From Frondihabitans australicus (GTDB lineage: Bacteria; Actinomycetota; Actinomycetes; Actinomycetales; Microbacteriaceae), in the NCBI RefSeq assembly GCF_003634555.1, contig NZ_RBKS01000001.1, positions 248,001-312,000 on the forward strand: a stretch of 64,000 nucleotides of DNA. The letters run 5' to 3'. The notes beneath the pieces are model-generated. The model did no database searches. It had not been told where the DNA came from and saw only the letters and a list, made by a program, of their open reading frames with translations. Position 1 is the stretch's first letter. Each line of letters opens with the position of its first letter. Below, in pieces: positions 1 through 64,000 of the stretch. The position numbers were made by a program, and so were the translations under genes.

Positions 1-252
1 TCGGTCATGGTGATCGACAACGGGGTCGGGTTCGACGAGTCGAAGACGGGTGCGGATCGCCTCGGCGTGAAGAACTCGATCCGGGGCCGGATCGAGCGGG
101 TCGGCGGCACGGTGCAGATCTGGTCGTCGCCGGGCAGCGGCACCTCGGTCATGTTCGGCCTGCCCGTGGGCGCACCCGGCGTGGTGGCCGCGGGCCCGCG
201 GGGCGCCGAGCGCAGCGAGCTCGAGCGTGATCGCCCGGAAGACGCCGCGTGA
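1..252 (+). CDS. Sensor histidine kinase, C-terminal fragment (5' end outside window)
   Basis: Only the last 83 residues of this kinase lie in the window, and the frame is open from base 1. The visible part is the end of a HATPase_c domain: VIDNGVGFD is the G1 box and the stretch RLGVKNSIRGRIERVGG is the G2 region, followed by the usual SSPGSGTSV strand. About 25 charged residues trail the domain. The next gene starts at a GTGA overlap and a LuxR-type response regulator follows, so this is most likely a NarL/DesK-class kinase (HisKA_3 type). It would bind ATP and phosphorylate the regulator at 1381. The sensing part cannot be judged from this window. Confidence 0.85.
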   Translation, partial: SVMVIDNGVGFDESKTGADRLGVKNSIRGRIERVGGTVQIWSSPGSGTSVMFGLPVGAPGVVAAGPRGAERSELERDRPEDAA

Positions 253-1394
253 GCATCCGCGAGTCGACCGCCCAGCAGACCGACCCGCTGGGCGCCCTCA
301 ATCAGAGGCCCATCACCGTCGTCATCGCGCTCTTCGCCGTGGTGCTGGCGGCGGGTCGCACCGTCGTCGACCACGACGCCGGCGCCGACGTGCCGCTCGC
401 GGTCCTCGCCGTGGCGCTCGTGATGGTGGCCGCAGGAGTCATGGTGCGGGCGTCGAGTCCGTTCCGCGCGCCCTTCACCCGGCGCAGCTTCGGAGTCATC
501 GCCGCCGCCGGCACGCTGGCCCTCGTGGTCGAGGGCGTGTCGACCTACCGCCACGACCTCTACGTCCACGACGACTGGGGCGGCGCCGTCCTCGGCCTGC
601 TGCTGCTCTCGTGCGCGCCGTTCCGCCCCGGCCGCGATCTGGCCGTGGCCACCGGCGTCGGCGCCGTCGTCCAGGCCGTGGTCGTCGTGGCCGAGATCCC
701 GTACTTCGCGACCCCCGCGCCTCCCGTCCTCTTCCTCGTCGTCGGCATCACGCCCGTGATCGCGCTCGGCGTCGGCGCGGCGGTCTACGCGGCGACGTTC
801 GTGCACCTCGTGCGCCTGTGGCTCGAGAGGGCCTCCGCGCTCACCGTCGACGCGGCGCGCGAGATGCGACCGGGCATCGCGCGATCGGTGCAGCAGGATC
901 GCGTGACCGGCCTCAACAAAGAGGTCGTCCCGTTCTTCACCGACCTCGTGGCGGGCGGGGAGGTCACCGAGGCCGATCGCCGCCGCGCCACCGAGGTCGC
1001 CACCGCGATCCGTCAGCGCATCGTCGACGAGAGCGACCGGTCGTGGCTCGAGCAGGTGCTGCTCGACGTCTGCCCTCGCGGCGAGGCCGGGACCGTGATC
1101 GACCGCGGGCGCCTGGCGGAGGCCATGACCAGCGACCAGCGAACCGCGATCCGCGCTGTCGTCGGCGCGATGGCGGTCGACCCCGACACCCGGTCGTCGA
1201 GCCTCGGCATCGTCCTGCACGACGACGCGCCGATGGTGCGAGCACTGATCCGGGTCGAGAGCTCGTCGCCCGACGTGGCGATCCGTCAGCACTACGCGCC
1301 GTACTTCGCCGTCTTGCGCATCCTGTTCACCGACCTGCACGTCGACGTGAGCGGTTCGTTCCTCACACTAAGGTTTTCATATGAGCAGCACTGA
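249..1394 (+). CDS. Six-helix membrane protein between a sensor kinase and its response regulator
   Basis: I do not recognise a named family. The first half (about residues 20-215) has six hydrophobic segments consistent with membrane helices. The second half (about 215-381) is charged, soluble and probably cytoplasmic. That domain sits where a kinase would carry its DHp and ATPase domains, but I see no phospho-accepting His motif, N box or glycine-rich ATP lid. It may be a degenerate kinase-like sensor that heterodimerises with, or passes a signal to, the upstream kinase. The GTG start overlaps the kinase stop (GTGA), and its own 3' end overlaps the regulator start by 14 bases, so the three genes are surely co-transcribed. 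Coding is certain; function is inferred from position only. Confidence 0.8.
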   Translation: MSIRESTAQQTDPLGALNQRPITVVIALFAVVLAAGRTVVDHDAGADVPLAVLAVALVMVAAGVMVRASSPFRAPFTRRSFGVIAAAGTLALVVEGVSTYRHDLYVHDDWGGAVLGLLLLSCAPFRPGRDLAVATGVGAVVQAVVVVAEIPYFATPAPPVLFLVVGITPVIALGVGAAVYAATFVHLVRLWLERASALTVDAAREMRPGIARSVQQDRVTGLNKEVVPFFTDLVAGGEVTEADRRRATEVATAIRQRIVDESDRSWLEQVLLDVCPRGEAGTVIDRGRLAEAMTSDQRTAIRAVVGAMAVDPDTRSSSLGIVLHDDAPMVRALIRVESSSPDVAIRQHYAPYFAVLRILFTDLHVDVSGSFLTLRFSYEQH

Positions 1395-2124
1395 CCCGAT
1401 TGGCACGAGCAACCTCCGATCGAGCGGCTCTCGCACAGGTTCCGTCGCGTCGTGGAACTCCCTCTCGGCCGAGGCGCCCTCCCAGCGCCGGGTGCGCCTG
1501 GCGATCCTCGACGACCACGAGGTCCTCCTCGACAGCCTGTCGAGCTGGATCAACGTGAACGCCTACGACTTCGACCTCGTCCTGACGGCGCACACCTGGC
1601 TGCAGCTCGTGCACAGCGACAACTTCCCGACCGATCTCGTCTTCCTCGACTTCCAGTTGAAAGAGCCGGTGTCGATCGAGGCGCGCGTCCGCACGTGCCG
1701 CGCAGCGGGGGCGAAGGTCGTCGTGCTCTCCAGCCTCGATACGCGCGAGTCGCGTGAGCGGGCACTCGACGCCGGCGCGAGCGCGTTCCTCTCCAAGGCC
1801 CTGCCGATGCGCGAGGTCATGGACGCCGCGCGTCAAGTGATGGGCGTGGCGCGCGACAGCGCCCCGCAGCGCGACTGGCGTCCGCTGCCCGTGGGCGCGG
1901 CGAACCAGAGCCGCCCCAAGCTCTCCGCCGGCGAGGCGGAGGCGTTCCGGCTCTACGTCTCGGGCTTCTCGACGAACGAGGTCGCCCAGCAGATGAACGT
2001 GCAGTACGAGACGGCCAAGACCTACCTGCGCCGCGTGCGCGAGAAGTACGCGAAGGCGAACCGGCCGGCGTCGAAGAAGGCCGAGCTGATCCGGCGCGCC
2101 GCCGAAGACGGCTACCTGCAGTAG
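1381..2124 (+). CDS. NarL/LuxR-family response regulator
   Basis: The 247-residue protein has an N-terminal extension of about 38 residues rich in Ser, then a receiver domain. Its acidic pocket (LDDHE), phospho-accepting Asp (VFLDFQL), conserved Ser (VVLSSL) and Lys (FLSKALP) are all present. The C-terminal third is a LuxR-type helix-turn-helix, around LSAGEAEAFRLYVSGFSTNE and YETAKTYLRRVREKY. It should be phosphorylated by the kinase that ends at 252 and act as a DNA-binding regulator. The ATG at 1381 overlaps the preceding gene. A later start near residue 30 is possible because the N-terminal extension is not part of the family fold. Target genes cannot be told from the sequence. Confidence 0.9.
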   Translation: MSSTDPIGTSNLRSSGSRTGSVASWNSLSAEAPSQRRVRLAILDDHEVLLDSLSSWINVNAYDFDLVLTAHTWLQLVHSDNFPTDLVFLDFQLKEPVSIEARVRTCRAAGAKVVVLSSLDTRESRERALDAGASAFLSKALPMREVMDAARQVMGVARDSAPQRDWRPLPVGAANQSRPKLSAGEAEAFRLYVSGFSTNEVAQQMNVQYETAKTYLRRVREKYAKANRPASKKAELIRRAAEDGYLQ

Positions 2125-2161
2125 CGCCAGCACCCCGTCCCATGGCAAAGCGCTGATCCCA

Positions 2162-2767
2162 GTGGCAAAACTCTATTTCCGCTACGGAGCGATGAACTCC
2201 GGTAAATCGACCGCCCTCCTCCAGGCCGCCTACAACTACGAGGAGCGCCACCAGGGCGTCCTCCTCGCGAAGCCCGACACCGACACGAAGGGCGACGACC
2301 GCATCGTCTCGCGTCTCGGCGTCGAGCGCGAGGTCGACTTCCTCGTGGCACCCGGCGACGACCTCCTCGACGTGTTCGGTGCCGCGCGCCGTCGCGTCCG
2401 CGAGGGCTCGGGCGCCGAGGTCGCCTGCCTGCTCGTCGACGAGGTGCAGTTCCTAACGCCGCGTCAGATCGACGACCTCCTGCGCATCGCGGTCCTCGAC
2501 GACATCCCTGTCCTCGCCTACGGCATCCGCACGGACTTCCGCACCGCGGCGTTCCCGGGCGCGGCGAGGCTGTTCGAGGTGGCCCACTCGCTCGAAGAGC
2601 TGAAGACGATCTGCCGGTGCGGCCGCAAGGCGATGTTCAACGCGCGCAAGGTCGACGGCGACTACGTGTTCGACGGCGACCAGGTCGCGATCGAGGGGCA
2701 GAGCGTCTGGTACGAGCCGCTGTGCGCGACCTGCTACCTGGAGGAGTCGGGCGGCGCGCTGGCCTGA
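2162..2767 (+). CDS. tdk: Thymidine kinase
   Basis: This enzyme phosphorylates thymidine to dTMP in the salvage pathway. It is a type II (cytosolic, tetrameric) thymidine kinase of 201 residues, normal for the family. The P-loop GAMNSGKST lies at about residues 9-17, the catalytic Glu in LLVDEVQFL and the lasso region after it are intact, and two Cys pairs (CRCGRK and CATCYL) form the structural zinc site. The start is GTG at 2162 (MAKLYFRYG). A near-copy of this start lies 20 bases upstream at 2142, where ATG GCA AAG CGC TGA makes a four-codon frame. The gene converges on the DUF2510 gene with a 24-base gap. Confidence 0.95.
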   Translation: MAKLYFRYGAMNSGKSTALLQAAYNYEERHQGVLLAKPDTDTKGDDRIVSRLGVEREVDFLVAPGDDLLDVFGAARRRVREGSGAEVACLLVDEVQFLTPRQIDDLLRIAVLDDIPVLAYGIRTDFRTAAFPGAARLFEVAHSLEELKTICRCGRKAMFNARKVDGDYVFDGDQVAIEGQSVWYEPLCATCYLEESGGALA

Positions 2768-2791
2768 CGGCCCCCGGGTGGCGCAGCGGAG

Positions 2792-3988
2792 CTACGAGAC
2801 GCTCGAGATCTCCAGCTCGCCCTGGTCGCTCATCACGGTCATGTGCGCCGTGAGGGGCCCCGAGGCCAGGTTCACCGTGCAGTCGAACGTGGTGCCGATC
2901 ACGAGCGGCTCGGACGCCGGGCAGGTGACGCTCGTCGGCGTCAGGCGCGTCTTCGACACGATCGCCTGCTTGATGTTCGCCTCGGCGATCGCCTCGCTGT
3001 AGACGTAGTCCGTGGTGCCGTTGTCGTTCTGCGGGGTGCCGGCGTCCGGTGCCTGCGCGGGCTGAGCGGGTGCCGCCGCGGCGGGCGTCTGCACGGGTTC
3101 GGGCAGGTGCGTGTCGAGGAACACGAGGCCCGACACGATCGACTGCCCCACGAGCGCGATCGAGCACAGGATCAGCGCGACGATCGCCTTCGACCTGCCC
3201 CTGGGCAGGTATCCCTCGCGCACCCACGCGCTGCTCTGCCGGAGCCCGAGGATCGCCAGCACGATGCCGATGGCCGACGACAGCGGCACGAAGTAGTAGA
3301 GGGTGCCGTGCTCGACGACGAGGCGCACGGCGAGGAGTCCGACGCCGACGATGCCGAGGTAGAGCGCCCGGTTGGCCCGCCGGTTCCGCCACGGGTTCAC
3401 GCGCAGCGGTGCGCCGGGGGCGTGGCCGGTCGGGCGTCCGTAGCCGTTCGCGCCGCCGCGTCCGTAGCCGGGGTCGAATCCGGGCGCAGGAGCAGCCGGA
3501 GCGTTCACCACCCACGCCGTGGGGGCGTGGAACCCGTCGTCCGGCGCACCCGGCGCCGGGAGTGCGGCGGGGGAGTGCTCGTCGGGCTCGGCGACGTGCA
3601 CGGGCACCAGCGGGTTGACGGGGGTGAAGTCGGCGGGTGCGTGCTCCTGCGCCTCCTGGACCGCCGCGGAGGCGGCCGGGACGGACGGCACCTCGCCGGT
3701 GGCCTGCCGGAGGCTGCGACGCGACGGGAACGACCCGTCGGGCCGGGCGGCGACGGGCTCGACAGGCGCCGAGACGGGTTCTGCGGGCCCGGCGGCAGCG
3801 GAGCCCGGGGGAGGAGCGACCGCCTCGCCCGGGGATGAGTCGAGCGAGACGGCCGCCGTCGGTGACGCGGGTGCGTGGTCGAGGGTGCGGGTGGTCCAGC
3901 GGTCGCCGTCCCACCAGCGGTACGGGGCGGCTCCTGCGGGGTCGTCGTACCAGCCCGCGACGGGCCCGGCCGTCGTCGTGTCGGTCAT
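2792..3988 (-). CDS. DUF2510 membrane protein with C-terminal DUF4333-like domain
   Basis: The 398-residue protein starts with a DUF2510 motif (GWYDDPAGAAPYRWWDGDRW), a short Trp-rich module common in actinobacterial membrane proteins. A long Ala/Pro/Glu-rich disordered stretch follows (about 40-220), then two or three hydrophobic helices (about 240-310), and an extracytoplasmic C-terminal domain of about 85 residues with two Cys (VTCPASE, TFDCTVN) that looks like DUF4333. The role is unknown; it is probably a membrane protein with an exported tail. The ATG at 3988 overlaps the stop of the upstream paralogue (ATGA), so the two are translationally coupled. The longer open frame reaching 4816 is not the real start, because it would overlap the paralogue throughout. 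Confidence 0.82.
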   Translation of the reverse strand: MTDTTTAGPVAGWYDDPAGAAPYRWWDGDRWTTRTLDHAPASPTAAVSLDSSPGEAVAPPPGSAAAGPAEPVSAPVEPVAARPDGSFPSRRSLRQATGEVPSVPAASAAVQEAQEHAPADFTPVNPLVPVHVAEPDEHSPAALPAPGAPDDGFHAPTAWVVNAPAAPAPGFDPGYGRGGANGYGRPTGHAPGAPLRVNPWRNRRANRALYLGIVGVGLLAVRLVVEHGTLYYFVPLSSAIGIVLAILGLRQSSAWVREGYLPRGRSKAIVALILCSIALVGQSIVSGLVFLDTHLPEPVQTPAAAAPAQPAQAPDAGTPQNDNGTTDYVYSEAIAEANIKQAIVSKTRLTPTSVTCPASEPLVIGTTFDCTVNLASGPLTAHMTVMSDQGELEISSVS

Positions 3989-4782
3989 GCGCCGAGGAAG
4001 GGCAGGTGGATGTCGTGGATGCCGGTGGGCACGATCGCGCCGATCGCGACGGCGACCTGGGCGGCCAGGGCCACCAGGCACACCAGGATCACGAGGAGCC
4101 CGGGTGCGCGCTGCGGGCGATGGCCTGCGGCGGTGAACCGTGCGGCGCGGACCATGCCGAGCAGGCCCAGGACCACGCCGGCGACCAGGGCCGCGGCGAC
4201 CGCGAGGCCCGCGTACGAGGTGGCGGACGGGGCGCCCCACACCATGATGACGGCCTGGTAGAGCAGGCCGATGACGGCGAATCCGGCGCCGAGGTTGGCG
4301 AACGAATTGACGGGTGCCGGCTCCTGCGCCCGCGGGATCATCGTGGCGGAGAACGGGAGGCCCGTGCCGTAGACGGCGTAGTCGCTCGTCTGGGCGGGGC
4401 TGTTCTCGATCCACGCCTCGGGTGCGGTGAACTCGGGGGTCGACGGGCTGTGCGGCACCTCGCGGGCGACGAGCGGGTTCAACGGGATGAACTCGGGCGT
4501 CGCGAGGGCGGTCGCGGTGGCGGCCTCGGGTGTCGTGCGGTCCGTGGCCGCGTCGGACTCCGCGGAGACGGATGCCGCGGAGGGGGCATCCGTCTCGCCG
4601 TGGCGGAGTGCGCGACGACTGGGGAGGGGAGCGGCGAAGGCGAGCTGCGGCGCTTCGGCGCGTAGGGGGTCCTCCGTGGTGCGGAGGCTCCAGTGCTCGC
4701 CGTCCCACCAGCGGAAGGGCGCCTCCGTGGACGGGTCGGGGTACCACCCTGCCCTCGGCTGCTCGATCACCATCTCGCTCAC
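3985..4782 (-). CDS. DUF2510 membrane protein (paralogue of the next gene)
   Basis: The 265-residue protein has an N-terminal DUF2510 motif (GWYPDPSTEAPFRWWDGEHW), a disordered linker of about 100 residues, and four predicted membrane helices in the C-terminal 125 residues. It shares the motif order and linker style of the gene downstream but lacks the exported DUF4333-like tail. The GTG start at 4782 has a purine-rich GGGGGAGAG site upstream. The stop overlaps the start of the downstream paralogue. No enzymatic motif is visible and the function is unknown. It is transcribed divergently from the MocR-type regulator at 4944. Confidence 0.82.
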   Translation of the reverse strand: MSEMVIEQPRAGWYPDPSTEAPFRWWDGEHWSLRTTEDPLRAEAPQLAFAAPLPSRRALRHGETDAPSAASVSAESDAATDRTTPEAATATALATPEFIPLNPLVAREVPHSPSTPEFTAPEAWIENSPAQTSDYAVYGTGLPFSATMIPRAQEPAPVNSFANLGAGFAVIGLLYQAVIMVWGAPSATSYAGLAVAAALVAGVVLGLLGMVRAARFTAAGHRPQRAPGLLVILVCLVALAAQVAVAIGAIVPTGIHDIHLPFLGA

Positions 4783-4883
4783 GTGCGTCTCTCCCCCGCG
4801 AATTGTCTAGGTCCACCGTAGGAACCCCGTTAGCGGTCGAGGGAGCCCCACTTCAGGCGTCGTCCGTTCGGGGGACACCGCGC

Positions 4884-4889
4884 TACAGT
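4884..4889 (+). promoter_or_regulatory. Candidate -10 box of the MocR-type regulator gene
   Basis: TACAGT fits the actinobacterial TAnnnT consensus and lies 55 bases before the GTG start at 4944. No convincing -35 box is seen at the usual distance, as is common for autoregulated MocR genes. Confidence 0.4.
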
Positions 4890-4943
4890 CGTTGCCGGAC
4901 CACTTCCCGGTGCGTCTCCTGCGCGAACGAGAGGACCACCCGC

Positions 4944-6431
4944 GTGCCCGTCCGCAAGAGCTCCGCCGTGGCCGACCGCATTCGGGCCCGGATCCACGAC
5001 GGCAGCCTGCGCGAGGGCGACCTCGTGCCCTCCACGCGGGCGCTGGCCGCGGAGCTCGGGGTCTCGCGCGGCACGGTCGTGGCGGCGTACGAGCAGCTCG
5101 ACGGCGAGGGGTATCTGCGGGCGGCGCCGGGGGCGGGGACCCGGGTGCTCGCGGCCCCTGCCGCTGCTCCTGCGACCCGGGAGCCGTCGGGCCCCGATGC
5201 CGTGTCCGGGGCCGCGGCAGTCGAGGTGCCCGCTTTCCGGATCGATCTGAGCCCGGGTGTGCCGAACGTGCGGGCGATCAGCGAGCGCGACTGGCGATCG
5301 GCCTGGCGGCACGCGGCCGCGCAGCCGTTCGAGAACCGCTTCTCGCCCGCCGCGGGCACGCCCGAGCTGCGGCGTGCGGTCGCCGCCCAGCTCAGCGTCT
5401 CGCGGGGCGTCGACGCCACGGCCGACGACGTCGTGATCACGTCGGGCACCTCGGAGACGCTGTCGCTCGTGGGGGAGGCCCTGCGGGTGCGGCTCGGGCG
5501 GGCTCCGCGGATCGCCGTGGAGGACCCCGGCTACCGCACCGGCCAGCGGGCGCTCATCAGCGCAGGGGCATCGGTCGTCGCGGTCCCGACGGTCGAGGGC
5601 GGTCTCGACGTCGCCGGACTCCGTCGCCTCCACGAGGCCGAACCGGTCGACGCGGTGATGGTGACGCCGAGCCACCAGTACCCGCTGGGCGGCAGCCTGC
5701 CCGTCGCGCGCCGGCTGGACCTGGTCGAGTGGGCCGCCTCGGCCCGGGCGGTCGTCGTCGAGGACGACTACGACAGCGAGTTCCGTCACCGCGGCGACCC
5801 GCTGCCGGCGCTCGCCAGCCTCGACCGTGCGGGCGTCGTCGTGCACGTGGGGAGCTTCTCGAAGACGTTCGACCCTCGGCTCCGGTGCGGGTATCTGATC
5901 CTGCCCCGGGTGGAGGCGGTGAGGCAGGCGCTGCTGGACGCGCGGACCGCGCGAGGGCCCGCGGTGGGGGAGCCCGTGCAGCACGCGGTGGCGCAGCTGC
6001 TGACGTCGGGGGCGTACCGGCGGCACCTGGGCCGGGCGCGCCGCGACTACACGCACCGGCGCGACCTGATCGCGGCCAGGGCGGCGCGGCCCGATGTGAG
6101 GGCCGCGGGCGTCGACGTGCGGGCGCTCGAGGGCGGCCTCCACGCGGTCGTGTCGTGGGCGGCGACGGGACCGTCCGCGGCGTCGGTGCTGGCGGCGCTC
6201 GCGGCGCAGGGCATCAGGGCGCAGGATCTGACGGTCTACCGCCTGACGCCCTCCCCGTCGTCGCGCCCTGCCCTCGTGGTCGGATACGCGCCCGTCCCCA
6301 CTCCTGCCCTCCTCGAGGCTCTCGCCGCCCTCCGCGCGCTCCTCGCCGCCCCCCCGTTAGCCCCCGCCCGCACGAGCCACTTCCGGCAGGCCGGCGAGCG
6401 AAGCGATGCCCCCCCGAGTAACTCCCGGTAG
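4944..6431 (+). CDS. pdxR: MocR/PdxR-family transcriptional regulator (GntR helix-turn-helix fused to aminotransferase fold)
   Basis: The 495-residue protein has an N-terminal winged helix of GntR type (about residues 1-75, with PSTRALAAELGVSRGTVVAA as the recognition region). A Pro/Ala-rich linker follows, then a fold-type I aminotransferase domain (about 110-480). The PLP-binding Lys is in VGSFSKTF and the phosphate-contacting VVEDDYDSEFR motif is intact. Such regulators sense pyridoxal phosphate or amino compounds; PdxR proteins control PLP synthesis. No pdxS/pdxT genes lie nearby, so the specific name is tentative. The GTG at 4944 is preceded by a GAGAGGA ribosome-binding site eight bases away. 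The last 20 residues are low-complexity. Confidence 0.82.
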   Translation: MPVRKSSAVADRIRARIHDGSLREGDLVPSTRALAAELGVSRGTVVAAYEQLDGEGYLRAAPGAGTRVLAAPAAAPATREPSGPDAVSGAAAVEVPAFRIDLSPGVPNVRAISERDWRSAWRHAAAQPFENRFSPAAGTPELRRAVAAQLSVSRGVDATADDVVITSGTSETLSLVGEALRVRLGRAPRIAVEDPGYRTGQRALISAGASVVAVPTVEGGLDVAGLRRLHEAEPVDAVMVTPSHQYPLGGSLPVARRLDLVEWAASARAVVVEDDYDSEFRHRGDPLPALASLDRAGVVVHVGSFSKTFDPRLRCGYLILPRVEAVRQALLDARTARGPAVGEPVQHAVAQLLTSGAYRRHLGRARRDYTHRRDLIAARAARPDVRAAGVDVRALEGGLHAVVSWAATGPSAASVLAALAAQGIRAQDLTVYRLTPSPSSRPALVVGYAPVPTPALLEALAALRALLAAPPLAPARTSHFRQAGERSDAPPSNSR

Positions 6432-6491
6432 GCCCGCAACGAGCGCAGCGAGTTGCACGTCGGCGGAGCCGACCAGACAAGCACAACGAAA

Positions 6492-6522
6492 AATTGGCTA
6501 GACCCAATAGGTCTAGCCAATT
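6492..6522 (-). terminator. Rho-independent terminator of tRNA-Pro
   Basis: There is a perfect 13-base-pair stem (6492-6504 with 6510-6522) and a five-base loop. Read on the minus strand it is followed by a run of T residues, directly after the tRNA gene. The opposite face also carries a partial T stretch, so it may stop transcription from the regulator gene as well. Confidence 0.85.
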
Positions 6523-6528
6523 CTTTCG

Positions 6529-6602
6529 TCGGGGTAGCGGGATTTGAACCCACGACCTCCTCGTCCCGAACGAGGCGCGCTACCAAGCTGCGCCACACCC
6601 CG
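6529..6602 (-). tRNA. tRNA-Pro (anticodon CGG)
   Basis: The 74-base cloverleaf has a seven-pair acceptor stem (5' CGGGGTG with 3' TACCCCG, one G-U pair) and discriminator A. The anticodon arm is CCTCG-TTCGGGA-CGAGG, which puts CGG at positions 34-36, and the T arm carries GTTCAAATC. CCA is not encoded. A TAAAGT -10-like hexamer (minus strand, 6646-6651) lies about 44 bases upstream. Confidence 0.95.
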
Positions 6603-6648
6603 AGGTGTGTCGTCGTCTCGAGCCGGGGCTCGAAGCGACTCCACTACT

Positions 6649-7602
6649 TTAGCCCATGTTCGGACCGGTCAGTGTCACCAGGACGGCTTCGGGCGGGCAG
6701 GCGAACCGGAAGGGTGCGTAGATCGAGGTTCCGATGCCGGCGGAGACTTCGAGGCGGGCCGAGTGGAGTGCGTGGTTCCAGGTGCTGAGGCCTTTGACCT
6801 GGTCTCGGGGGATGTCGCAGTTGGTGACGAGGGCGCCGTAGCCGGGCACGCACACCTGGCCGCCGTGGGTGTGGCCGGCGAAGATCATGTCGGCGCCGTT
6901 GGTGACGAACGAGTTGAGCACGCGCTGGTAGGGGGCGTGGGTGAGGCCGATGCTGACGGCGCGGGGCCCGTCTTCGTCGTCCCAGCCGACGTTCTCGCGC
7001 AGGTCGTCCAGGATCGCGGGGACTTTGTCGAGCCGTGCCCAGCCGCGGTGGGCGTCGTTCACCCCGAAGAACTCGAAGCGGCTGCCCTTGAGCTCGAGCG
7101 CGTGGGCCGCGTTGTTGAGCGACAGCCAGCCGGAGTCGTCGAAGTACGCGGTGAGGCGGTCGTTGTCGAGCATGGTCGGCTTCTGGCCGGCCCGGCTGGG
7201 GCCGCCGAAGTAGGTCAGCGGGCTCTTGAACGTCGGCGCGATGTAGTCGTTGGAGCCGTGCACGTAGACGCCGGGGATTCCGCGGAACGGTTCGAGGGCG
7301 TATTCGAGCGCCTCGTAGGCGTCGATGTGCCCGAGGTTGTCGCCGGTGTTGACGATGAGGTCGGGTTCGAGGACGGCGAGTTCGCGCAGCCAGTCCTGCT
7401 TCTCGTGCTGCCACGGGGCCATGTGGATGTCGGAGAGGTGGAGGACGGTGATGGGTCGCGACCCGGCGGGCAGGAGCTCGACGGTCTCTCGGCGCACGTG
7501 GAACCTGCCGCGCTCGACGAACGTTCCGTAGGCGAACGCTGCAGCTGCTCCTGCGGCCATGAGGGTCGCTGCGCCGAGCGCGGTCTCGCTGCGGCGGGTC
7601 AT
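6649..7602 (-). CDS. Membrane-anchored metallophosphoesterase
   Basis: The 317-residue protein begins with a hydrophobic signal or anchor (about residues 8-26) and carries the calcineurin-like metal-binding motifs in order: LSDIHM, NTGDNLG, GSNDY, THAPY and AGHTHGG. The third motif reads GSND rather than the textbook GNHD, a variant I recall as common in actinobacterial members. It probably hydrolyses phosphoesters outside the membrane; related YkuE/YaeI-like enzymes act on lipid or UDP substrates. The ATG overlaps the stop of the penicillin-binding protein gene (ATGA), so it may act in envelope metabolism. The substrate is unknown. Confidence 0.88.
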   Translation of the reverse strand: MTRRSETALGAATLMAAGAAAAFAYGTFVERGRFHVRRETVELLPAGSRPITVLHLSDIHMAPWQHEKQDWLRELAVLEPDLIVNTGDNLGHIDAYEALEYALEPFRGIPGVYVHGSNDYIAPTFKSPLTYFGGPSRAGQKPTMLDNDRLTAYFDDSGWLSLNNAAHALELKGSRFEFFGVNDAHRGWARLDKVPAILDDLRENVGWDDEDGPRAVSIGLTHAPYQRVLNSFVTNGADMIFAGHTHGGQVCVPGYGALVTNCDIPRDQVKGLSTWNHALHSARLEVSAGIGTSIYAPFRFACPPEAVLVTLTGPNMG

Positions 7603-10154
7603 GTGCAGTTCCCCGGGTCGGTGCCGGCGGTGCCGCCGCCGACGGTCAGCTGGATGGCGGTGTCGGCCGCGGCCTGACTGCCGCCGGCCGGGGTGGACGA
7701 CTGCACGTCGCACTTCTGACTGTCGTCGGACTGCGCGTAGGTGACGGTCACCTTGGACGTGTCGAATCCGGCGCTCGAGAGTGCGCTCTCGGCGTCTTTC
7801 AGCGTCTGCCCGGTGACGGTGGGCACGGAGGTCGTGGCCTGGGAGCCGTCGCTGGGGTTGATCTGCACGCGCGTGCCCTGGGCGACGCTGACGCCCGCGG
7901 CGGGGCTGGTCGTGGCGATGTCGCCCTGCGGCTGCGACGAGGCGACGGGCGAGCCGATCGTGTAGCCGAGGCCGGCTGCGATGAGGGCGTTCTCGGCGTC
8001 GGTGGTGCTCATGCCCGTGACGTCGGGAACGGTCACGCCGGTGGTGCCGTAGATCTCGTCCTGCGGCGGATCGGTGAAGTCGCCGCCCTTGTAGAGGGTG
8101 TCGTTGACCGTCGCGATGGCGTTGAAGAGCGATGCGCGCGACGAGGCGTACTGTCCGTGCGGGCCGTACTCCTGCCGGAGGCTGGTCTTTCCCTCGATGT
8201 TGCCCATCCAGGTGACGGTGGTGAGCGCCGTGTTCGAGCCGATGAGCCAGATCTGGTCGGCGGCGTCGGTGGTGCCGGTCTTGGCGAAGTACTGACCGCC
8301 GTTGCCGGGGTCGGCGCCGACGGCCGTGCCGCCGCCGGTGAGCGTGCCCTTGAGCGCGTAGACGACACCGTGCGCGACGTCGGCCGACATGGCCCGCTTG
8401 CACGACTTGGGCTGGCCGCCGAGGTCTTTGCCGGTCGAGTCGATCGCCTTGTCGACGAGGATCGGCGAGCAGTAGACGCCGTTGTTGGCGATTCCGGCGT
8501 ACGCGGCCGCCATCGTGAGCGGCGCGATGTAGTTCGTGCCGAGCACCGACGACGGGTTCGCCTCGAGCTGCGCACCGGTCTTGGCGGGGTGCACGCCGAG
8601 CGACTCGGCGGTCGTCTTGATGTCGCAGAGATCGAGGTCTTGCGCCATGGCGACGAAGGCCACGTTGACGGAGAGGGCGGTGGCGGTCATCACGCTCATG
8701 TTGCCGCGGATGTAGCCCTCGTCGTTCTTCGGCGAGTACGGCGGGCTCGGCACGATCTTCTTTCCGCACTGCGTGAACGGCGAGAAGGTGCGCGGTGTCG
8801 CGTCGACGTACTCGTTGAGCCCGTGGCCCTTCGCGAGCCAGTCGGCGAGCGTGAACGCCTTGTAGGTCGAGCCGGTCTGGAATCCGCCGGAGTTGCCGTA
8901 GGCCTCGTCGGTGGAGAAGTTGAGGGAGGTCTGGGTCGAGTTGCCGGAGCCCGCCGTGTAGTTCTTGTTCTGGGCCATGACGATCACGCGCCCCGTGCCC
9001 GGCTGCACCGAGTCGACGACGCCGCCGAGGTCGAACCTCGTCTCGGTGTTCGGGGCGTAGGAGTCGATCTGCGACTTGGCGTTGGCGGTGAGGTCGAGGT
9101 TCAGCGTCGTGTAGAGCTTGTAGCCGCCGGTCTTCCAGTTCGCCTCGCGCTCTTTGGTGGTGGAGCCCAGGAACGAGAAGTTGCCCACGTTGCGCTGCAC
9201 GTAGTCGCAGAAGTTCTGCGCCCCGGGCCACGTCACCGCCGCGCAGCCCTGGGTGGGCGGTGTGAGCTTGACGTACTTGGCGGGGCTGATCTTGAGGGCC
9301 GCGTCGTAGTACTTCTGGTCGATGTCGCCCTCCTGCAGCATCGACTTGAGGATCACGTTGCGTCGGCCCTCGTTGGCCGCGTAGTTCTTCGGCGTCGACA
9401 GGTTGCGGCTCGTCGGGAACTGCACGATCGCGATGAGGCTGGCGGCCTCGATCGGCGTGAGGTCTTTCGCGCTCTTGTCGTAGTAGTGCTGTGCGGCTGC
9501 CTCGACGCCGTAGGCCTGGTCGCCGAAGTAGGCGATGTTGAGGTAGGCGAGCAGGATCTCGTTCTTCGTGTACTTCTTCTCGAGCCCGATGGCGAGCTTC
9601 ATCTCCTGGAGCTTGCGGGTGATCGAGGTGTCGGTCGCCTCGGCCGACAGAGCCTTCTGCTCGGCGATGGTCGGCGCGTTCTGCGCCTGCGCGAGGCGGA
9701 TGTTCTTGACCAGCTGCATCGTGAGCGTCGACCCGCCGCCCGCAGCGCCGAGGCCGCCGGTGACCGAGCCGATGCCGGCGCGGATGATCGAGGTGAGGTC
9801 GACGCCGCCGTGCTCGTAGAAACGGCGGTCCTCGCCGTCGACGGCCGCCTTCTTGAGGTTGTCGGAGACGTTGTCCCAGGTGTCGTTGACGCGGTTCTGG
9901 TCGTAGAGCGTGGCGAAGGCGACCTGCTTGCCGCCGGCGGTGGCGTAGAGGGTGTTGCGCTGCTGGAGCTGGCCGATCGAGATGTAGTCGGGAAGGCTGT
10001 TGAAGATGCCGACGGAACTGGACGCCGTGACGCTGCCGACCGCGAGAGCCGGGGTCACGCCGATGGTGACCAGAAGGCCGGCGAGGGCGCTGAAACCGAC
10101 GAAGCCGAGGACGGCTCCGACGACAGACGTGGGCCTCTGTTTTGGGGCAGACAT
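7599..10154 (-). CDS. Bifunctional penicillin-binding protein (class A) with PASTA domains
   Basis: This enzyme polymerises lipid II and cross-links peptidoglycan at the outer membrane face. The 851 residues run: a membrane anchor (about 11-40); a GT51 glycosyltransferase domain with catalytic Glu108 in EDRRFYEH and the GGSTLTMQLVKN motif; and a transpeptidase domain with Ser429 in STYK, the SVN motif and KTGT. Two C-terminal PASTA domains (VPDVTGMS and VPTVTGQT) follow, which bind peptidoglycan or beta-lactams. It corresponds to the PonA-type class A enzymes of actinobacteria. The ATG at 10154 is chosen because the anchor starts there; longer frames add low-complexity sequence. The overlap with the phosphoesterase implies one transcript. 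Confidence 0.95.
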   Translation of the reverse strand: MSAPKQRPTSVVGAVLGFVGFSALAGLLVTIGVTPALAVGSVTASSSVGIFNSLPDYISIGQLQQRNTLYATAGGKQVAFATLYDQNRVNDTWDNVSDNLKKAAVDGEDRRFYEHGGVDLTSIIRAGIGSVTGGLGAAGGGSTLTMQLVKNIRLAQAQNAPTIAEQKALSAEATDTSITRKLQEMKLAIGLEKKYTKNEILLAYLNIAYFGDQAYGVEAAAQHYYDKSAKDLTPIEAASLIAIVQFPTSRNLSTPKNYAANEGRRNVILKSMLQEGDIDQKYYDAALKISPAKYVKLTPPTQGCAAVTWPGAQNFCDYVQRNVGNFSFLGSTTKEREANWKTGGYKLYTTLNLDLTANAKSQIDSYAPNTETRFDLGGVVDSVQPGTGRVIVMAQNKNYTAGSGNSTQTSLNFSTDEAYGNSGGFQTGSTYKAFTLADWLAKGHGLNEYVDATPRTFSPFTQCGKKIVPSPPYSPKNDEGYIRGNMSVMTATALSVNVAFVAMAQDLDLCDIKTTAESLGVHPAKTGAQLEANPSSVLGTNYIAPLTMAAAYAGIANNGVYCSPILVDKAIDSTGKDLGGQPKSCKRAMSADVAHGVVYALKGTLTGGGTAVGADPGNGGQYFAKTGTTDAADQIWLIGSNTALTTVTWMGNIEGKTSLRQEYGPHGQYASSRASLFNAIATVNDTLYKGGDFTDPPQDEIYGTTGVTVPDVTGMSTTDAENALIAAGLGYTIGSPVASSQPQGDIATTSPAAGVSVAQGTRVQINPSDGSQATTSVPTVTGQTLKDAESALSSAGFDTSKVTVTYAQSDDSQKCDVQSSTPAGGSQAAADTAIQLTVGGGTAGTDPGNCT

Positions 10155-10205
10155 AGGATCAGGGTAAGTGATCGACCACACCGCCTGACTGAACGGACAC
10201 CGAAT

Positions 10206-10364
10206 ATGGTCCTCTGGGAGTACTTCACGGCCCCCCTCATCAACCACAACACGACCGCGATCCTGAACAACTTCGGGTCGGAGGGGTGGGAGCTCGTGAC
10301 GGTCCTCCAGAGCCCCGAGGGCGCCCTCGTCGCGTACCTCAAGCGACCGGTGCAGCAGGCGTGA
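10206..10364 (+). CDS. DUF4177-like small protein
   Basis: The 52-residue protein (MVLWEYFTAP at the start, NNFGSEGWELVTV in the middle) matches the DUF4177 pattern of a short beta-rich domain with a GWELV core. Family function is unknown. The ATG at 10206 lies only 51 bases from the divergent penicillin-binding protein start, and the stop overlaps the GTG of the RidA-like gene (GTGA). I recall this pair as common next to the same penicillin-binding protein in related actinobacteria. Confidence 0.85.
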   Translation: MVLWEYFTAPLINHNTTAILNNFGSEGWELVTVLQSPEGALVAYLKRPVQQA

Positions 10365-10834
10365 CCGGCGCCGTCGAGGCGCGCATCGCGTCGCTCGGCC
10401 TGACGCTTCCGCCGGTCGCGGCTCCCGCCGGCTCCTACGTGCCCGCCCTCCTCTCACGAGGCGTCGTCTACACGGCCGGGCAGTTGCCCTTCGTCGACGG
10501 AGCGCTCCCGGTCACCGGCAAGGTCGGCACCGCCGACGGCCTCGTCGACCCGGTCAGGGCGCAGGAGCTCGCGGCACAGTCCGCCCTCAATGCCCTGGCC
10601 GCTGCGAAGAGCGTCCTCGGCGACCTCGACCGGGTCGTCCGCGTCGTGAAGGTCACCGGGTTCGTCGCCTCCGACCCGTCGTTCACCGGGCAGCCCGGCG
10701 TGATCAACGGCGCCTCGGACGTCCTGGCGCAGATCTTCGGCGAGGCCGGTCGTCACGCCCGCAGCGCCGTGGGTGTCGCGGTGCTGCCGCTCGACTCGCC
10801 GGTCGAGGTGGAGCTGGTCCTCGAGGTCGAGTAG
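10361..10834 (+). CDS. RidA/YjgF-like family protein
   Basis: The 157-residue protein belongs to the longer, atypical branch of the RidA (YER057c/YjgF) superfamily (VEARIASLGLTLPPVAAPAG, then SRGVVYTAGQLPFVDG). Canonical RidA hydrolyses reactive enamine/imine intermediates. This branch often lacks the catalytic Arg and its activity is uncertain. The GTG start at 10361 overlaps the stop of the DUF4177 gene. An upstream extension to 10286 would lie inside that gene and is rejected. It converges on the acetyl-CoA synthetase gene, 30 bases away. Confidence 0.88.
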   Translation: MTGAVEARIASLGLTLPPVAAPAGSYVPALLSRGVVYTAGQLPFVDGALPVTGKVGTADGLVDPVRAQELAAQSALNALAAAKSVLGDLDRVVRVVKVTGFVASDPSFTGQPGVINGASDVLAQIFGEAGRHARSAVGVAVLPLDSPVEVELVLEVE

Positions 10835-10864
10835 GTCCGCTTCTGAGCGCCCGTCGCTTCGCTC

Positions 10865-12820
<1,956 letters not shown>

Positions 12821-12931
12821 GGGTTCCTTCTCGCGTCATTGCGTGGCTGTCTCGAGGCTGTCGAGGCGCGACTGTTCGCCCCCGGCGTCTCGCCTGTCGA
12901 ACAATACTCTGGGAAGGACGTTGCGACTCCT

Positions 12932-12959
12932 TGCGCCCGGCGCGCTTTGGGGTACACTC
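12932..12959 (+). promoter_or_regulatory. Promoter of the 6C RNA
   Basis: TTGCGC (12932-12937) and TACACT (12954-12959) are separated by 16 bases, a good housekeeping-sigma promoter. It places the start of transcription near 12966, exactly at the first base-paired stem of the 6C RNA. Confidence 0.7.
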
Positions 12960-12965
12960 ATCGGA

Positions 12966-13063
12966 GTCGAACTCGTTTCGACGGGCAACGCACACGATTC
13001 CCCCCAATCGCGCGTTGCCGTGGCGGCGCCCGTTCCCCCCAACTGGCGCCGCCCCTCTCTTTT
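12966..13063 (+). ncRNA. 6C small RNA (two hairpins with six-cytosine loops)
   Basis: The sequence folds into three successive hairpins. The first is a short 5' stem (12966-12971 with 12977-12982). The second has outer stem 12984-12991 with 13012-13019, inner stem CGATT/AATCG, and loop CCCCCC at 13000-13005. The third has stem 13022-13030 with 13045-13053 and loop CCCCCC at 13035-13040. TCTCTTTT follows as a terminator tail. Two hairpins each exposing at least six cytosines define the actinobacterial 6C RNA family. In M. tuberculosis the family member is B11, which as I recall lies beside the Rv3660c pilus locus, matching its position here next to tadA. C-rich loops are thought to pair with G-rich ribosome-binding sites of target mRNAs. 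Confidence 0.93.
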
Positions 13064-13215
13064 AACCGGCATGCCTCGAAGCCTGCCTTCTGCGGCCCTG
13101 CGAGACGCGCCTCGCGGTGATGCGCCTCTCCTCCACAATCGGCGGAAAGACGGGCGCTTTCGGCCACGGGTGTGCAGAACCGTCTGCCGCCCGCCCTCGC
13201 GACCTACCGTCGAGC

Positions 13216-14307
13216 ATGTCCAGCACGACCGCACCGCACTCCACCGTCTCGCGTCCTCTCGATCGCGCCGAGCCGGGTGATCCGTTCGTCGTCGACCCTC
13301 GGGGCGGCACGCCGGGCGGCAGGGGGACAAACGTATGGCGCGGGGTACAGTCGCCCGCCACGCGGGCGGTGCCGGCGCAGTTCGGGCCGCTCGCCGGGGT
13401 GCTCGGGGATCCTGCCCTCACCGACCTCTTCGTGAACTCGACGGGCGACGTCTGGGTGGTCCGCGGCCGGGGCGCAGAACCGGTCGCGTCGCTGCGGCTC
13501 GATCGCGACGCCGCTCACCGCCTCGCGACCGGTCTCGTCTCGCTCGGCGGCCGACACGTCGACGAGGGCACGCCCTGCGCCGATGTCCGGTTGGCCGACG
13601 GCGTGCGCGTGCACGTGGTGCTGCCGCCCATCGCCCAGGGTGGCGCCGTGGTGTCGGTCCGGGTGCCGGGCGTGGGGATCCTCGACCTCGACGATCTCGA
13701 GCGACGCGGCCTCTTCGACCTCGTCGACCGCTCGACGGTGCAGGGCCTCATCGCGCGGAGGGCGAACCTCCTGATCACGGGCGCGACCGGCACGGGCAAG
13801 ACGACGCTGCTCGCCGCGCTCCTCGGCAGCGCGCCGCCGCACGAGCGCATCGTCACGCTCGAGGACGTCGCAGAGCTCCGCATCGACCACCCGCACGTCG
13901 TCGCTCTCGAGGCCCGGCAGGCCAACCTCGAGGGCCGCGGCCGACTCGATCTGGCCCAGCTGGTCCGCGAGGCGCTCCGCATGCGGCCCGACCGCCTCGT
14001 CGTCGGCGAGTGCCGCGGCGTCGAGCTGCGCGAGATGCTCACCGCCCTCACCACGGGGCACGACGGAGGGGCCGGCACGCTGCACGCCTCAGGCCTCGGT
14101 GCCGTGCCCGCCCGCCTCGAGGCGCTCGGGGCCCTGGCGGGCATGGGGCCCGAGACCCTCGCCCGGCAGGTCGTCGCCGCATTCGACGCGGTCGTCCACC
14201 TCGAGGCGTTCCCGACCGAGACCGGGGCGACAGGGCGCAGGATCGCGGGGCTCGCCCGGTTCGCGCTCGACGGCCGAGATCGTCTGCGCGTCGAGACGGA
14301 GGCCTGA
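13216..14307 (+). CDS. tadA: TadA/CpaF-type pilus or secretion ATPase
   Basis: This is the hexameric ATPase that powers assembly of Tad/Flp pili or pseudopilus-like secretion. The 363 residues have an N-terminal variable part, a T2SSE N-domain (about 60-175), Walker A GATGTGKTT at about residue 189, an Asp box (LEDVAELRI), a Walker B-like region (RLVVGECRG), and a His box (TLHASG). The ATG at 13216 is chosen as the last good start before homology begins. It has no clear ribosome-binding site, only a TACCGT hexamer at 13205, so the start is uncertain; an in-frame start 33 codons upstream is possible. It is the first gene of the tad cluster. Confidence 0.88.
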   Translation: MSSTTAPHSTVSRPLDRAEPGDPFVVDPRGGTPGGRGTNVWRGVQSPATRAVPAQFGPLAGVLGDPALTDLFVNSTGDVWVVRGRGAEPVASLRLDRDAAHRLATGLVSLGGRHVDEGTPCADVRLADGVRVHVVLPPIAQGGAVVSVRVPGVGILDLDDLERRGLFDLVDRSTVQGLIARRANLLITGATGTGKTTLLAALLGSAPPHERIVTLEDVAELRIDHPHVVALEARQANLEGRGRLDLAQLVREALRMRPDRLVVGECRGVELREMLTALTTGHDGGAGTLHASGLGAVPARLEALGALAGMGPETLARQVVAAFDAVVHLEAFPTETGATGRRIAGLARFALDGRDRLRVETEA

Positions 14308-14308
14308 G

Positions 14309-15268
14309 GTGCTGCGACGTGGGGTGACGGATCGGCTCGTGCTGTGGCGTGGGGCGCGAGCGCGCGGCGCCGGCGGGCTCGGCGCCGCCGATGCGCTCGA
14401 ACGCCTCGCCGTGCTGCTCGAGGCAGGCGTGGGGCCGGGCGCGGCCTGGAGACATCTCGACGACGGCGGGGGCGGTGCGTGCGCCCGGGCGGCGCGAGCC
14501 GCGGCGGGCTCTCTGGTGTGCGGCGAGCCGGCTGCTCCTGCGATCTCGGCCGCGGCGATCGACGAGTCGTGGCGCCAGGCGGCGGCCGCGTGGCAGGTCG
14601 CCGAGGCCAGCGGCGCACCGATCGGGCCGGCCCTGCGGTCGATGTCGGCGAGCCTCCGGGCGCAGGAGCAGACGCGGCACGACATCGACACAGCTCTCGC
14701 CGGCCCCCGCATGTCGTCCCGGGTCGTGCTCGCGCTGCCCGGGGTCGGCGTGCTGCTCGGCCTGATCCTCGGGCTCGACGGTCTCGGCCAGCTCGTCGCC
14801 CGCCCCCTCGGCTGGGCCCTGATGGTCGCGGCGGCCGCCCTCGTCGCCGTGGCGCACCTGTGGAACTCGCGTCTGATCGCGGCGGCCGAGCCCCCGGGCG
14901 CCGTCGCGGGCCTGGAGCTCGAGCTGGTCGCCGTCGCGATCGGCGGGGGAGGAGCCTGGGACGTTGCGCGGCGCCGGGTGGCGGACGCCCTGCAGCAGCA
15001 CTGCCCGGCGTCGCTCGACGAGGGGGACTCCGCCGCGCTCGGCGAGGTGATGGCGCTGTCGCGTGCATCCGGCGCCCCGGGGGCCGAGCTGCTGCGGTCG
15101 GTCGCGGCCACGCGGCGGCGCGAGGCGCGGGCACGGTCCGCGGAGGCGGTCGAGCGGCTGGGAGTGCTGTCGATGCTGCCGCTGGGGGTGTGCATCCTGC
15201 CCGCCTTCGTCCTGGTCGGGGTGGTGCCGCTTGCCCTGTCGCTCCTCTCCTCCCCAGGCGGCGCGTGA
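14309..15268 (+). CDS. tadB: TadB-like type II secretion system F-domain membrane protein
   Basis: The 319-residue inner-membrane platform protein of the Tad apparatus has a T2SSF-like helical domain (about residues 20-130), two hydrophobic helices around 145-185, a second cytoplasmic segment and a C-terminal helix pair (about 285-315). Most tad loci encode two such proteins, TadB and TadC. Here only one is present and it may form the platform alone. The GTG at 14309 lies one base after the tadA stop and has GGAGG six bases upstream. A later in-frame GTG at 14324 cannot be excluded. Confidence 0.85.
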   Translation: MLRRGVTDRLVLWRGARARGAGGLGAADALERLAVLLEAGVGPGAAWRHLDDGGGGACARAARAAAGSLVCGEPAAPAISAAAIDESWRQAAAAWQVAEASGAPIGPALRSMSASLRAQEQTRHDIDTALAGPRMSSRVVLALPGVGVLLGLILGLDGLGQLVARPLGWALMVAAAALVAVAHLWNSRLIAAAEPPGAVAGLELELVAVAIGGGGAWDVARRRVADALQQHCPASLDEGDSAALGEVMALSRASGAPGAELLRSVAATRRREARARSAEAVERLGVLSMLPLGVCILPAFVLVGVVPLALSLLSSPGGA

Positions 15269-15355
15269 CGGCGGACTCTCCACAGATCGTGCTCGCCGGC
15301 CACGGGCGGGTGGCCCGGTACGGGAGCGTGGAGGCACCTCGACGAAAGGATTCCG

Positions 15356-15562
15356 ATGACCTTCTTCTCCTCTTCTCCAGACCGCGGGGCGCGGGCCGGC
15401 CAGGGCGGCTGGCGCGACGACACCGGCGCGGTCACCGCCGAGTACGCCGTCGTGCTGCTGGCCGCGGTGGCGTTCGCCGGGGTGCTCGCGGCGATCCTGC
15501 GCTCCGGCGGTGTCCAGGGGCTGCTCACCGATCTCGTGCAGAAGGCGCTGTCGGGAGTGTGA
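15356..15562 (+). CDS. DUF4244 Flp-pilin-like protein
   Basis: The 68-residue protein has a short polar N-terminus and then GAVTAEYAVVLLAAVAFAGV, a class III/Flp pilin-type hydrophobic segment preceded by a Gly and followed by a Glu at the fifth position. This is the DUF4244 family found in actinobacterial tad loci, probably the pilus or pseudopilus subunit. A GAAAGGA site precedes the ATG. No prepilin peptidase gene is in the window, so processing would rely on an enzyme encoded elsewhere. Confidence 0.9.
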   Translation: MTFFSSSPDRGARAGQGGWRDDTGAVTAEYAVVLLAAVAFAGVLAAILRSGGVQGLLTDLVQKALSGV

Positions 15563-15891
15563 GCGGTCACGACGAGGGCACGGCGACCGTCGAGTTCGCG
15601 CTCGTCCTGCCCGCGGTGGTGCTCACGCTCGCCGCGGCGCTCGCGGCGCTCGGCGCGGCGGGGCATGCGATCCGTCTCGCCGACGCCGCCGGGCTGGCCG
15701 CCCGCGCCGAGGGGCGCGGCGACGATGCCTCGGGGCGCGCCGCCGTCGCGAACCTCGCGCCGGGGGCACGCATGGCGGTCGACCGCGGCACGCTGGTCTG
15801 CGTCCGGCTCGACGACACCGCGCGGCTGGGCCCGCTGCCCGTTGCCGTCCCGCTCTCGGCGCGCAGCTGCGCGGCCGCCGACGGAGGCTGA
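15559..15891 (+). CDS. TadE-like minor pseudopilin
   Basis: The 110-residue protein has a TadE-like N-terminus (GTATVEFALVLPAVVLTLAA) with the Gly and Glu typical of cleaved pseudopilins, one membrane segment, and an exported C-terminal domain with two Cys that could form a disulfide. The GTG start overlaps the stop of the DUF4244 gene. It probably helps initiate or anchor the pilus. Confidence 0.88.
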   Translation: MSGHDEGTATVEFALVLPAVVLTLAAALAALGAAGHAIRLADAAGLAARAEGRGDDASGRAAVANLAPGARMAVDRGTLVCVRLDDTARLGPLPVAVPLSARSCAAADGG

Positions 15892-15893
15892 CG

Positions 15894-16241
15894 GTGGGCG
15901 TCGTCCTCGTCGCGGTGGTCGGCGCGGTGCTGATCGTGACGACGGGTGTGCTGGGCGCGGCCGGGATCCTGGTCGAGCGGCACCGTGTCGCACAGGCGGC
16001 CGACGCTGCCGCTCTCGCCGCCGCCGACGCCGCGTCCGGCCTCGTCGCCGGGCGGCCCTGCGACCGTGCGGCCGAGGTCGCCGGGGCCGTCTCGGTGGGC
16101 GTGGCCGACTGCGTCGTCGACGGCTCGACCGTCACCGTCGTGGCGTCGTCGGGCCCTTCCCTGATCCCGATCGCGGTGGCCGCCACGGCCGGTCAGCCCG
16201 TGTCCGCCGACAGCGGAAGCACTGATGATTCCAAGAAATGA
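15894..16241 (+). CDS. TadG-like (Rv3654c-type) pilus locus protein
   Basis: The 115-residue protein has an N-terminal membrane helix (GVVLVAVVGAVLIVTTGVLG), then the Ala-rich RVAQAADAAALAAADAA helix typical of TadE/G-like proteins, and a small exported domain with two Cys. The GTG start at 15894 is two bases after the previous stop with GGAGG upstream. It is the last gene of the compact tad cluster (tadA-tadB-DUF4244-tadE-tadG). Confidence 0.85.
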   Translation: MGVVLVAVVGAVLIVTTGVLGAAGILVERHRVAQAADAAALAAADAASGLVAGRPCDRAAEVAGAVSVGVADCVVDGSTVTVVASSGPSLIPIAVAATAGQPVSADSGSTDDSKK

Positions 16242-16470
16242 AGACCAAGACCCGGGCTCTGTGTGTGTATGGTGTGCCTGTCGGGTGCGCCGACAGCGCG
16301 GCTTCCACCGGTCCGCGTGGCGACGAGGCCGAAGGCCACCCGTCGGCCGTGGCATCGTCCCGGCTCCGTCTCAGTCGGGCCTCGCGTTCCGTCTGATCCG
16401 GGCCACCGCGATTCCCTCGACCTATCGTCTGCGCCCGTCGCAGGCAGTCCTCTTACATTCAAGGAGTCCC

Positions 16471-19416
16471 GTGCCAGGCACCAAGAAGCTGGTCATCGTC
16501 GAGTCGCCCGCCAAGGCGAAGACGATCGGGCAGTACCTCGGCAGCGGCTACGAGGTCATGGCCTCGGTCGGCCACATCCGCGACCTCGTCGAGCCCAAGA
16601 ACCTCCCGGCCGAGCTGAAGAAGGGGTCGCTGGGCAAGTTCTCGGTCGACGTCGAGAACGGCTTCGAGCCGTACTACGTCGTGTCCGACGCCAAGAAGAA
16701 GACGGTCGCCGACCTCAAGCGCGCCCTGAAGGGCGCCGACGAGCTCTACCTCGCCACTGATGAGGACCGCGAGGGCGAGGCCATCGCGTGGCACCTGCTC
16801 GAAGAGCTGAAGCCCAAGGTGCCGGTCAAGCGCATGGTGTTCCACGAGATCACCAAGGACGCCATCCAGAAGGCGCAGGAGAACACGCGAGAGCTCGACA
16901 CCGCTCTCGTCGACGCCCAGGAGACCAGGCGCATCCTCGACCGCCTCTACGGGTACGAGGTCTCGCCCGTTCTCTGGCGCAAGGTGGGCCCGGGGCTCTC
17001 CGCCGGCCGCGTGCAGTCCGCCGCCACCCGCCTCGTCGTCGACCGCGAGCGCGAACGCCTCGCCTTCGTGTCGGCGAGCTACTGGGACCTCTCCGCGATC
17101 TTCTCTCCTGAGACCGAGCGGTCGCCGTTCCCGTCGCGCCTGGTGCGCGTCAACGGGACGCGCATCTCGTCGGGTCGCGACTTCGACGACCGCGGCGTGC
17201 TCACCAGCGACGCCCTCACCCTCGACGGCGAGACCGCGCAGGCGCTCGCCGAGGCGCTCTACCGCCCGGGCGTCGGCGTGCTCGTGCAGTCCGTCGAGTC
17301 CAAGCCCTACACCCGCCGTCCCGCCGCGCCGTTCACCACGTCGACGCTGCAGCAGGAGGCAGCCCGCAAGCTCCGCTTCTCGGCCCGCCAGACGATGAGC
17401 GTCGCGCAGTCGCTCTACGAGAACGGCTACATCACCTATATGCGAACCGACTCGCCGGCGCTCTCGCAGCAGGCGGTCGACGCGGCGCGGTCCCAGGCCA
17501 AGCGCCTCTACGGTGCCGACACGGTGCCCGACAAGCCCCGCGTCTACACCGGCAAGAGCAAGAACGCTCAGGAGGCCCACGAGGCCATCCGCCCCTCCGG
17601 CGACACGTTCAAGACCCCGTCCGAGCTCGAGAGCATCCTGCGCGGCAACGACTGGAAGCTCTACGACCTCATCTGGAAGCGGACCGTCGCCTCGCAGATG
17701 GCCGACGCGAAGGGCTCCACGGCGTCCGTCGTGGTCGCCGCCACGACCCTCGAGCCCGTCACAGGCATCGCCCAGGGCCCGGCGTCGCCGGCCTCGGGCA
17801 CCCTCGCCGAGTTCGTCGCGACCGGTACCGTCATCACCTTCCGCGGCTTCCTCGCCGCCTACGAGGAGGGGCGCGACGAGGACCGCCACGCCGCCGACAA
17901 CGCTCCGGCCGACGCGAAGCTCCCGCAGCTGACCGAGGGGCAGACGCTCTCGGTCGACGACGTCGAGGCCAAGGGTCACGACACCTCGGCTCCGCCGCGC
18001 TACACCGAGGCCAGCCTCGTCAAGACCCTCGAAGAGCTCGGCATCGGTCGCCCGTCGACGTACGCGGCCATCATGTCGACCATCGTCGACCGCGGCTACG
18101 TGACCCCGCGCGGCACGGCCCTCGTTCCGAACTGGATCGCGTTCTCGGTCGTCCGCCTCCTCGAGGACTACTTCGCCGACCTCGTCGAGTACGACTTCAC
18201 CGCCAGCATGGAGGACGACCTCGACCTCATCGCCGGCGGCGAGGCCGACCGCGTCGACTGGCTCAACGGCTTCTACTTCGGCAACGACTCGCATCGCGGG
18301 CTGCGGAAGGTCATCGACAACCTCGGCGAGATCGACGCTCGCGACATCAACTCGATCCCGCTCGGCGAGGGGATCACGCTCCGCATCGGCCGCTACGGGC
18401 CGTACCTCGAGGCGCCCTCCGACGACCCCGAGACACCGCGCCGCGTGAATGTGCCCGAAGACCTCGCACCCGACGAGCTCACTCCCGCCAAGGCACGCGA
18501 GCTCATGGACGCTCCCGTCGTGGGCGACCGCGTGCTCGGCCTCAACCCCGACACGGGCAAAGAGGTCATCGTGAAGGACGGCCGGTTCGGCCCCTACGTC
18601 ACCGAGCGCGTGCCCGAGGCCGAGCCCGAGATCGCCGTCGACTCCGAGACCGGCGAGATCATCGAGACCGCGGCCGAGGCCGACGCCAGCGCCGCAACCG
18701 CCGCCGAGGGCACCACCCTGACGAAGGCTCCCGCTCGCAAGAAGGCCGCTCCGAAGAAGGCCGCCGCGCCGAAGGAGCGTACGGCGTCGCTCTTCAAGTC
18801 GATGGCGGTCGACACGGTCGACCTCGACACGGCGCTCAAGCTGCTCGACCTGCCCCGCACGGTGGGCGCCGACCCCGAGTCGGGCGATGAGATCCTGGCG
18901 CAGAACGGCCGCTACGGCCCTTACCTCAAGAAGGGCACCGACACCCGGTCGCTCACCAGCGAGGACCAGATCTTCGACATCGACCTGGCCGGCGCTCTCG
19001 AGCTCTACGCGCAGCCCAAGTATGGCGCCCGGCGCGCCTCGAGCGCCCTCAAGGAGTTCGAGCAGCCCGACCCGGTCAGCGGCAAGGCGATCAAGATCAA
19101 GGACGGCCGCTTCGGCGCGTACGTCACCGACGGCGAGACCAACGCGACGATCCCGCGCGGCGAGACCGTCGAGGACGTCGACTACGACCGAGCCGTCCAG
19201 CTGATCGCCGACAAGCGCGCCAGGGGCCCGGTCAAGAAGGGCGCCGCCAAGAAGGCTCCCGCCCAAAAATCGACGGCGAAGAAGCCCGCCGCGAAGAAGA
19301 CCACGACGACCGCGGCCGCGAAGAAGACCACCACGGCCGCGAAGAAGCCGGCCACCCGGCGTGCTCCCGCGAAGAAGACCGGTCTGCCGACGACGCAGGC
19401 GCCCGAGTCCGACTAG
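16471..19416 (+). CDS. topA: DNA topoisomerase I
   Basis: The type IA topoisomerase relaxes negative supercoils. The 981 residues carry a TOPRIM domain (KKLVIVESPAKAKTI; acidic ATDEDREGEA), the topoisomerase core with catalytic Tyr323 in YITYMRT, and C-terminal Toprim_C_Rpt modules (DGRFGPYVT, NGRYGPYL, DGRFGAYVT) instead of zinc fingers. A Lys/Ala-rich tail (about residues 925-970) follows, as in mycobacterial enzymes, where such a tail speeds strand passage. The GTG at 16471 has AAGGAG nine bases upstream. The 229-base leader after the tad genes contains no other gene I can support. tmk begins within the stop codon. Confidence 0.97.
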   Translation: MPGTKKLVIVESPAKAKTIGQYLGSGYEVMASVGHIRDLVEPKNLPAELKKGSLGKFSVDVENGFEPYYVVSDAKKKTVADLKRALKGADELYLATDEDREGEAIAWHLLEELKPKVPVKRMVFHEITKDAIQKAQENTRELDTALVDAQETRRILDRLYGYEVSPVLWRKVGPGLSAGRVQSAATRLVVDRERERLAFVSASYWDLSAIFSPETERSPFPSRLVRVNGTRISSGRDFDDRGVLTSDALTLDGETAQALAEALYRPGVGVLVQSVESKPYTRRPAAPFTTSTLQQEAARKLRFSARQTMSVAQSLYENGYITYMRTDSPALSQQAVDAARSQAKRLYGADTVPDKPRVYTGKSKNAQEAHEAIRPSGDTFKTPSELESILRGNDWKLYDLIWKRTVASQMADAKGSTASVVVAATTLEPVTGIAQGPASPASGTLAEFVATGTVITFRGFLAAYEEGRDEDRHAADNAPADAKLPQLTEGQTLSVDDVEAKGHDTSAPPRYTEASLVKTLEELGIGRPSTYAAIMSTIVDRGYVTPRGTALVPNWIAFSVVRLLEDYFADLVEYDFTASMEDDLDLIAGGEADRVDWLNGFYFGNDSHRGLRKVIDNLGEIDARDINSIPLGEGITLRIGRYGPYLEAPSDDPETPRRVNVPEDLAPDELTPAKARELMDAPVVGDRVLGLNPDTGKEVIVKDGRFGPYVTERVPEAEPEIAVDSETGEIIETAAEADASAATAAEGTTLTKAPARKKAAPKKAAAPKERTASLFKSMAVDTVDLDTALKLLDLPRTVGADPESGDEILAQNGRYGPYLKKGTDTRSLTSEDQIFDIDLAGALELYAQPKYGARRASSALKEFEQPDPVSGKAIKIKDGRFGAYVTDGETNATIPRGETVEDVDYDRAVQLIADKRARGPVKKGAAKKAPAQKSTAKKPAAKKTTTTAAAKKTTTAAKKPATRRAPAKKTGLPTTQAPESD

Positions 19417-20036
19417 TGGCGAGTCTGTTCGTCACGCTCGAGGGCGGGGACGGCGTCGGGAAGTCGACGCAGGCCGCGCTCCTGGAGTCGTGGCTGATCG
19501 ACCAGGGGCAGACGGTGGTGCGCACCCGCGAGCCCGGCGGCACGGACCTCGGCGGAGAGATCCGCCAGATGGTCCTCCACCGGCGCGGCCACATCGCCGA
19601 GCGCGCCGAAGCCCTTCTCTACGCGGCCGACCGGGCTCACCACGTCGCCACCGTGGTGCGGCCCGCACTCGAGCGCGGCGAGGTCGTCCTCCAAGACCGC
19701 TACCTCGACTCGTCGGTGGCGTACCAGGGCGCCGGCCGCGTGCTCGACCCCGCCGAGGTCCGCGACCTGTCGCTCTGGGCGACCGAGCGGCTCCTGCCCG
19801 ACCTCACCGTGCTGCTCGACCTCGACGAGGCGGCCAGCCGCCGCCGACTCGACGCCGCCCGCACCGAGTACGACCGACTCGAGGCCGAGTCCGACAGCTT
19901 CCACGCCCGCGTGCGTGCCGCCTTCCTGGGGCTCGCCGCCGACGAGCCCGAGCGCTTTCTGGTGCTCGACGCGACCCGCTCGATCGACGACCTCCAGGCC
20001 GAGATCCGGGCCAGGGTCGCGACTATGCTGGGCTGA
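19416..20036 (+). CDS. tmk: Thymidylate kinase
   Basis: The enzyme converts dTMP to dTDP. The 206 residues include the P-loop EGGDGVGKST, the TREPGGT motif, the DRYLDSSVAYQG region and a LID segment (SRRRLDAAR). The GTG start shares its first base with the topA stop, so the two are coupled. With holB downstream it forms a replication and nucleotide operon. Together with tdk at 2162 the window holds two routes that meet at dTMP. Confidence 0.96.
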   Translation: MASLFVTLEGGDGVGKSTQAALLESWLIDQGQTVVRTREPGGTDLGGEIRQMVLHRRGHIAERAEALLYAADRAHHVATVVRPALERGEVVLQDRYLDSSVAYQGAGRVLDPAEVRDLSLWATERLLPDLTVLLDLDEAASRRRLDAARTEYDRLEAESDSFHARVRAAFLGLAADEPERFLVLDATRSIDDLQAEIRARVATMLG

Positions 20037-20038
20037 CC

Positions 20039-21244
20039 ATGGGCGTCTGGGACCACCTGACCGGTCAGGCCGAAGCGATCCGCGGCTTCGCGGCCGCGGC
20101 CGGCGTCGCGGCGCCCGGCGACCTCCCTCTCGACCTCGCCGACGAGGGTGCAGGAGGAGCCGAGAGCCGCTCGATGACCCACTCCTGGCTCATCACCGGC
20201 CCGCCCGGCTCCGGGCGATCCAACCTCGCCTACGCGTTCGCCGCAGCCCTCCTGTCACGCGGCCCCGACGACGAGGAGCAGACGCTGCGGCAGGTGCACG
20301 CGCGCACCCACCCCGACCTCGCCGTGCTGTCCACCGAGCGCGTCATCATCACGATCGACGAGGTGCGCCAGCTCGTCACCGCCTCGCAGTTCTCTCCCTC
20401 GGTCGGCCGGTACCGCGTCGTCGTCATCGAGGACGCCGACCGCATGACGGAGCGCACCTCCAACCTCCTGCTCAAGGCGCTGGAGGAGCCCCCGCCCCGC
20501 ACCGTGTGGATCCTGTGCGCGCCGAGCGAGGCCGACCTCATCCCGACGATCCGGTCGCGGGTGCGCAGCGTCCGGCTGAGGGTGCCCGCCGTCGACGACG
20601 TCGCCGCCCTCCTCCGCGACCGGGACGGCGTCGACCCCGAGCTCGCGCTCGTCGCCGCGCGCGAGGCGCAGAGCCACATCGGCATGGCGCATCGACTGGC
20701 CACCGACCCCGACGCCCGCGCCCGGAGGCGCCAGACGCTCGACACCGCACTCGGCATCCGCAGCGTCGCCGACGCCGTGATGGCCGCGTCGACCCTCCTC
20801 GCCGTCGCCGGCGACGACGCCAAGGCGATCACCGAGATGCGCGACGCCGAAGAGCGCGAGAACGCCCTGCGATCGCTCGGCGTCGCCCCGGGCGGCACGA
20901 TCCCGCCCGCCCTCCGGTCGCAGCTGCGCGCGCTCGAGGAGGACCAGAAGCGGCGCGCGACGAGATCGCTGCGCGACGGCATCGATCGGATCCTGGTCGA
21001 CCTGCTCTCGCTCTACCGCGACATCCTCCTGCTGCAGCTCGGCGTCGGCGACGACCCCGTCAACCAGGCGATCCGCCCCTCGCTCGACGCCGCCGCGCAG
21101 GCCTCGACGCCCGCCGCGACCCTCGCCGTCCTCGACGCGATCACGACGGCCCGCACCCGCATCGAGGGCAACGTCGCGCCCGCCCTCGCCCTCGAGGCCA
21201 TGCTCGTCGCCGTGGCGCGGCACAGCCGGACCAGCCGCGGGTAG
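20039..21244 (+). CDS. holB: DNA polymerase III delta' subunit
   Basis: This clamp-loader subunit has 401 residues. A P-loop-like segment (ITGPPGSGRSNLAYAFAAAL), an SRC-like region (IRSRVRSVRLR) and the LLKALEEPPPRTVWIL sensor region identify the gamma/delta' family. The four-Cys zinc module of typical gamma/tau proteins is not evident. A 30-residue loop precedes the P-loop. The ATG is two bases after the tmk stop. A TATGCT hexamer at 20024-20029 could be an internal promoter. The tmk-holB pair is a widely conserved order. Confidence 0.93.
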   Translation: MGVWDHLTGQAEAIRGFAAAAGVAAPGDLPLDLADEGAGGAESRSMTHSWLITGPPGSGRSNLAYAFAAALLSRGPDDEEQTLRQVHARTHPDLAVLSTERVIITIDEVRQLVTASQFSPSVGRYRVVVIEDADRMTERTSNLLLKALEEPPPRTVWILCAPSEADLIPTIRSRVRSVRLRVPAVDDVAALLRDRDGVDPELALVAAREAQSHIGMAHRLATDPDARARRRQTLDTALGIRSVADAVMAASTLLAVAGDDAKAITEMRDAEERENALRSLGVAPGGTIPPALRSQLRALEEDQKRRATRSLRDGIDRILVDLLSLYRDILLLQLGVGDDPVNQAIRPSLDAAAQASTPAATLAVLDAITTARTRIEGNVAPALALEAMLVAVARHSRTSRG

Positions 21245-21280
21245 CCGCGTCACACTCAGCGCCCCCGCGCGATGATCTGC

Positions 21281-21286
21281 CAGGAT
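21281..21286 (+). promoter_or_regulatory. Leaderless -10 box of the TetR-family gene
   Basis: CAGGAT lies 12 bases upstream of the GTG at 21293, the distance at which transcription would begin on the start codon. The same spacing recurs at rbsK, dacB, pncA, xth and manC. Confidence 0.4.
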
Positions 21287-21292
21287 GACCCC

Positions 21293-21949
21293 GTGACCGA
21301 CGTCAACCCCACGCCAGGCCTCCGAGAGCGCAAGCGTCTCGCCACCCGACGAGCCATCCAGGTCGCAGTGCTGCGGCTCGTCGCCGAACGGGGCTACGAC
21401 GCCGTCACCGTCGAGATGATCAGCCGTTCCGCCGACGTCTCGCCGCGAACGTTCTTCAACTACTTCCCTTCGAAGGAAGACGCCGTCGTCGGCGACCCGC
21501 CCCGCATGCCCTCCGGCGAGCCGGAGGAGGCGTTCGTCCGCGGCGAGCCCACCGGCGAGCTCCTCGGCGACATCGTCGTCCTGCTCGACGAGGCGATGGC
21601 CGAGAACATCACCGACCGCGAACTGGTCCTCGAGCGCAGGAAGGTGCTGCGCCAGCACCCCGACCTGTTCGCCCGCCGCAGCGCGTCCCTCCACGAGTTC
21701 GAGAGCGAGCTGACCGCGGTGGTGAGCCGGCGGCTCCTGCGCGACGAACCCGACCTCGAGAGCGACCCCGCCCAGCTCGCCAGCCGGGCGCAGCTGCTCG
21801 GCCTCGTGATCATGGCGGCGCTCCGCCACGCCTGGGCGCAGTGGCTCGAAGGGGCCGCAGGAGCAGCCGACACCCACCCGGCCGACACCGCCGACGCTCT
21901 CGGCCACCACCTCGACGACAGCTTCGCCGCCCTGCGCGACCTCCTCTGA
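21293..21949 (+). CDS. TetR-family transcriptional regulator
   Basis: The 218-residue protein has an N-terminal TetR helix-turn-helix (about residues 10-57: LATRRAIQVAVLRLVAERGY, then SPRTFFNYFPSKEDAVVGD) and an all-helical ligand domain of the TetR_C_17-like type found in actinobacteria. No transporter or enzyme gene flanks it, so the target is unknown. GTG 21293 is preferred over ATG 21272 because of the 12-base-spaced -10 box or, alternatively, an AGGA site, and because the extra seven residues are not family-like. A terminator follows at 22022. Confidence 0.88.
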   Translation: MTDVNPTPGLRERKRLATRRAIQVAVLRLVAERGYDAVTVEMISRSADVSPRTFFNYFPSKEDAVVGDPPRMPSGEPEEAFVRGEPTGELLGDIVVLLDEAMAENITDRELVLERRKVLRQHPDLFARRSASLHEFESELTAVVSRRLLRDEPDLESDPAQLASRAQLLGLVIMAALRHAWAQWLEGAAGAADTHPADTADALGHHLDDSFAALRDLL

Positions 21950-22021
21950 CGTCTCCGCGATGCCCGATCGGGCGTCGTCCGGCGTCGCGTTCCGCGTGAG
22001 CGGACGTCTCGACGCGCCCGG

Positions 22022-22069
22022 AAATCCCTGTAACCCGAACTGAAAAGTCGGGGTTCATCAGGGATTTTT
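22022..22069 (+). terminator. Rho-independent terminator after the TetR-family gene
   Basis: A nine-pair outer stem (22022-22030 with 22059-22067) encloses a second AACCC/GGGTT stem with a short A-rich loop, and the structure ends in TTTTT. It separates the regulator from the pst operon. Confidence 0.8.
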
Positions 22070-22160
22070 GCACGCTCGGCAATTGCACCCCGATGGTCGT
22101 ACCCCGCACGCGGAGGTCTACCCCCCGAACGGGGGTCACGGTGCTGCATCGAAAAATAAG

Positions 22161-22193
22161 AATCCGCTTGGAATCACCGGATGTTCACCGACC
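22161..22193 (+). promoter_or_regulatory. Candidate PHO box upstream of the pst operon
   Basis: There are three consecutive 11-base units, AATCCGCTTGG, AATCACCGGAT and GTTCACCGACC. The last two share TCACCG at exact 11-base spacing. Eleven-base direct repeats built on GTTCACC are the binding unit of PhoP/PhoB-type regulators in Streptomyces. The element ends about 125 bases before pstC. Binding is inferred and not shown. The rest of the 369-base gap holds the terminator and no gene I can support. Confidence 0.55.
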
Positions 22194-22318
22194 GGCCACG
22201 GATTCGTCCGTGGCGAGGGGGCCTCCGTTCGGCCGCCGACTGCCACTGTGATGCCGCTGGAAAACGAGGTCGACTCCGATCCCGCGCCCCTCCCTCACAG
22301 CCCTCGCCACATCGAAGG

Positions 22319-23302
22319 ATGACGTTGTCCACAGATTCGCCCCGCCTGCTCACGGTCGTGCGGGACCCGTCGGACGTCAGGTTCCGAGGCCTCGCCCGCA
22401 CGGGCGGGATCCTGGTCCTCACGATCATGTCGCTGGTCGGTCTCTTCCTGGCCTTCCGCGCCTCGCAGGCGCTCCGCGTGGCGGGCCTCGGGTTCCTCAC
22501 GACCCAGGCCTGGGACCCCGACGCCCACCACTTCGGCATCGCCGCCGTGCTGATCGGAACGCTCCTCATCGCCGCCGTCGCCATCGTCTTCGCCGTGCCG
22601 CTCGCGCTGGGCACGGCGCTCTACATCACCGAGTACGCGCCCGGCCGTGTGCGCTCGCTGTTCATCGGCCTCGTCGACCTGATGGCGGCGATCCCGAGCG
22701 TGGTCTACGGGCTGTGGGGCTTCTTCTTCCTGCAGAACCAGATCACGCCGGTGTCGCGCTGGATCTCGCAGTGGTTCGGCTGGATCCCGCTCTTCCGCGT
22801 GGACGGCGTCCACCTCGACGACCCGCTCGCGTCGTCCACCGTCTACACGTCGTCGACGTTCATCGCGGGGATCGTCGTCGGCCTCATGATCACGCCGATC
22901 GTGACGTCGATCATGCGCGAGGTGTTCTCGCAGGCGCCTCTGGGCGAGCGCGAGGGCGCCCTCGCACTCGGCTCGACTCGCTGGGGCATGATCCGTGCGG
23001 TGGTTCTGCCCTTCGGGCGAGGCGGCATGATCGGCGGGACGATGCTCGGTCTCGGGCGGGCGCTCGGCGAGACCATCGCCGTCTACATGATCATCTCGCC
23101 GGTGTTCGTGATCCAGCCGCATGTCCTCCAGTCGGGCGCGAGCTCGGTGTCGTCGCTCATCGCGCTGCGCTACGGCGATGCGACGCCGTTCGGCACGTCG
23201 GCCCTGATGGCCGCCGGGCTGACCCTCTTCCTGATGACCTTGTGCATCAATTTCGCCGCGTCGGCCGTCGTCGCACGATCGCGGTCGGGGGCGAGCAGCT
23301 AG
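22319..23302 (+). CDS. pstC: Phosphate ABC transporter permease PstC
   Basis: This is an inner-membrane permease of the high-affinity phosphate importer, 327 residues long. It has six predicted helices and the BPD-transp EAA loop (EREGALALGSTRWGMIRAVVLP). The PstC-typical segment DLMAAIPSVVYGLWGFFFL is present. The ATG at 22319 has AAGGA directly upstream; the longer open frame to 22181 is low-complexity and covers the PHO-box region. pstA starts two bases after the stop. Confidence 0.95.
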   Translation: MTLSTDSPRLLTVVRDPSDVRFRGLARTGGILVLTIMSLVGLFLAFRASQALRVAGLGFLTTQAWDPDAHHFGIAAVLIGTLLIAAVAIVFAVPLALGTALYITEYAPGRVRSLFIGLVDLMAAIPSVVYGLWGFFFLQNQITPVSRWISQWFGWIPLFRVDGVHLDDPLASSTVYTSSTFIAGIVVGLMITPIVTSIMREVFSQAPLGEREGALALGSTRWGMIRAVVLPFGRGGMIGGTMLGLGRALGETIAVYMIISPVFVIQPHVLQSGASSVSSLIALRYGDATPFGTSALMAAGLTLFLMTLCINFAASAVVARSRSGASS

Positions 23303-23304
23303 TC

Positions 23305-24693
23305 ATGACCGAGATCATCCAGGCGCCGAAGGGCGCCCCGTCAGCCCTGCCCGCAGGTCGCCGCGAGCGGCTCGTCCAGGCCGCGCCCACGAGCCCGTCG
23401 GACCCGTCCGAGGGCGGCTCGGGCACCGTCCTGCCCCTGCTCGAGCGCGAGTCGGAGCCGCGTCGGGGCCCCGAAGTGCGTCGGGTGAACGGCATGCGGA
23501 TCAGCGACCTGCTGGCCATCGTCGGGGCGGGTCTCGCGTCGCTTGCGGTCACCGCGACGATCTTCGCCCAACTCGCTCCCGTGTCGGGCCCGATCGCCTT
23601 CGCCGCTGTTTTCTACGTGATGTTCCTCGTCTTCTACGCCCTGCTCGTGGCGGTGGAGGAGAGCGCGGCCGTGGTGCGAGACCGGGTCGTGTCGGCGGCT
23701 ATCCACACGCTCGCGTTCGTCGTCGTGGCCACACTGGTCTTCGTCGTGGCGTTCAGCGTCGTCCGTGCGTCGAAGGCGCTGCCGCACTGGAACCTCTACA
23801 CGCAGGACATGTCGCTGACGGGGCCGCTCGACCCGCTGTCGTCGGGCGGAGTGCTCCACGCCATCGCGGGCTCGCTGATCCAGATCAGCATCGCCCTCGT
23901 CATCACTGTGCCACTCGGGCTCACGACGGCTCTGTTCCTCACCGAGGTGCCCGGCCCGTTCGCCCGCTTCGTCCGAACCATCGTCGAGGCGATGACCGCC
24001 CTTCCGTCGATCGTCGCGGGTCTGTTCATCTATGCCAGCGTGATCCTCGTCCTCGGCGTCGACAAGTCGGGTTTCGCCGCCTCGCTCGCCATCAGCGTGA
24101 TGATGCTGCCGATCATGATCCGGTCGGCCGACGTCGTCCTCCGGCTCGTACCGGCGACGCTCAAGGAGGCCTCGATCGGCCTCGGCGCCGGGCAGTGGCA
24201 GACCGTGTGGCGCGTCGTGCTCCCGACGTCCCGCTCCGGTCTCGTGACCGCGATCATCCTCGCCACGGCGCGGGGGATCGGCGAGACCAGCCCGGTCCTC
24301 TTGACCTCGGGCTTCACCGCCGGCCTCAACCTCGACCCGCTGCACGGGCCGATGATCTCCCTGCCGCTCGCGATCTTCGAGTTCGTGAAGTCGCCCGAGC
24401 CGAACATGATCGCTCGCGGATTCGGCGCCGCGGCAGTCCTCATGTTCCTGGTGCTCGCCCTCTTCGTCATCGCCCGCGTCATCGGCGCGCAGACGGTCGC
24501 CAGCCGTGAGCGGCGGGCCGAGCGGATTCGCAGGATCGGGAGCCTCCTCGGGGCCGGCGCCGCTCGCCTGGCGACGCTCACCGCTCCCGCGCGCTCCCGC
24601 GCGTCCGACCTCTCCGAGCGGTTCATCCCGACCCACCCCGCTCCGCAGGAGTTCCCCGTGTTCCCCGTTCCCCCCGAGAAGGACCCCTCGTGA
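23305..24693 (+). CDS. pstA: Phosphate ABC transporter permease PstA, extended N-terminus
   Basis: The partner permease of PstC has 462 residues, longer than typical PstA (about 280-370). The first 60 residues are soluble and disordered, followed by two or three extra helices (about 65-150). The canonical permease domain then carries the EAA motif (LKEASIGLGAGQWQTVWRVV) and the GIGETSPVLLTSGFT segment. About 55 polar residues trail the last helix. The gene ends in a GTGA overlap with pstS. Confidence 0.93.
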   Translation: MTEIIQAPKGAPSALPAGRRERLVQAAPTSPSDPSEGGSGTVLPLLERESEPRRGPEVRRVNGMRISDLLAIVGAGLASLAVTATIFAQLAPVSGPIAFAAVFYVMFLVFYALLVAVEESAAVVRDRVVSAAIHTLAFVVVATLVFVVAFSVVRASKALPHWNLYTQDMSLTGPLDPLSSGGVLHAIAGSLIQISIALVITVPLGLTTALFLTEVPGPFARFVRTIVEAMTALPSIVAGLFIYASVILVLGVDKSGFAASLAISVMMLPIMIRSADVVLRLVPATLKEASIGLGAGQWQTVWRVVLPTSRSGLVTAIILATARGIGETSPVLLTSGFTAGLNLDPLHGPMISLPLAIFEFVKSPEPNMIARGFGAAAVLMFLVLALFVIARVIGAQTVASRERRAERIRRIGSLLGAGAARLATLTAPARSRASDLSERFIPTHPAPQEFPVFPVPPEKDPS

Positions 24694-26393
24694 TCACCCC
24701 AAGAAGACGCACCCTCGGGGCGCTGCTGGCCGCCGCCGTGGTCGCCCTCGCGATCCTGCCCGCCGCGGCCGCCAGTGCGGCCACCTCCTACGTCCCGATC
24801 TCGGGCGCGGGGTCGTCGTGGTCGTCGAACGCGATCCAGCAGTGGGCCGTGAACGTGCAGCAGTACGGCATGCGCGTGAACTACGCGTCGACCGGCTCGT
24901 CCGACGGGCGCAACCAGTTCAAGGCCGGCACCGTCGACTTCGCCGTCTCGGAGATCCCCTACGGCATCACGGACGGCGGCGTGACGGACGCACCGCCGAC
25001 GGTCGGCTACGCCTACATGCCCATCGTGGCGGGCGGCACGTCCTTCATGTACAACCTGAGCGCGGGCGGCAAGCAGGTCACGAACCTGCGACTGTCGGGC
25101 GCGACGCTCACGGGCATCTTCACCGGGACGATCACGAGCTGGGACGACCCGAAGATCAAGGCCGACAACCCGGGACTCGACCTCCCCAAGCGCCAGATCG
25201 TTCCCGTGGTGCGGTCCGACGGCTCCGGCTCGACGGCTCAGTTCACGACCTGGATGAGCAAGAAGTACCCGTCGGCGTGGAACGCCTACTGCAAGCAGGC
25301 CGGCCGACCCCTGCCCTGTGGGATCACGTCCAACTACCCGGTGATCCCAGGGAAGGGCTTCATCGCGCAGCCGAACTCGCAGGGCGTCTCGGGCTACGTC
25401 GCCCAGAAGGCCAACGTCGGCACGATCACCTACGTCGAATACTCCTACGCGCTGAAGACCGGCTACCCCGTCGCCAAGATCCTGAACAAGGCCAGCTACT
25501 ACGTCGAGCCGACCGCCTCGAACGTGGCGGTCGGTCTGCTCGCCGCCAAGATCAACCAGAACAAGGCGTCGCCGCAGTACCTCACGCAGATCCTCGACGG
25601 TGTCTACGACAACCCCGACCCTCGCGCGTACCCCCTGTCGTCGTACTCCTACATGATCATCCCGACCTCGACGGCGACCAACTTCACGACGGCCAAGGGC
25701 AAGACCCTCGGCGCCTTCTCCAACTACTTCCTCTGCGAGGGGCAGCAGCAGGCGGAGGTGCTCGGCTACTCGCCGCTTCCGATCAACCTCGTCCAGGCCG
25801 GCCTCGACCAGGTGAAGCGGATCCCCGGCGTCGTGGCGACGGCGATCGACATCAAGAAGTGCAACAACCCGACGTTCTCGTCCGACGGCACCAACACGCT
25901 CGCGAAGAACGCCCCGCAGCCCTCGCCGTGCGACAAGCTCGGCGCCACGCAGTGCACGACGGGCACGGGCGGCGCGAAGGCGTCGACGCCGACGCAGGCC
26001 GGGTCGAGCGCGTCCTCGTCGGGCTCGACCGGCGCGGTCGCGTCGACGACCGGATCGTCGACTGGCACGAAGGCGACGGCGGGGTCGACAGCGACCGCGG
26101 GGGCGACGGCGGCCGCAGGATCGGGCGGCACCGGCTCCGGCACGACGGGCTCGGGCTCCGGAACTGGCTCCGCCTCCACCGTGAACGCCCTCGGCGACGG
26201 CTCGCCGGTCCAGTGCGACGCCGACAGCGGCGTCTGCCAGAACGTCGCGGCGCTGCCGGTCTCCGTGTCCGCGTCGAGCGGGTGGACGCCGCGCCAGTCG
26301 CTCATGGTCGGCGCCGTCGCCGCGCTCCTCGGCCTCGTAGTGGTCCCGCCGCTGGTCGGGCTGCTCCTCAGCCGCCGGAGGGTCCGCCGATGA
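24690..26393 (+). CDS. pstS: Phosphate-binding protein PstS-like, membrane-anchored
   Basis: The 567-residue protein begins with a signal peptide (about 1-31). A type II periplasmic-binding fold with PstS phosphate-contact motifs follows: ISGAGSSW, STGSSDGRNQF, GTVDFAVSE and VRSDGSGSTAQF. After about residue 420 comes a Ser/Thr/Gly/Ala-rich linker of roughly 80 residues, then a small Cys-containing patch, a membrane helix (about 538-560) and a basic tail. The usual actinobacterial PstS is a lipoprotein; here there is no lipobox Cys and the protein is instead tethered by its C-terminus, so the binding domain could reach through the thick wall. Both gene ends overlap their neighbours by four bases. 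Confidence 0.9.
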   Translation: MITPRRRTLGALLAAAVVALAILPAAAASAATSYVPISGAGSSWSSNAIQQWAVNVQQYGMRVNYASTGSSDGRNQFKAGTVDFAVSEIPYGITDGGVTDAPPTVGYAYMPIVAGGTSFMYNLSAGGKQVTNLRLSGATLTGIFTGTITSWDDPKIKADNPGLDLPKRQIVPVVRSDGSGSTAQFTTWMSKKYPSAWNAYCKQAGRPLPCGITSNYPVIPGKGFIAQPNSQGVSGYVAQKANVGTITYVEYSYALKTGYPVAKILNKASYYVEPTASNVAVGLLAAKINQNKASPQYLTQILDGVYDNPDPRAYPLSSYSYMIIPTSTATNFTTAKGKTLGAFSNYFLCEGQQQAEVLGYSPLPINLVQAGLDQVKRIPGVVATAIDIKKCNNPTFSSDGTNTLAKNAPQPSPCDKLGATQCTTGTGGAKASTPTQAGSSASSSGSTGAVASTTGSSTGTKATAGSTATAGATAAAGSGGTGSGTTGSGSGTGSASTVNALGDGSPVQCDADSGVCQNVAALPVSVSASSGWTPRQSLMVGAVAALLGLVVVPPLVGLLLSRRRVRR

Positions 26394-29008
26394 ACAGCCG
26401 CCACCTCGTCCGCCTCGGTTCGGCGGCTCTCGTCTTCGGCGTCGTCACGACCGCCGTCGCCGGCTCGCTGCTGGTGGCGACGATCCCCGCGTCGGCGTCG
26501 ACCGCGGCCGCAGCGGGATCCGCTCCGTCCGCGACGACGTCGAACGCCACCGGATCCGCGGTGTCGACGACGTGGACGGCCGCGCAGGCGGCGCTGGGCG
26601 ATCAGGGCTCCGCCGGGAGCGGTGCCGCGGATCCTGACGCCTCGGACTTCTCGTCGATGGCGTTCACCGTGAGCCAGACGCAGAACCTCGTCGACCAAGG
26701 CATCACCGTCAGCTGGACCGGCGCGAAGCCGACCTCGCCGGCCGAGTACGCGACGAACTACCTGCAGATCATGCAGTGCTGGGGCGACGAGGCCACCGGG
26801 CCGAGCCCCGAGCAGTGCGAGTGGGGCGCGCCCTCGGCCAGCATCAGCGCCCTCATGGGAGTCAACACCGCGAAGCGCGACCTCGTCGTCGGCGACGACC
26901 CGCTCGAGGATCCGACGCTCACCGGCGCGAAGGCAGACCCCGACTACCTCCTCGACCCGCCCGTGACGAACCCGTTCCAGAAGGCGTACCGGGTGCCGTT
27001 CCGCGCTGTCGACGGCACACTCGCGAAGTCGACCGTCGACCTCTCGAAGCAGTTCGACGCGACCACCACCAACGAGGTGAGCGCCGCCCGCACGGCCGGC
27101 GACGGCTCGGGGCAGGTGACGTTCGAGACGCAGACCGGCCTCGAGGCGCCGCAGCTCGGATGCGGCGAGGACGACACGGTGGGCAGAGTGACGTCGCCGC
27201 GCTCCTGCTGGCTCGTGATCGTCCCCCGCGGAAGCCACAACCTCGACGGTTCGGCCTCGACGTCGACCGCCGCGGGTCGGGTGACCGGCTCGCCGCTCTC
27301 CGAGACGGCCTGGCGCGACCGCGTCGTGGTCAGGCTGGGGTTCCGGTCGGTGGCGCAGTCGTGCCCGATCGGCAACAAGGAGCAGCGGCTCGTCGGCTCC
27401 GAGACCATCACCGAGGCGATCACGTCGTGGCAGCCGGCCCTGTGCGGACTCGGCACCACGTACGGGTTCTCGCAGATCGGAGACGATGAGGCCCACCACC
27501 AGATCGTGTCGACGATCGACGGCGCCTCGCGCCTGGCGATCGTCAACGACCCGCTCGACGCGGCCACGTCCGGCGGGACCGCGATCGACTACGCGCCGGT
27601 CGCGCAGTCCGCGATCGTCGTGGCGTTCACGATCGACTACCGGCTCTACCCGAACGCCCCGGCGCACAGCCGCGACGGACTTCAGGCCCTCGACCTCACG
27701 CTGAACGCCCGTCTCGTCGCCAAGCTGCTCACGCAGTCGTACCAGGCGGACGTCCCCGGCCGCGCCGCCGGCGACGCGGTGGTGAAGGCGAATCCGACGA
27801 GCATCGTCACCGATCCGGAGTTCCTTGCCCTCAACCCCACGTTCGTCGACTCGAAGAGCGACACGGCTCCGGCCGGCCTCATGGTCGCGCTCGGCAACGC
27901 GAACGCGAACGCGCGCGTCTGGGCCTGGCTGCGCGCCGACCCCGACGCCGACTCGTTCCTCAAGGGCCACGCGGACGAATGGGGCATGCGGATCAACCCG
28001 AGCTACCTGCCCCTCGACCTCGGGACCGATGCGACCGTCGACAGCTTCCCGAAGGCCGACCTGACCATCGCCAAGGGCGGAGACCCCGACGAGACGGGGT
28101 ACGGCACGCTCGACATGCGCCCGTACATGAACGACATGCACGAGGGCGCCTACCGCACGCTCAAGGCCGATCCCAACGAGAAGGACTCCTGGAACCCGTA
28201 CGGCCAGCCGAAGGGCTACACGTCGCTCGGCGCCCAGATCCCGGGAAGCCGCTTCCTCCTCTCCATCACCGACGCCGCCTCGGCCGCCCGCTACGGCCTC
28301 CCCACGGCGAAGCTGGTCAACGGGGCCGGCGAGGCCGTCGCCCCCACATCGGACTCGATCGCCAAGGGCATCGCGACGATGAAGCAGTCCGAGGTGCCCG
28401 GCGTGCTCGTCGCCGACCCGACCTCGGAGGCTTCGGGCGCGTATCCGCTGTCGATGATCAGCTATGCGGCCGTCAACGTGTGCGCCGCGACCTCGCAGCA
28501 GCGCGCCGACTACGCGAAGTTCATCGACTACGCCGCGGGCCGCGGGCAGACCCCGGGCGAGGCCAAGGGCGATCTGCCCGACGGCTACGTCCCCCTGTCG
28601 CAGGCGATGGAGCAGGGCGCGACGAAGGTCGCGGCACAGCTCACCGACTCGAAGGCGGTCGCGGCGCAGTGCCCCGCCGCCACCGTGCCGCCGGCGGCCG
28701 CCACGTCGCCGCAGACATCCACGGCACCGGTCGCCGACACGTCGGGCTCGGGCACGGACGCAGGAGCGACGGACGTCGCTCCGGCCGACACCGGCACCAC
28801 GGGCGGGCAGGCCGCTGCTCCTGCAACCGTCTCCGGAGACGTCGACGAGGCGGCCCCGCTGAACCAGCGCACGAAGGACCAGCCGCTCTCCGCGACCCGC
28901 CTGGGTCTCGCGGGCGCGCTCGGCGCGGGGATACCCGCGCTCGGCATCGGTCCGTTCCTGATCCGCCGCGGGCGTCGGCTGGCGCAGCTCGCCGCCGCCC
29001 TCGTGTGA
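26390..29008 (+). CDS. Large membrane-anchored surface protein in the pst operon (possible PstS-like domain)
   Basis: I cannot name a family with certainty. The 872 residues comprise a signal peptide (about 1-38), a Ser/Thr/Ala spacer, a large extracytoplasmic body of about 700 residues with several Cys, a Thr/Ala/Pro-rich linker (about 760-830), a C-terminal hydrophobic segment and an Arg-rich tail. Segments such as NDPLDAATSGG and APVAQSAIVVAFTIDYRLYP resemble parts of the PstS fold, so the body may hold a diverged substrate-binding domain with large insertions. Lack of an LPXTG motif argues against sortase anchoring. The start overlaps the pstS stop (ATGA), so it belongs to the transporter operon. 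A role in phosphate or phospho-ligand capture at the surface is inferred. Confidence 0.8.
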   Translation: MNSRHLVRLGSAALVFGVVTTAVAGSLLVATIPASASTAAAAGSAPSATTSNATGSAVSTTWTAAQAALGDQGSAGSGAADPDASDFSSMAFTVSQTQNLVDQGITVSWTGAKPTSPAEYATNYLQIMQCWGDEATGPSPEQCEWGAPSASISALMGVNTAKRDLVVGDDPLEDPTLTGAKADPDYLLDPPVTNPFQKAYRVPFRAVDGTLAKSTVDLSKQFDATTTNEVSAARTAGDGSGQVTFETQTGLEAPQLGCGEDDTVGRVTSPRSCWLVIVPRGSHNLDGSASTSTAAGRVTGSPLSETAWRDRVVVRLGFRSVAQSCPIGNKEQRLVGSETITEAITSWQPALCGLGTTYGFSQIGDDEAHHQIVSTIDGASRLAIVNDPLDAATSGGTAIDYAPVAQSAIVVAFTIDYRLYPNAPAHSRDGLQALDLTLNARLVAKLLTQSYQADVPGRAAGDAVVKANPTSIVTDPEFLALNPTFVDSKSDTAPAGLMVALGNANANARVWAWLRADPDADSFLKGHADEWGMRINPSYLPLDLGTDATVDSFPKADLTIAKGGDPDETGYGTLDMRPYMNDMHEGAYRTLKADPNEKDSWNPYGQPKGYTSLGAQIPGSRFLLSITDAASAARYGLPTAKLVNGAGEAVAPTSDSIAKGIATMKQSEVPGVLVADPTSEASGAYPLSMISYAAVNVCAATSQQRADYAKFIDYAAGRGQTPGEAKGDLPDGYVPLSQAMEQGATKVAAQLTDSKAVAAQCPAATVPPAAATSPQTSTAPVADTSGSGTDAGATDVAPADTGTTGGQAAAPATVSGDVDEAAPLNQRTKDQPLSATRLGLAGALGAGIPALGIGPFLIRRGRRLAQLAAALV

Positions 29009-29096
29009 CCGAGTTCCACCCACGCCTCCGCCGCCGGCGGGGACTCCAGGCCCCGCCACCGGCGAGGTCAGATCACAACGAAAGGAAACACCAGCC

Positions 29097-31178
29097 ATGA
29101 AGGTCACCACCTTCTGCAAGTTCGGCGTCACGATCGGGGCAGCCGCCCTCATCGTGGGTGCCTTCGCCGTGCCGGCCGCCCAGGCCGACCCGACGCCCGC
29201 CGGCTCGTTCGGCACCCTCGTCGGACTCGGCTCGGACACGACGCAGGACGTCATGAACGGCGTCGCGACGGCGATCGGCGGCGGGCAGATCGCCTCCTAC
29301 GACGCCACCAACGCCGGGCCCAGCGTCGTCACCCGCTCCGGCGGTATCGCGATCCCGCGAGTGTCGGGATCCGGCGCCGGCCGCGACGAGCTCCTCGTCT
29401 CGATCGGCCAGCTCGCCAACAAGTCGGGCGTCGCGCTCGCCGACGGCACGAGCACCACGGTCGACTCGTCGGTCGTCGGCCAGCTCGACTTCGCTCGCTC
29501 CTCGGGTGGGCCCGCGACGAACGTGCAGGCCGCCGACGGCGTCGTCGCCTACATCCCCTTCGCGCAGGATGCGGTCGACGTCGCGTTCGCCCCCGGCAGC
29601 CCGCTCGCGAAGATCCCCTTCTACATCGGCACCGGCAAGGAGGACAAGACCGAGCCGACGCTGTGGAACGTCTACCGCGGCGACGTCGCCTATGCCTACT
29701 TCAACGCCGACGGTTCGTACAACTCGGTCGGATCCTCCGCCACCGGCCCCGACGGCACCACGGTCTACAAGATCCAGCCGCTGCTCCCGAAGTACGGCTC
29801 GGGCACCCGCAGCTACTTCCTCGGCCAGCTCGGTCTCACCGACGCCTCCGGCTTCACGACGACGAACCCCTACGTCGCCGACACCGACAACGGGCAGCCG
29901 ATCGAGGAGCACAACGGCCAGGCCGTGATCGACTACACCTCGGGCTCCACGCTCGCCATCGCACCGTTCTCGGTGAGCCAGTGGGTGGCGCAGGCGAACG
30001 GCGTCGGCACCGTCACCGACCGCCGCCACGGCGTCGTCCTCGCATCGCTCGGCCGGTCGGCCACCGGCCAGACGCCGGCCACCACCGGCAGCGGCACGTC
30101 TTACGCGACGAATCCCGGCTACGCCGGCTTCGTCCGCGACGTGTACAACATCGTGCCGTCGAGCCTGGCCGACGACCCGTCCAGCCAGATCGCCAAGACC
30201 TTCGTCGGCCCCAACTCGCTCGTCTGCAAGCAGACCGCGACCATCGAGGCCTACGGATTCCTGCCGGAGCCCGCCACGAGCGCCGCCACCACGTGCGGCT
30301 ACTCCCAGCTGCGCGCGTTCACGGCCTCGACCTCGAGCACCGCGCTGACCATCGCCGCGTCCGCGACCATCGGCACCGCGATCAACGCCACCGCCACCGT
30401 CACCTCCTTCGGCAACGGCGGAGGCAAGGTGTACTTCTACCAGGGCCAGAACGTCGTCGGCTCCGGAGTCGTCGCCTCCGGTGCGACCACGGTCACGGCT
30501 CCCGTCACTCTCACGGGCACGGGCTCCGCGCAGGTCACCGCGCAGTTCGTCCCGGCCCTCGCCGGCGTCGGCGCGAGCGTCAGCTCGCCGTCGACCGTCG
30601 CGGTGAACGCCGCCCAGACCGTGTCGAGCACCAGCGTCAAGCCCGGATCGTTCGTCATCGGCAAGTCGTCGCCCTCAACCATCACGGTGGCGAACGGCGA
30701 CCCGGCCGGCGGCACCGTCACGCTGAAGAGCGGCAACACCGTCCTCGGCACCGCGAAGCTCGCCGCCGGTGCGACCTCGGCCGTCATCTCGACGTACCCG
30801 CACGCGCTCACCTACGGCCTCGTCGCCAGCTACGTCCCGGCCACGTCGGCCTCGACGAAGTCGAACAGCGCGCTCGTCAGCGTGAAGGTCGCGAAGGGCT
30901 CGCCGAGCTTCAGCACCAGCACGCCCAAGACCGTGTCGCGCAAGGCTCACGCCGTGTTCAGCGTCGCCGTCGCCGGCCTCGGCACCACGCCGACCGGCAC
31001 CGTCACCGTCAAGGAGGGCAGCAAGGTCCTGGTCTCCAAGAAGGGCCTGAACAACGGCAAGGCGCTGATCAGCGTCCCGCTGCTGGCTGACGGCACCCAC
31101 AAGCTGACCGTGATCTACAGCGGCAGCACCCTTTGGAACACCGCCACCCGCACGGTGACCGTGAAGGTCGTCCACTAG
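29097..31178 (+). CDS. Secreted binding-protein-like protein with Ig-like repeats
   Basis: The 693-residue protein has a signal peptide (cleavage near AAQADP, about residue 30). A domain of about 370 residues follows with PstS-like character (VGLGSDTTQDVMN, SGAGRDELLV, VGQLDFARSSGGP, VAYIPFAQDAVDVAF). Then come about three bacterial Ig-like repeats (about 405-690, VTLKSGNTVLGTAKL and VTVKEGSKVLVSKK). There is no C-terminal anchor. It has its own AAAGGAAA site 88 bases after the preceding gene. I infer an exported solute-binding-like protein on an Ig stalk. The missing anchor suggests it is released, held by other proteins, or wall-associated through the Ig repeats. Confidence 0.82.
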   Translation: MKVTTFCKFGVTIGAAALIVGAFAVPAAQADPTPAGSFGTLVGLGSDTTQDVMNGVATAIGGGQIASYDATNAGPSVVTRSGGIAIPRVSGSGAGRDELLVSIGQLANKSGVALADGTSTTVDSSVVGQLDFARSSGGPATNVQAADGVVAYIPFAQDAVDVAFAPGSPLAKIPFYIGTGKEDKTEPTLWNVYRGDVAYAYFNADGSYNSVGSSATGPDGTTVYKIQPLLPKYGSGTRSYFLGQLGLTDASGFTTTNPYVADTDNGQPIEEHNGQAVIDYTSGSTLAIAPFSVSQWVAQANGVGTVTDRRHGVVLASLGRSATGQTPATTGSGTSYATNPGYAGFVRDVYNIVPSSLADDPSSQIAKTFVGPNSLVCKQTATIEAYGFLPEPATSAATTCGYSQLRAFTASTSSTALTIAASATIGTAINATATVTSFGNGGGKVYFYQGQNVVGSGVVASGATTVTAPVTLTGTGSAQVTAQFVPALAGVGASVSSPSTVAVNAAQTVSSTSVKPGSFVIGKSSPSTITVANGDPAGGTVTLKSGNTVLGTAKLAAGATSAVISTYPHALTYGLVASYVPATSASTKSNSALVSVKVAKGSPSFSTSTPKTVSRKAHAVFSVAVAGLGTTPTGTVTVKEGSKVLVSKKGLNNGKALISVPLLADGTHKLTVIYSGSTLWNTATRTVTVKVVH

Positions 31179-31271
31179 GCCGACCCGGATGGGTCGCCCG
31201 GCCGGCATCCGCCGTGCCGGGCGACCCGCCCACCTCCTTCTTCCCCGTCCGTCCTCCCACGATTGCCGCCG

Positions 31272-32204
31272 ATGACGAGTTCCCCCCTCACCGCCTCCTC
31301 AGGCTGGTCGCGAGACACCGCGAGTCCCGCCGCCCGGGCCCTTCCCGTGCTCGGCGAGCCCGACCGCTGGCGCTTCGGCGGCTCCGCTGTGATCGTGGTC
31401 GGACTGCTCCTCCTCGGCTTCGCCGTCCAGTTCATCGGCGTCTCGCAGATCAGCTACCTCCGCGACCAGCAGCTCGAGCTCGACTCGTTCCGCTACCAGC
31501 TCGCGAACGCGACCGCACCCGTCGGGCAGACGGGTCAGGACGGCCGCCTCGTCGACCCCGGGACACCGGTCGCGATCCTGCGAGCACCCAGCATCGGCCT
31601 GAACGCTGTCGTCCTCGAGGGAACGACCTCCGACATCACGCGCTCGGGCCCCGGGCACCGCCGCGACACCCCGCTGCCCGGGCAGGCCGGCGCGAGCGTC
31701 GTCTACGGGCGGCAGACCGGCTACGGCGGGCCCTTCGGCCAGATCGGCCGGCTGCACGTCGGCGACGTCCTCACCACCGTCACCGGACAGGGCCGGGCCC
31801 GCTACGTCGTCACCGACATCCGCTACCCGGGCGACCGCGTGCCCCAACCCCTGGCGGCAGGAGCAGGGAGACTCACTCTCGTCTCCGGCGCCGGCCTGCC
31901 CTACCTCCCCGACACCGTGGTCCGTGTCGACGCGAAACTCGTGACGAAAGCCGCCGTGACCCCCCAGCCCGTCTTCAGCTACGCCGCGCTTTCCCCGCAG
32001 GAGCTGACCATGGCGGGCGACGGAGACGTCTGGCCGTTCGTCGTGCTCGGCCTCATCGCTCTCGCCGGCATGGTCGCCCTCTTCGCCGTGGGCATGCGCC
32101 TCTGGGGGCGCCGGCAGACCCTCGTGGTCGCCGTGCCCGTCGTGCTCGCGGTCGGGCTGTTCGCCGCCGGCCAGCTCACCGTCCTGCTCCCGAACCTGAT
32201 GTGA
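31272..32204 (+). CDS. Sortase-like membrane protein lacking catalytic His and Cys
   Basis: The 310-residue protein has a membrane helix at about 38-58, a sortase-like beta-barrel domain at about 95-225, and two further helices (about 254-277 and 283-306). The order of motifs fits class E/D sortases: IGLNAVVLEG, then ASVVYGRQTGYGGPFGQIGR, then a LTLVSGAG strand. Where active sortases have GH, this has Gly146-Arg147; where they have LTLVTC, it has Ser205-Gly206. Both catalytic residues are therefore replaced and transpeptidation is not expected. It may be a structural scaffold for the exported binding proteins encoded next to it. The start is ATG 31272 or TTG 31263, and neither has a clear ribosome-binding site. 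Confidence 0.78.
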   Translation: MTSSPLTASSGWSRDTASPAARALPVLGEPDRWRFGGSAVIVVGLLLLGFAVQFIGVSQISYLRDQQLELDSFRYQLANATAPVGQTGQDGRLVDPGTPVAILRAPSIGLNAVVLEGTTSDITRSGPGHRRDTPLPGQAGASVVYGRQTGYGGPFGQIGRLHVGDVLTTVTGQGRARYVVTDIRYPGDRVPQPLAAGAGRLTLVSGAGLPYLPDTVVRVDAKLVTKAAVTPQPVFSYAALSPQELTMAGDGDVWPFVVLGLIALAGMVALFAVGMRLWGRRQTLVVAVPVVLAVGLFAAGQLTVLLPNLM

Positions 32205-32217
32205 ACCGAAAGACACC

Positions 32218-33075
32218 ATGACCGACACAGACTCCCTCGCCTCCGAGTTCGACGCCTGGTTCGACCAGGCCACCGCCGTCGACACTCTCGACGATCCTGC
32301 GCCCGCCACTCTCGACGCCCGCGCCGTCTCGGCCTGGTTCGGCGACCACAAGGTTCTCGACCGAGTGTCGCTGACGATGCCCGCCGGGCAGGTCACCGCG
32401 CTCATCGGGCCGTCCGGATGCGGCAAGAGCACCTTCCTGCGCACCCTCAACCGCATGCACGAGCTCGTCCCCAAGGCGTCGCTCGCCGGCGAGGTGCTGC
32501 TCGACGACGTCGACATCTACGACGCCTCACGCCGCATCACGGACGCTCGGCGTCAGATCGGCATGGTGTTCCAGAAGCCCAATCCGTTCCCCGCCATGAG
32601 CATCCAGGACAACGTGCTCGCCGGGCTCGGGCTCACCGGCCGGAAACTCGACCGGGCCTCCCGGACCGACCTCGTCGAGGAGACCCTCACCAAGGCCGGC
32701 CTCTGGACCGAGGTGAAAGACCGCCTGCGCCAGGCCGGTGGCGGCCTCTCCGGCGGCCAGCAGCAGCGCCTCTGCATCGCGAGATCGCTCGCCGTGCGGC
32801 CCCGCGTGCTCCTGATGGACGAGCCCTGCTCCGCCCTCGACCCCACCTCCACCCGCCGCATCGAGCAGACCATCACCGAGCTCGCCAACGACGTCACCAT
32901 CGTCATCGTCACCCACAACATGCAGCAGGCCCAGCGCGTCTCCGACCGGTGCGCCTTCTTCCTCGCGGAAGCCGGCACCCCCGGAGCAATCGTCGAACAC
33001 GGCCCCACGCAGGACATGTTCGAGAACCCGCAGGATCCCCGGACCTCCGACTACGTCAACGGACGATTCGGGTAG
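32218..33075 (+). CDS. pstB: Phosphate ABC transporter ATPase PstB
   Basis: The ATPase subunit has 285 residues. It has Walker A GPSGCGKST, Q-loop (MVFQKPNPFP), signature LSGGQQQR, Walker B VLLMDEPCSALDP and switch THNMQQAQR. The PstB-specific PNPFP and ALDP segments make the assignment firm. An N-terminal extension of about 30 acidic residues is unusual. It follows the sortase-like gene by 13 bases and closes the operon; phoU and a phoR/phoP pair are not adjacent. Confidence 0.96.
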   Translation: MTDTDSLASEFDAWFDQATAVDTLDDPAPATLDARAVSAWFGDHKVLDRVSLTMPAGQVTALIGPSGCGKSTFLRTLNRMHELVPKASLAGEVLLDDVDIYDASRRITDARRQIGMVFQKPNPFPAMSIQDNVLAGLGLTGRKLDRASRTDLVEETLTKAGLWTEVKDRLRQAGGGLSGGQQQRLCIARSLAVRPRVLLMDEPCSALDPTSTRRIEQTITELANDVTIVIVTHNMQQAQRVSDRCAFFLAEAGTPGAIVEHGPTQDMFENPQDPRTSDYVNGRFG

Positions 33076-33121
33076 CCCGACCACCAGACCCGGGGCCGTG
33101 ACGGTGCAGATGCGGCCTCGT

Positions 33122-33174
33122 GGATCGGCCCCGCGGCGACTTTCGGAGCGCCACGCGCAGCCCGGGGCCGATCC
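33122..33174 (+). repeat. 12-base inverted repeat downstream of pstB
   Basis: GGATCGGCCCCG (33122-33133) is perfectly complementary to 33163-33174 across a 29-base loop. It probably folds in the pst mRNA tail and may act as a terminator or stability element. No T tract follows, so intrinsic termination is not certain. Confidence 0.55.
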
Positions 33175-33219
33175 GAATCACACCCGGTCGGGTGGTCACC
33201 GAGCACCCCCGCGATCAGG

Positions 33220-33225
33220 TACAGT
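33220..33225 (+). promoter_or_regulatory. Candidate -10 box of tRNA-Thr
   Basis: TACAGT lies in an A/T-richer patch 37 bases before the tRNA 5' end. A good -35 hexamer is not evident at the usual distance. Confidence 0.45.
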
Positions 33226-33261
33226 ATTTGACTGTGCCCGCGGCTCCCGAGCCGCGAACAC

Positions 33262-33334
33262 GCCGCCTTAGCTCAGTCGGTAGAGCGATTCACTCGTAAT
33301 GAATAGGTCATCAGTTCGATTCTGATAGGCGGCT
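33262..33334 (+). tRNA. tRNA-Thr (anticodon CGT)
   Basis: The 73-base cloverleaf has a perfect seven-pair acceptor stem GCCGCCT/AGGCGGC and discriminator T. The D arm is GCTCAGTCGGTAGAGC, the anticodon arm ATTCA-CTCGTAA-TGAAT puts CGT at 34-36, and the T arm has GTTCGATTC. CCA is not encoded. There is no integrase gene or duplicated 3' end nearby, so no sign of an integrated element. Confidence 0.95.
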
Positions 33335-33712
33335 CACGATCGGGGTGCGTCTGCGCTCCGCCTCCTTCGTCGGCTCCGCGCCGGACTCCCGCGTTGTGCT
33401 CGTGCCGCGAGCGGCTTCGCCGCCGCGGGCGGCCGGAGGCCGCGATCAGGTCAGTGCTCGTCTGGCGCCTCTCGGCGCGTGCCACTTCGCTGCGCTCATG
33501 GCGGGGGCGCGAGCGGCTCCGCCGCCGCGGCGGAATCCCCTCCTCCCGGTCATCGATGCGACCGACAAGCGGTGTGCCCGGGGAGGAAGTGGCCTTCCTT
33601 CATCCTCCCGGACGTCTCCTGCGCCTGACGTTTCCTCCCGAAGACCCGTCGCGCGGCCCGATCTCCTCCCGTGCCGCCGCGGCGCGAGACAGGGGTGTGC
33701 CAGGCTGGGGGA
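33335..33712. repeat. Gene-free stretch with short repeats before rbsK
   Basis: No convincing gene lies in these 378 bases. Two kinds of repeat are visible. A 20-base word (33409-33428) recurs at 33511-33530 with one mismatch. TCCTCCCG occurs four times, at 33541, 33603, 33633 and 33664; the last three are about 30 bases apart, close to three helical turns. Read on the minus strand the word is CGGGAGGA. The cluster ends 42 bases before the ribokinase start and could be a regulator site. No tRNA-associated integration scar is seen. Confidence 0.5.
33701..33706 (+). promoter_or_regulatory. Leaderless -10 box of rbsK
   Basis: CAGGCT sits 12 bases before the GTG at 33713, the spacing shared with five other genes of the window. 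It is a weak match to TAnnnT. Confidence 0.3.
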
Positions 33713-34639
33713 GTGGAACACTCGCGCATCGTCGTCGTCGGCTCGGCGAACCAGGACTACCTCGTGAGGGTCCCGCGCACCCCGCGACCCGGCGAGACGA
33801 CGCTCGCCACGGGCATGACCAAGCAGCCCGGCGGCAAGGGCGCCAACCAGGCCGTCGCGGCAGCGCGACTCGGGGGCGACGTGCATTTCGTCGGCGCGGT
33901 CGGGCGTGACGACGACGGCGCCGTGATCCTGCGCGGCCTCGCCACCGACGGCGTGTCGGTCGACGACGTGCAGATCGTCGACGCGCACCCCACCGGCCTC
34001 GCCCTCATCTCGGTCGACGCCGACGGAGAGAACAGCATCACCGTCGTCTCGGGCGCGAACGCCACGGTCACGGCCGAGCGCGCCTCGGGCGTCGTCAGCC
34101 GACTCGCCGGGCCCGGCGCGATCGTCGTCGTGCAGGCCGAGCTCCCGGCGCCCGTCATCGAGGCCACGGTGCACGCGGCCCAGGGTGCAGGAGCCCGCGT
34201 CATCGTCAACCTCGCCCCCTACCTCCCGCTCGCCCCCGCCGCCCTGGCACTCGCCGACCCGCTGGTCGTCAACGAGACCGAGGCCGGCCAGCTCCTCGGA
34301 TCCGACGTGTCCGATGTCGACGCGGCCCTGGCCGCGATGCCGCGCCTGCTCGAGCACGCCCGGTCGGCGGTCGTCACGCTCGGCGGCGCCGGTGCGGTCT
34401 GGGCGTCGCGCGAGGGCGACGGCGCGGGCGCAGGGGCCCACGTCCCGGCTCCGCAGGTGGCCGACGTGGTCGACACGACCGGCGCCGGCGACGCGTTCGT
34501 CGGCGCCGTGGCCTTCGCGCTCTCCCGCGGCGACGACCTCGGGAAGGCCGTCGCCCTCGGCGTCCGCGCCGGCAGCTTCGCGATCGGCGGCGTCGGTGCG
34601 CAGCGGTCGTACGCGCGGGCGGCCGACCTCGACGTGTGA
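33713..34639 (+). CDS. rbsK: Ribokinase
   Basis: This PfkB-family sugar kinase has 308 residues. It has the N-terminal signature VVVGSANQDYLVRVPRTPRP with GGKGANQAVAAARLG, and the C-terminal DTTGAGDAFVGA with the catalytic Asp and anion hole. It probably makes ribose-5-phosphate; no ribose transporter is adjacent, so another sugar or nucleoside ribose is possible. GTG 33713 places the first beta strand five residues in, as usual; GTG 33695 would add six residues. Confidence 0.9.
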   Translation: MEHSRIVVVGSANQDYLVRVPRTPRPGETTLATGMTKQPGGKGANQAVAAARLGGDVHFVGAVGRDDDGAVILRGLATDGVSVDDVQIVDAHPTGLALISVDADGENSITVVSGANATVTAERASGVVSRLAGPGAIVVVQAELPAPVIEATVHAAQGAGARVIVNLAPYLPLAPAALALADPLVVNETEAGQLLGSDVSDVDAALAAMPRLLEHARSAVVTLGGAGAVWASREGDGAGAGAHVPAPQVADVVDTTGAGDAFVGAVAFALSRGDDLGKAVALGVRAGSFAIGGVGAQRSYARAADLDV

Positions 34640-34774
34640 CCTCGCCGGGTGCGGGTGTCGGATCCTGCGCCGGATAGTCGTTCACGCCGCCTGCGCGAGA
34701 TAGGCCACTCGTTCTGGGGTCGCCGAGTTCTCCACAGATGCCGCTTCCGGCATGGAATCGAGCCGACCCTTTCG

Positions 34775-34780
34775 TAGGAT
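34775..34780 (+). promoter_or_regulatory. Leaderless -10 box of dacB
   Basis: TAGGAT starts 13 bases before the ATG at 34788. Transcription would begin at or one base before the start codon. Confidence 0.5.
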
Positions 34781-34787
34781 GGTCGCG

Positions 34788-36275
34788 ATGACTTCCGACG
34801 ACTCCTCCTCGGCCGGCGGCTTCGGCCGCGTCGGCGCGTGGGTGCGCACGCACAAGAGCACCTCGCTGATCCTCGCGGGCGCAGTGGCCGTCGTCCTCTT
34901 CGGCGGCGGGGCGCTCGCGGCGGGTGCGGCGACCGCTCCGTCCTCGTCGACCGCGGGCGGGCCCCAGGGTGCAGGAGGAGGCGGGGCGTCTTCCGCCCCC
35001 TCGCCGACCGCCAGCAAGACCCCGGCCGCCCCCGCCCGGCCCGTGCCGACGACCCTCCCCGGTGCGACGACCCTGCGCACCTGCTCGGTCGACAGCCAGG
35101 CCGCCGCCGCGGGGCTCGGCACCTTCCAGGGCACCGTCGTCAACTCGTCCACGGGCCAGACGCTCTTCGACCGCAACGGCTCGACCCCGGTGGCGACCGC
35201 GAGCGTCATGAAGACGCTGACGGCCTCGGTCGCCCTCGCGGTCCTTGGCCCCGACTACCGGTTCACCACCACGGTCAACGGCTCGGGCGCCGGCGGCACC
35301 ATCTCGCTGATCGGCGGCGGCGACGCGACATTGAGCGCGACGCCCGTCGGCTCCGAGAGCTACTACAAGGGCGCCCCGAAGCTCGCGACGCTCGCCGCCG
35401 ACGTCAAGGCCAAACTCGGCAGCAACGCGATCACCACGATCGACCTCGACTCGACGTACTGGAACAACGCCGACGCGTACGACTCCACCTGGCCCGTCAC
35501 CGAGCGCACCATCGGCTACCAGCCCGAGGTCGTCCCGCTCATGGTCGACGGCGACCGCGCCGACCCCACGCAGCAGACCAGCCCGCGCAGCACCGACCCG
35601 GTCATGCGCGCAGGCCAGGCCTTCCAGCAGGCCCTCGTGGCCGCGGGCGTGAACGGCGCCTCGACGGCGAAGCTCGTCCAGGCGAAGAACACCTCGCACA
35701 ACACCCTGGCGAAGGTGCAGTCGCAGCCGATCTCGACCCTCATCGGGCAGATGATCCCGAACAGCGACAACACGCTCGCCGAGATGATGGCACGCGTGTC
35801 GTCCAAGGTGTCGGGTGCCGACGGCTCGGCCGCGTCGCTCACCGACGTCTACAAGAAGGTGCTCAACAAGACCTACGGTCTCGACACGTCGAAGCTCACG
35901 ATCATCGACGGCTCCGGCGAGAGCTACAAAGACGGCGTGCCGTCCTCCTTCGAGGCGGCGCTGATGACCCTGGTGCTCGGGCGCAACGCCAACCTCGGCA
36001 TCCTGTACGACGCCCTGCCCATCTCGGGTCAGACGGGCACGCTCGCCACCCGCTTCACCGGTGCCAACGCGATCGCGCGCGGACAGGTCCACGCCAAGAC
36101 CGGGTCGATCGCCACCGCCTACACGCTCGCGGGTGTCATCGACGCCAAGGACGGCACGAAGCTCACCTTCGCCTTCTTCGCCGAGGGCAACCTCAACGCC
36201 GCCACGTCGATGCAGGCGCTCGACACGCTGACGACGGCGGTCTACTCGTGCGGGGCGAACCTCTCCAACAACTGA
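34788..36275 (+). CDS. dacB: D-alanyl-D-alanine carboxypeptidase (PBP4 type)
   Basis: This peptidoglycan-trimming enzyme of the DacB/PBP4 class has 495 residues. A membrane anchor (about 27-50) is followed by a Pro/Ala/Ser linker and the S13 peptidase domain. Ser139-x-x-Lys142 (ASVMKT), the SDN motif (IPNSDNTLAEMM) and HAKTGSI are intact. The large insert between the first two motifs is typical of the family. ATG 34788 is preferred over 34752 because of the -10 box and because the 12 extra residues are not membrane-like. It acts outside the membrane. Confidence 0.94.
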   Translation: MTSDDSSSAGGFGRVGAWVRTHKSTSLILAGAVAVVLFGGGALAAGAATAPSSSTAGGPQGAGGGGASSAPSPTASKTPAAPARPVPTTLPGATTLRTCSVDSQAAAAGLGTFQGTVVNSSTGQTLFDRNGSTPVATASVMKTLTASVALAVLGPDYRFTTTVNGSGAGGTISLIGGGDATLSATPVGSESYYKGAPKLATLAADVKAKLGSNAITTIDLDSTYWNNADAYDSTWPVTERTIGYQPEVVPLMVDGDRADPTQQTSPRSTDPVMRAGQAFQQALVAAGVNGASTAKLVQAKNTSHNTLAKVQSQPISTLIGQMIPNSDNTLAEMMARVSSKVSGADGSAASLTDVYKKVLNKTYGLDTSKLTIIDGSGESYKDGVPSSFEAALMTLVLGRNANLGILYDALPISGQTGTLATRFTGANAIARGQVHAKTGSIATAYTLAGVIDAKDGTKLTFAFFAEGNLNAATSMQALDTLTTAVYSCGANLSNN

Positions 36276-36335
36276 GCCGCCTGCGGGTGGTGCGGTGTCG
36301 CCGGCCCGCGCTTCGCTCCTCCGGCCCGGCGCTGG

Positions 36336-36341
36336 CAGAAT
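36336..36341 (+). promoter_or_regulatory. Leaderless -10 box of pncA
   Basis: CAGAAT lies 12 bases before the ATG at 36348, again the leaderless spacing. Confidence 0.4.
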
Positions 36342-36347
36342 CGGATC

Positions 36348-36938
36348 ATGACTCGCGCGCTTCTCATCGTCGACGTCCAGAACGACTTCACCGAGGGGGG
36401 CGCGCTCGGCGTCGAGGGCGGTGCGAAGGTCGCCGCCGGCATCACATCGCTGCTCCAGGCGAATCCCGGTCGCTACGACCTCGTGATGGCGTCGCGCGAC
36501 TGGCATCACGGCGACGACGACAACGGCGGGCACTTCGCGGGCGCCTCGGCTCCTGATTTCATCAGCACCTGGCCCGTGCACTGCGTCGCGGGCACTCCGG
36601 GCGCCGAGTACCACCCTGGCCTCGCCGCCGATGCGATCGACGTGCACGTGCGGAAGGGGCAGGGCCGGCCCGCCTACTCGCTCTTCGAGGGCACGACCGA
36701 CGACGGCGCCGCACCGTCCGAGGCGCTCGCCGCCGCGGGCGTGGACACGGTCGACGTGGTCGGAATCGCGACCGACCATTGCGTGCGGGCTACGGCCCTC
36801 GACGCGCGGCGAGCCGGCTTGGGCGTCAGGATCCTGAGCGACCTCGTGGCCGGCGTCGCCCCTGGGCCCAGCGCCGCCGCTCTCGACGAGCTCCGCGCCG
36901 CGGGTGCCGTCGTCGAGTCGAGCACCAGCGGGTCCTAG
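36348..36938 (+). CDS. pncA: Nicotinamidase
   Basis: The enzyme deamidates nicotinamide to nicotinate in NAD salvage. The 196-residue isochorismatase-fold protein has the catalytic triad Asp (VDVQNDF), Lys (VRKGQG) and Cys (TDHCVRATA). The metal site is the Asp-x-His pattern in SRDWHHGDDD and the following GGHF. It converges on the ABC exporter gene across the repeat at 36977-37085. Confidence 0.94.
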   Translation: MTRALLIVDVQNDFTEGGALGVEGGAKVAAGITSLLQANPGRYDLVMASRDWHHGDDDNGGHFAGASAPDFISTWPVHCVAGTPGAEYHPGLAADAIDVHVRKGQGRPAYSLFEGTTDDGAAPSEALAAAGVDTVDVVGIATDHCVRATALDARRAGLGVRILSDLVAGVAPGPSAAALDELRAAGAVVESSTSGS

Positions 36939-36976
36939 CGCGAGCCCTCATGTGCCTGGCCCGCGTGGCGCACAGG

Positions 36977-37085
36977 GATGCGGCGCCTTTCACGCGTGAT
37001 CACGCGTCGCGTCGCGCCGCAGTGCGTGAAACGCGCCGCATCGGGGCGCGACAGGTGGCGCCGCAGTGCGTGAAACCGCCGCATC
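36977..37085. repeat. Intergenic inverted and direct repeat cluster (REP-like)
   Basis: GATGCGGCGCCTTTCACGC (36977-36995) is the inverse of 37023-37041 with one mismatch, giving a 19-pair stem. Its loop contains a perfect 16-base palindrome, ACGCGTGATCACGCGT (36992-37007). GCGCCGCAGTGCGTGAAA occurs at 37014-37031 and again at 37058-37075, each followed by CGCCGCATC. The element lies between the convergent pncA and ABC transporter genes and could terminate both. Confidence 0.75.
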
Positions 37086-37099
37086 CCCGCACCGCCTGG

Positions 37100-39061
37100 C
37101 TACACGAGCAGCTGGTGCTTCGCGAGGTCGCGGTACAGGGGCGTCGTCTTCACGAGTTCGGAGTGCGTGCCCACGCCGACCACCTGCCCGTGCTCGAGCA
37201 CGACGATCTGGTCGGAGTCGACGACGGTCGAGAGCCGGTGGGCGATCACGATGAGCGTGCGGTTCTCGGCCACGGCGTCGATGGCTTCGCGCAGCCGCTG
37301 CTCGTTGATGCCGTCGAGCGACGACGTGGACTCGTCGAGCAGCAGGATCGGCGGAGCCGCGAGCAGCGTGCGTGCGATCGCCAGCCTCTGCTTCTCGCCG
37401 CCCGAGAGCAGCACGCCGTCTTCGCCGACCTGGGTGTCGAGTCCGTGCGAGCCGCGTTCGAGGACGCTGGTGAGGTTCACGGCCTCGAGGACGCGACGGC
37501 AGTCGTCGTCGGTGGCATCGGGCCGCGAGAGCACGAGGTTGTCGCGGATCGTGCCGGCCAGCACAGGGGCGTCCTGCTCGACGTAGCCGATGCGGGCGCG
37601 GAGGTCGTCGCGGTCGAGCGATCGCACGTCGACGCCGTCGATCGACACGCCGCCGGAGTCGACGTCGTAGAACCGCTCGATGAGGGCGAGGATCGTCGAC
37701 TTCCCGGCGCCCGACGGCCCGACGAGGGCCGTCCGCTGGCCGCGGCGAGCGGAGAAGCTCACGCCCCGCAGCACGGTGAGGTCGATGTCGTCCCGTCGCG
37801 CAGCCGCCTCCGGGTCGAGCGGGGGGAGGAGGCCGTCGTCGGCCGGCGGTGCCGCGGGGTAGGCGAACTGCACCGAGTCGAAGCGGACTGCGGCATCGGT
37901 ATCGTCGTCGCCCTGCGAGTCGAGGCCGGAGCGCGAGACCGGGAGGTCGGCCGCGATGGCGGAGTCGCCCTCCTTCTCGCTGGGCAGCTCGATGATCTCC
38001 TGGATCCGGCCCAGGGCACCGAGAGCCGAGTTGACGCTCGTGACGGCGCCGAACGCGTTGCCGAGCGGCATGATCATGAGGAACAGGAACAGGATGAACG
38101 ACACGAGCTGCGCGATCGTGTCGGCGCCGCTAGCCACGCGGAAGCCGCCCACGCCGAGGACCACGAGGAACGACACCTGCATGGCGACGCTGGCGATGGG
38201 CACGACGACCGCCGACGCGCTGGCGACCTCGAGCCCGCGGTCGTAGGCGCCCTCCGAGTCGACGTCGATGGCCCGGATCTCCCGCTCGGTCGCGCCCGAG
38301 GCGCGCACGGTGCGGATGGACGAGATCGCCCGCTCGACGGCGGCGGTGAGGTCGCCAACCTTGCGCTGCGCACGTTGGGAGGCCACCCTGATCCGGCGCG
38401 AGAGCGACACCACGACGACGACCGAGGCGGCCACCACGATCACGGTGAGACCGAGCAGCACGGGATCGATGATCGCCATGCCGACGATGGCGCCGGCGAA
38501 GGTGAAGACGCCGCCGATCGCGTCGACCAGACCCTGCGTGAGGACGGCGCGGAGAAGCGTCGTGTCGGAGCCGACGCGCGAGACGAGGTCGCCCGTGCGC
38601 CGGGCGTCGAACTCGCTGATCGGCAGGTGCAGCATTCGCGCGACGAGACGCCGCCGGCTCGACAGCACGACGGCCTCGCCGGTGCGCTGCAGCAGGTAGT
38701 GCTGCACGCCCGAGAGCACGCCGGAGATCACGACGAGCGCCACGAGGGCGACGACGAGCATGCCGAGGGGCTTGCTGTTCTGCACCAGCGAGATCACACG
38801 GCTGACCAGCAGAGGCTGCAGGAGCGACGCGGCCGAGCCCGCCAGGCTGAGCACGATGACGACGACCATCGTCTTCCTGTGCTCGAGCAGGTACGGCAGC
38901 AGCTGCGAGAACCGGGCCCGCGGCCCCTCGGGGATCGGCCTGCCGTTCTTGTCGAGACGGACTGGGCGGGGTCGTCGCCCGCGCCCCCGGCCGCGCGCGG
39001 GCGACGTCGAGGACGTGGCGGGGGAGGACGGCGCAGGACGCGCGGGGGTTTCGGTGCTCAT
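37100..39061 (-). CDS. ABC exporter, fused permease and ATPase
   Basis: This half-transporter of 653 residues is likely to work as a homodimer. A basic Pro/Arg-rich N-terminus (about 1-50) is followed by six membrane helices (about 65-345) and a nucleotide-binding domain with Walker A GPSGAGKST, signature LSGGEKQR, Walker B ILLLDESTSSLD and IAHRLST. Between the two halves is an unusual acidic and Pro-rich insert of about 60 residues split around the first beta strand. The substrate is unknown; MsbA/LmrA-like multidrug or lipid export is the usual role. The stop is 161 bases from pncA. Confidence 0.92.
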   Translation of the reverse strand: MSTETPARPAPSSPATSSTSPARGRGRGRRPRPVRLDKNGRPIPEGPRARFSQLLPYLLEHRKTMVVVIVLSLAGSAASLLQPLLVSRVISLVQNSKPLGMLVVALVALVVISGVLSGVQHYLLQRTGEAVVLSSRRRLVARMLHLPISEFDARRTGDLVSRVGSDTTLLRAVLTQGLVDAIGGVFTFAGAIVGMAIIDPVLLGLTVIVVAASVVVVVSLSRRIRVASQRAQRKVGDLTAAVERAISSIRTVRASGATEREIRAIDVDSEGAYDRGLEVASASAVVVPIASVAMQVSFLVVLGVGGFRVASGADTIAQLVSFILFLFLMIMPLGNAFGAVTSVNSALGALGRIQEIIELPSEKEGDSAIAADLPVSRSGLDSQGDDDTDAAVRFDSVQFAYPAAPPADDGLLPPLDPEAAARRDDIDLTVLRGVSFSARRGQRTALVGPSGAGKSTILALIERFYDVDSGGVSIDGVDVRSLDRDDLRARIGYVEQDAPVLAGTIRDNLVLSRPDATDDDCRRVLEAVNLTSVLERGSHGLDTQVGEDGVLLSGGEKQRLAIARTLLAAPPILLLDESTSSLDGINEQRLREAIDAVAENRTLIVIAHRLSTVVDSDQIVVLEHGQVVGVGTHSELVKTTPLYRDLAKHQLLV

Positions 39062-39187
39062 GACGCCTTTCAGCGGGGATGCTCCGATTTTACGCGCGCA
39101 CGGGAGAGCCCCCGACCGCGTGTGGAGAACGGCGGACGGGGGCTCGAAGGCGCCGTGACGTGCGAGCGGCAGGCGAGGAAGCGGCTC

Positions 39188-40582
39188 CTACGAGAGGTTC
39201 GCGGAGTAGTCGACGTCGCGCGTCTCGCGGCTGAGGAAGAGCGCGACCAGCGTGATGAGCGCCATCGCCGAGAGGTAGACGCCGACGAGCACGGTCGAGC
39301 CGTGCGCGGCGCCCCAGAGCGCCACGGCGATGAACGGCGCCACGGCCGCGCCCAGGATGCTCGACACGTTGTAGCTGATCGCCGAGCCGGTGTAGCGGAC
39401 GTTCGCCGGGAAGAGCTCCGGCAGGATCGCTCCCATCGGCCCGAAGGTGAGCCCCATGAGGATGAAGCCCAGGATCAGGAGGCCCTGCGCGCCGGCGAAG
39501 CCCGCCGAGAAGAGCGGGACGAACAGGAACCCGAAGACCAGGATCCCGGCGGTCACGGCCATGAGCATCTTCCGGCGCCCGAAGCGTTCCGCGAGGGGGC
39601 CGGAGACGAGCGTGAAGATGCCGAAGAACGCGACGCCCACGATGAGCATCAGCAGGAACTGCGTGCGGGTGTAGCCGAGGCCGGGCACGAACGCGGCGGC
39701 CGAGAACGGCTTGCCCGCGGCCTTCGCCGCTGTCGCCGCGGTCGACGCCGTGGTGCCGTAGGTCAGCGTGAACGTGGTCATCAGGTAGAACAGCGTGTAC
39801 GTCGCAAGCATGATGAACGTGCCGAGGATCACCTGGCGCCACGAAGTGCGGAACACGCGTCCGAGCGGCAGCTTCGAGACCTGCCCGGCCTCCTTCACGG
39901 CGGTGAAGGCCGGCGTCTCGATGAGGCGGAACCGCGCGTACAGGCCGATGATCACAAGGATCGCGCTGCCGAGGAACGGGATGCGCCAGCCCCACGACGC
40001 GAACGCGGCCGCCGACATGGTGAGGTTCAGGATGAGGAAGAGCCCGTTGGCGATCATGAACCCGATCGGCGCGCCCAGCTGCGGGAAGGTTCCGTAGATG
40101 GCGCGCTTGTTCGCGGGGGCGTTCTCGGTCGCGAGCAGTGCGGCGCCCGACCACTCGCCGCCGAGGCCGAAGCCCTGGGCGAAGCGCAGGATCACGAGGA
40201 TCGTCGGCGCGGTGACGTGCCATCCGGGCACCGTCGCGGCAGGCAGGCAGCCGATGAGGAACGTGCCGATGCCCATGGTGAGGAGGGACGCGATGAGGGT
40301 GTTCTTGCGGCCGATGCGGTCGCCGAAGTGGCCGAACACGATCGAGCCGACCGGGCGCGCGATGAACGCGACGCCGAAGACGGCGAACGACGACAGGAGG
40401 GCGACGGTCGGGTCGGCGTTGGCGAAGAAGAGCGTCGGGAAGACGAGGACGGCGGCGGTCGCGTACGCGTAGAAGTCGTAGAACTCGATCGAGGTGCCGA
40501 TGAGGCTCGCGACGATCACGCGGGCTCTCGAGTTCACGGCGGGTGAGGTCGACGGCGGGGCCGTCGTGGTGCTGGTGGACAT
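39188..40582 (-). CDS. MFS transporter of the metabolite:H+ symporter (MHS) family
   Basis: The 464-residue transporter has twelve predicted helices. The MHS signature features are present: SLIGTSIEFYDFYAYATAAV in helix 1, RPVGSIVFGHFGDRIGRKNT in the loop between helices 2 and 3, and RFAQGFGLGGEWSGAALL in helix 4. Relatives import shikimate, alpha-ketoglutarate, proline/betaine or citrate; the substrate cannot be fixed from sequence. ATG 40582 has GGAG eight bases upstream. The 43-residue upstream extension is Pro/Arg-rich and rejected. A 252-base gap to ribA contains nothing I recognise. Confidence 0.92.
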   Translation of the reverse strand: MSTSTTTAPPSTSPAVNSRARVIVASLIGTSIEFYDFYAYATAAVLVFPTLFFANADPTVALLSSFAVFGVAFIARPVGSIVFGHFGDRIGRKNTLIASLLTMGIGTFLIGCLPAATVPGWHVTAPTILVILRFAQGFGLGGEWSGAALLATENAPANKRAIYGTFPQLGAPIGFMIANGLFLILNLTMSAAAFASWGWRIPFLGSAILVIIGLYARFRLIETPAFTAVKEAGQVSKLPLGRVFRTSWRQVILGTFIMLATYTLFYLMTTFTLTYGTTASTAATAAKAAGKPFSAAAFVPGLGYTRTQFLLMLIVGVAFFGIFTLVSGPLAERFGRRKMLMAVTAGILVFGFLFVPLFSAGFAGAQGLLILGFILMGLTFGPMGAILPELFPANVRYTGSAISYNVSSILGAAVAPFIAVALWGAAHGSTVLVGVYLSAMALITLVALFLSRETRDVDYSANLS

Positions 40583-40834
40583 GGGAGGCACTCCGAGAAC
40601 GGGTGCGCCGGGGATCGCCGAAGGCGATGGGCGCGCGGCGCGGGGTCGGGGCGGACACGACCGGGGAGGCGGCGCAGGATGACGCGGAGGACTCCCGTGC
40701 GTCATCGCCACCGGGAAGGTGATCAGCCGCTTGTGACGGCCAGGGCGTCCATGTTACAGCAGGATGACGCCCGCCCCAACACGTGTCGCCGAGCCGACAC
40801 CGACGACCCGAACGTGCGAGCGCAGGGTGGAGCG

Positions 40835-41473
40835 CTACGCGACCGGGTCGAACCCCGTGTCGAGCTGCCCGGGCAGGCGGTGGCCCATGCGGTCGCGCTT
40901 CGTGTCGAGGTACGACTCGTTGAACGCGCCGACGCCGACCACCAGCGGCACCATCTCGGTCACCTCGATGTCGTGCGCGGTCAGCTGGTCCTTCTTGTCG
41001 GGGTTGTTGCTCAGCAGCCGGATCGACGAGAGCCCGAGGTCGCGGAGGATCTCGGCCGCGGCGATGTACTCGCGGGCGTCGGCGGGGAGCCCCAGGGCGA
41101 GGTTCGCGTCGAGCGTGTCGAGGCCGTCCTCCTGCAGCCGGTAGGCGCGCAGCTTGTTGATGAGCCCGATGCCGCGGCCCTCGTGACCGCGGAGGTAGAT
41201 GACGACGCCGCCGTGGTTGTGGATCGTGTCGAGGGCCGCGTCGAGCTGCGGGCCGCACTCGCACTTGAGCGAGCCGAACGCCTCGCCGGTCAGGCACTCG
41301 GAGTGCACGCGCACGAGCGCGCCGTCGACGGGCTCGCCCGAGACGATGGCGACGTGGTCGGCACCGGTGTCGAGGTCGCGGTAGGCGCGCATGGTGAACG
41401 TGCCGTGCGTCGTCGGCACGGTGGTCTCGACCTCGAAGGAGACGTGCGGTCGCACGGCGGGGGTGTCGGTCAT
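40835..41473 (-). CDS. ribA: GTP cyclohydrolase II
   Basis: This enzyme performs the first step of riboflavin synthesis from GTP. The 212 residues include the three zinc Cys in SECLTGEAFGSLKCECG, the catalytic RGHEGRGIGL and the VGVGAFNESYL end. It is a stand-alone RibA without a fused RibB domain. The start overlaps the ribD stop (ATGA). ribE, ribB and ribH are not in the window. Confidence 0.95.
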   Translation of the reverse strand: MTDTPAVRPHVSFEVETTVPTTHGTFTMRAYRDLDTGADHVAIVSGEPVDGALVRVHSECLTGEAFGSLKCECGPQLDAALDTIHNHGGVVIYLRGHEGRGIGLINKLRAYRLQEDGLDTLDANLALGLPADAREYIAAAEILRDLGLSSIRLLSNNPDKKDQLTAHDIEVTEMVPLVVGVGAFNESYLDTKRDRMGHRLPGQLDTGFDPVA

Positions 41474-42516
41474 GAGGGGCTCTCACTCTGATTGCGGGCG
41501 ACGATCGCGAGGTCGCCGCCGAGGGACGTGACGCTGGTGACTCGGAGCCGCACAGCGTCGTCGATCGTGTCTACACCGAGGTCGCCGAGAGCGAGCCGTG
41601 GGCCTCCGAGCAGGGCGGGGGCGAGGTAGACGAGGTAGTCGTCGACGAGGCCGCGGCGCACGAACTCGCTGGCGACCGTGGGGCCGCCCTCGACGAAGAC
41701 GCTGCGGATGTCGCGCGAGTAGAGGTCGGACAGCACCGCGTCCAGGTCGCGGGTGCGGCTGACGATCGCAGGATGCGGGTGGCGCAGAACGCGGGCACCC
41801 TCCGGGATCCCGCGCGAACCCACCACCACGGGCACGGGCTGGTCGGCGAGGAGCTCGCCGCCGTCGCCGCGTGCTGTCAGAGACGGGTCGTCGGCGAGCA
41901 CCGTGCCGGTGCCCACGAGGATGGCGTCGTGGGCCGCGCGCTGCTCGTGCACGTGCGCTCGTGCGGCTGCTCCGGTGATCCACTGGCTCGTGCCGTCGGC
42001 GGCAGCGGCCCGGCCGTCGAGCGTGGAGGCCCACTTGACCGTCACGAACGGGCGGCCGAGGCGGACGGCGGTGAGCCAGCGTCGCATCCACTCCTCGACC
42101 TCGTCGGCGAGCACGCCGCCCTCGACGGGGATCCCGGCCTCGCGCAGCCGTGCAGCGCCGCCGCCGGAGTGCTCACCCGGGTCGGCGACGGAATAGACGA
42201 CGCGACCGATGCCGGCCGCGATGAGCGCCTCGCTGCAGGGGCCGGTGCGGCCCCAGTGGTTGCACGGCTCGAGCGTGACGACCGCGGTGAGCCCGGCGGC
42301 CTGCCCGGGGGCGAGCTTCGAGAGGGCGTCCACCTCGGCGTGGGCGGTGCCTGCGCCACGGTGCCAGCCCTCGGCCACGACCGCGCCGTCCGCGTCGAGC
42401 AGCACGCACCCGACTCGCGCGTGGGTGCCGCGCTCGGGCCCGTTCGCCGCCAGCGCGAGCGCGCGCCGCATGGCGTGACGCAGCTCTTCGTGCGCGGGGG
42501 CTGCTGTGGTGCTCAC
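41470..42516 (-). CDS. ribD: Bifunctional riboflavin deaminase/reductase
   Basis: The 348-residue enzyme deaminates and then reduces the pyrimidine intermediate of riboflavin synthesis. The N-terminal deaminase has zinc motifs HAEVDAL and PCNHWGRTGPC, and the C-terminal reductase has TVKWASTLDGRAAA and VEGGPTVASEFV. The GTG start has GAGG upstream. I looked for an FMN riboswitch in the 142-base gap before it and see none, so regulation by FMN would have to act elsewhere. Confidence 0.95.
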   Translation of the reverse strand: MSTTAAPAHEELRHAMRRALALAANGPERGTHARVGCVLLDADGAVVAEGWHRGAGTAHAEVDALSKLAPGQAAGLTAVVTLEPCNHWGRTGPCSEALIAAGIGRVVYSVADPGEHSGGGAARLREAGIPVEGGVLADEVEEWMRRWLTAVRLGRPFVTVKWASTLDGRAAAADGTSQWITGAAARAHVHEQRAAHDAILVGTGTVLADDPSLTARGDGGELLADQPVPVVVGSRGIPEGARVLRHPHPAIVSRTRDLDAVLSDLYSRDIRSVFVEGGPTVASEFVRRGLVDDYLVYLAPALLGGPRLALGDLGVDTIDDAVRLRVTSVTSLGGDLAIVARNQSESPS

Positions 42517-42658
42517 GGTGCCTCGTTCGGTGTGGGTCGGCGAAGGTGCCGCGGGGCGGCTGCTTCGACCATAACCAACGCCACCGACGCGGCAGTATTC
42601 CGTGTCGCTGGCGAAATGAACTTCTTACATGCGGTGTCGGGAATCGTCACAGACCGAC

Positions 42659-43243
42659 TCAGGGCGCAGGAGCCGACCCGGTCGCCTCCGCGGGCCACCC
42701 CGGCTTCTCGTCCCGCGAATCGTCGCGCCCGAGCCGTGCCTTCCAGCAGAGCGGGTGCCCCCGGTCGCGGTCGGGCTGCAGCCCCGGCCCCGACCCCGTG
42801 TACGTGAAGCCCGCCTTCCGTGCGACGCCGGCGGAGGCGACGTTGCCGACGTAGCCCTCCCAGAGCACGTCGTCGAGCCCGCCGTCGCCGAACGCCCAGT
42901 CGGCCACGAGGCGGACGGCCTCGGTCATGAGGCCCCGGCCACGTGCCTCCGGCGCCGCCCAGAAGCCCACGTCGTGGTGCATGAGCCGGATGCTCACCAT
43001 GCCGACCAGGAGGCTCGACCCGGGCTCGCGGAGCCCCCAGGTGTATTCGCGCCCGGTGGTCCACCCGCGTTCGACGACCTGCGAGACGAAGAACTGGGCG
43101 TCCTGGAACGTGTAGGGCACCGGCACGGTGGTGAACCGCTGCAGCGTGTCGTCCTGGCAGGCGTCGTAGATCGCGCCGATGTCGGCCGTCCGCGGCACCT
43201 CGAGCCGCAGGCGGTCGGACGCCAGCACGAACGGCTTCACCAT
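42659..43243 (-). CDS. GNAT-family acetyltransferase (RimJ/RimL-like)
   Basis: The 194-residue protein has a GNAT fold of the Acetyltransf_3 type. It runs RLRLEVPRTADIGAIYDACQ, then GFWAAPEARGRGLMTEAVR, the acetyl-CoA pyrophosphate loop, and GYVGNVASAGVARKAGF. The last 30 residues are a polar tail. The acceptor is unknown; relatives acetylate N-termini, small amines or antibiotics. It lies between trpS and ribD in the same orientation. Confidence 0.9.
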   Translation of the reverse strand: MVKPFVLASDRLRLEVPRTADIGAIYDACQDDTLQRFTTVPVPYTFQDAQFFVSQVVERGWTTGREYTWGLREPGSSLLVGMVSIRLMHHDVGFWAAPEARGRGLMTEAVRLVADWAFGDGGLDDVLWEGYVGNVASAGVARKAGFTYTGSGPGLQPDRDRGHPLCWKARLGRDDSRDEKPGWPAEATGSAPAP

Positions 43244-43268
43244 CGCGACACGACTCGGCCCCCGCGCG

Positions 43269-45182
<1,914 letters not shown>

Positions 45183-45260
45183 TCACGCGGCCCGGCTCCC
45201 GCGGCGCGGCACGGCGGTGCCGCGGGAGCCGGGCCGCGAGGCCGGACCGGAGCGAAGCGC

Positions 45261-45530
45261 TTACGCGTCGTGGTCGGTGTTGAGGAACTCGACCAGCGAG
45301 TCGGCGGTGGCGTCGGCGTCGTCGCCGTTCACGGTCAGCGTGACCTCGTCGCCCGTGTTCACGCCGAGACCGAGGAGCGCCAGGATGCTCGCCGCGTTCG
45401 CCGACTTGTCGCCCTTGGCGATCGTCACCTGGTGCCCCGAGGCCGTGACGGTCTGCACGAAGAGGGAGGCGGGGCGGGCGTGGAGGCCCGACGACGAGGC
45501 GACGGTGGTGGTGCGGGTGACTTCGGACAT
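45261..45530 (-). CDS. ptsH: PTS phosphocarrier protein HPr
   Basis: HPr carries phosphate from enzyme I to the sugar-specific EIIA proteins. The 89 residues contain the active His17 in SGLHARPAS. KSANAASILALLGL aligns with the regulatory Ser region; Ser43 follows the Lys at the site phosphorylated in Firmicutes, though HPr kinase is generally absent from actinobacteria. It lies 48 bases downstream of the DeoR-type gene in the same direction, so the two are probably co-transcribed. Confidence 0.96.
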   Translation of the reverse strand: MSEVTRTTTVASSSGLHARPASLFVQTVTASGHQVTIAKGDKSANAASILALLGLGVNTGDEVTLTVNGDDADATADSLVEFLNTDHDA

Positions 45531-45578
45531 GCTGTTGCTCCTTGGTGAGGTGGGTGGTGATCGGTCGGGGAGGGCGCG

Positions 45579-46349
45579 TCAGTCGCGACCGGGCCAGAAG
45601 ACCTCGGTGCCGGCCCCCTCGACCTCGCGCACGAGGTCGAGGTTCACTTTCGGGTCGGTGATGATCGTATCGATCGCGGCCACGGGCGAGATGCGCCCGA
45701 ACTCCTCGCGACCGAACTTCGTGTGGTCGGCGAGCAGGATGCTGCGCCTCGCGGCCTTGATCAGCGCGCTCTTCACGGCGGCCTCGGCGATGTTGTGCGT
45801 CGTGAGGCCGCGCTCGGGCGTGATGCCGCCGGCCGAGATGAACGCCGTGTCGACCGACACCATGCCGACGAGCTGGTGGGTCCAGGTGCCGACGCCCGCG
45901 AGGGAGTCGCGGCGGATCGAGCCGCCGAGCAGGTGGAGGTCGATGCCGGGCCGGTTCGCGACCGCCATCGCCACGGGCAGCGAGTGTGTCACGACCGTGA
46001 GCCCGCGATCGGCGGGCAGCATCTGGGCCAGCAGGATCGTGGAGGTGCCCGCGTCGATGATGATCGACCCGTTCTCGGGGATCTCGTCGAGAGCCGCCTG
46101 CGCGATGACCATCTTCTCGGCCGTGTTGATGCCGCCGCGGTCGCCGACGCCCGGGTGGAAGGTCATCCGCTCGACCGGGATCGCACCGCCGTGCGCGCGC
46201 CGCACGAGGCCGCGGCGCTCCAGGCTGGTGAGGTCTCGCCGGATCGTCTCCGGGGTGACGGCGAGGAGTTCTGCGAGGTCCTTGACGTCGACGCGGCCGT
46301 GCTGCCGTGCCTCCTCGACGATGCGAAGGTGGCGTTCTGGTGCGTACAT
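45579..46349 (-). CDS. DeoR-family regulator of the PTS island
   Basis: The 256-residue protein has an N-terminal DeoR helix-turn-helix (about residues 1-57, VDVKDLAELLAVTPETIRRD, then RAHGGAI) and a DeoRC sugar-phosphate-binding domain (IDAGTSTILLAQ, FISAGGI, DHTKFGRE). It is divergent from enzyme I and upstream of HPr, like SugR/FruR-type regulators that repress PTS genes and are released by sugar phosphates. Its probable operator is in the intergenic region. An AGGA site precedes the ATG. Confidence 0.9.
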   Translation of the reverse strand: MYAPERHLRIVEEARQHGRVDVKDLAELLAVTPETIRRDLTSLERRGLVRRAHGGAIPVERMTFHPGVGDRGGINTAEKMVIAQAALDEIPENGSIIIDAGTSTILLAQMLPADRGLTVVTHSLPVAMAVANRPGIDLHLLGGSIRRDSLAGVGTWTHQLVGMVSVDTAFISAGGITPERGLTTHNIAEAAVKSALIKAARRSILLADHTKFGREEFGRISPVAAIDTIITDPKVNLDLVREVEGAGTEVFWPGRD

Positions 46350-46415
46350 CGGTCCTCATCGGTGAGAAATGGGCATTTCTGCCCGGGATTTGCCCGGCTC
46401 TGAGTCATTCAAGCG

Positions 46416-46485
46416 CAAACAAATGTCTGTTGCTGCATTTTTATCTCTGAATTTGTTTGTTTGTCAATTCAGATCGATGTATGGT
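46416..46485 (+). promoter_or_regulatory. ptsI promoter with overlapping inverted repeats (probable DeoR operator)
   Basis: TTGTTT (46457-46462) and TATGGT (46480-46485), 17 bases apart, form a promoter for ptsI. TCTGAATT (46446-46453) is perfectly inverted at 46466-46473 and brackets the -35 box. CAAACAAAT (46416-46424) is inverted at 46451-46459. The A/T richness stands out against the surrounding DNA. TTTGTTTG-type repeats are reminiscent of operators of actinobacterial DeoR-type PTS repressors, so binding by the divergently encoded regulator is likely. Confidence 0.65.
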
Positions 46486-46551
46486 CTCTCCAGCGCACTC
46501 CTGTGCCAGCCCCTTGCCTCACCAGAACGACAAGAGATGAAGGAGTCTCGG

Positions 46552-48210
46552 ATGCCTGAACTGCACGGCGTCGGCGTCGGACGCGGAACCGCGACCGGCC
46601 CGGTCCTCCGCATGGCCGAACCCCTCGGCGAGCCCGACTCGTCGCCCCTCCAGGGTGACGCGGCCTCGGCCAAGGCCTCCGTCGGCGAGGCCCTCGCCGC
46701 CGTGGCCGCCGATCTCGGCAAGCGCGGGCAGGCTGCGGGCGGAGACGCGCAGGCGGTTCTCGAGGCCCAGGCCCTCATGGCGCAGGACCCCTCGATCCTG
46801 GACGACGTCCACCGTCAGATCGACGAGGGCACGAACCCCGAGCGCGCCGTCTTCACCGCGTTCAAGTCCTTCCAGGACGTCCTGGCCGGCATGGGCGGCT
46901 ACATGGGCGAGCGCGCCGCCGACCTCGGCGACGTGGCCCAGCGCATCATCGCTCAGCTGCGGGGCGTGCACGCGCCGGGCGTCCCCGAGTCCGACACCCC
47001 CTTCATCCTGGTCGCCCGCGATCTGGCCCCGGCCGACACGGCCCTCCTCGACCTCGACAAGGTGCTCGCCCTCGTGACCCGCGACGGCGGCCCGACCTCG
47101 CACACGGCGATCCTCGCCCGCGCCAAGGGCATCACGGCCATCGTCGGCGTCTCGAGCGCCGACGAGCTCTCCGACGGCCAGGTCGTCATCGTCGACGCCG
47201 CCGCCGGCGCCGTCGTCACCGACCCCACCGACGAGCAGGTCGCTGAGGCCGAGAAGAAGCGCGCCGAGCGCCTCGCCGCCGCCGACGCCCCGCTCACCGC
47301 CGGCGCGCTCGCCGACGGCACCGCCGTGCCGCTCCTGGCGAACCTCGGCTCGCCGAAGGACGCAGCGAACGCCGTCGAGCTCGGCGCCGAGGGCGTCGGC
47401 CTCTTCCGCACCGAGTTCCTCTTCCTCGACTCGCCGTACGCTCCCGACGTCGCCACGCAGAAGGCGTCCTACAAGGCCCTCCTCGAGGCGTTCCCCGGCA
47501 AGAAGGTCGTCGTCCGCGCGCTCGACGCGGGCGCCGACAAGCCTCTGCCGTTCCTCACCGACTCGGGGGAGGAGAACCCGGCCCTCGGCCGACGCGGGCT
47601 GCGCGCCCTGCGTCACCACCCCGAGATCCTGCGCGACCAGCTGACCGCTCTCGCCGAGGCCGACGCCGAGACCGAGGCCGACCTCTGGGTCATGGCGCCG
47701 ATGGTCGCCGACGTCGAGGAGACCGAGTACTTCGTCTCGCTCGCCAAAGAGCTCGGCATCAAGACCGCGGGCGTCATGGCCGAGGTGCCGTCCGTCGCGC
47801 TCCTGGCCGAACAGGTCATCGCCGCCGCCGACTTCGTCTCGATCGGCACGAACGACCTCACCCAGTACACGATGGCCGCCGACCGCATGCTCGGCACGGT
47901 CGCCAGCTACCAGGATCCGTGGCACCCCGCCGTGCTGAGGCTCGTCGCACAGCTCGGCGCCGCCGGGGCCACCGCGCACAAGGGCGTCGGCATCTGCGGC
48001 GAGGCGGCCAGCGACCCGATGCTCGCCGTCGTGCTCGTCGGCCTGGGTGCCACCACCCTCTCGATGACCCCGGCCGCCCTCGCCGACGTCCGCGCCGAGC
48101 TGAAGAACCACACGCTCGACCAGGCCAAGGCTCTCGCCGCGGCCGCCGTCGCGGCTCCGTCCGCCGCTGCCGCGCGCGAGGCCGTCGCCCGAGCTTCGGC
48201 CGCCTCCTGA
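46552..48210 (+). CDS. ptsI: PTS enzyme I
   Basis: Enzyme I takes phosphate from phosphoenolpyruvate and passes it to HPr. The 552 residues show the phospho-His swivelling domain with His184 in GGPTSHTAILA, and the PEP-binding barrel with GLFRTEFLFL, LDAGADKPLPFL, SIGTNDLTQYTMAADR and the catalytic Cys in GICGEAASD. It is a little shorter than typical enzyme I (about 570). ATG 46552 has AAGGAG upstream; earlier in-frame codons fall in the promoter. Confidence 0.96.
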   Translation: MPELHGVGVGRGTATGPVLRMAEPLGEPDSSPLQGDAASAKASVGEALAAVAADLGKRGQAAGGDAQAVLEAQALMAQDPSILDDVHRQIDEGTNPERAVFTAFKSFQDVLAGMGGYMGERAADLGDVAQRIIAQLRGVHAPGVPESDTPFILVARDLAPADTALLDLDKVLALVTRDGGPTSHTAILARAKGITAIVGVSSADELSDGQVVIVDAAAGAVVTDPTDEQVAEAEKKRAERLAAADAPLTAGALADGTAVPLLANLGSPKDAANAVELGAEGVGLFRTEFLFLDSPYAPDVATQKASYKALLEAFPGKKVVVRALDAGADKPLPFLTDSGEENPALGRRGLRALRHHPEILRDQLTALAEADAETEADLWVMAPMVADVEETEYFVSLAKELGIKTAGVMAEVPSVALLAEQVIAAADFVSIGTNDLTQYTMAADRMLGTVASYQDPWHPAVLRLVAQLGAAGATAHKGVGICGEAASDPMLAVVLVGLGATTLSMTPAALADVRAELKNHTLDQAKALAAAAVAAPSAAAAREAVARASAAS

Positions 48211-48278
48211 CCCATGCTCACACTCCCCACCACACCAACCCCTTCAACCCTCCTCCCGACAGAAAGAAAGAACCGATC

Positions 48279-49841
48279 ATGACAACGACGTCTGCAGGCG
48301 TAGCGCCGAAGACTGGAACCACGGGCCGCGTCCGGGTCCAGAAGTTCGGCGCCTTCCTCGCCGGAATGGTGATGCCCAACATCGCGATCTTCATCGCCTG
48401 GGGCTTCATCACGGCCTTCTTCATCCAGACCGGCTGGACCCCGGTCGGCGTCCTCGGCGGCTTCGGCACGACCGACGGCGTCGCGAACCCGGGTGTCGTC
48501 GGGCCGATCCTGACCTACCTGATCCCGCTCGCGATCGCCATCCAGGGCGGCCGGATGATCTACGACATCCGCGGTGCGGTCGTCGGCTCGATCTTCACCA
48601 TGGGCGTCATCCTCGGGTCCGACTCGACGATGATCCTCGGCGCGATGATCTGCGGCCCGCTCGGCGCGTACCTCGTCAAGCAGATGGACCGCCTCTGGGA
48701 CGGCAAGATCAAGCCCGGCTTCGAGATGCTCGTCAACAACTACTCCGCGGGCATCCTCGGCTTCGGCCTCTTCATGGCCGGATTCTTCTGGCTGTCGAAG
48801 CTGTTCAGCGTGATCGTGACCGGCCTCGGCAACGCGGTCGAGTTCCTGGTCAACCACAGCCTCCTGCCCCTGGCCAGCCTCTTCATCGAGCCGGCGAAGA
48901 TCTTCTTCCTCAACAACGCCATCAACCACGGCGTGCTCGACCAGCTCGGCGCGCAGCAGGTGAAGGAGTCGGGCAAGTCGATCCTCTTCCTCCTCGAGGC
49001 GAACCCCGGCCCCGGTCTCGGCATCCTGCTCGCCTTCACCTTCTTCGGTGTCGGCGTCGCCCGCTCGACCGCTCCCGGCGCGATCATCATCCAGTTCTTC
49101 GGCGGCATCCACGAGATCTACTTCCCGTTCGTGCTGCAGAAGCCGATCCTCTTCATCGCGGTGATCCTCGGCGGTGCGACCGGTGTCGCCACGAACGTCG
49201 CGTTCAAGTCGGGCCTCACCGGCCCCGCCTCGCCGGGTTCGATCATCGCCGTCCTCGCGAACACCTCGCGTGACAGCTACGTCGGCGTGATCCTCTCGGT
49301 CATCCTCTCGGCCGCCGTCTCGGGCGTCGTGGCGTCGTTCTTCCTCATCACGACCCGCAAGCGCGACCTGGCCAACGCCGACGCCGGCGACATGAGCGCC
49401 GCGTTCGCGAAGATGCAGGCCTCGAAGGGCCGCGACGCCAACGCCGCGACCGCCGGTCTGTTCGCGGGCGCCTCGGCTCCTGCGACCGCCGAAGAGGCCG
49501 AGGCCACGATCCCGGCCGAGGTCCCCGGCTCGGGCGCCGGCACCACGACGGCGACCCGCGTCGAGAACATCGTGTTCGCCTGCGACGCCGGAATGGGCTC
49601 GAGCGCCATGGGCGCGAGCGTGCTGCGCAACAAGATCAAGAAGGCGGGCATCGAGGGGGTTACGGTGGTCAACAAGGCCATCGCCAACCTCTCCGGTGAC
49701 GAGGACCTGATCATCACCCAGCAGCAGCTGACCGACCGTGCGAAGTCCATGAACCCCACGGCCCAGCACGTCTCGGTCGACAACTTCATGAACGCTCCGC
49801 AGTACGACGAGGTCGTCGAACAGCTCAGCCACCAGCAGTAA
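48279..49841 (+). CDS. mtlA: Mannitol-specific PTS EIICB component
   Basis: This membrane permease and phosphotransfer protein has 520 residues. The EIIC domain (about 20-365, with helices and the FFGGIHEIYFPF substrate motif) is followed by an Ala-rich linker, then an EIIB domain with the phospho-Cys in FACDAGMGSSAMGA (about residue 433). Mannitol specificity follows from similarity to MtlA and the adjacent mtlD. EIIA is encoded separately downstream. A GAAAGAAAG ribosome-binding region precedes the ATG. Confidence 0.95.
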   Translation: MTTTSAGVAPKTGTTGRVRVQKFGAFLAGMVMPNIAIFIAWGFITAFFIQTGWTPVGVLGGFGTTDGVANPGVVGPILTYLIPLAIAIQGGRMIYDIRGAVVGSIFTMGVILGSDSTMILGAMICGPLGAYLVKQMDRLWDGKIKPGFEMLVNNYSAGILGFGLFMAGFFWLSKLFSVIVTGLGNAVEFLVNHSLLPLASLFIEPAKIFFLNNAINHGVLDQLGAQQVKESGKSILFLLEANPGPGLGILLAFTFFGVGVARSTAPGAIIIQFFGGIHEIYFPFVLQKPILFIAVILGGATGVATNVAFKSGLTGPASPGSIIAVLANTSRDSYVGVILSVILSAAVSGVVASFFLITTRKRDLANADAGDMSAAFAKMQASKGRDANAATAGLFAGASAPATAEEAEATIPAEVPGSGAGTTTATRVENIVFACDAGMGSSAMGASVLRNKIKKAGIEGVTVVNKAIANLSGDEDLIITQQQLTDRAKSMNPTAQHVSVDNFMNAPQYDEVVEQLSHQQ

Positions 49842-49866
49842 CGACTACGAGAAAGAAGTCACGTCG

Positions 49867-50304
49867 ATGACGAACCCCGTCCTCCAGAAGAGCCAGATCA
49901 AAGCCGACGGCACGGCCACCACCAAGCTGGAGGCCATGCGAGAGGCCTTCGAGATCCTTCTGGAGGCGGGGGCCGTCACGGCGGACTACCTTCCCGCCAT
50001 GCTCGAGCGCGAGAAGACCGTGTCGACGTACATGGGCAACTTCCTCGCGATCCCGCACGGCACGAACGAGGCGAAGGGCGCGATCCTGGCCTCGGCCCTC
50101 TCGTTCGTCCGCTACGCCGAGCCCATCGACTGGGACGGCAACCCGGTGCACTTCGTCGTCGGCATCGCCGGCATCGGCAACGAGCACCTCGAGATCCTGT
50201 CGAAGATCGCCATCATCTTCTCCGACGACGACCAGGTCGCCTCGCTCCGCCAGGCGGCCGGCGCCGACGAGATCTACGCGCAGCTCGAAGAGGTCAACGA
50301 GTGA
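49867..50304 (+). CDS. mtlF: Mannitol-specific PTS EIIA component
   Basis: The 145-residue protein receives phosphate from HPr on the His in LAIPHGTNE (about residue 66) and gives it to the EIIB Cys of MtlA. It belongs to the fructose/mannitol EIIA family. The gene lies 25 bases after mtlA and its stop overlaps the mtlD start (GTGA). Confidence 0.95.
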
Positions 50305-51470
50305 CCACTGGCGCCACCAAGACCGCCGTCCACTTCGGCGCCGGCAACATCGGCCGCGGCTTCGTCGGGCTCCTGCTCCACGAGGCCGGCTACGAGGTCG
50401 TGTTCAGCGACGTGAACGCCGAGCTCATCGACGCCCTGGCGGCGGCCGACTCGTACACTGTGCACGAGGTCGGGGCGGGGGCGCAGGATCACGCGGTCAC
50501 GAACTTCCAGGCCCTGAACTCGGCCGCTGATCCTGCCGCCGTGGTGGCCGCCGTGGCGTCTGCCGACGTCGTGACCTGCGCCGTCGGGCCGAACGTGCTG
50601 CGATTCATCGCTCCCACGATCGCCGAGGGCCTCGCCGCCCGCGACGCCTCGCTGCCGAAGGTCGCCGTGATGGCGTGCGAGAACGCGATCAACGCCACCG
50701 ACCGGCTCGAGGAGTTCGTCGTCGCGGCCCTCCCCGGCGGCGAATCCGACCCCGCGCTCGCCAAGGCGGTCTTCGCGAACACCGCCGTCGACCGTATCGT
50801 GCCGGCGCAGGAGCCGGGGCAGGGCCTCGACGTCACCGTCGAGACGTACTTCGAGTGGGCCATCGACCGCACCCCGTTCGGCGGTGCCGAGCCGGAGATC
50901 CCCGGCGTGCACTGGGTCGACGGCCTCGAGGCGTCGATCGAGCGCAAGCTCTTCACCGTCAACACCGGCCACGCGACGACGGCTTACCACGGCTTCGTCG
51001 CCGGAGCGGACAAGATCTCCGACGCGATCGCCCTGCCCGACGTGCGCGCCGCCGTCGAGGCGGTGCTCGCCGAGACGAGCGCGTACCTCATCGCGAAGCA
51101 CGAGCTGGACGCGGCGGCTCACGCGGACTACGTTGCGCGGATCCTGCAGCGGTTCGAGAACCCTCACCTGCCCGACACGGTCACGCGCGTCGGCCGCCAG
51201 CCGCTGCGCAAGCTGTCGCGCGACGAGCGCTTCGTGTCGCCAGGGGCGGCGATCGCCGAGGGTGGCATGGTGCCGTCCGCGATCTTGAACGCGATGGGCG
51301 CGGCGCTGAAGTTCGACGTGCCCGACGACGAGCAGTCGGTCGAGCTGCAGGCGCTGCTCGCCGACTCGTCGAAGGGCGACACCGAGATCGCGACGCAGAT
51401 CACCGGCCTCGAGGCGACGCACCCGCTCGTGGCGCCGTTCTCCGAGCGGATCGCGCTCGCCCGCGCCTGA
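50301..51470 (+). CDS. mtlD: Mannitol-1-phosphate 5-dehydrogenase
   Basis: The enzyme oxidises mannitol-1-phosphate to fructose-6-phosphate with NAD. Its 389 residues match MtlD. The N-terminal Rossmann motif [21 protein letters not shown] is intact, as is the catalytic [14 protein letters not shown] region with the active-site Lys. It completes the mannitol uptake and use operon; no MtlR activator is present, which supports control by the DeoR-type protein. Confidence 0.96.
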
Positions 51471-51508
51471 GCCCCGTATCTTGGGCCGCCCCGACCCGCG
51501 TCTCCAGA

Positions 51509-51566
51509 CACCAAATTCCGGACACAACACCAACGTCCTCGTTGGAGTTGTGTCCGGAATTTGGTG
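51509..51566. repeat. 58-base near-perfect palindrome between convergent genes
   Basis: The left arm CACCAAATTCCGGACACAAC (51509-51528) is perfectly complementary to 51547-51566. After one A-A mismatch, six more pairs (51530-51535 with 51540-51545) close a four-base TCCT loop. No T tract follows on either strand. It lies between the ends of mtlD and the next minus-strand gene, so it may terminate both by structure, or be a dispersed palindromic repeat. Confidence 0.9.
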
Positions 51567-51578
51567 CGCGCGGGGGCG

Positions 51579-52472
51579 TCAGGCGCCGAGCTGTGCCCGG
51601 ACGACGTCGCCGATGATCCCGTAGACGCCCGCCTCGACCGCGAGCAGCGCCGGCGACGACGCCTCGCGGGCGGCCGCGAGCGTCACGTCGGGGTCGAGCT
51701 CGGCGAGCCCGGGGACGGGCGGCAGCAGGCGACGTGAGACCGCTTCGGCGTGCAGCCCGAGCAGCGTCGCCAGCCGGTGCGGCTCGAGCACGTCGGCGAC
51801 GACCGCGGTGAGGACGTGCTGGGCGAGCGACTCGGCCTCCCGCCGCGACAGAGTCGCGGGACCGTGCCGCCCGCCCTCCGCTGAGACTCGGGCGGCAGCG
51901 AACGCCTCCCGCGCGAGCGCCGACTGCTGCTGCACGCTCGCGAACACGCCGGGCCAGCCCCAGGCGTCGTTGAGGAGGTCGTAGGGGACCGCAGCCGACG
52001 CGGCGCCCTGGCGCAGCCACAGGGGCGTGTGGCGCTCGTCGCGCGGATGAGCGGCCACGTCGCGCCCGTACGCCTCGTCGTCGGGCACGGCGCCGTCGGG
52101 GCCCGCGGCGAAGGGGCTCGCCGGGTTGTCGTAGACGCGTCGGTCGTAGTTGAAACGCCAGGTGAGGTCGCCCGTCGCCGCGACGGTGAGCGCCACCGAG
52201 AACCAGGTGCCCTTGTCGGCGACCGCCATGCGCTCTCGCAGGTCGTGGGCCTCGGCCGAGAGCGCCTCCGGCAGCGCGTGATCACGGGTCTGCCCCGCGC
52301 GGTCGATGGTCTCGACCCGGGCGAGCACCCGCCCGTCGATCTCGGCCCAGAACAGACCGGCCTCGGCCCAGTCCGTGCCGTCGAGGGAGCCGACGAGCGT
52401 CTCGGCGACACGCCGCTGGGTGTCGGCGTGCGTGCGGGCGTGCTCGGGCAGGTCGGCGATCTCGGCGTCCAT
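51579..52472 (-). CDS. Unknown protein, weak resemblance to YezG-like (DUF600) immunity proteins
   Basis: The 297-residue protein is soluble, with no signal peptide or membrane helix. The N-terminal half (GLFWAEIDGRVLARVE, then GTWFSVALTVAATGDLTWRF and NYDRRVYDNPASPF) follows the strand pattern of YezG-like proteins, in which a Trp-Ser segment precedes a Tyr-Asp turn. The second half is helical and Ala-rich and I do not recognise it. The family call is tentative. No toxin gene is adjacent. ATG 52472 is preferred; the upstream frame would overlap the divergent gene's leader. Confidence 0.72.
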   Translation of the reverse strand: MDAEIADLPEHARTHADTQRRVAETLVGSLDGTDWAEAGLFWAEIDGRVLARVETIDRAGQTRDHALPEALSAEAHDLRERMAVADKGTWFSVALTVAATGDLTWRFNYDRRVYDNPASPFAAGPDGAVPDDEAYGRDVAAHPRDERHTPLWLRQGAASAAVPYDLLNDAWGWPGVFASVQQQSALAREAFAAARVSAEGGRHGPATLSRREAESLAQHVLTAVVADVLEPHRLATLLGLHAEAVSRRLLPPVPGLAELDPDVTLAAAREASSPALLAVEAGVYGIIGDVVRAQLGA

Positions 52473-52651
52473 GGCGGGCCTCTCGGTGTCAAGGGAGGTG
52501 CGGACGCCCCGGCTGTCGGGCCCGAGGCTTGATGCGAGCCTACAGATCCGCTGGGAATCCGGGCACGGCACTGCGCACGGCGACGCCGCCGGGTCTCGAT
52601 CGGGTCGCAGGATCCGGCCCCTCGTCCACCCGACGAGAGTTCAATGGCGGC

Positions 52652-53800
52652 GTGGGCACCCCGATTCGCCATCCGCTGATCGACGCCATCACCGAGCGCG
52701 TCGCCCTGGTCGAGAGCCGGGCACAGGTGGTGCGTCTCAGCGCGCCGCTGGTGGATCTGCTGGCGCGTCCGCTCGCGGCTGGCCGCACCCTCGTGCTCCT
52801 GACGCCCGAGACGTCGCGGCTGACGATCGGCCTGCGCTCGGCCCTGGTCGCGGCCAAGGCCCGCTGGATGGTCACGACGGCGGGCGGCTTCCGCGACGGG
52901 CTCTCGGGGCTCGAGCACACGAGCCTCGACGAGGCCGTGGCCGCGGCGCACGTCGTGCCGGTCGACTCCGACGAGGACGACCCGGACGGCGCCGACGGCT
53001 CCAGCGGCCCCCGCCGCTCGGGCGGCGAGACGGGGTCGTCGACGCAGTTGAGCGTGGACGTGACGATCCTGCATCGGGGCGACAACGACACCCTCCTCGG
53101 CGGTGCGCTCGAGGCCCTCACCGAGGCGATCGGCGGCTACCGTCCGGTGGCCTGGGGGTCGTCGGAGCCTCTGGAGCGGCCGTGGGACCGCTGGGTGCTC
53201 ACACAGGACGCCCGCCATCGCGCGCCGGAGCCGACGCGCATCATGGTCGAGGGCGAGCACGTCTCGGCCGCGGTGACGGCGCGCGTGACCGCTCGAGGCA
53301 TCGAGGAGACCGTGGCGCTCACCGCCGACGTGCCGGGCGGCCCTGCGGGGCTCGACGCGGCCATCGACCGGCTCCGGGCGGTGCTCGCCGAGCTGACACG
53401 GACCTCCCTTCCCACGTTCGCCCTCGTCCTGGCGCGCGAGGGCGAAGCCGACAGGAGCTTCCGTCCCGTCACCTACCCGCCGCCGAACCCGGTGGCGCTG
53501 CTCATCGGCGCCCCGTCGGTGCGGCGACTCGACCTCCACGCGCAGACGTTCGCGCCCGAGCAGAGCATCGACGTCGTCGGGCGGCACGACCTGCCGGCGT
53601 TCCTGCTGCCGCTGGGGAGCGCCGAGGAGTCGGGCTGGGACGCCCTCCACGACGCCCTCGACTCAGTCGGAGGGGAGCGGCTCACGACGCTCGTCGAGGA
53701 GCCCCTCCTCGCCGTGTGGGACGACGACCTTCACGGCGACGTCGACTGGCACGGGGCGCCGCATCCGCACGACTTCCCGACCACCGAACCGGAGGGGTGA
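52652..53800 (+). CDS. DUF6177-like protein, C-terminal part
   Basis: The 382-residue protein matches, from memory of the family, the larger C-terminal part of streptomycete DUF6177 proteins: SGRxLxxxTPxTSRLTxxxRxAL near residue 50 (here AAGRTLVLLTPETSRLTIGL), a GGFRDGLSG segment, GGALEAL, AWGSSEP, and RAPEPT. There is no signal peptide or catalytic motif. In streptomycetes such genes occur near type VII secretion and toxin-related genes, but none is visible here. The N-terminal domain of the family seems to be encoded separately just downstream. GTG 52652 is chosen because homology begins there; an upstream frame is open. Confidence 0.72.
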   Translation: MGTPIRHPLIDAITERVALVESRAQVVRLSAPLVDLLARPLAAGRTLVLLTPETSRLTIGLRSALVAAKARWMVTTAGGFRDGLSGLEHTSLDEAVAAAHVVPVDSDEDDPDGADGSSGPRRSGGETGSSTQLSVDVTILHRGDNDTLLGGALEALTEAIGGYRPVAWGSSEPLERPWDRWVLTQDARHRAPEPTRIMVEGEHVSAAVTARVTARGIEETVALTADVPGGPAGLDAAIDRLRAVLAELTRTSLPTFALVLAREGEADRSFRPVTYPPPNPVALLIGAPSVRRLDLHAQTFAPEQSIDVVGRHDLPAFLLPLGSAEESGWDALHDALDSVGGERLTTLVEEPLLAVWDDDLHGDVDWHGAPHPHDFPTTEPEG

Positions 53801-53804
53801 CCCG

Positions 53805-54149
53805 GTGCCCCGCGAGATCACGATCCTGTCCAGCGCCCCGCACGACCTCTACGCGGTCGCCGACGCGGCCGAGGGAATCGGAAGCGCCGACTCGGTGCGG
53901 CAGATCGAAGGGGGAGCAGGAGTGCAGGTCGTCGATCGTTCGGGGCGAGACCTGCTCACGGTGTACGCGCCCCGGCTCCTGTCGACCCCCGGAGAGGTCG
54001 AGCGGCTGCTTCCCGCCGCGCCCGAGGTTTCACTGCCCACGTACTGGTGCGACGCGTTCGCGCCGCTCGACGACGACGGCGAGGCCGGCGTGTCGATCGC
54101 GCTGCGGTTGGCGTTGGCGCTGGGGGCTGTCTGCGTGGTGGAGGACTGA
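53805..54149 (+). CDS. Small protein resembling the N-terminal domain of DUF6177
   Basis: The 114-residue protein has the layout I recall for the first 110 residues of DUF6177 proteins: an opening strand (REITILSSAP), a variable helix, VVDRSGRDLLTVYAPRLL, a PGEVERLLP turn and PTYWCDAFA where the family has a Trp-rich turn. The GTG start is four bases after the previous stop with GGAGG upstream, so it is translated with its partner. The two proteins probably associate. The function is unknown. Confidence 0.72.
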   Translation: MPREITILSSAPHDLYAVADAAEGIGSADSVRQIEGGAGVQVVDRSGRDLLTVYAPRLLSTPGEVERLLPAAPEVSLPTYWCDAFAPLDDDGEAGVSIALRLALALGAVCVVED

Positions 54150-54295
54150 AAGGTCACGTCTACGACGCGGCGATCCCACAGCCTGGTTGCTCGGCGCGAA
54201 GGTGCGATCCGCGCCTGCGTGTTACTCGGGGGCTGCCACTGTGCTGGCTGGGTCGGCTCCGCCTCCAGTCAAGGCTGCTGTGATGAGAGGGCGGC

Positions 54296-55051
54296 CTACG
54301 GTCGACCTCTCAGCACAGCGGCTTTGACCTCCGCGATTGCTTGCGTCACCTGAATGCCACGAGGGCAGGCGTCGGTGCAGTTGAAGGTCGTCCGGCAGCG
54401 CCACACGCCCTCCTTGTCGTTGAGGATGTCGAGACGCACCTTCGCCTCCTCGTCGCGCGAGTCGAAGATGAAGCGGTGCGCGTTCACGATCGCGGCCGGG
54501 CCGAAGTACTGGCCGTCGGTCCAGAACACGGGGCACGACGACGTGCACGCGGCGCAGAGGATGCACTTGGTGGTGTCGTCGAAGCGCGCACGCTCGGCGA
54601 CGGACTGCAGGCGCTCCTTCTCGGGCTTCGACGAGGCCTGCAGGAACGGCTGGATCTCGCGGTAGGACGCGAAGAACGGGTCCATGTCGACGACCAGGTC
54701 TTTCTCGAGGGGCAGGCCCTTGATCGCCTCGACGGTGATCGGCTTCGAGATGTCGAGGTCTTTCATCAGCGTCTTGCAGGCGAGCCGGTTGCGGCCGTTG
54801 ATGCGCATCGCGTCGGACCCGCAGACGCCGTGGGCGCAGGAGCGGCGGAACGTGAGCGAGCCGTCCTGCTCCCACTTGATCTGGTGCAGCGCGTCGAGCA
54901 CACGGTCGGTCGGCAGGAGCTCGACGGAGAACTCCTCCCAGTGGGGCTCGGAGTCGACATCGGGATCGAAGCGGCGGATCGAGAGCGTCGCGGTGAACTT
55001 CTGGATGGGAGCGTCTGCGGCAGGCGCTTTGTCCATGACGGCGTTGCTCAT
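54296..55051 (-). CDS. sdhB: Succinate dehydrogenase iron-sulfur subunit
   Basis: The 251-residue electron-transfer subunit has a ferredoxin-like domain with the [2Fe-2S] ligands CAHGVCGSDAM plus a later Cys (one Cys replaced by Asp, as in E. coli SdhB). The C-terminal helical domain has CILCAACTSSCP and CTDACPRGI for the [4Fe-4S] and [3Fe-4S] clusters. It follows sdhA by one base and ends the operon. The 146-base gap to the preceding plus-strand gene has no recognisable gene. Confidence 0.97.
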   Translation of the reverse strand: MSNAVMDKAPAADAPIQKFTATLSIRRFDPDVDSEPHWEEFSVELLPTDRVLDALHQIKWEQDGSLTFRRSCAHGVCGSDAMRINGRNRLACKTLMKDLDISKPITVEAIKGLPLEKDLVVDMDPFFASYREIQPFLQASSKPEKERLQSVAERARFDDTTKCILCAACTSSCPVFWTDGQYFGPAAIVNAHRFIFDSRDEEAKVRLDILNDKEGVWRCRTTFNCTDACPRGIQVTQAIAEVKAAVLRGRP

Positions 55052-55052
55052 C

Positions 55053-56867
55053 TCAGTACTTCCGTTCCATCGGCTGGTAGTTCGTGATGACGACCGGCTT
55101 CGTCGAGAGCTTGATGTGGTCTCCTGCGTCGGCGGAGTGCGCGTCTCCCGTGAGGTACGCCATCGTGTGCACGAGCCAGTTCTCGTCGTCGCGCTTGGGG
55201 AAGTCCTCGCGGAAGTGGCCGCCGCGGCTCTCGGTGCGCGAGCGCGCCGAGTAGACGACGACCTCGGCGAGGTCGAGCAGGAAGCCCAGCTCGATCGCCT
55301 CGAGGAGGTCGGTGTTGAAGCGCTTCCCCTTGTCCTGCACCGAGATGTTGAGGTAGCGCTCGCGCAGCTCCTGGATCTTCTCGGTGACGGCGTTCAGGGT
55401 CTCCTCGGTGCGGAACACCTGGGCGTTCTCGTCCATGGAGTCCTGGAGCTCCTTGCGGAGCACGGCGATGCGCTCGGTGCCGGTGGCGCCGCGCACCTGC
55501 TCGACGAGACCGCGGACGAACGCGGCCGGGTCGTCGGGGATCGGCACGAAGTCGGCCGTCTTGACGTACTCGACGGCGTTGTTGCCGGCGCGCTTGCCGA
55601 AGACGTTGATGTCGAGCAGCGAGTTCGTGCCCAGACGGTTCGAGCCGTGCACGCTCACGCAGGCGCACTCGCCGGCGGCGTAGAGACCCGGCACGGGCGT
55701 GTCGTTGTCCTGGAGCACCTCGGCCTTGACGTTGGTGGGGATGCCGCCCATCGCGTAGTGCGCGGTCGGCAGGATCGGCACCGGCTCCGTGTAGGGCTCC
55801 ACACCCAGGTACGTCCTGGCGAACTCCGTGATGTCGGGCAGCTTGGCGTCGATGACCTCGGGCGACAGGTGCGTGATGTCGAGGTAGACGTAGTCCTTGT
55901 TCGGGCCCGCGCCGCGACCCTCGCGGATCTCGGTGCGGATGCATCGCGCGACGATGTCGCGGGGCGCCAGGTCTTTGATGGTCGGCGCGTAGCGCTCCAT
56001 GAAGCGCTCGCCCTCGCTGTTGCGGAGGATCGCGCCCTCGCCGCGGGCGGCCTCGGAGAGGAGGATGCCCAGGCCCGCGAGGCCGGTCGGGTGGAACTGG
56101 AAGAACTCCATGTCTTCGAGCGGGAGGCCCTTGCGCCACACGATGCCGACGCCGTCGCCGGTGAGGGTGTGGGCGTTCGAGGTCGTCTTGTAGATCTTGC
56201 CGAAGCCGCCGGTCGCGAAGATCACGGCCTTGCCCTGGAACACGTGCAGCTCGCCGGTCGCGAGCTCGTAGGCGACGACGCCCGCGGGGCGCTTCTGGCC
56301 GTCGACCTCGCCCATGATGAGGTCGAGCACGTAGAACTCGTTGAAGAAGTTGATGCCGAACTTCACGCAGTTCTGGTACAGCGTCTGCAGGATCATGTGG
56401 CCGGTGCGGTCGGCCGCGTAGCAGGCGCGACGCACGGGGTTCTTGCCGTGCTCGGCGGTGTGGCCGCCGAAGCGGCGCTGGTCGATCTTGCCCTCGGGCG
56501 TGCGGTTGAACGGCAGGCCCATGTTCTCGAGGTCGATGACGGCGTCGATGGCCTCTTTCGCGAGGATCTCCGCGGCGTCCTGGTCGACGAGGTAGTCGCC
56601 GCCCTTGACGGTGTCGAAGGTGTGCCACTCCCAGTTGTCGTCTTCGACGTTGGCGAGGGCGGCGGCCATCCCGCCCTGGGCCGCGCCGGTGTGCGAGCGC
56701 GTGGGGTAGAGCTTCGAGATCACCGCGGTCGACGCGTTCGGGCCGGCTTCGATGGCGGCGCGCATTCCGGCGCCGCCGGCGCCGACGATGACGATGTCGT
56801 GCTGGTGGTAGTGGACGCCGTCGATGGTCTTCACCGGGGCGAGGGAGGAGTCGGGGATGTCAGACAC
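55053..56867 (-). CDS. sdhA: Succinate dehydrogenase flavoprotein subunit
   Basis: This subunit oxidises succinate to fumarate in the TCA cycle and respiratory chain. The 604 residues include the FAD dinucleotide motif [11 protein letters not shown], the His for covalent FAD in [12 protein letters not shown], the HPTGLAG motif and the catalytic Arg region ([13 protein letters not shown]). The gene lies between sdhD and sdhB in the classical order C-D-A-B. Confidence 0.97.
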
Positions 56868-56900
56868 GAGTGCTTTCCGATGCGTTGCGAGACGAGGGCG

Positions 56901-57359
56901 TTAGGGCGCGGGGCAGAACGACGGCAGCTGCGACTGCAGCGCGCCGGACGGGCACGGGTTGAACGTCCAGACCACGAGCGTGCCGAGCAGGATCAGCACA
57001 GCGCTCGAGACGAGGAGGGCGATCAGCATGATGCGGCGCAGCGTGTGGTTCGACACGTAGTCGTTCACGATGGTGCGCATGCCGTTCGACCCGTGGATCA
57101 GGGCGAGCCAGAGCATCAGGGTGTCCCAGATGCGCCAGAACGGGCTCGCCCACTTGCCGGCGACGAAGGCGAAGTCGATGGCCTTGACTCCGCCCTGGTC
57201 GGCGATGAGGTTGGTGAACAGGTGGCCGAAGATGAGCACGATCAGCAGCACGCCGCTGCCGCGCATGTAGAGCCAGCCCCACTTCTCCCAGTTGGTGCCG
57301 CGCTTCGGCGCGCGCTGGGAGCGAGGAGCCTCGATACCCGAGAAGGTCTCTGTGGTCAT
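56901..57359 (-). CDS. sdhD: Succinate dehydrogenase membrane anchor subunit D
   Basis: The 152-residue anchor has three helices and a heme-ligand candidate His in LIFGHLFTNL. The second helix region has ALIHGSNGMRTIVNDY, typical of SdhD. It starts at ATG 57359, two bases after the sdhC stop; the longer frame to 57695 lies inside sdhC and is rejected. Confidence 0.93.
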   Translation of the reverse strand: MTTETFSGIEAPRSQRAPKRGTNWEKWGWLYMRGSGVLLIVLIFGHLFTNLIADQGGVKAIDFAFVAGKWASPFWRIWDTLMLWLALIHGSNGMRTIVNDYVSNHTLRRIMLIALLVSSAVLILLGTLVVWTFNPCPSGALQSQLPSFCPAP

Positions 57360-57361
57360 GA

Positions 57362-57808
57362 TCAGAACTCCGAGATGATGACGCCGATCTGGCGCGGGAG
57401 GAAGCCGGCGAGCAGGACGACCCAGAGGCCGATGACGATCCAGAACAGCAGCCGCTGGTGCTTCGCGCCGCCCGACCAGAAGTCGATGGCGATGATCCGG
57501 AGGCCGTTGAAGGCGTGGAAGGCGATCGCCGCGACGAGCACGGCCTCGCCGATGCCCATGATCGGCTGCTTGTAGGTGTCGATCACCGCGTTGTAGGCGC
57601 GGGGGCTGACCCGGAGGAGCGCGGAGTCGAGGATGTGCACCAGCAGGAAGAAGTAGATCGAGACGCCGGTGATGCGGTGCAGGACCCACGACCACATGCC
57701 CTCGGTGCCGCGATACAGGGTGCCCTGGATCATGCCGCTGGGTCGCGGCTCGGGGATGTTCGGTGCTGCTGCAGAGCCCGGTAGGACCCCTGTCGTCTGC
57801 TCGGCCAT
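57362..57808 (-). CDS. sdhC: Succinate dehydrogenase cytochrome b556 subunit C
   Basis: The 148-residue membrane subunit carries the SdhC signature SWVLHRITGVSIYFFLLVH, with the quinone-site Ser/Arg and heme His, and a second heme-side FHAFNGLRIIAIDF segment. ATG 57808 has GGAGGG seven bases upstream; TTG at 57814 is less likely. It is the first gene of the sdhCDAB operon. Confidence 0.94.
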   Translation of the reverse strand: MAEQTTGVLPGSAAAPNIPEPRPSGMIQGTLYRGTEGMWSWVLHRITGVSIYFFLLVHILDSALLRVSPRAYNAVIDTYKQPIMGIGEAVLVAAIAFHAFNGLRIIAIDFWSGGAKHQRLLFWIVIGLWVVLLAGFLPRQIGVIISEF

Positions 57809-57892
57809 GAGCAACCCTCCATGCGGTTCGGGTGCGTTCTCAGAACGTCACCATCCTAGGCAACCACTCAGGTTCGCGCCGCAGAGGGGACC

Positions 57893-59074
57893 CTAACTCG
57901 GGCCGGTTTGTCTCGACGACGAGAGATTCGCCGGCTCCTGCGACCTGCGGGTGGCCGCGGTGCCGACGACCGACTGGTAGTGGCCGATCAGCTCGTCGCC
58001 GAGGTGCTCCCACGTGCGGCCCAGGATCGCGCGACGGCCTGCCTCGCCGAAGCGCGCCCGCTGCTCCGCGTTCGACACGAGGGAGAGGACCGCGCGGCGG
58101 TAGGCGTGGTCGTGGCGCGGGTCGACGAGGAAGCCGTCCTCGCCGTGGCGGACCAGGTCGACCGGGCCGCCGACGTTCGGCGCGACGACGGGGAGCCCCG
58201 CCGCGTGCGCCTCCTGGATGGTCTGGCCGAAGGTCTCGGTGGTGCCGGTGTGCACGAAGACGTCGAGGGCGGCGTAGGCCGTCGCGAGCTCCTCGCCGCG
58301 CAGCGACCCGAGGAAGGTCGGCTCGAGGTGCGCGAGCTTGCGGGCGAGGGCGGGCCTCGCGGGGCCGTCGCCGACGAGCACGAGGCGCATTCCCGGGATC
58401 CTGCGGAGGGATGCCAGCCGGTGCACCTCCTTCTCCGGCGCCAGGCGGCCCACGTAGCCGACGATCACCTCGTCGTCGGCGGCGAGATGGGCGCGCAGGA
58501 GCCGCGTGCCCGGGTCCGCCCGCCGGTTCGGGTGGTAGAGCGCCGAGTCGACCCCGCGGCCCCAGTGCGCCAGACGCTCGATGCCCCGCACCTCGAGGTC
58601 GTGGCGAGACGCCTCCGAGGGCACGAGGGTCAGCGTGGCGTTCTGGTGGATGCGCTTGAGGACGCTCCAGGCGAGCCTGGCCGCCGGGCGGCCGAGGCCG
58701 TTGCGGCCGGCGTACTTGGCCATGTCGGTCTGGAAGACGGCCACGCTCGGGATGTCGAAGCGCTGCGCGGCGGTCACAGCCTGGGCGCCCAGGATGAACG
58801 GGCTCGCCGCGTGCAGGACGTCCGGTGCGAAGCCCGCGATCAGCCCGGACAGGTGCGGGCCCGGGATGCCGACCGGGAACTGGCGGTAGGCGACGGACGG
58901 CATCCGGTGGATCGGGAAGCCGGCGAACTCGGTCGGACCCTTCGCGGTGCCCTCGGGGGCGATGACCATCGCCTCGTGCCCCCGGTCGCGGAGGTGCTCG
59001 AGCACCCGGCAGACGCTGGTGGTCACCCCGTTCACGGTCGGCAGAAAGCTCTCGGTCACGATTGCTACGCGCAT
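57893..59074 (-). CDS. GT4-family glycosyltransferase (MgtA/PimB-like mannosyltransferase)
   Basis: The 393-residue GT-B enzyme starts with RVAIVTESFLPTVNGVTTSV, the N-terminal pattern of GDP-mannose-dependent mannosyltransferases MgtA/PimB. It has the retaining-enzyme EX7E motif in TETFGQTIQE. It probably transfers a sugar to a lipid acceptor on the cytoplasmic face, for glycolipid or lipoglycan synthesis. The divergent gene makes GDP-mannose, which supports mannose as the sugar; the acceptor is unknown. A GAGGGA site precedes the ATG. Confidence 0.88.
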   Translation of the reverse strand: MRVAIVTESFLPTVNGVTTSVCRVLEHLRDRGHEAMVIAPEGTAKGPTEFAGFPIHRMPSVAYRQFPVGIPGPHLSGLIAGFAPDVLHAASPFILGAQAVTAAQRFDIPSVAVFQTDMAKYAGRNGLGRPAARLAWSVLKRIHQNATLTLVPSEASRHDLEVRGIERLAHWGRGVDSALYHPNRRADPGTRLLRAHLAADDEVIVGYVGRLAPEKEVHRLASLRRIPGMRLVLVGDGPARPALARKLAHLEPTFLGSLRGEELATAYAALDVFVHTGTTETFGQTIQEAHAAGLPVVAPNVGGPVDLVRHGEDGFLVDPRHDHAYRRAVLSLVSNAEQRARFGEAGRRAILGRTWEHLGDELIGHYQSVVGTAATRRSQEPANLSSSRQTGPS

Positions 59075-59175
59075 GTGCGATCCCTCGGGTAGCCCACGAT
59101 GCGACGGTACGTCGGCTGTGTGACGCCCCGGTGGACCCCGTGTGACCTCTCGGCGAACCTGCTGTGGCCGCCCTA

Positions 59176-59181
59176 TAGGGT
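59176..59181 (+). promoter_or_regulatory. Leaderless -10 box of manC
   Basis: TAGGGT lies 12 bases before the ATG at 59188 and is identical to the box before xth. TATAGG two bases earlier is an alternative. Confidence 0.5.
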
Positions 59182-59187
59182 GTCCGC

Positions 59188-60309
59188 ATGACCACTTCCC
59201 GAGAGAGCCTCGACCGGTTCTACAGCATCATCCCGGCCGGCGGAATCGGCTCGCGCCTGTGGCCGCTGAGCCGGGCGGACGCCCCCAAGTTCCTGCATGA
59301 CCTCACCGGATCGGGCTCGACCCTCCTCCGCGGCACCTGGGACCGCCTCGCCCCGATCAACGGCGAGCAGCGGATCATGGTGGTCACCGGCCGGTCGCAC
59401 CGCGCCGCCGTCGAGGAGCAGCTCCCGCAGCTCGCCGACCACAACGTCGTGCTCGAGTCCGAGCCCAAGGACTCCACCGCCGCCATCGGCCTCGCCGCGG
59501 CGATCCTGGCGAAGCGCGAGCCCGACGTCATCATCGGCTCGTTCGCGGCCGACCACGTCATCGCCGACCAGCGCGGCTTCGAGCGCGCCGTCGCCGAGGC
59601 CATCGGCGCGGCTGACGCCGGCTACATCGCCACGATCGGCATCACGCCGACCGAGCCGGCCATCGGCTTCGGCTACATCCACTGCGGCGGCTCCCTCGAC
59701 ATCGCGGACGCCCCGCACGCCAAGTCGGTCACCTCCTTCGTCGAGAAGCCCGAGCTCGAGACGGCCGAGGCCTACCTCGCCGACGGCAACTACCTCTGGA
59801 ACGGCGGCATGTTCATCTCGCGCGCCGACGTGCTGCTGAAGCAGCTCGGCGAGACGCGCCCCGAGCTCCTGGCCGGGCTGCAGGAGCTCGCGGACGCCTG
59901 GGACACCTCCGCCCGCGGCGCCGTGGTCGACCGGGTGTGGCCGAACCTCGAGAAGATCGCGATCGACTACACCGTCGCCGAGCCCGCCGCCGCCCAGGGC
60001 CGCCTCGCGGTGATCCCCGGCGACTTCGACTGGGACGACGTGGGCGACTTCGCGTCCATCGCGAAGCTCCACTCGAAGGGCCGCGCCTCCGACCTGGCGA
60101 TCCTCGGCGAGAACGCGCGCGTGCTCGCCGACTCGTCGTCCGGCATCGTGGTCAGTCAGGGCGAGCGCCTCATCTCGCTCATCGGCGTGAGCGACATCGT
60201 CGTCGTCGACACCCCCGACGCCCTCCTCGTGACGACGTCGGCGAACGCTCAGCGCGTGAAGAGCGTCGTCGACGCGCTGAAGCTCTCCGGCCGGAGCGAC
60301 GTCCTCTAG
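59188..60309 (+). CDS. manC: Mannose-1-phosphate guanylyltransferase
   Basis: The enzyme makes GDP-mannose from mannose-1-phosphate and GTP. The 373 residues carry the nucleotidyltransferase signature AGGIGSRLWPLSRADAPKFL, the FAADHVI metal motif, the TSFVEKPEL sugar-binding segment and NYLWNGGMF. The isomerase domain of bifunctional enzymes is absent. The product would supply the divergent glycosyltransferase. The stop is two bases before the UbiB-like gene. Confidence 0.95.
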   Translation: MTTSRESLDRFYSIIPAGGIGSRLWPLSRADAPKFLHDLTGSGSTLLRGTWDRLAPINGEQRIMVVTGRSHRAAVEEQLPQLADHNVVLESEPKDSTAAIGLAAAILAKREPDVIIGSFAADHVIADQRGFERAVAEAIGAADAGYIATIGITPTEPAIGFGYIHCGGSLDIADAPHAKSVTSFVEKPELETAEAYLADGNYLWNGGMFISRADVLLKQLGETRPELLAGLQELADAWDTSARGAVVDRVWPNLEKIAIDYTVAEPAAAQGRLAVIPGDFDWDDVGDFASIAKLHSKGRASDLAILGENARVLADSSSGIVVSQGERLISLIGVSDIVVVDTPDALLVTTSANAQRVKSVVDALKLSGRSDVL

Positions 60310-60311
60310 CC

Positions 60312-61955
60312 ATGGTCTCGCGGGGGCGCCGGTTCGCCCAGGTCGTCGGCATCGCCCGTCGTCACGGCCTTCTGCCGGTCGGGCGACTCGACCTGACCTC
60401 GGATCCTGCGACCCGCCTCGTCCGCGAGGCGCAGGCGGACCACCTGCGCCAGGCCCTCGAGGAGGCCGGCGGCGCGTTCGTCAAGCTCGGGCAGCTGTTC
60501 TCGACCCGGTCGGACATGCTGCCCGACGAGTACACCCGCGCCCTCTCGCGCCTGCAGCAGAGCGTCACGCCGGCGCCGTGGGGCGACGTGAAGGCGCTGC
60601 TGGAGGCCGAGTACGGCTCGCCGCTCGACGAGGTCTTCGCCTCGTTCGACGAGGTGCCGATCGCCGCGGCGTCTCTGGGGCAGGTGCATCGCGCGATCCT
60701 GCGGGACACCCGCGAGCCGGTCGCCGTGAAGGTGCAGCGCCCGGGCATCGAGGACGTCGTGCGGCGAGACGTCGACATCGCTCTGCGGTTCGCGAGCCTG
60801 ATGACTCGCGTCTCGGCGAACGCCCGCTCGATCGGTCTGGACGAGGTCGCGAAGCAGTACACCGGCGACCTGCTGCGGCAGCTCGACTTCGACCTCGAGC
60901 GCCGCAACCTCCAGGCTCTGCGCGCGATCCAGCGGCGTGAGCCCGACCGCCACCCGCTGACGCTGCCCGAACCCCACCGCGACCTCTCGACGAGGCGCGT
61001 CTTCGTCATGGAGTTCGTCGAGGGAGAGACCCTCGCCACCTGGATCGAGCGGCACCGCCACTCGACCGACGGCCTCACGGAGGCGATGCGGCTCGTGCTG
61101 CACTCGTTCCTCGGGCAGATGGTGATCGACGGGCTCTACCACGCCGATCTTCACCCGGGGAACATCATCCTGATGCCCGACGGCTCGCCCGCGCTGGTCG
61201 ACTTCGGGTCGGTCGGCCGACTCGACAACGAGCTGAAGGGCACGGTGCAGGAGCTTCTCGTCGCCTACCTGCAGTCCGACACCCAGCGCATCTCGGACGG
61301 CCTGCTGACCCTGGCGGCCGTGCCCGACGGCCTCGACGAGCGGGCGTTCCGCCGCGACGTGAGCGTCTTCGTCACCTACGATCTCGGGCCGGGCGCCGCG
61401 GTCGACGTCGACACGGTCGATCGGCTGGTCGAGGTGCTGCAGAAGTACCGGCTGACGATCCCGGCCGAGTTCGTCGCGGCCGCACGGGCTCTCGCGATCC
61501 TGGAGGGCACCCTGCGCTCCACCGTGCCCGACTTCGACCTGCTCGAGGAGTCGCGCGAGTTCGCTCGGGAGCAGATCCGCGACCAGGTGTCGCTCGGCAA
61601 CCTGGGCAGGGTGATCTCGGGCGAGGTGATCGCCATGATGCCCGGCGTGCGGCGACTGCCCAGGCGGGTCGACAGGATCGGGGAGGCCCTCGAGACCGGG
61701 CGCCTCTCGGTCAACCTGCGCCTGCTCGCGGATCGGCGCGACCGCCGCACGTTGGCGACCTTCCTCCGCCAGACCCTCGCCACGATCACGGCCATCGTCT
61801 GCGGCGTGCTGGCGATCGTCTACCTCACGCAGCCTGCGCCGGCCTCGCCGGGAGTCCTCGTGCCGGCGGTGGCGGGCGGAATCCTGGGCGGCATCTCGAT
61901 CGTCCTGTTCGCAATCGTGGCGATTTCGTTCGTCGTGGGCCGTCGGCGCGACTGA
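60312..61955 (+). CDS. ABC1/UbiB-family kinase-like protein
   Basis: The 547-residue protein has the ABC1/ADCK atypical kinase fold. The KxGQ motif (FVKLGQLFSTR) is followed by an Ala-rich loop (AAASLGQVHRA), the nucleotide Lys (VAVKVQRPG), HADLHPGN and VDFGS. Two C-terminal membrane helices (about 490-540) anchor it. Relatives support quinone lipid metabolism; actinobacteria use menaquinone, so the exact role is unclear. An ATG two bases after manC implies coupling. Confidence 0.92.
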   Translation: MVSRGRRFAQVVGIARRHGLLPVGRLDLTSDPATRLVREAQADHLRQALEEAGGAFVKLGQLFSTRSDMLPDEYTRALSRLQQSVTPAPWGDVKALLEAEYGSPLDEVFASFDEVPIAAASLGQVHRAILRDTREPVAVKVQRPGIEDVVRRDVDIALRFASLMTRVSANARSIGLDEVAKQYTGDLLRQLDFDLERRNLQALRAIQRREPDRHPLTLPEPHRDLSTRRVFVMEFVEGETLATWIERHRHSTDGLTEAMRLVLHSFLGQMVIDGLYHADLHPGNIILMPDGSPALVDFGSVGRLDNELKGTVQELLVAYLQSDTQRISDGLLTLAAVPDGLDERAFRRDVSVFVTYDLGPGAAVDVDTVDRLVEVLQKYRLTIPAEFVAAARALAILEGTLRSTVPDFDLLEESREFAREQIRDQVSLGNLGRVISGEVIAMMPGVRRLPRRVDRIGEALETGRLSVNLRLLADRRDRRTLATFLRQTLATITAIVCGVLAIVYLTQPAPASPGVLVPAVAGGILGGISIVLFAIVAISFVVGRRRD

Positions 61956-62066
61956 TTCCTGCGTCGTTTCGATATCGGTGTCAAAACGGCGTCGAGTTGT
62001 CGATTACTCTCATGCGATGAGCCGTGCGGCAGATGCACGGTCGATCACAGTTTCGAGAGGATCAGC

Positions 62067-63146
62067 GTGACTATCTCTGTGCGCAAAGCCGCCCTCGCCG
62101 GTATCGCCATGGTCGGGGCCACCGTGCTCCTGGCCGGCTGTGGCTCGGCTCCGTCCGCTTCGAAGACGACGAGCGCGTCTTCGAAGTACCTGCCCTGCAT
62201 GGTGTCGGACTCCGGCGGCTTCAACGACAAGTCGTTCAACGAGCTGGGCCTCGACGGCCTGAAGGAGGCCGCGTCCGGCCTCGGCACGAGCTACAAGGCG
62301 GTCGAGTCGGCCGACCAGACGGTGTACTCGTCGAACATCACCAGCCTCCTGAACCAGAAGTGCAACCTGATCATCACGGTCGGCTACCTCCTGTCGGACG
62401 CCACGAAGACCGCGGCGAAGGCGAACCCCAAGACGGACTTCGCCACCATCGACGACAACGAGATCGACGCCGCCAACGTGCGCCCGATCACGTTCGAGAC
62501 CGACGAGGCCGCATTCCTCGGCGGCTACGCCGCGGCCAGCTACTCGAAGACCGGCGTCGTCGGCACCCTCGGCGGCCAGCAGATCCCGACCGTCACGATC
62601 TTCATGGACGGCTTTGCCGACGGCGTCGCCTACTACAACCAGCAGAAGCACAAGAACGTGAAGCTGGTCGGCTGGAACGAGAAGACGCAGAAGGGCGTCT
62701 TCACCGGCGGATTCGAGGCCGGCACCGCCGCCAAGCAGGCCGCTCAGACCCTCCTCGACCAGGACGCCGACGTCATCATGCCCGTCGGCGGCCCGATCTA
62801 CCAGAGCGCGGCTCAGGCGATCAAGGACTCGAAGAAGGGCCAGGTGCTGATCGGCGTCGACTCCGACACCTACCAGACCGACCCGCAGAACGCGTCGCTC
62901 TTCCTCACCAGCGTCGAGAAGGGCATCGCGCCCGCGACGAAGGCCGTGGTCGAGGACGCCGCCAAGGGGAACTTCACGAAGACCCCGTACATCGGCACCC
63001 TGAAGAACGACGGCGTCGGCCTCGCCCCGTTCCACGACTACAAGGACAAGATCTCGTCCACGCTCCCCGCCGAGCTGAACACGATCAAGGCCGGCATCAT
63101 CGACGGCTCGATCAAGGTCGAGTCGCCGGCGGCGCTCACCAAGTAG
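62067..63146 (+). CDS. BMP-family nucleoside-binding lipoprotein
   Basis: The 359-residue solute-binding protein starts with a lipoprotein signal (VLLAGCGS, lipid Cys at about residue 25). It has the basic membrane protein fold: SDSGGFNDKSFNELGLDGL, the GGYAAASYSKTG loop and GVDSDTYQTDP. BMP relatives bind purine nucleosides. The GTG start has GAGAGGA upstream. It begins an ABC importer whose ATPase follows 100 bases downstream. Confidence 0.93.
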   Translation: MTISVRKAALAGIAMVGATVLLAGCGSAPSASKTTSASSKYLPCMVSDSGGFNDKSFNELGLDGLKEAASGLGTSYKAVESADQTVYSSNITSLLNQKCNLIITVGYLLSDATKTAAKANPKTDFATIDDNEIDAANVRPITFETDEAAFLGGYAAASYSKTGVVGTLGGQQIPTVTIFMDGFADGVAYYNQQKHKNVKLVGWNEKTQKGVFTGGFEAGTAAKQAAQTLLDQDADVIMPVGGPIYQSAAQAIKDSKKGQVLIGVDSDTYQTDPQNASLFLTSVEKGIAPATKAVVEDAAKGNFTKTPYIGTLKNDGVGLAPFHDYKDKISSTLPAELNTIKAGIIDGSIKVESPAALTK

Positions 63147-63246
63147 CACCACCCGTGGCCCGGGGCGACGCGCGCGCGTCGCCCCGGGCCTGGGGCCTGT
63201 CCTCGCCGGTGCGTGCCGCGCCGGCTTCTCTTCCAGAAGGCACCCG

Positions 63247-64000
63247 ATGAAGCTCGAACTCCAGGGCATCACCAAGCGCTTCGGCGCACTCACCGCCAAC
63301 GACCACATCGACCTCACCGCCGAGCCGGGCGAGATCCACGCCCTCCTCGGCGAGAACGGCGCCGGCAAGTCGACGCTGATGAACGTCCTCTACGGCCTCT
63401 ACCAGGCCGACGAGGGGCGGATCCTGCTCGACGACGTGCCGCAGCACTTCGCCGGCCCCGGCGACGCGATGAACGCCGGCATCGGCATGGTCCACCAGCA
63501 CTTCATGCTCGTCCCGGTGTTCACCGTCGCCGAGAACGTCATGCTCGGCCACGAGGAGACCACCTTCGGCGGTCGCCTCGACCTGCCGGGAGCCCGCGCG
63601 AAGGTGCGCGAGATCTCCCGCCGCTTCGGGTTCGACGTCGACCCCGACGCGATCGTCGAGGAGCTGCCCGTCGGCGTGCAGCAGCGCGTCGAGATCATCA
63701 AGGCGCTCTCCCGCGAGGCGAAGGTCCTGATCTTCGACGAGCCCACAGCCGTGCTCACGCCGCAGGAGACCGACGAGCTCATGGCGATCATGCGCCAGCT
63801 GCGCGACGCCGGCACCGCCATCGTCTTCATCACCCACAAGCTCCGCGAGGTCCGCGAGGTCGCCGACCGCATCACCGTGATCCGCCTCGGCAAGGTCGTC
63901 GGCGAGGCGGAGCCGACCGCGTCCAACGCCGAGCTGGCGTCGCTCATGGTCGGCCGCTCGGTCGAGCTCACCGTGCAGAAGGAGCCCGCGACGCCGGGCG
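63247..64000 (+). CDS. Nucleoside/sugar ABC transporter ATPase (3' end outside window)
   Basis: The first 251 residues are visible. The frame is open to the edge. Walker A GENGAGKST, Q loop (MVHQHFMLVPVFTV), signature LPVGVQQRVEIIKAL, Walker B VLIFDEPTAVLTP and the switch HKLREV identify the first ATPase half of an RbsA/YufO-type tandem ATPase. Such proteins are about 500 residues long, so a second half and two permeases should lie beyond the window. The VHQHFMLVP and LTP pattern is typical of the BMP-linked purine nucleoside importer. Confidence 0.93.
   Translation, partial: MKLELQGITKRFGALTANDHIDLTAEPGEIHALLGENGAGKSTLMNVLYGLYQADEGRILLDDVPQHFAGPGDAMNAGIGMVHQHFMLVPVFTVAENVMLGHEETTFGGRLDLPGARAKVREISRRFGFDVDPDAIVEELPVGVQQRVEIIKALSREAKVLIFDEPTAVLTPQETDELMAIMRQLRDAGTAIVFITHKLREVREVADRITVIRLGKVVGEAEPTASNAELASLMVGRSVELTVQKEPATPG

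Follow-up and report, generated by a model that had tools for sequence, protein, structure and literature searches.

The locus described here lies in a 64,000-nucleotide stretch of Frondihabitans australicus DNA, hereafter the window (G000:C1:248001-312000, in a host genome consisting of a single 4.04 Mb contig). Seven genes run in the same direction, with a PHO-box-like repeat upstream of the first and a hairpin and a tRNA gene beyond the last:

22172..22189, + strand: PHO-box-like direct repeat, agreeing with GTTCACC-N4-GTTCACC at 12 of 14 positions, 130 nt upstream of pstC; weak as a single site
22319..23302, + strand: pstC, permease (NCBIfam TIGR02138, 258.2 bits, above the cut-off of 196.45)
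23305..24693, + strand: pstA, permease (NCBIfam TIGR00974, 199.2 bits, above the cut-off of 193.45)
24690..26393, + strand: pstS, 567 aa, with a signal peptide, ligand residues and a C-terminal transmembrane segment (TM, 542-560) (TIGR00975, 210.1 bits, above the cut-off of 205)
26390..29008, + strand: gene for the 872-aa protein, with an N-terminal region, a PstS-fold domain (331-752), a disordered linker and a TM (840-858)
29097..31178, + strand: gene for PBP-Ig, 693 aa, secreted, with a PstS-fold domain (40-404) and three Ig-like domains (410-693)
31272..32204, + strand: gene for the pseudo-sortase, 310 aa (PF04203, 47.3 bits, above the cut-off of 26.6), with the catalytic His and Cys absent and three TMs
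32218..33075, + strand: pstB, ATPase (NCBIfam TIGR00972, 340.5 bits, just under the cut-off of 343.2)
33122..33174, + strand: hairpin 3' of pstB with perfect 12-nt arms, a possible terminator without a T run
33262-33335: tRNA-Thr, downstream of the hairpin

These coordinates agree with the gene order and sizes given in a first-pass annotation of the same DNA, from pstC and pstA through a pstS, an 872-residue protein, a binding-protein-like protein with Ig repeats and a sortase-like protein to pstB. The four-base overlaps it reported are real (pstA with pstS, and pstS with the 872-aa gene), and the other gaps are indeed under 100 bases, with 2 bases between pstC and pstA and 88, 93 and 13 bases further on. 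For PstB, the shortfall of 2.7 bits is marginal; PstB is the best-matching family, and the Walker and signature motifs are present. Folding of the hairpin stretch after pstB beat 200 of 200 shuffles. The hairpin (33122-33174) was not picked up by the T-run terminator scan, and sigma-70 and T-run scans gave no promoter and no terminator at the operon's end.

TMs were called by a simple hydropathy scan of the PstS, 872-aa, PBP-Ig and sortase-like proteins. The predicted C-terminal segments fit the earlier description of PstS as C-terminally tethered, with no need of a lipid anchor, and of the 872-residue protein as anchored. In PBP-Ig, the N-terminal signal is the sole TM-like segment, as expected of the secreted protein that had been proposed.

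Conservation, distribution and stalk forms

We searched for relatives using the 872-aa protein alone, leaving its neighbors out of the query, with one genome per species, and kept the best 80 of 179. The genera with relatives include Curtobacterium, Frondihabitans, Cellulomonas, Leucobacter, Sanguibacter, Streptomyces, Actinoplanes, Amycolatopsis and Planotetraspora, among others, and the nearest named copies are from Curtobacterium (67-72%). By tblastn, all seven genes are present in identical order in 64 of these best 80 loci, which makes the arrangement more than chance. This count is one complete locus too low, as tblastn missed pstS in L052 and L067 although the ORF lists show both, and L067, one of the 16 loci outside the 64, was complete on inspection. 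Contig ends cut 13 of those 16 (L001, L013, L025, L029, L032, L034, L035, L045, L049, L052, L055, L060 and L076). L047 and L068, from one MAG, have no pstB downstream, and in L068 it lies upstream of pstC instead. The pstS and 872-aa genes share 1 or 4 bases in 67 of 75 loci, and no gene family outside the cluster is common to the flanks of more than 22 of the best 80 loci. Judged by gene content and order, the seven genes are a conserved unit.

Within the window's family, the Microbacteriaceae, the 872-aa protein is present in 45 of 199 genomes and the pseudo-sortase in 44 of 199, all 44 of them among the 45 carriers; no genome has the pseudo-sortase alone. The extra genes thus travel with the pst genes, a point that the first-pass annotation had left to a gene-neighborhood check. 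In the family genomes, 46 of 51 matches to the 872-aa protein have a pseudo-sortase 2.1-6.6 kb away; the other five come from assemblies split into 100 to 420 contigs, and two of these five matches lie at the very first bases of their contigs. Conversely, one pseudo-sortase match (G402) has no 872-aa gene nearby; it is poor (33%) and adjoins pstB. Across the phylum the unit is patchy, with an 872-aa match in 21 of 298 genomes surveyed and one of at least 290 bits in eight, and in its own genus it is missing from two of the four other genomes. The genes remain grouped in divergent loci too. Among these, L093 keeps the gene order except that the pseudo-sortase and PBP genes are swapped, and in L094 and L095 the pst genes and surface genes form two divergent groups; a PBP-Ig match was not found in L095. 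A plasmid-borne element is not supported, as a plasmid search at E up to 1e-20 gave no match, nor is a tRNA-linked one, since a scan of 24 loci showed tRNAs in 5; the lack of widely shared flanking families points the same way.

The stalk varies among relatives. Where both the PBP and pseudo-sortase genes are present (70 loci), 44 loci have a PBP of at least 550 aa and a gap of up to 1 kb ahead of the pseudo-sortase; in 25, which we call the long form, the PBP is short and an additional 1.4-6.1 kb lies there. This pattern of exchange holds in 69 of the 70; in the lone exception, L022, the PBP is short and the additional sequence is missing. Of the 25 long-gap loci, 22 encode LPXTG/LAXTG-like tails. 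For WxL, 12 Ig-bearing proteins from the long-gap loci were scanned, of which five reached the Pfam cut-off (that of L048 exactly), two were below it and five were unlisted. Of 13 proteins scanned for WxLIP, 10 reached the cut-off and the remaining three scored 21-26 bits. Both domains are confined to long-form relatives, and the window's seven proteins gave no WxL or DUF916/WxLIP match at E up to 1. Read from domain matches, these loci show that other lineages have exchanged the fused Ig tail for Ig, WxL and sorting-signal proteins encoded separately. Ordinary sortases, rather than the dead one, would anchor the sorting-signal proteins.

The cluster beside an ordinary pst operon

An ordinary pstSCAB operon lies elsewhere in the genome (G000:C1:2661007-2664999), and its PstS has a lipoprotein-like start. 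The first-pass suggestion that the cluster might replace the lipoprotein PstS is therefore rejected. In 38 genomes tested, each of the 22 carriers has one PstC beside the 872-aa gene and at least one more elsewhere, and 15 of the 16 non-carriers have a single PstC, with two in G313. Ordinary PstCs share no more than 42% identity with the window PstC (30 rows, in which the genome's own ordinary PstC is counted twice), and 38 other cluster PstCs share at least 61% with it. L029 and L096 probably represent a single record. The PstC of L101 was grouped with the cluster because its gene adjoins an 872-aa gene. In a midpoint-rooted tree, the cluster side has support of 0.39 and 0.33 at two nodes, and the cluster plus L093 has 0.998; given the low support at the two nodes, the split between cluster and ordinary PstC rests on identity. 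By that measure, the cluster PstC is a separate lineage.

To describe the promoters, we used the direct repeat GTTCACC with an 11-nt period, which we take to be the PhoP core; the choice was post hoc, made after a perfect repeat had been found upstream of the genome's ordinary pstS. In ordinary pst loci, including this perfect one, 28 of 29 boxes match at 11 or more of 14 positions and 17 of 29 at 13 or more, which supports the chosen core. Boxes of at least 11 of 14 occur in 27 of 74 cluster pstC promoters versus 9 of 326 other promoters taken from these loci, which are not independent, and the upstream stretches were 416-500 nt for ordinary and 300 nt for cluster loci. With near-duplicates removed, 13 of 46 cluster promoters have a box (p 7e-8), and the counts with PstC identity under 90, 85 and 80% are 13/46, 9/31 and 7/23. 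A longer PHO-box consensus was matched at 19 or more of 22 positions in 0 of 74 cluster promoters. Putative PHO boxes are enriched at the cluster, yet weaker than the ordinary ones. No regulator gene is common to the flanks of the loci.

PstS folds and a pseudo-sortase

The domain at 331-752 of the 872-aa protein has a PstS fold, but the protein scores 34.1 bits against the PstS family (cut-off 205), and in a profile alignment Arg is absent from the stretch aligned with the phosphate-binding loop. For PBP-Ig, the motif GSG[TS]R is kept in 22 of 23 relatives. The best structural matches of both proteins are phosphate-binding proteins rather than unrelated adhesins or enzymes, which fits the first-pass reading of the extra proteins as parts of a phosphate-capture assembly. 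The receptor folds match PstS, including the chain in the E. coli PstSCAB cryoEM structure 9k3x. The locus encodes three PstS folds, as judged from sequence or prediction.

The pseudo-sortase has a sortase-family domain and matches solved sortases by profile at E 2.3e-16. We take the sortase active-site residues to be His, Cys and Arg, in agreement with an aligned solved sortase. The catalytic His position is Arg in 71 of 71 pseudo-sortases, and the Cys position is Ala in 62, Gly in six, Thr in two and Ser in one. The third catalytic residue, Arg, is kept in 69 of 71. His and Cys are absent from the divergent pseudo-sortases of L093-L095 as well, and the other three sortases of the genome keep both. 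With both residues lost in every pseudo-sortase of the 71, an active sortase is rejected; what stands of the earlier sortase-like assignment is the family, not an ordinary sortase. In eight close pairs, dN/dS of 0.07-0.39 shows that the gene is kept without its active site, as a dead sortase under selection. In the same pairs, constraint is weakest on PBP-Ig (0.10-0.78) and among the strongest on PstC and PstB.

Proposed function and its alternatives

We read the cluster, with a probability of about 0.5, as a second phosphate ABC importer, accessory to the ordinary one, whose receptor layer is enlarged. By family and sequence, PstC, PstA and PstB form the pump. PstS, which is predicted to be tethered to the membrane through a helix at its C terminus, would feed it, and PBP-Ig would be a second receptor, placed further out in the wall on its Ig stalk. 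Elsewhere among the lineages, separate proteins with sorting-signal-like tails or WxL domains carry the Ig part. The 872-aa protein, which has no usual phosphate-binding loop, and the pseudo-sortase, which has no active site, are most likely a non-catalytic scaffold that may dock the receptors on the permease. Phosphate limitation probably induces the unit in part of the lineages, where weak PHO boxes are found. Phosphate as the ligand, the wall placement, the scaffold role and the hand-over between receptors are what we infer from these parts. A wall-spanning assembly, as the first-pass annotation imagined, is plausible and is helped by the swap of the Ig tail for separate proteins, but it does not replace an ordinary PstS, and its sortase-like part cannot be an ordinary sortase. 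In a bolder and tentative version, the cluster could be a Gram-positive receptor chain, in which three PstS-fold proteins occupy different wall depths (the first tethered to the membrane, the second a scaffold that does not bind, the third on a stalk), the pseudo-sortase acts as an organizer on the permease, and phosphate is handed inward.

The ligand could differ. The PstS contacts, numbered as we presume for E. coli PstS, include equivalents of Arg135, Ser38, Ser139 and Gly140 that are kept in 74, 75, 75 and 76 of 76 sequences; Asp56, in contrast, is Glu in 50 of 76, which suggests that the ligand may not be the same, and Phe11 is Trp in 74 of 76. The pump might thus import another phosphorus compound or oxyanion, such as phosphite, a phosphoester or teichoic-acid pieces, with the 872-aa protein, in which no Arg loop aligns, setting specificity. 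The weak PHO boxes and the presence of an ordinary phosphate pump would suit such a role. However, the retained contacts, the PstC, PstA and PstS scores above phosphate-transporter cut-offs and the GSG[TS]R motif of PBP-Ig argue for phosphate, and we consider another ligand unlikely.

It is somewhat less likely still that the unit is mainly a phosphate sensor, with pump and scaffold signaling outside phosphate to the cell surface or PhoR and uptake being secondary. The ordinary PstC in all 22 carriers tested and the two non-catalytic-looking parts would agree with this, but the PstB ATPase motifs are complete, PstC and PstB are under strong constraint, and the flanks share no regulator gene. 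A surface-display or adhesion locus, with pst genes merely linked or powering something else, is very improbable: it would explain the Ig, WxL, WxLIP and sorting-signal proteins of the 25 long-form loci and recall the extracellular PstS appendages reported for Pseudomonas aeruginosa in excerpts of PMC7866108, but such extra proteins are missing from 44 of 70 loci, and the PstC, PstA and PstB genes are constrained and kept in 64 of the best 80 loci of 179 relatives.

As an accessory phosphate importer, the cluster resembles PstSCAB in its receptor folds and in its family scores, with PstB just below the cut-off. It differs in having receptor genes between pstA and pstB, a TM-tethered PstS, two further PstS-fold proteins, a pseudo-sortase and a separate PstC lineage. 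Two evolutionarily distinct Pst transporters in one cell are known from Streptococcus pneumoniae (Pst1 and Pst2, PMC4913102, in excerpt), which likewise has two Pst systems per genome, but that excerpt mentions PhoU proteins and not surface scaffold genes. The pseudo-sortase is closest to class E (and D) sortases, in that it belongs by sequence to the sortase family and keeps the catalytic Arg, but it lacks His and Cys, has two extra C-terminal TMs and reaches 59.6 bits against the class E NCBIfam cut-off of 160. The long-form loci, like the WxL gene clusters of Firmicutes, join WxL, WxLIP and LPXTG/LAXTG-like proteins; those clusters contain WxL, DUF916 and LPxTG proteins, and more than 91% of 938 WxL sequences are in Firmicutes (PMC9772566, in excerpt). 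Here, in contrast, they are tied to a Pst pump, and the window itself has neither domain. A 2021 review of actinobacterial phosphate transport names PstSCAB, PhnCDE and Pit systems, and its excerpts contain no mention of 'sortase', 'second pst' or 'paralog' (PMC7866108). An excerpted study of Actinoplanes missouriensis sortases lists five candidates, none described there as beside pst genes (PMC13251363). We found no published description of the seven-gene cluster in the open PMC full text searched.

In actinobacteria, growth and antibiotic production are controlled by phosphate supply. An accessory importer scattered this widely, with a dead sortase and a seemingly non-binding PstS, would raise the question of how ABC receptors function in a thick wall, and the cluster would provide a context for a catalytically dead sortase family. 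If the receptor chain holds true, this would be, to our knowledge, the first ABC importer with a chain of receptors that spans the wall and the first conserved family of dead sortases with a scaffold role.

Sequence and genes around the unit

A tRNA-Thr gene lies near the seven-gene pst unit in the F. australicus window and at two loci that surround relatives of its 872-aa protein, L007 and L021. In a tRNA scan of 24 loci, any tRNA was present in only five.
33262-33335 (window), tRNA-Thr
L007:6262-6335, tRNA-Thr
L021:17681-17753, tRNA-Thr

Upstream of pstC, the 10-mer GCCATTGACT, which includes the -35-like hexamer TTGACT, is found 300-350 nt from the gene and is common to 18 of the 75 loci having pstC (e.g. 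L026). A family of 140-aa genes adjoins the unit in 22 of 80 loci, and by eye we take it to resemble DUF1508. Its members, such as L022:4965-5384, precede the 872-aa gene by approximately 4.5 kb.

Divergent and additional copies

In genome G402 (L092:5535-7378), a poorly matching copy of the pseudo-sortase gene adjoins a well-preserved pstB, with the 872-aa gene absent from its vicinity; this copy is perhaps a remnant. Genome G274 has an additional pst set (L094:14839-18568) about 6 kb from a divergent form of the unit, and the PstC of this set is 44-45% identical to each of the ordinary and cluster PstC lineages. Two PstC genes over the cut-off also occur in G313, a genome without the 872-aa protein, at G313:C8:163174 and G313:C32:73846.

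Surface proteins and the two forms of the unit

At the actinobacterial locus L033, WxL, WxLIP, and LPXTG/LAXTG-like proteins are grouped (L033:13397-17398), with similar groupings at L036, L037, L040, L042, and L048, also from actinobacteria. The WxL/WxLIP/LPXTG set is reported chiefly from Firmicutes (PMC9772566). Both forms of the unit coexist in Streptomyces olivochromogenes A53, where L043 has the fused PBP-Ig and L049 has the short PBP with extra genes spanning 6 kb.
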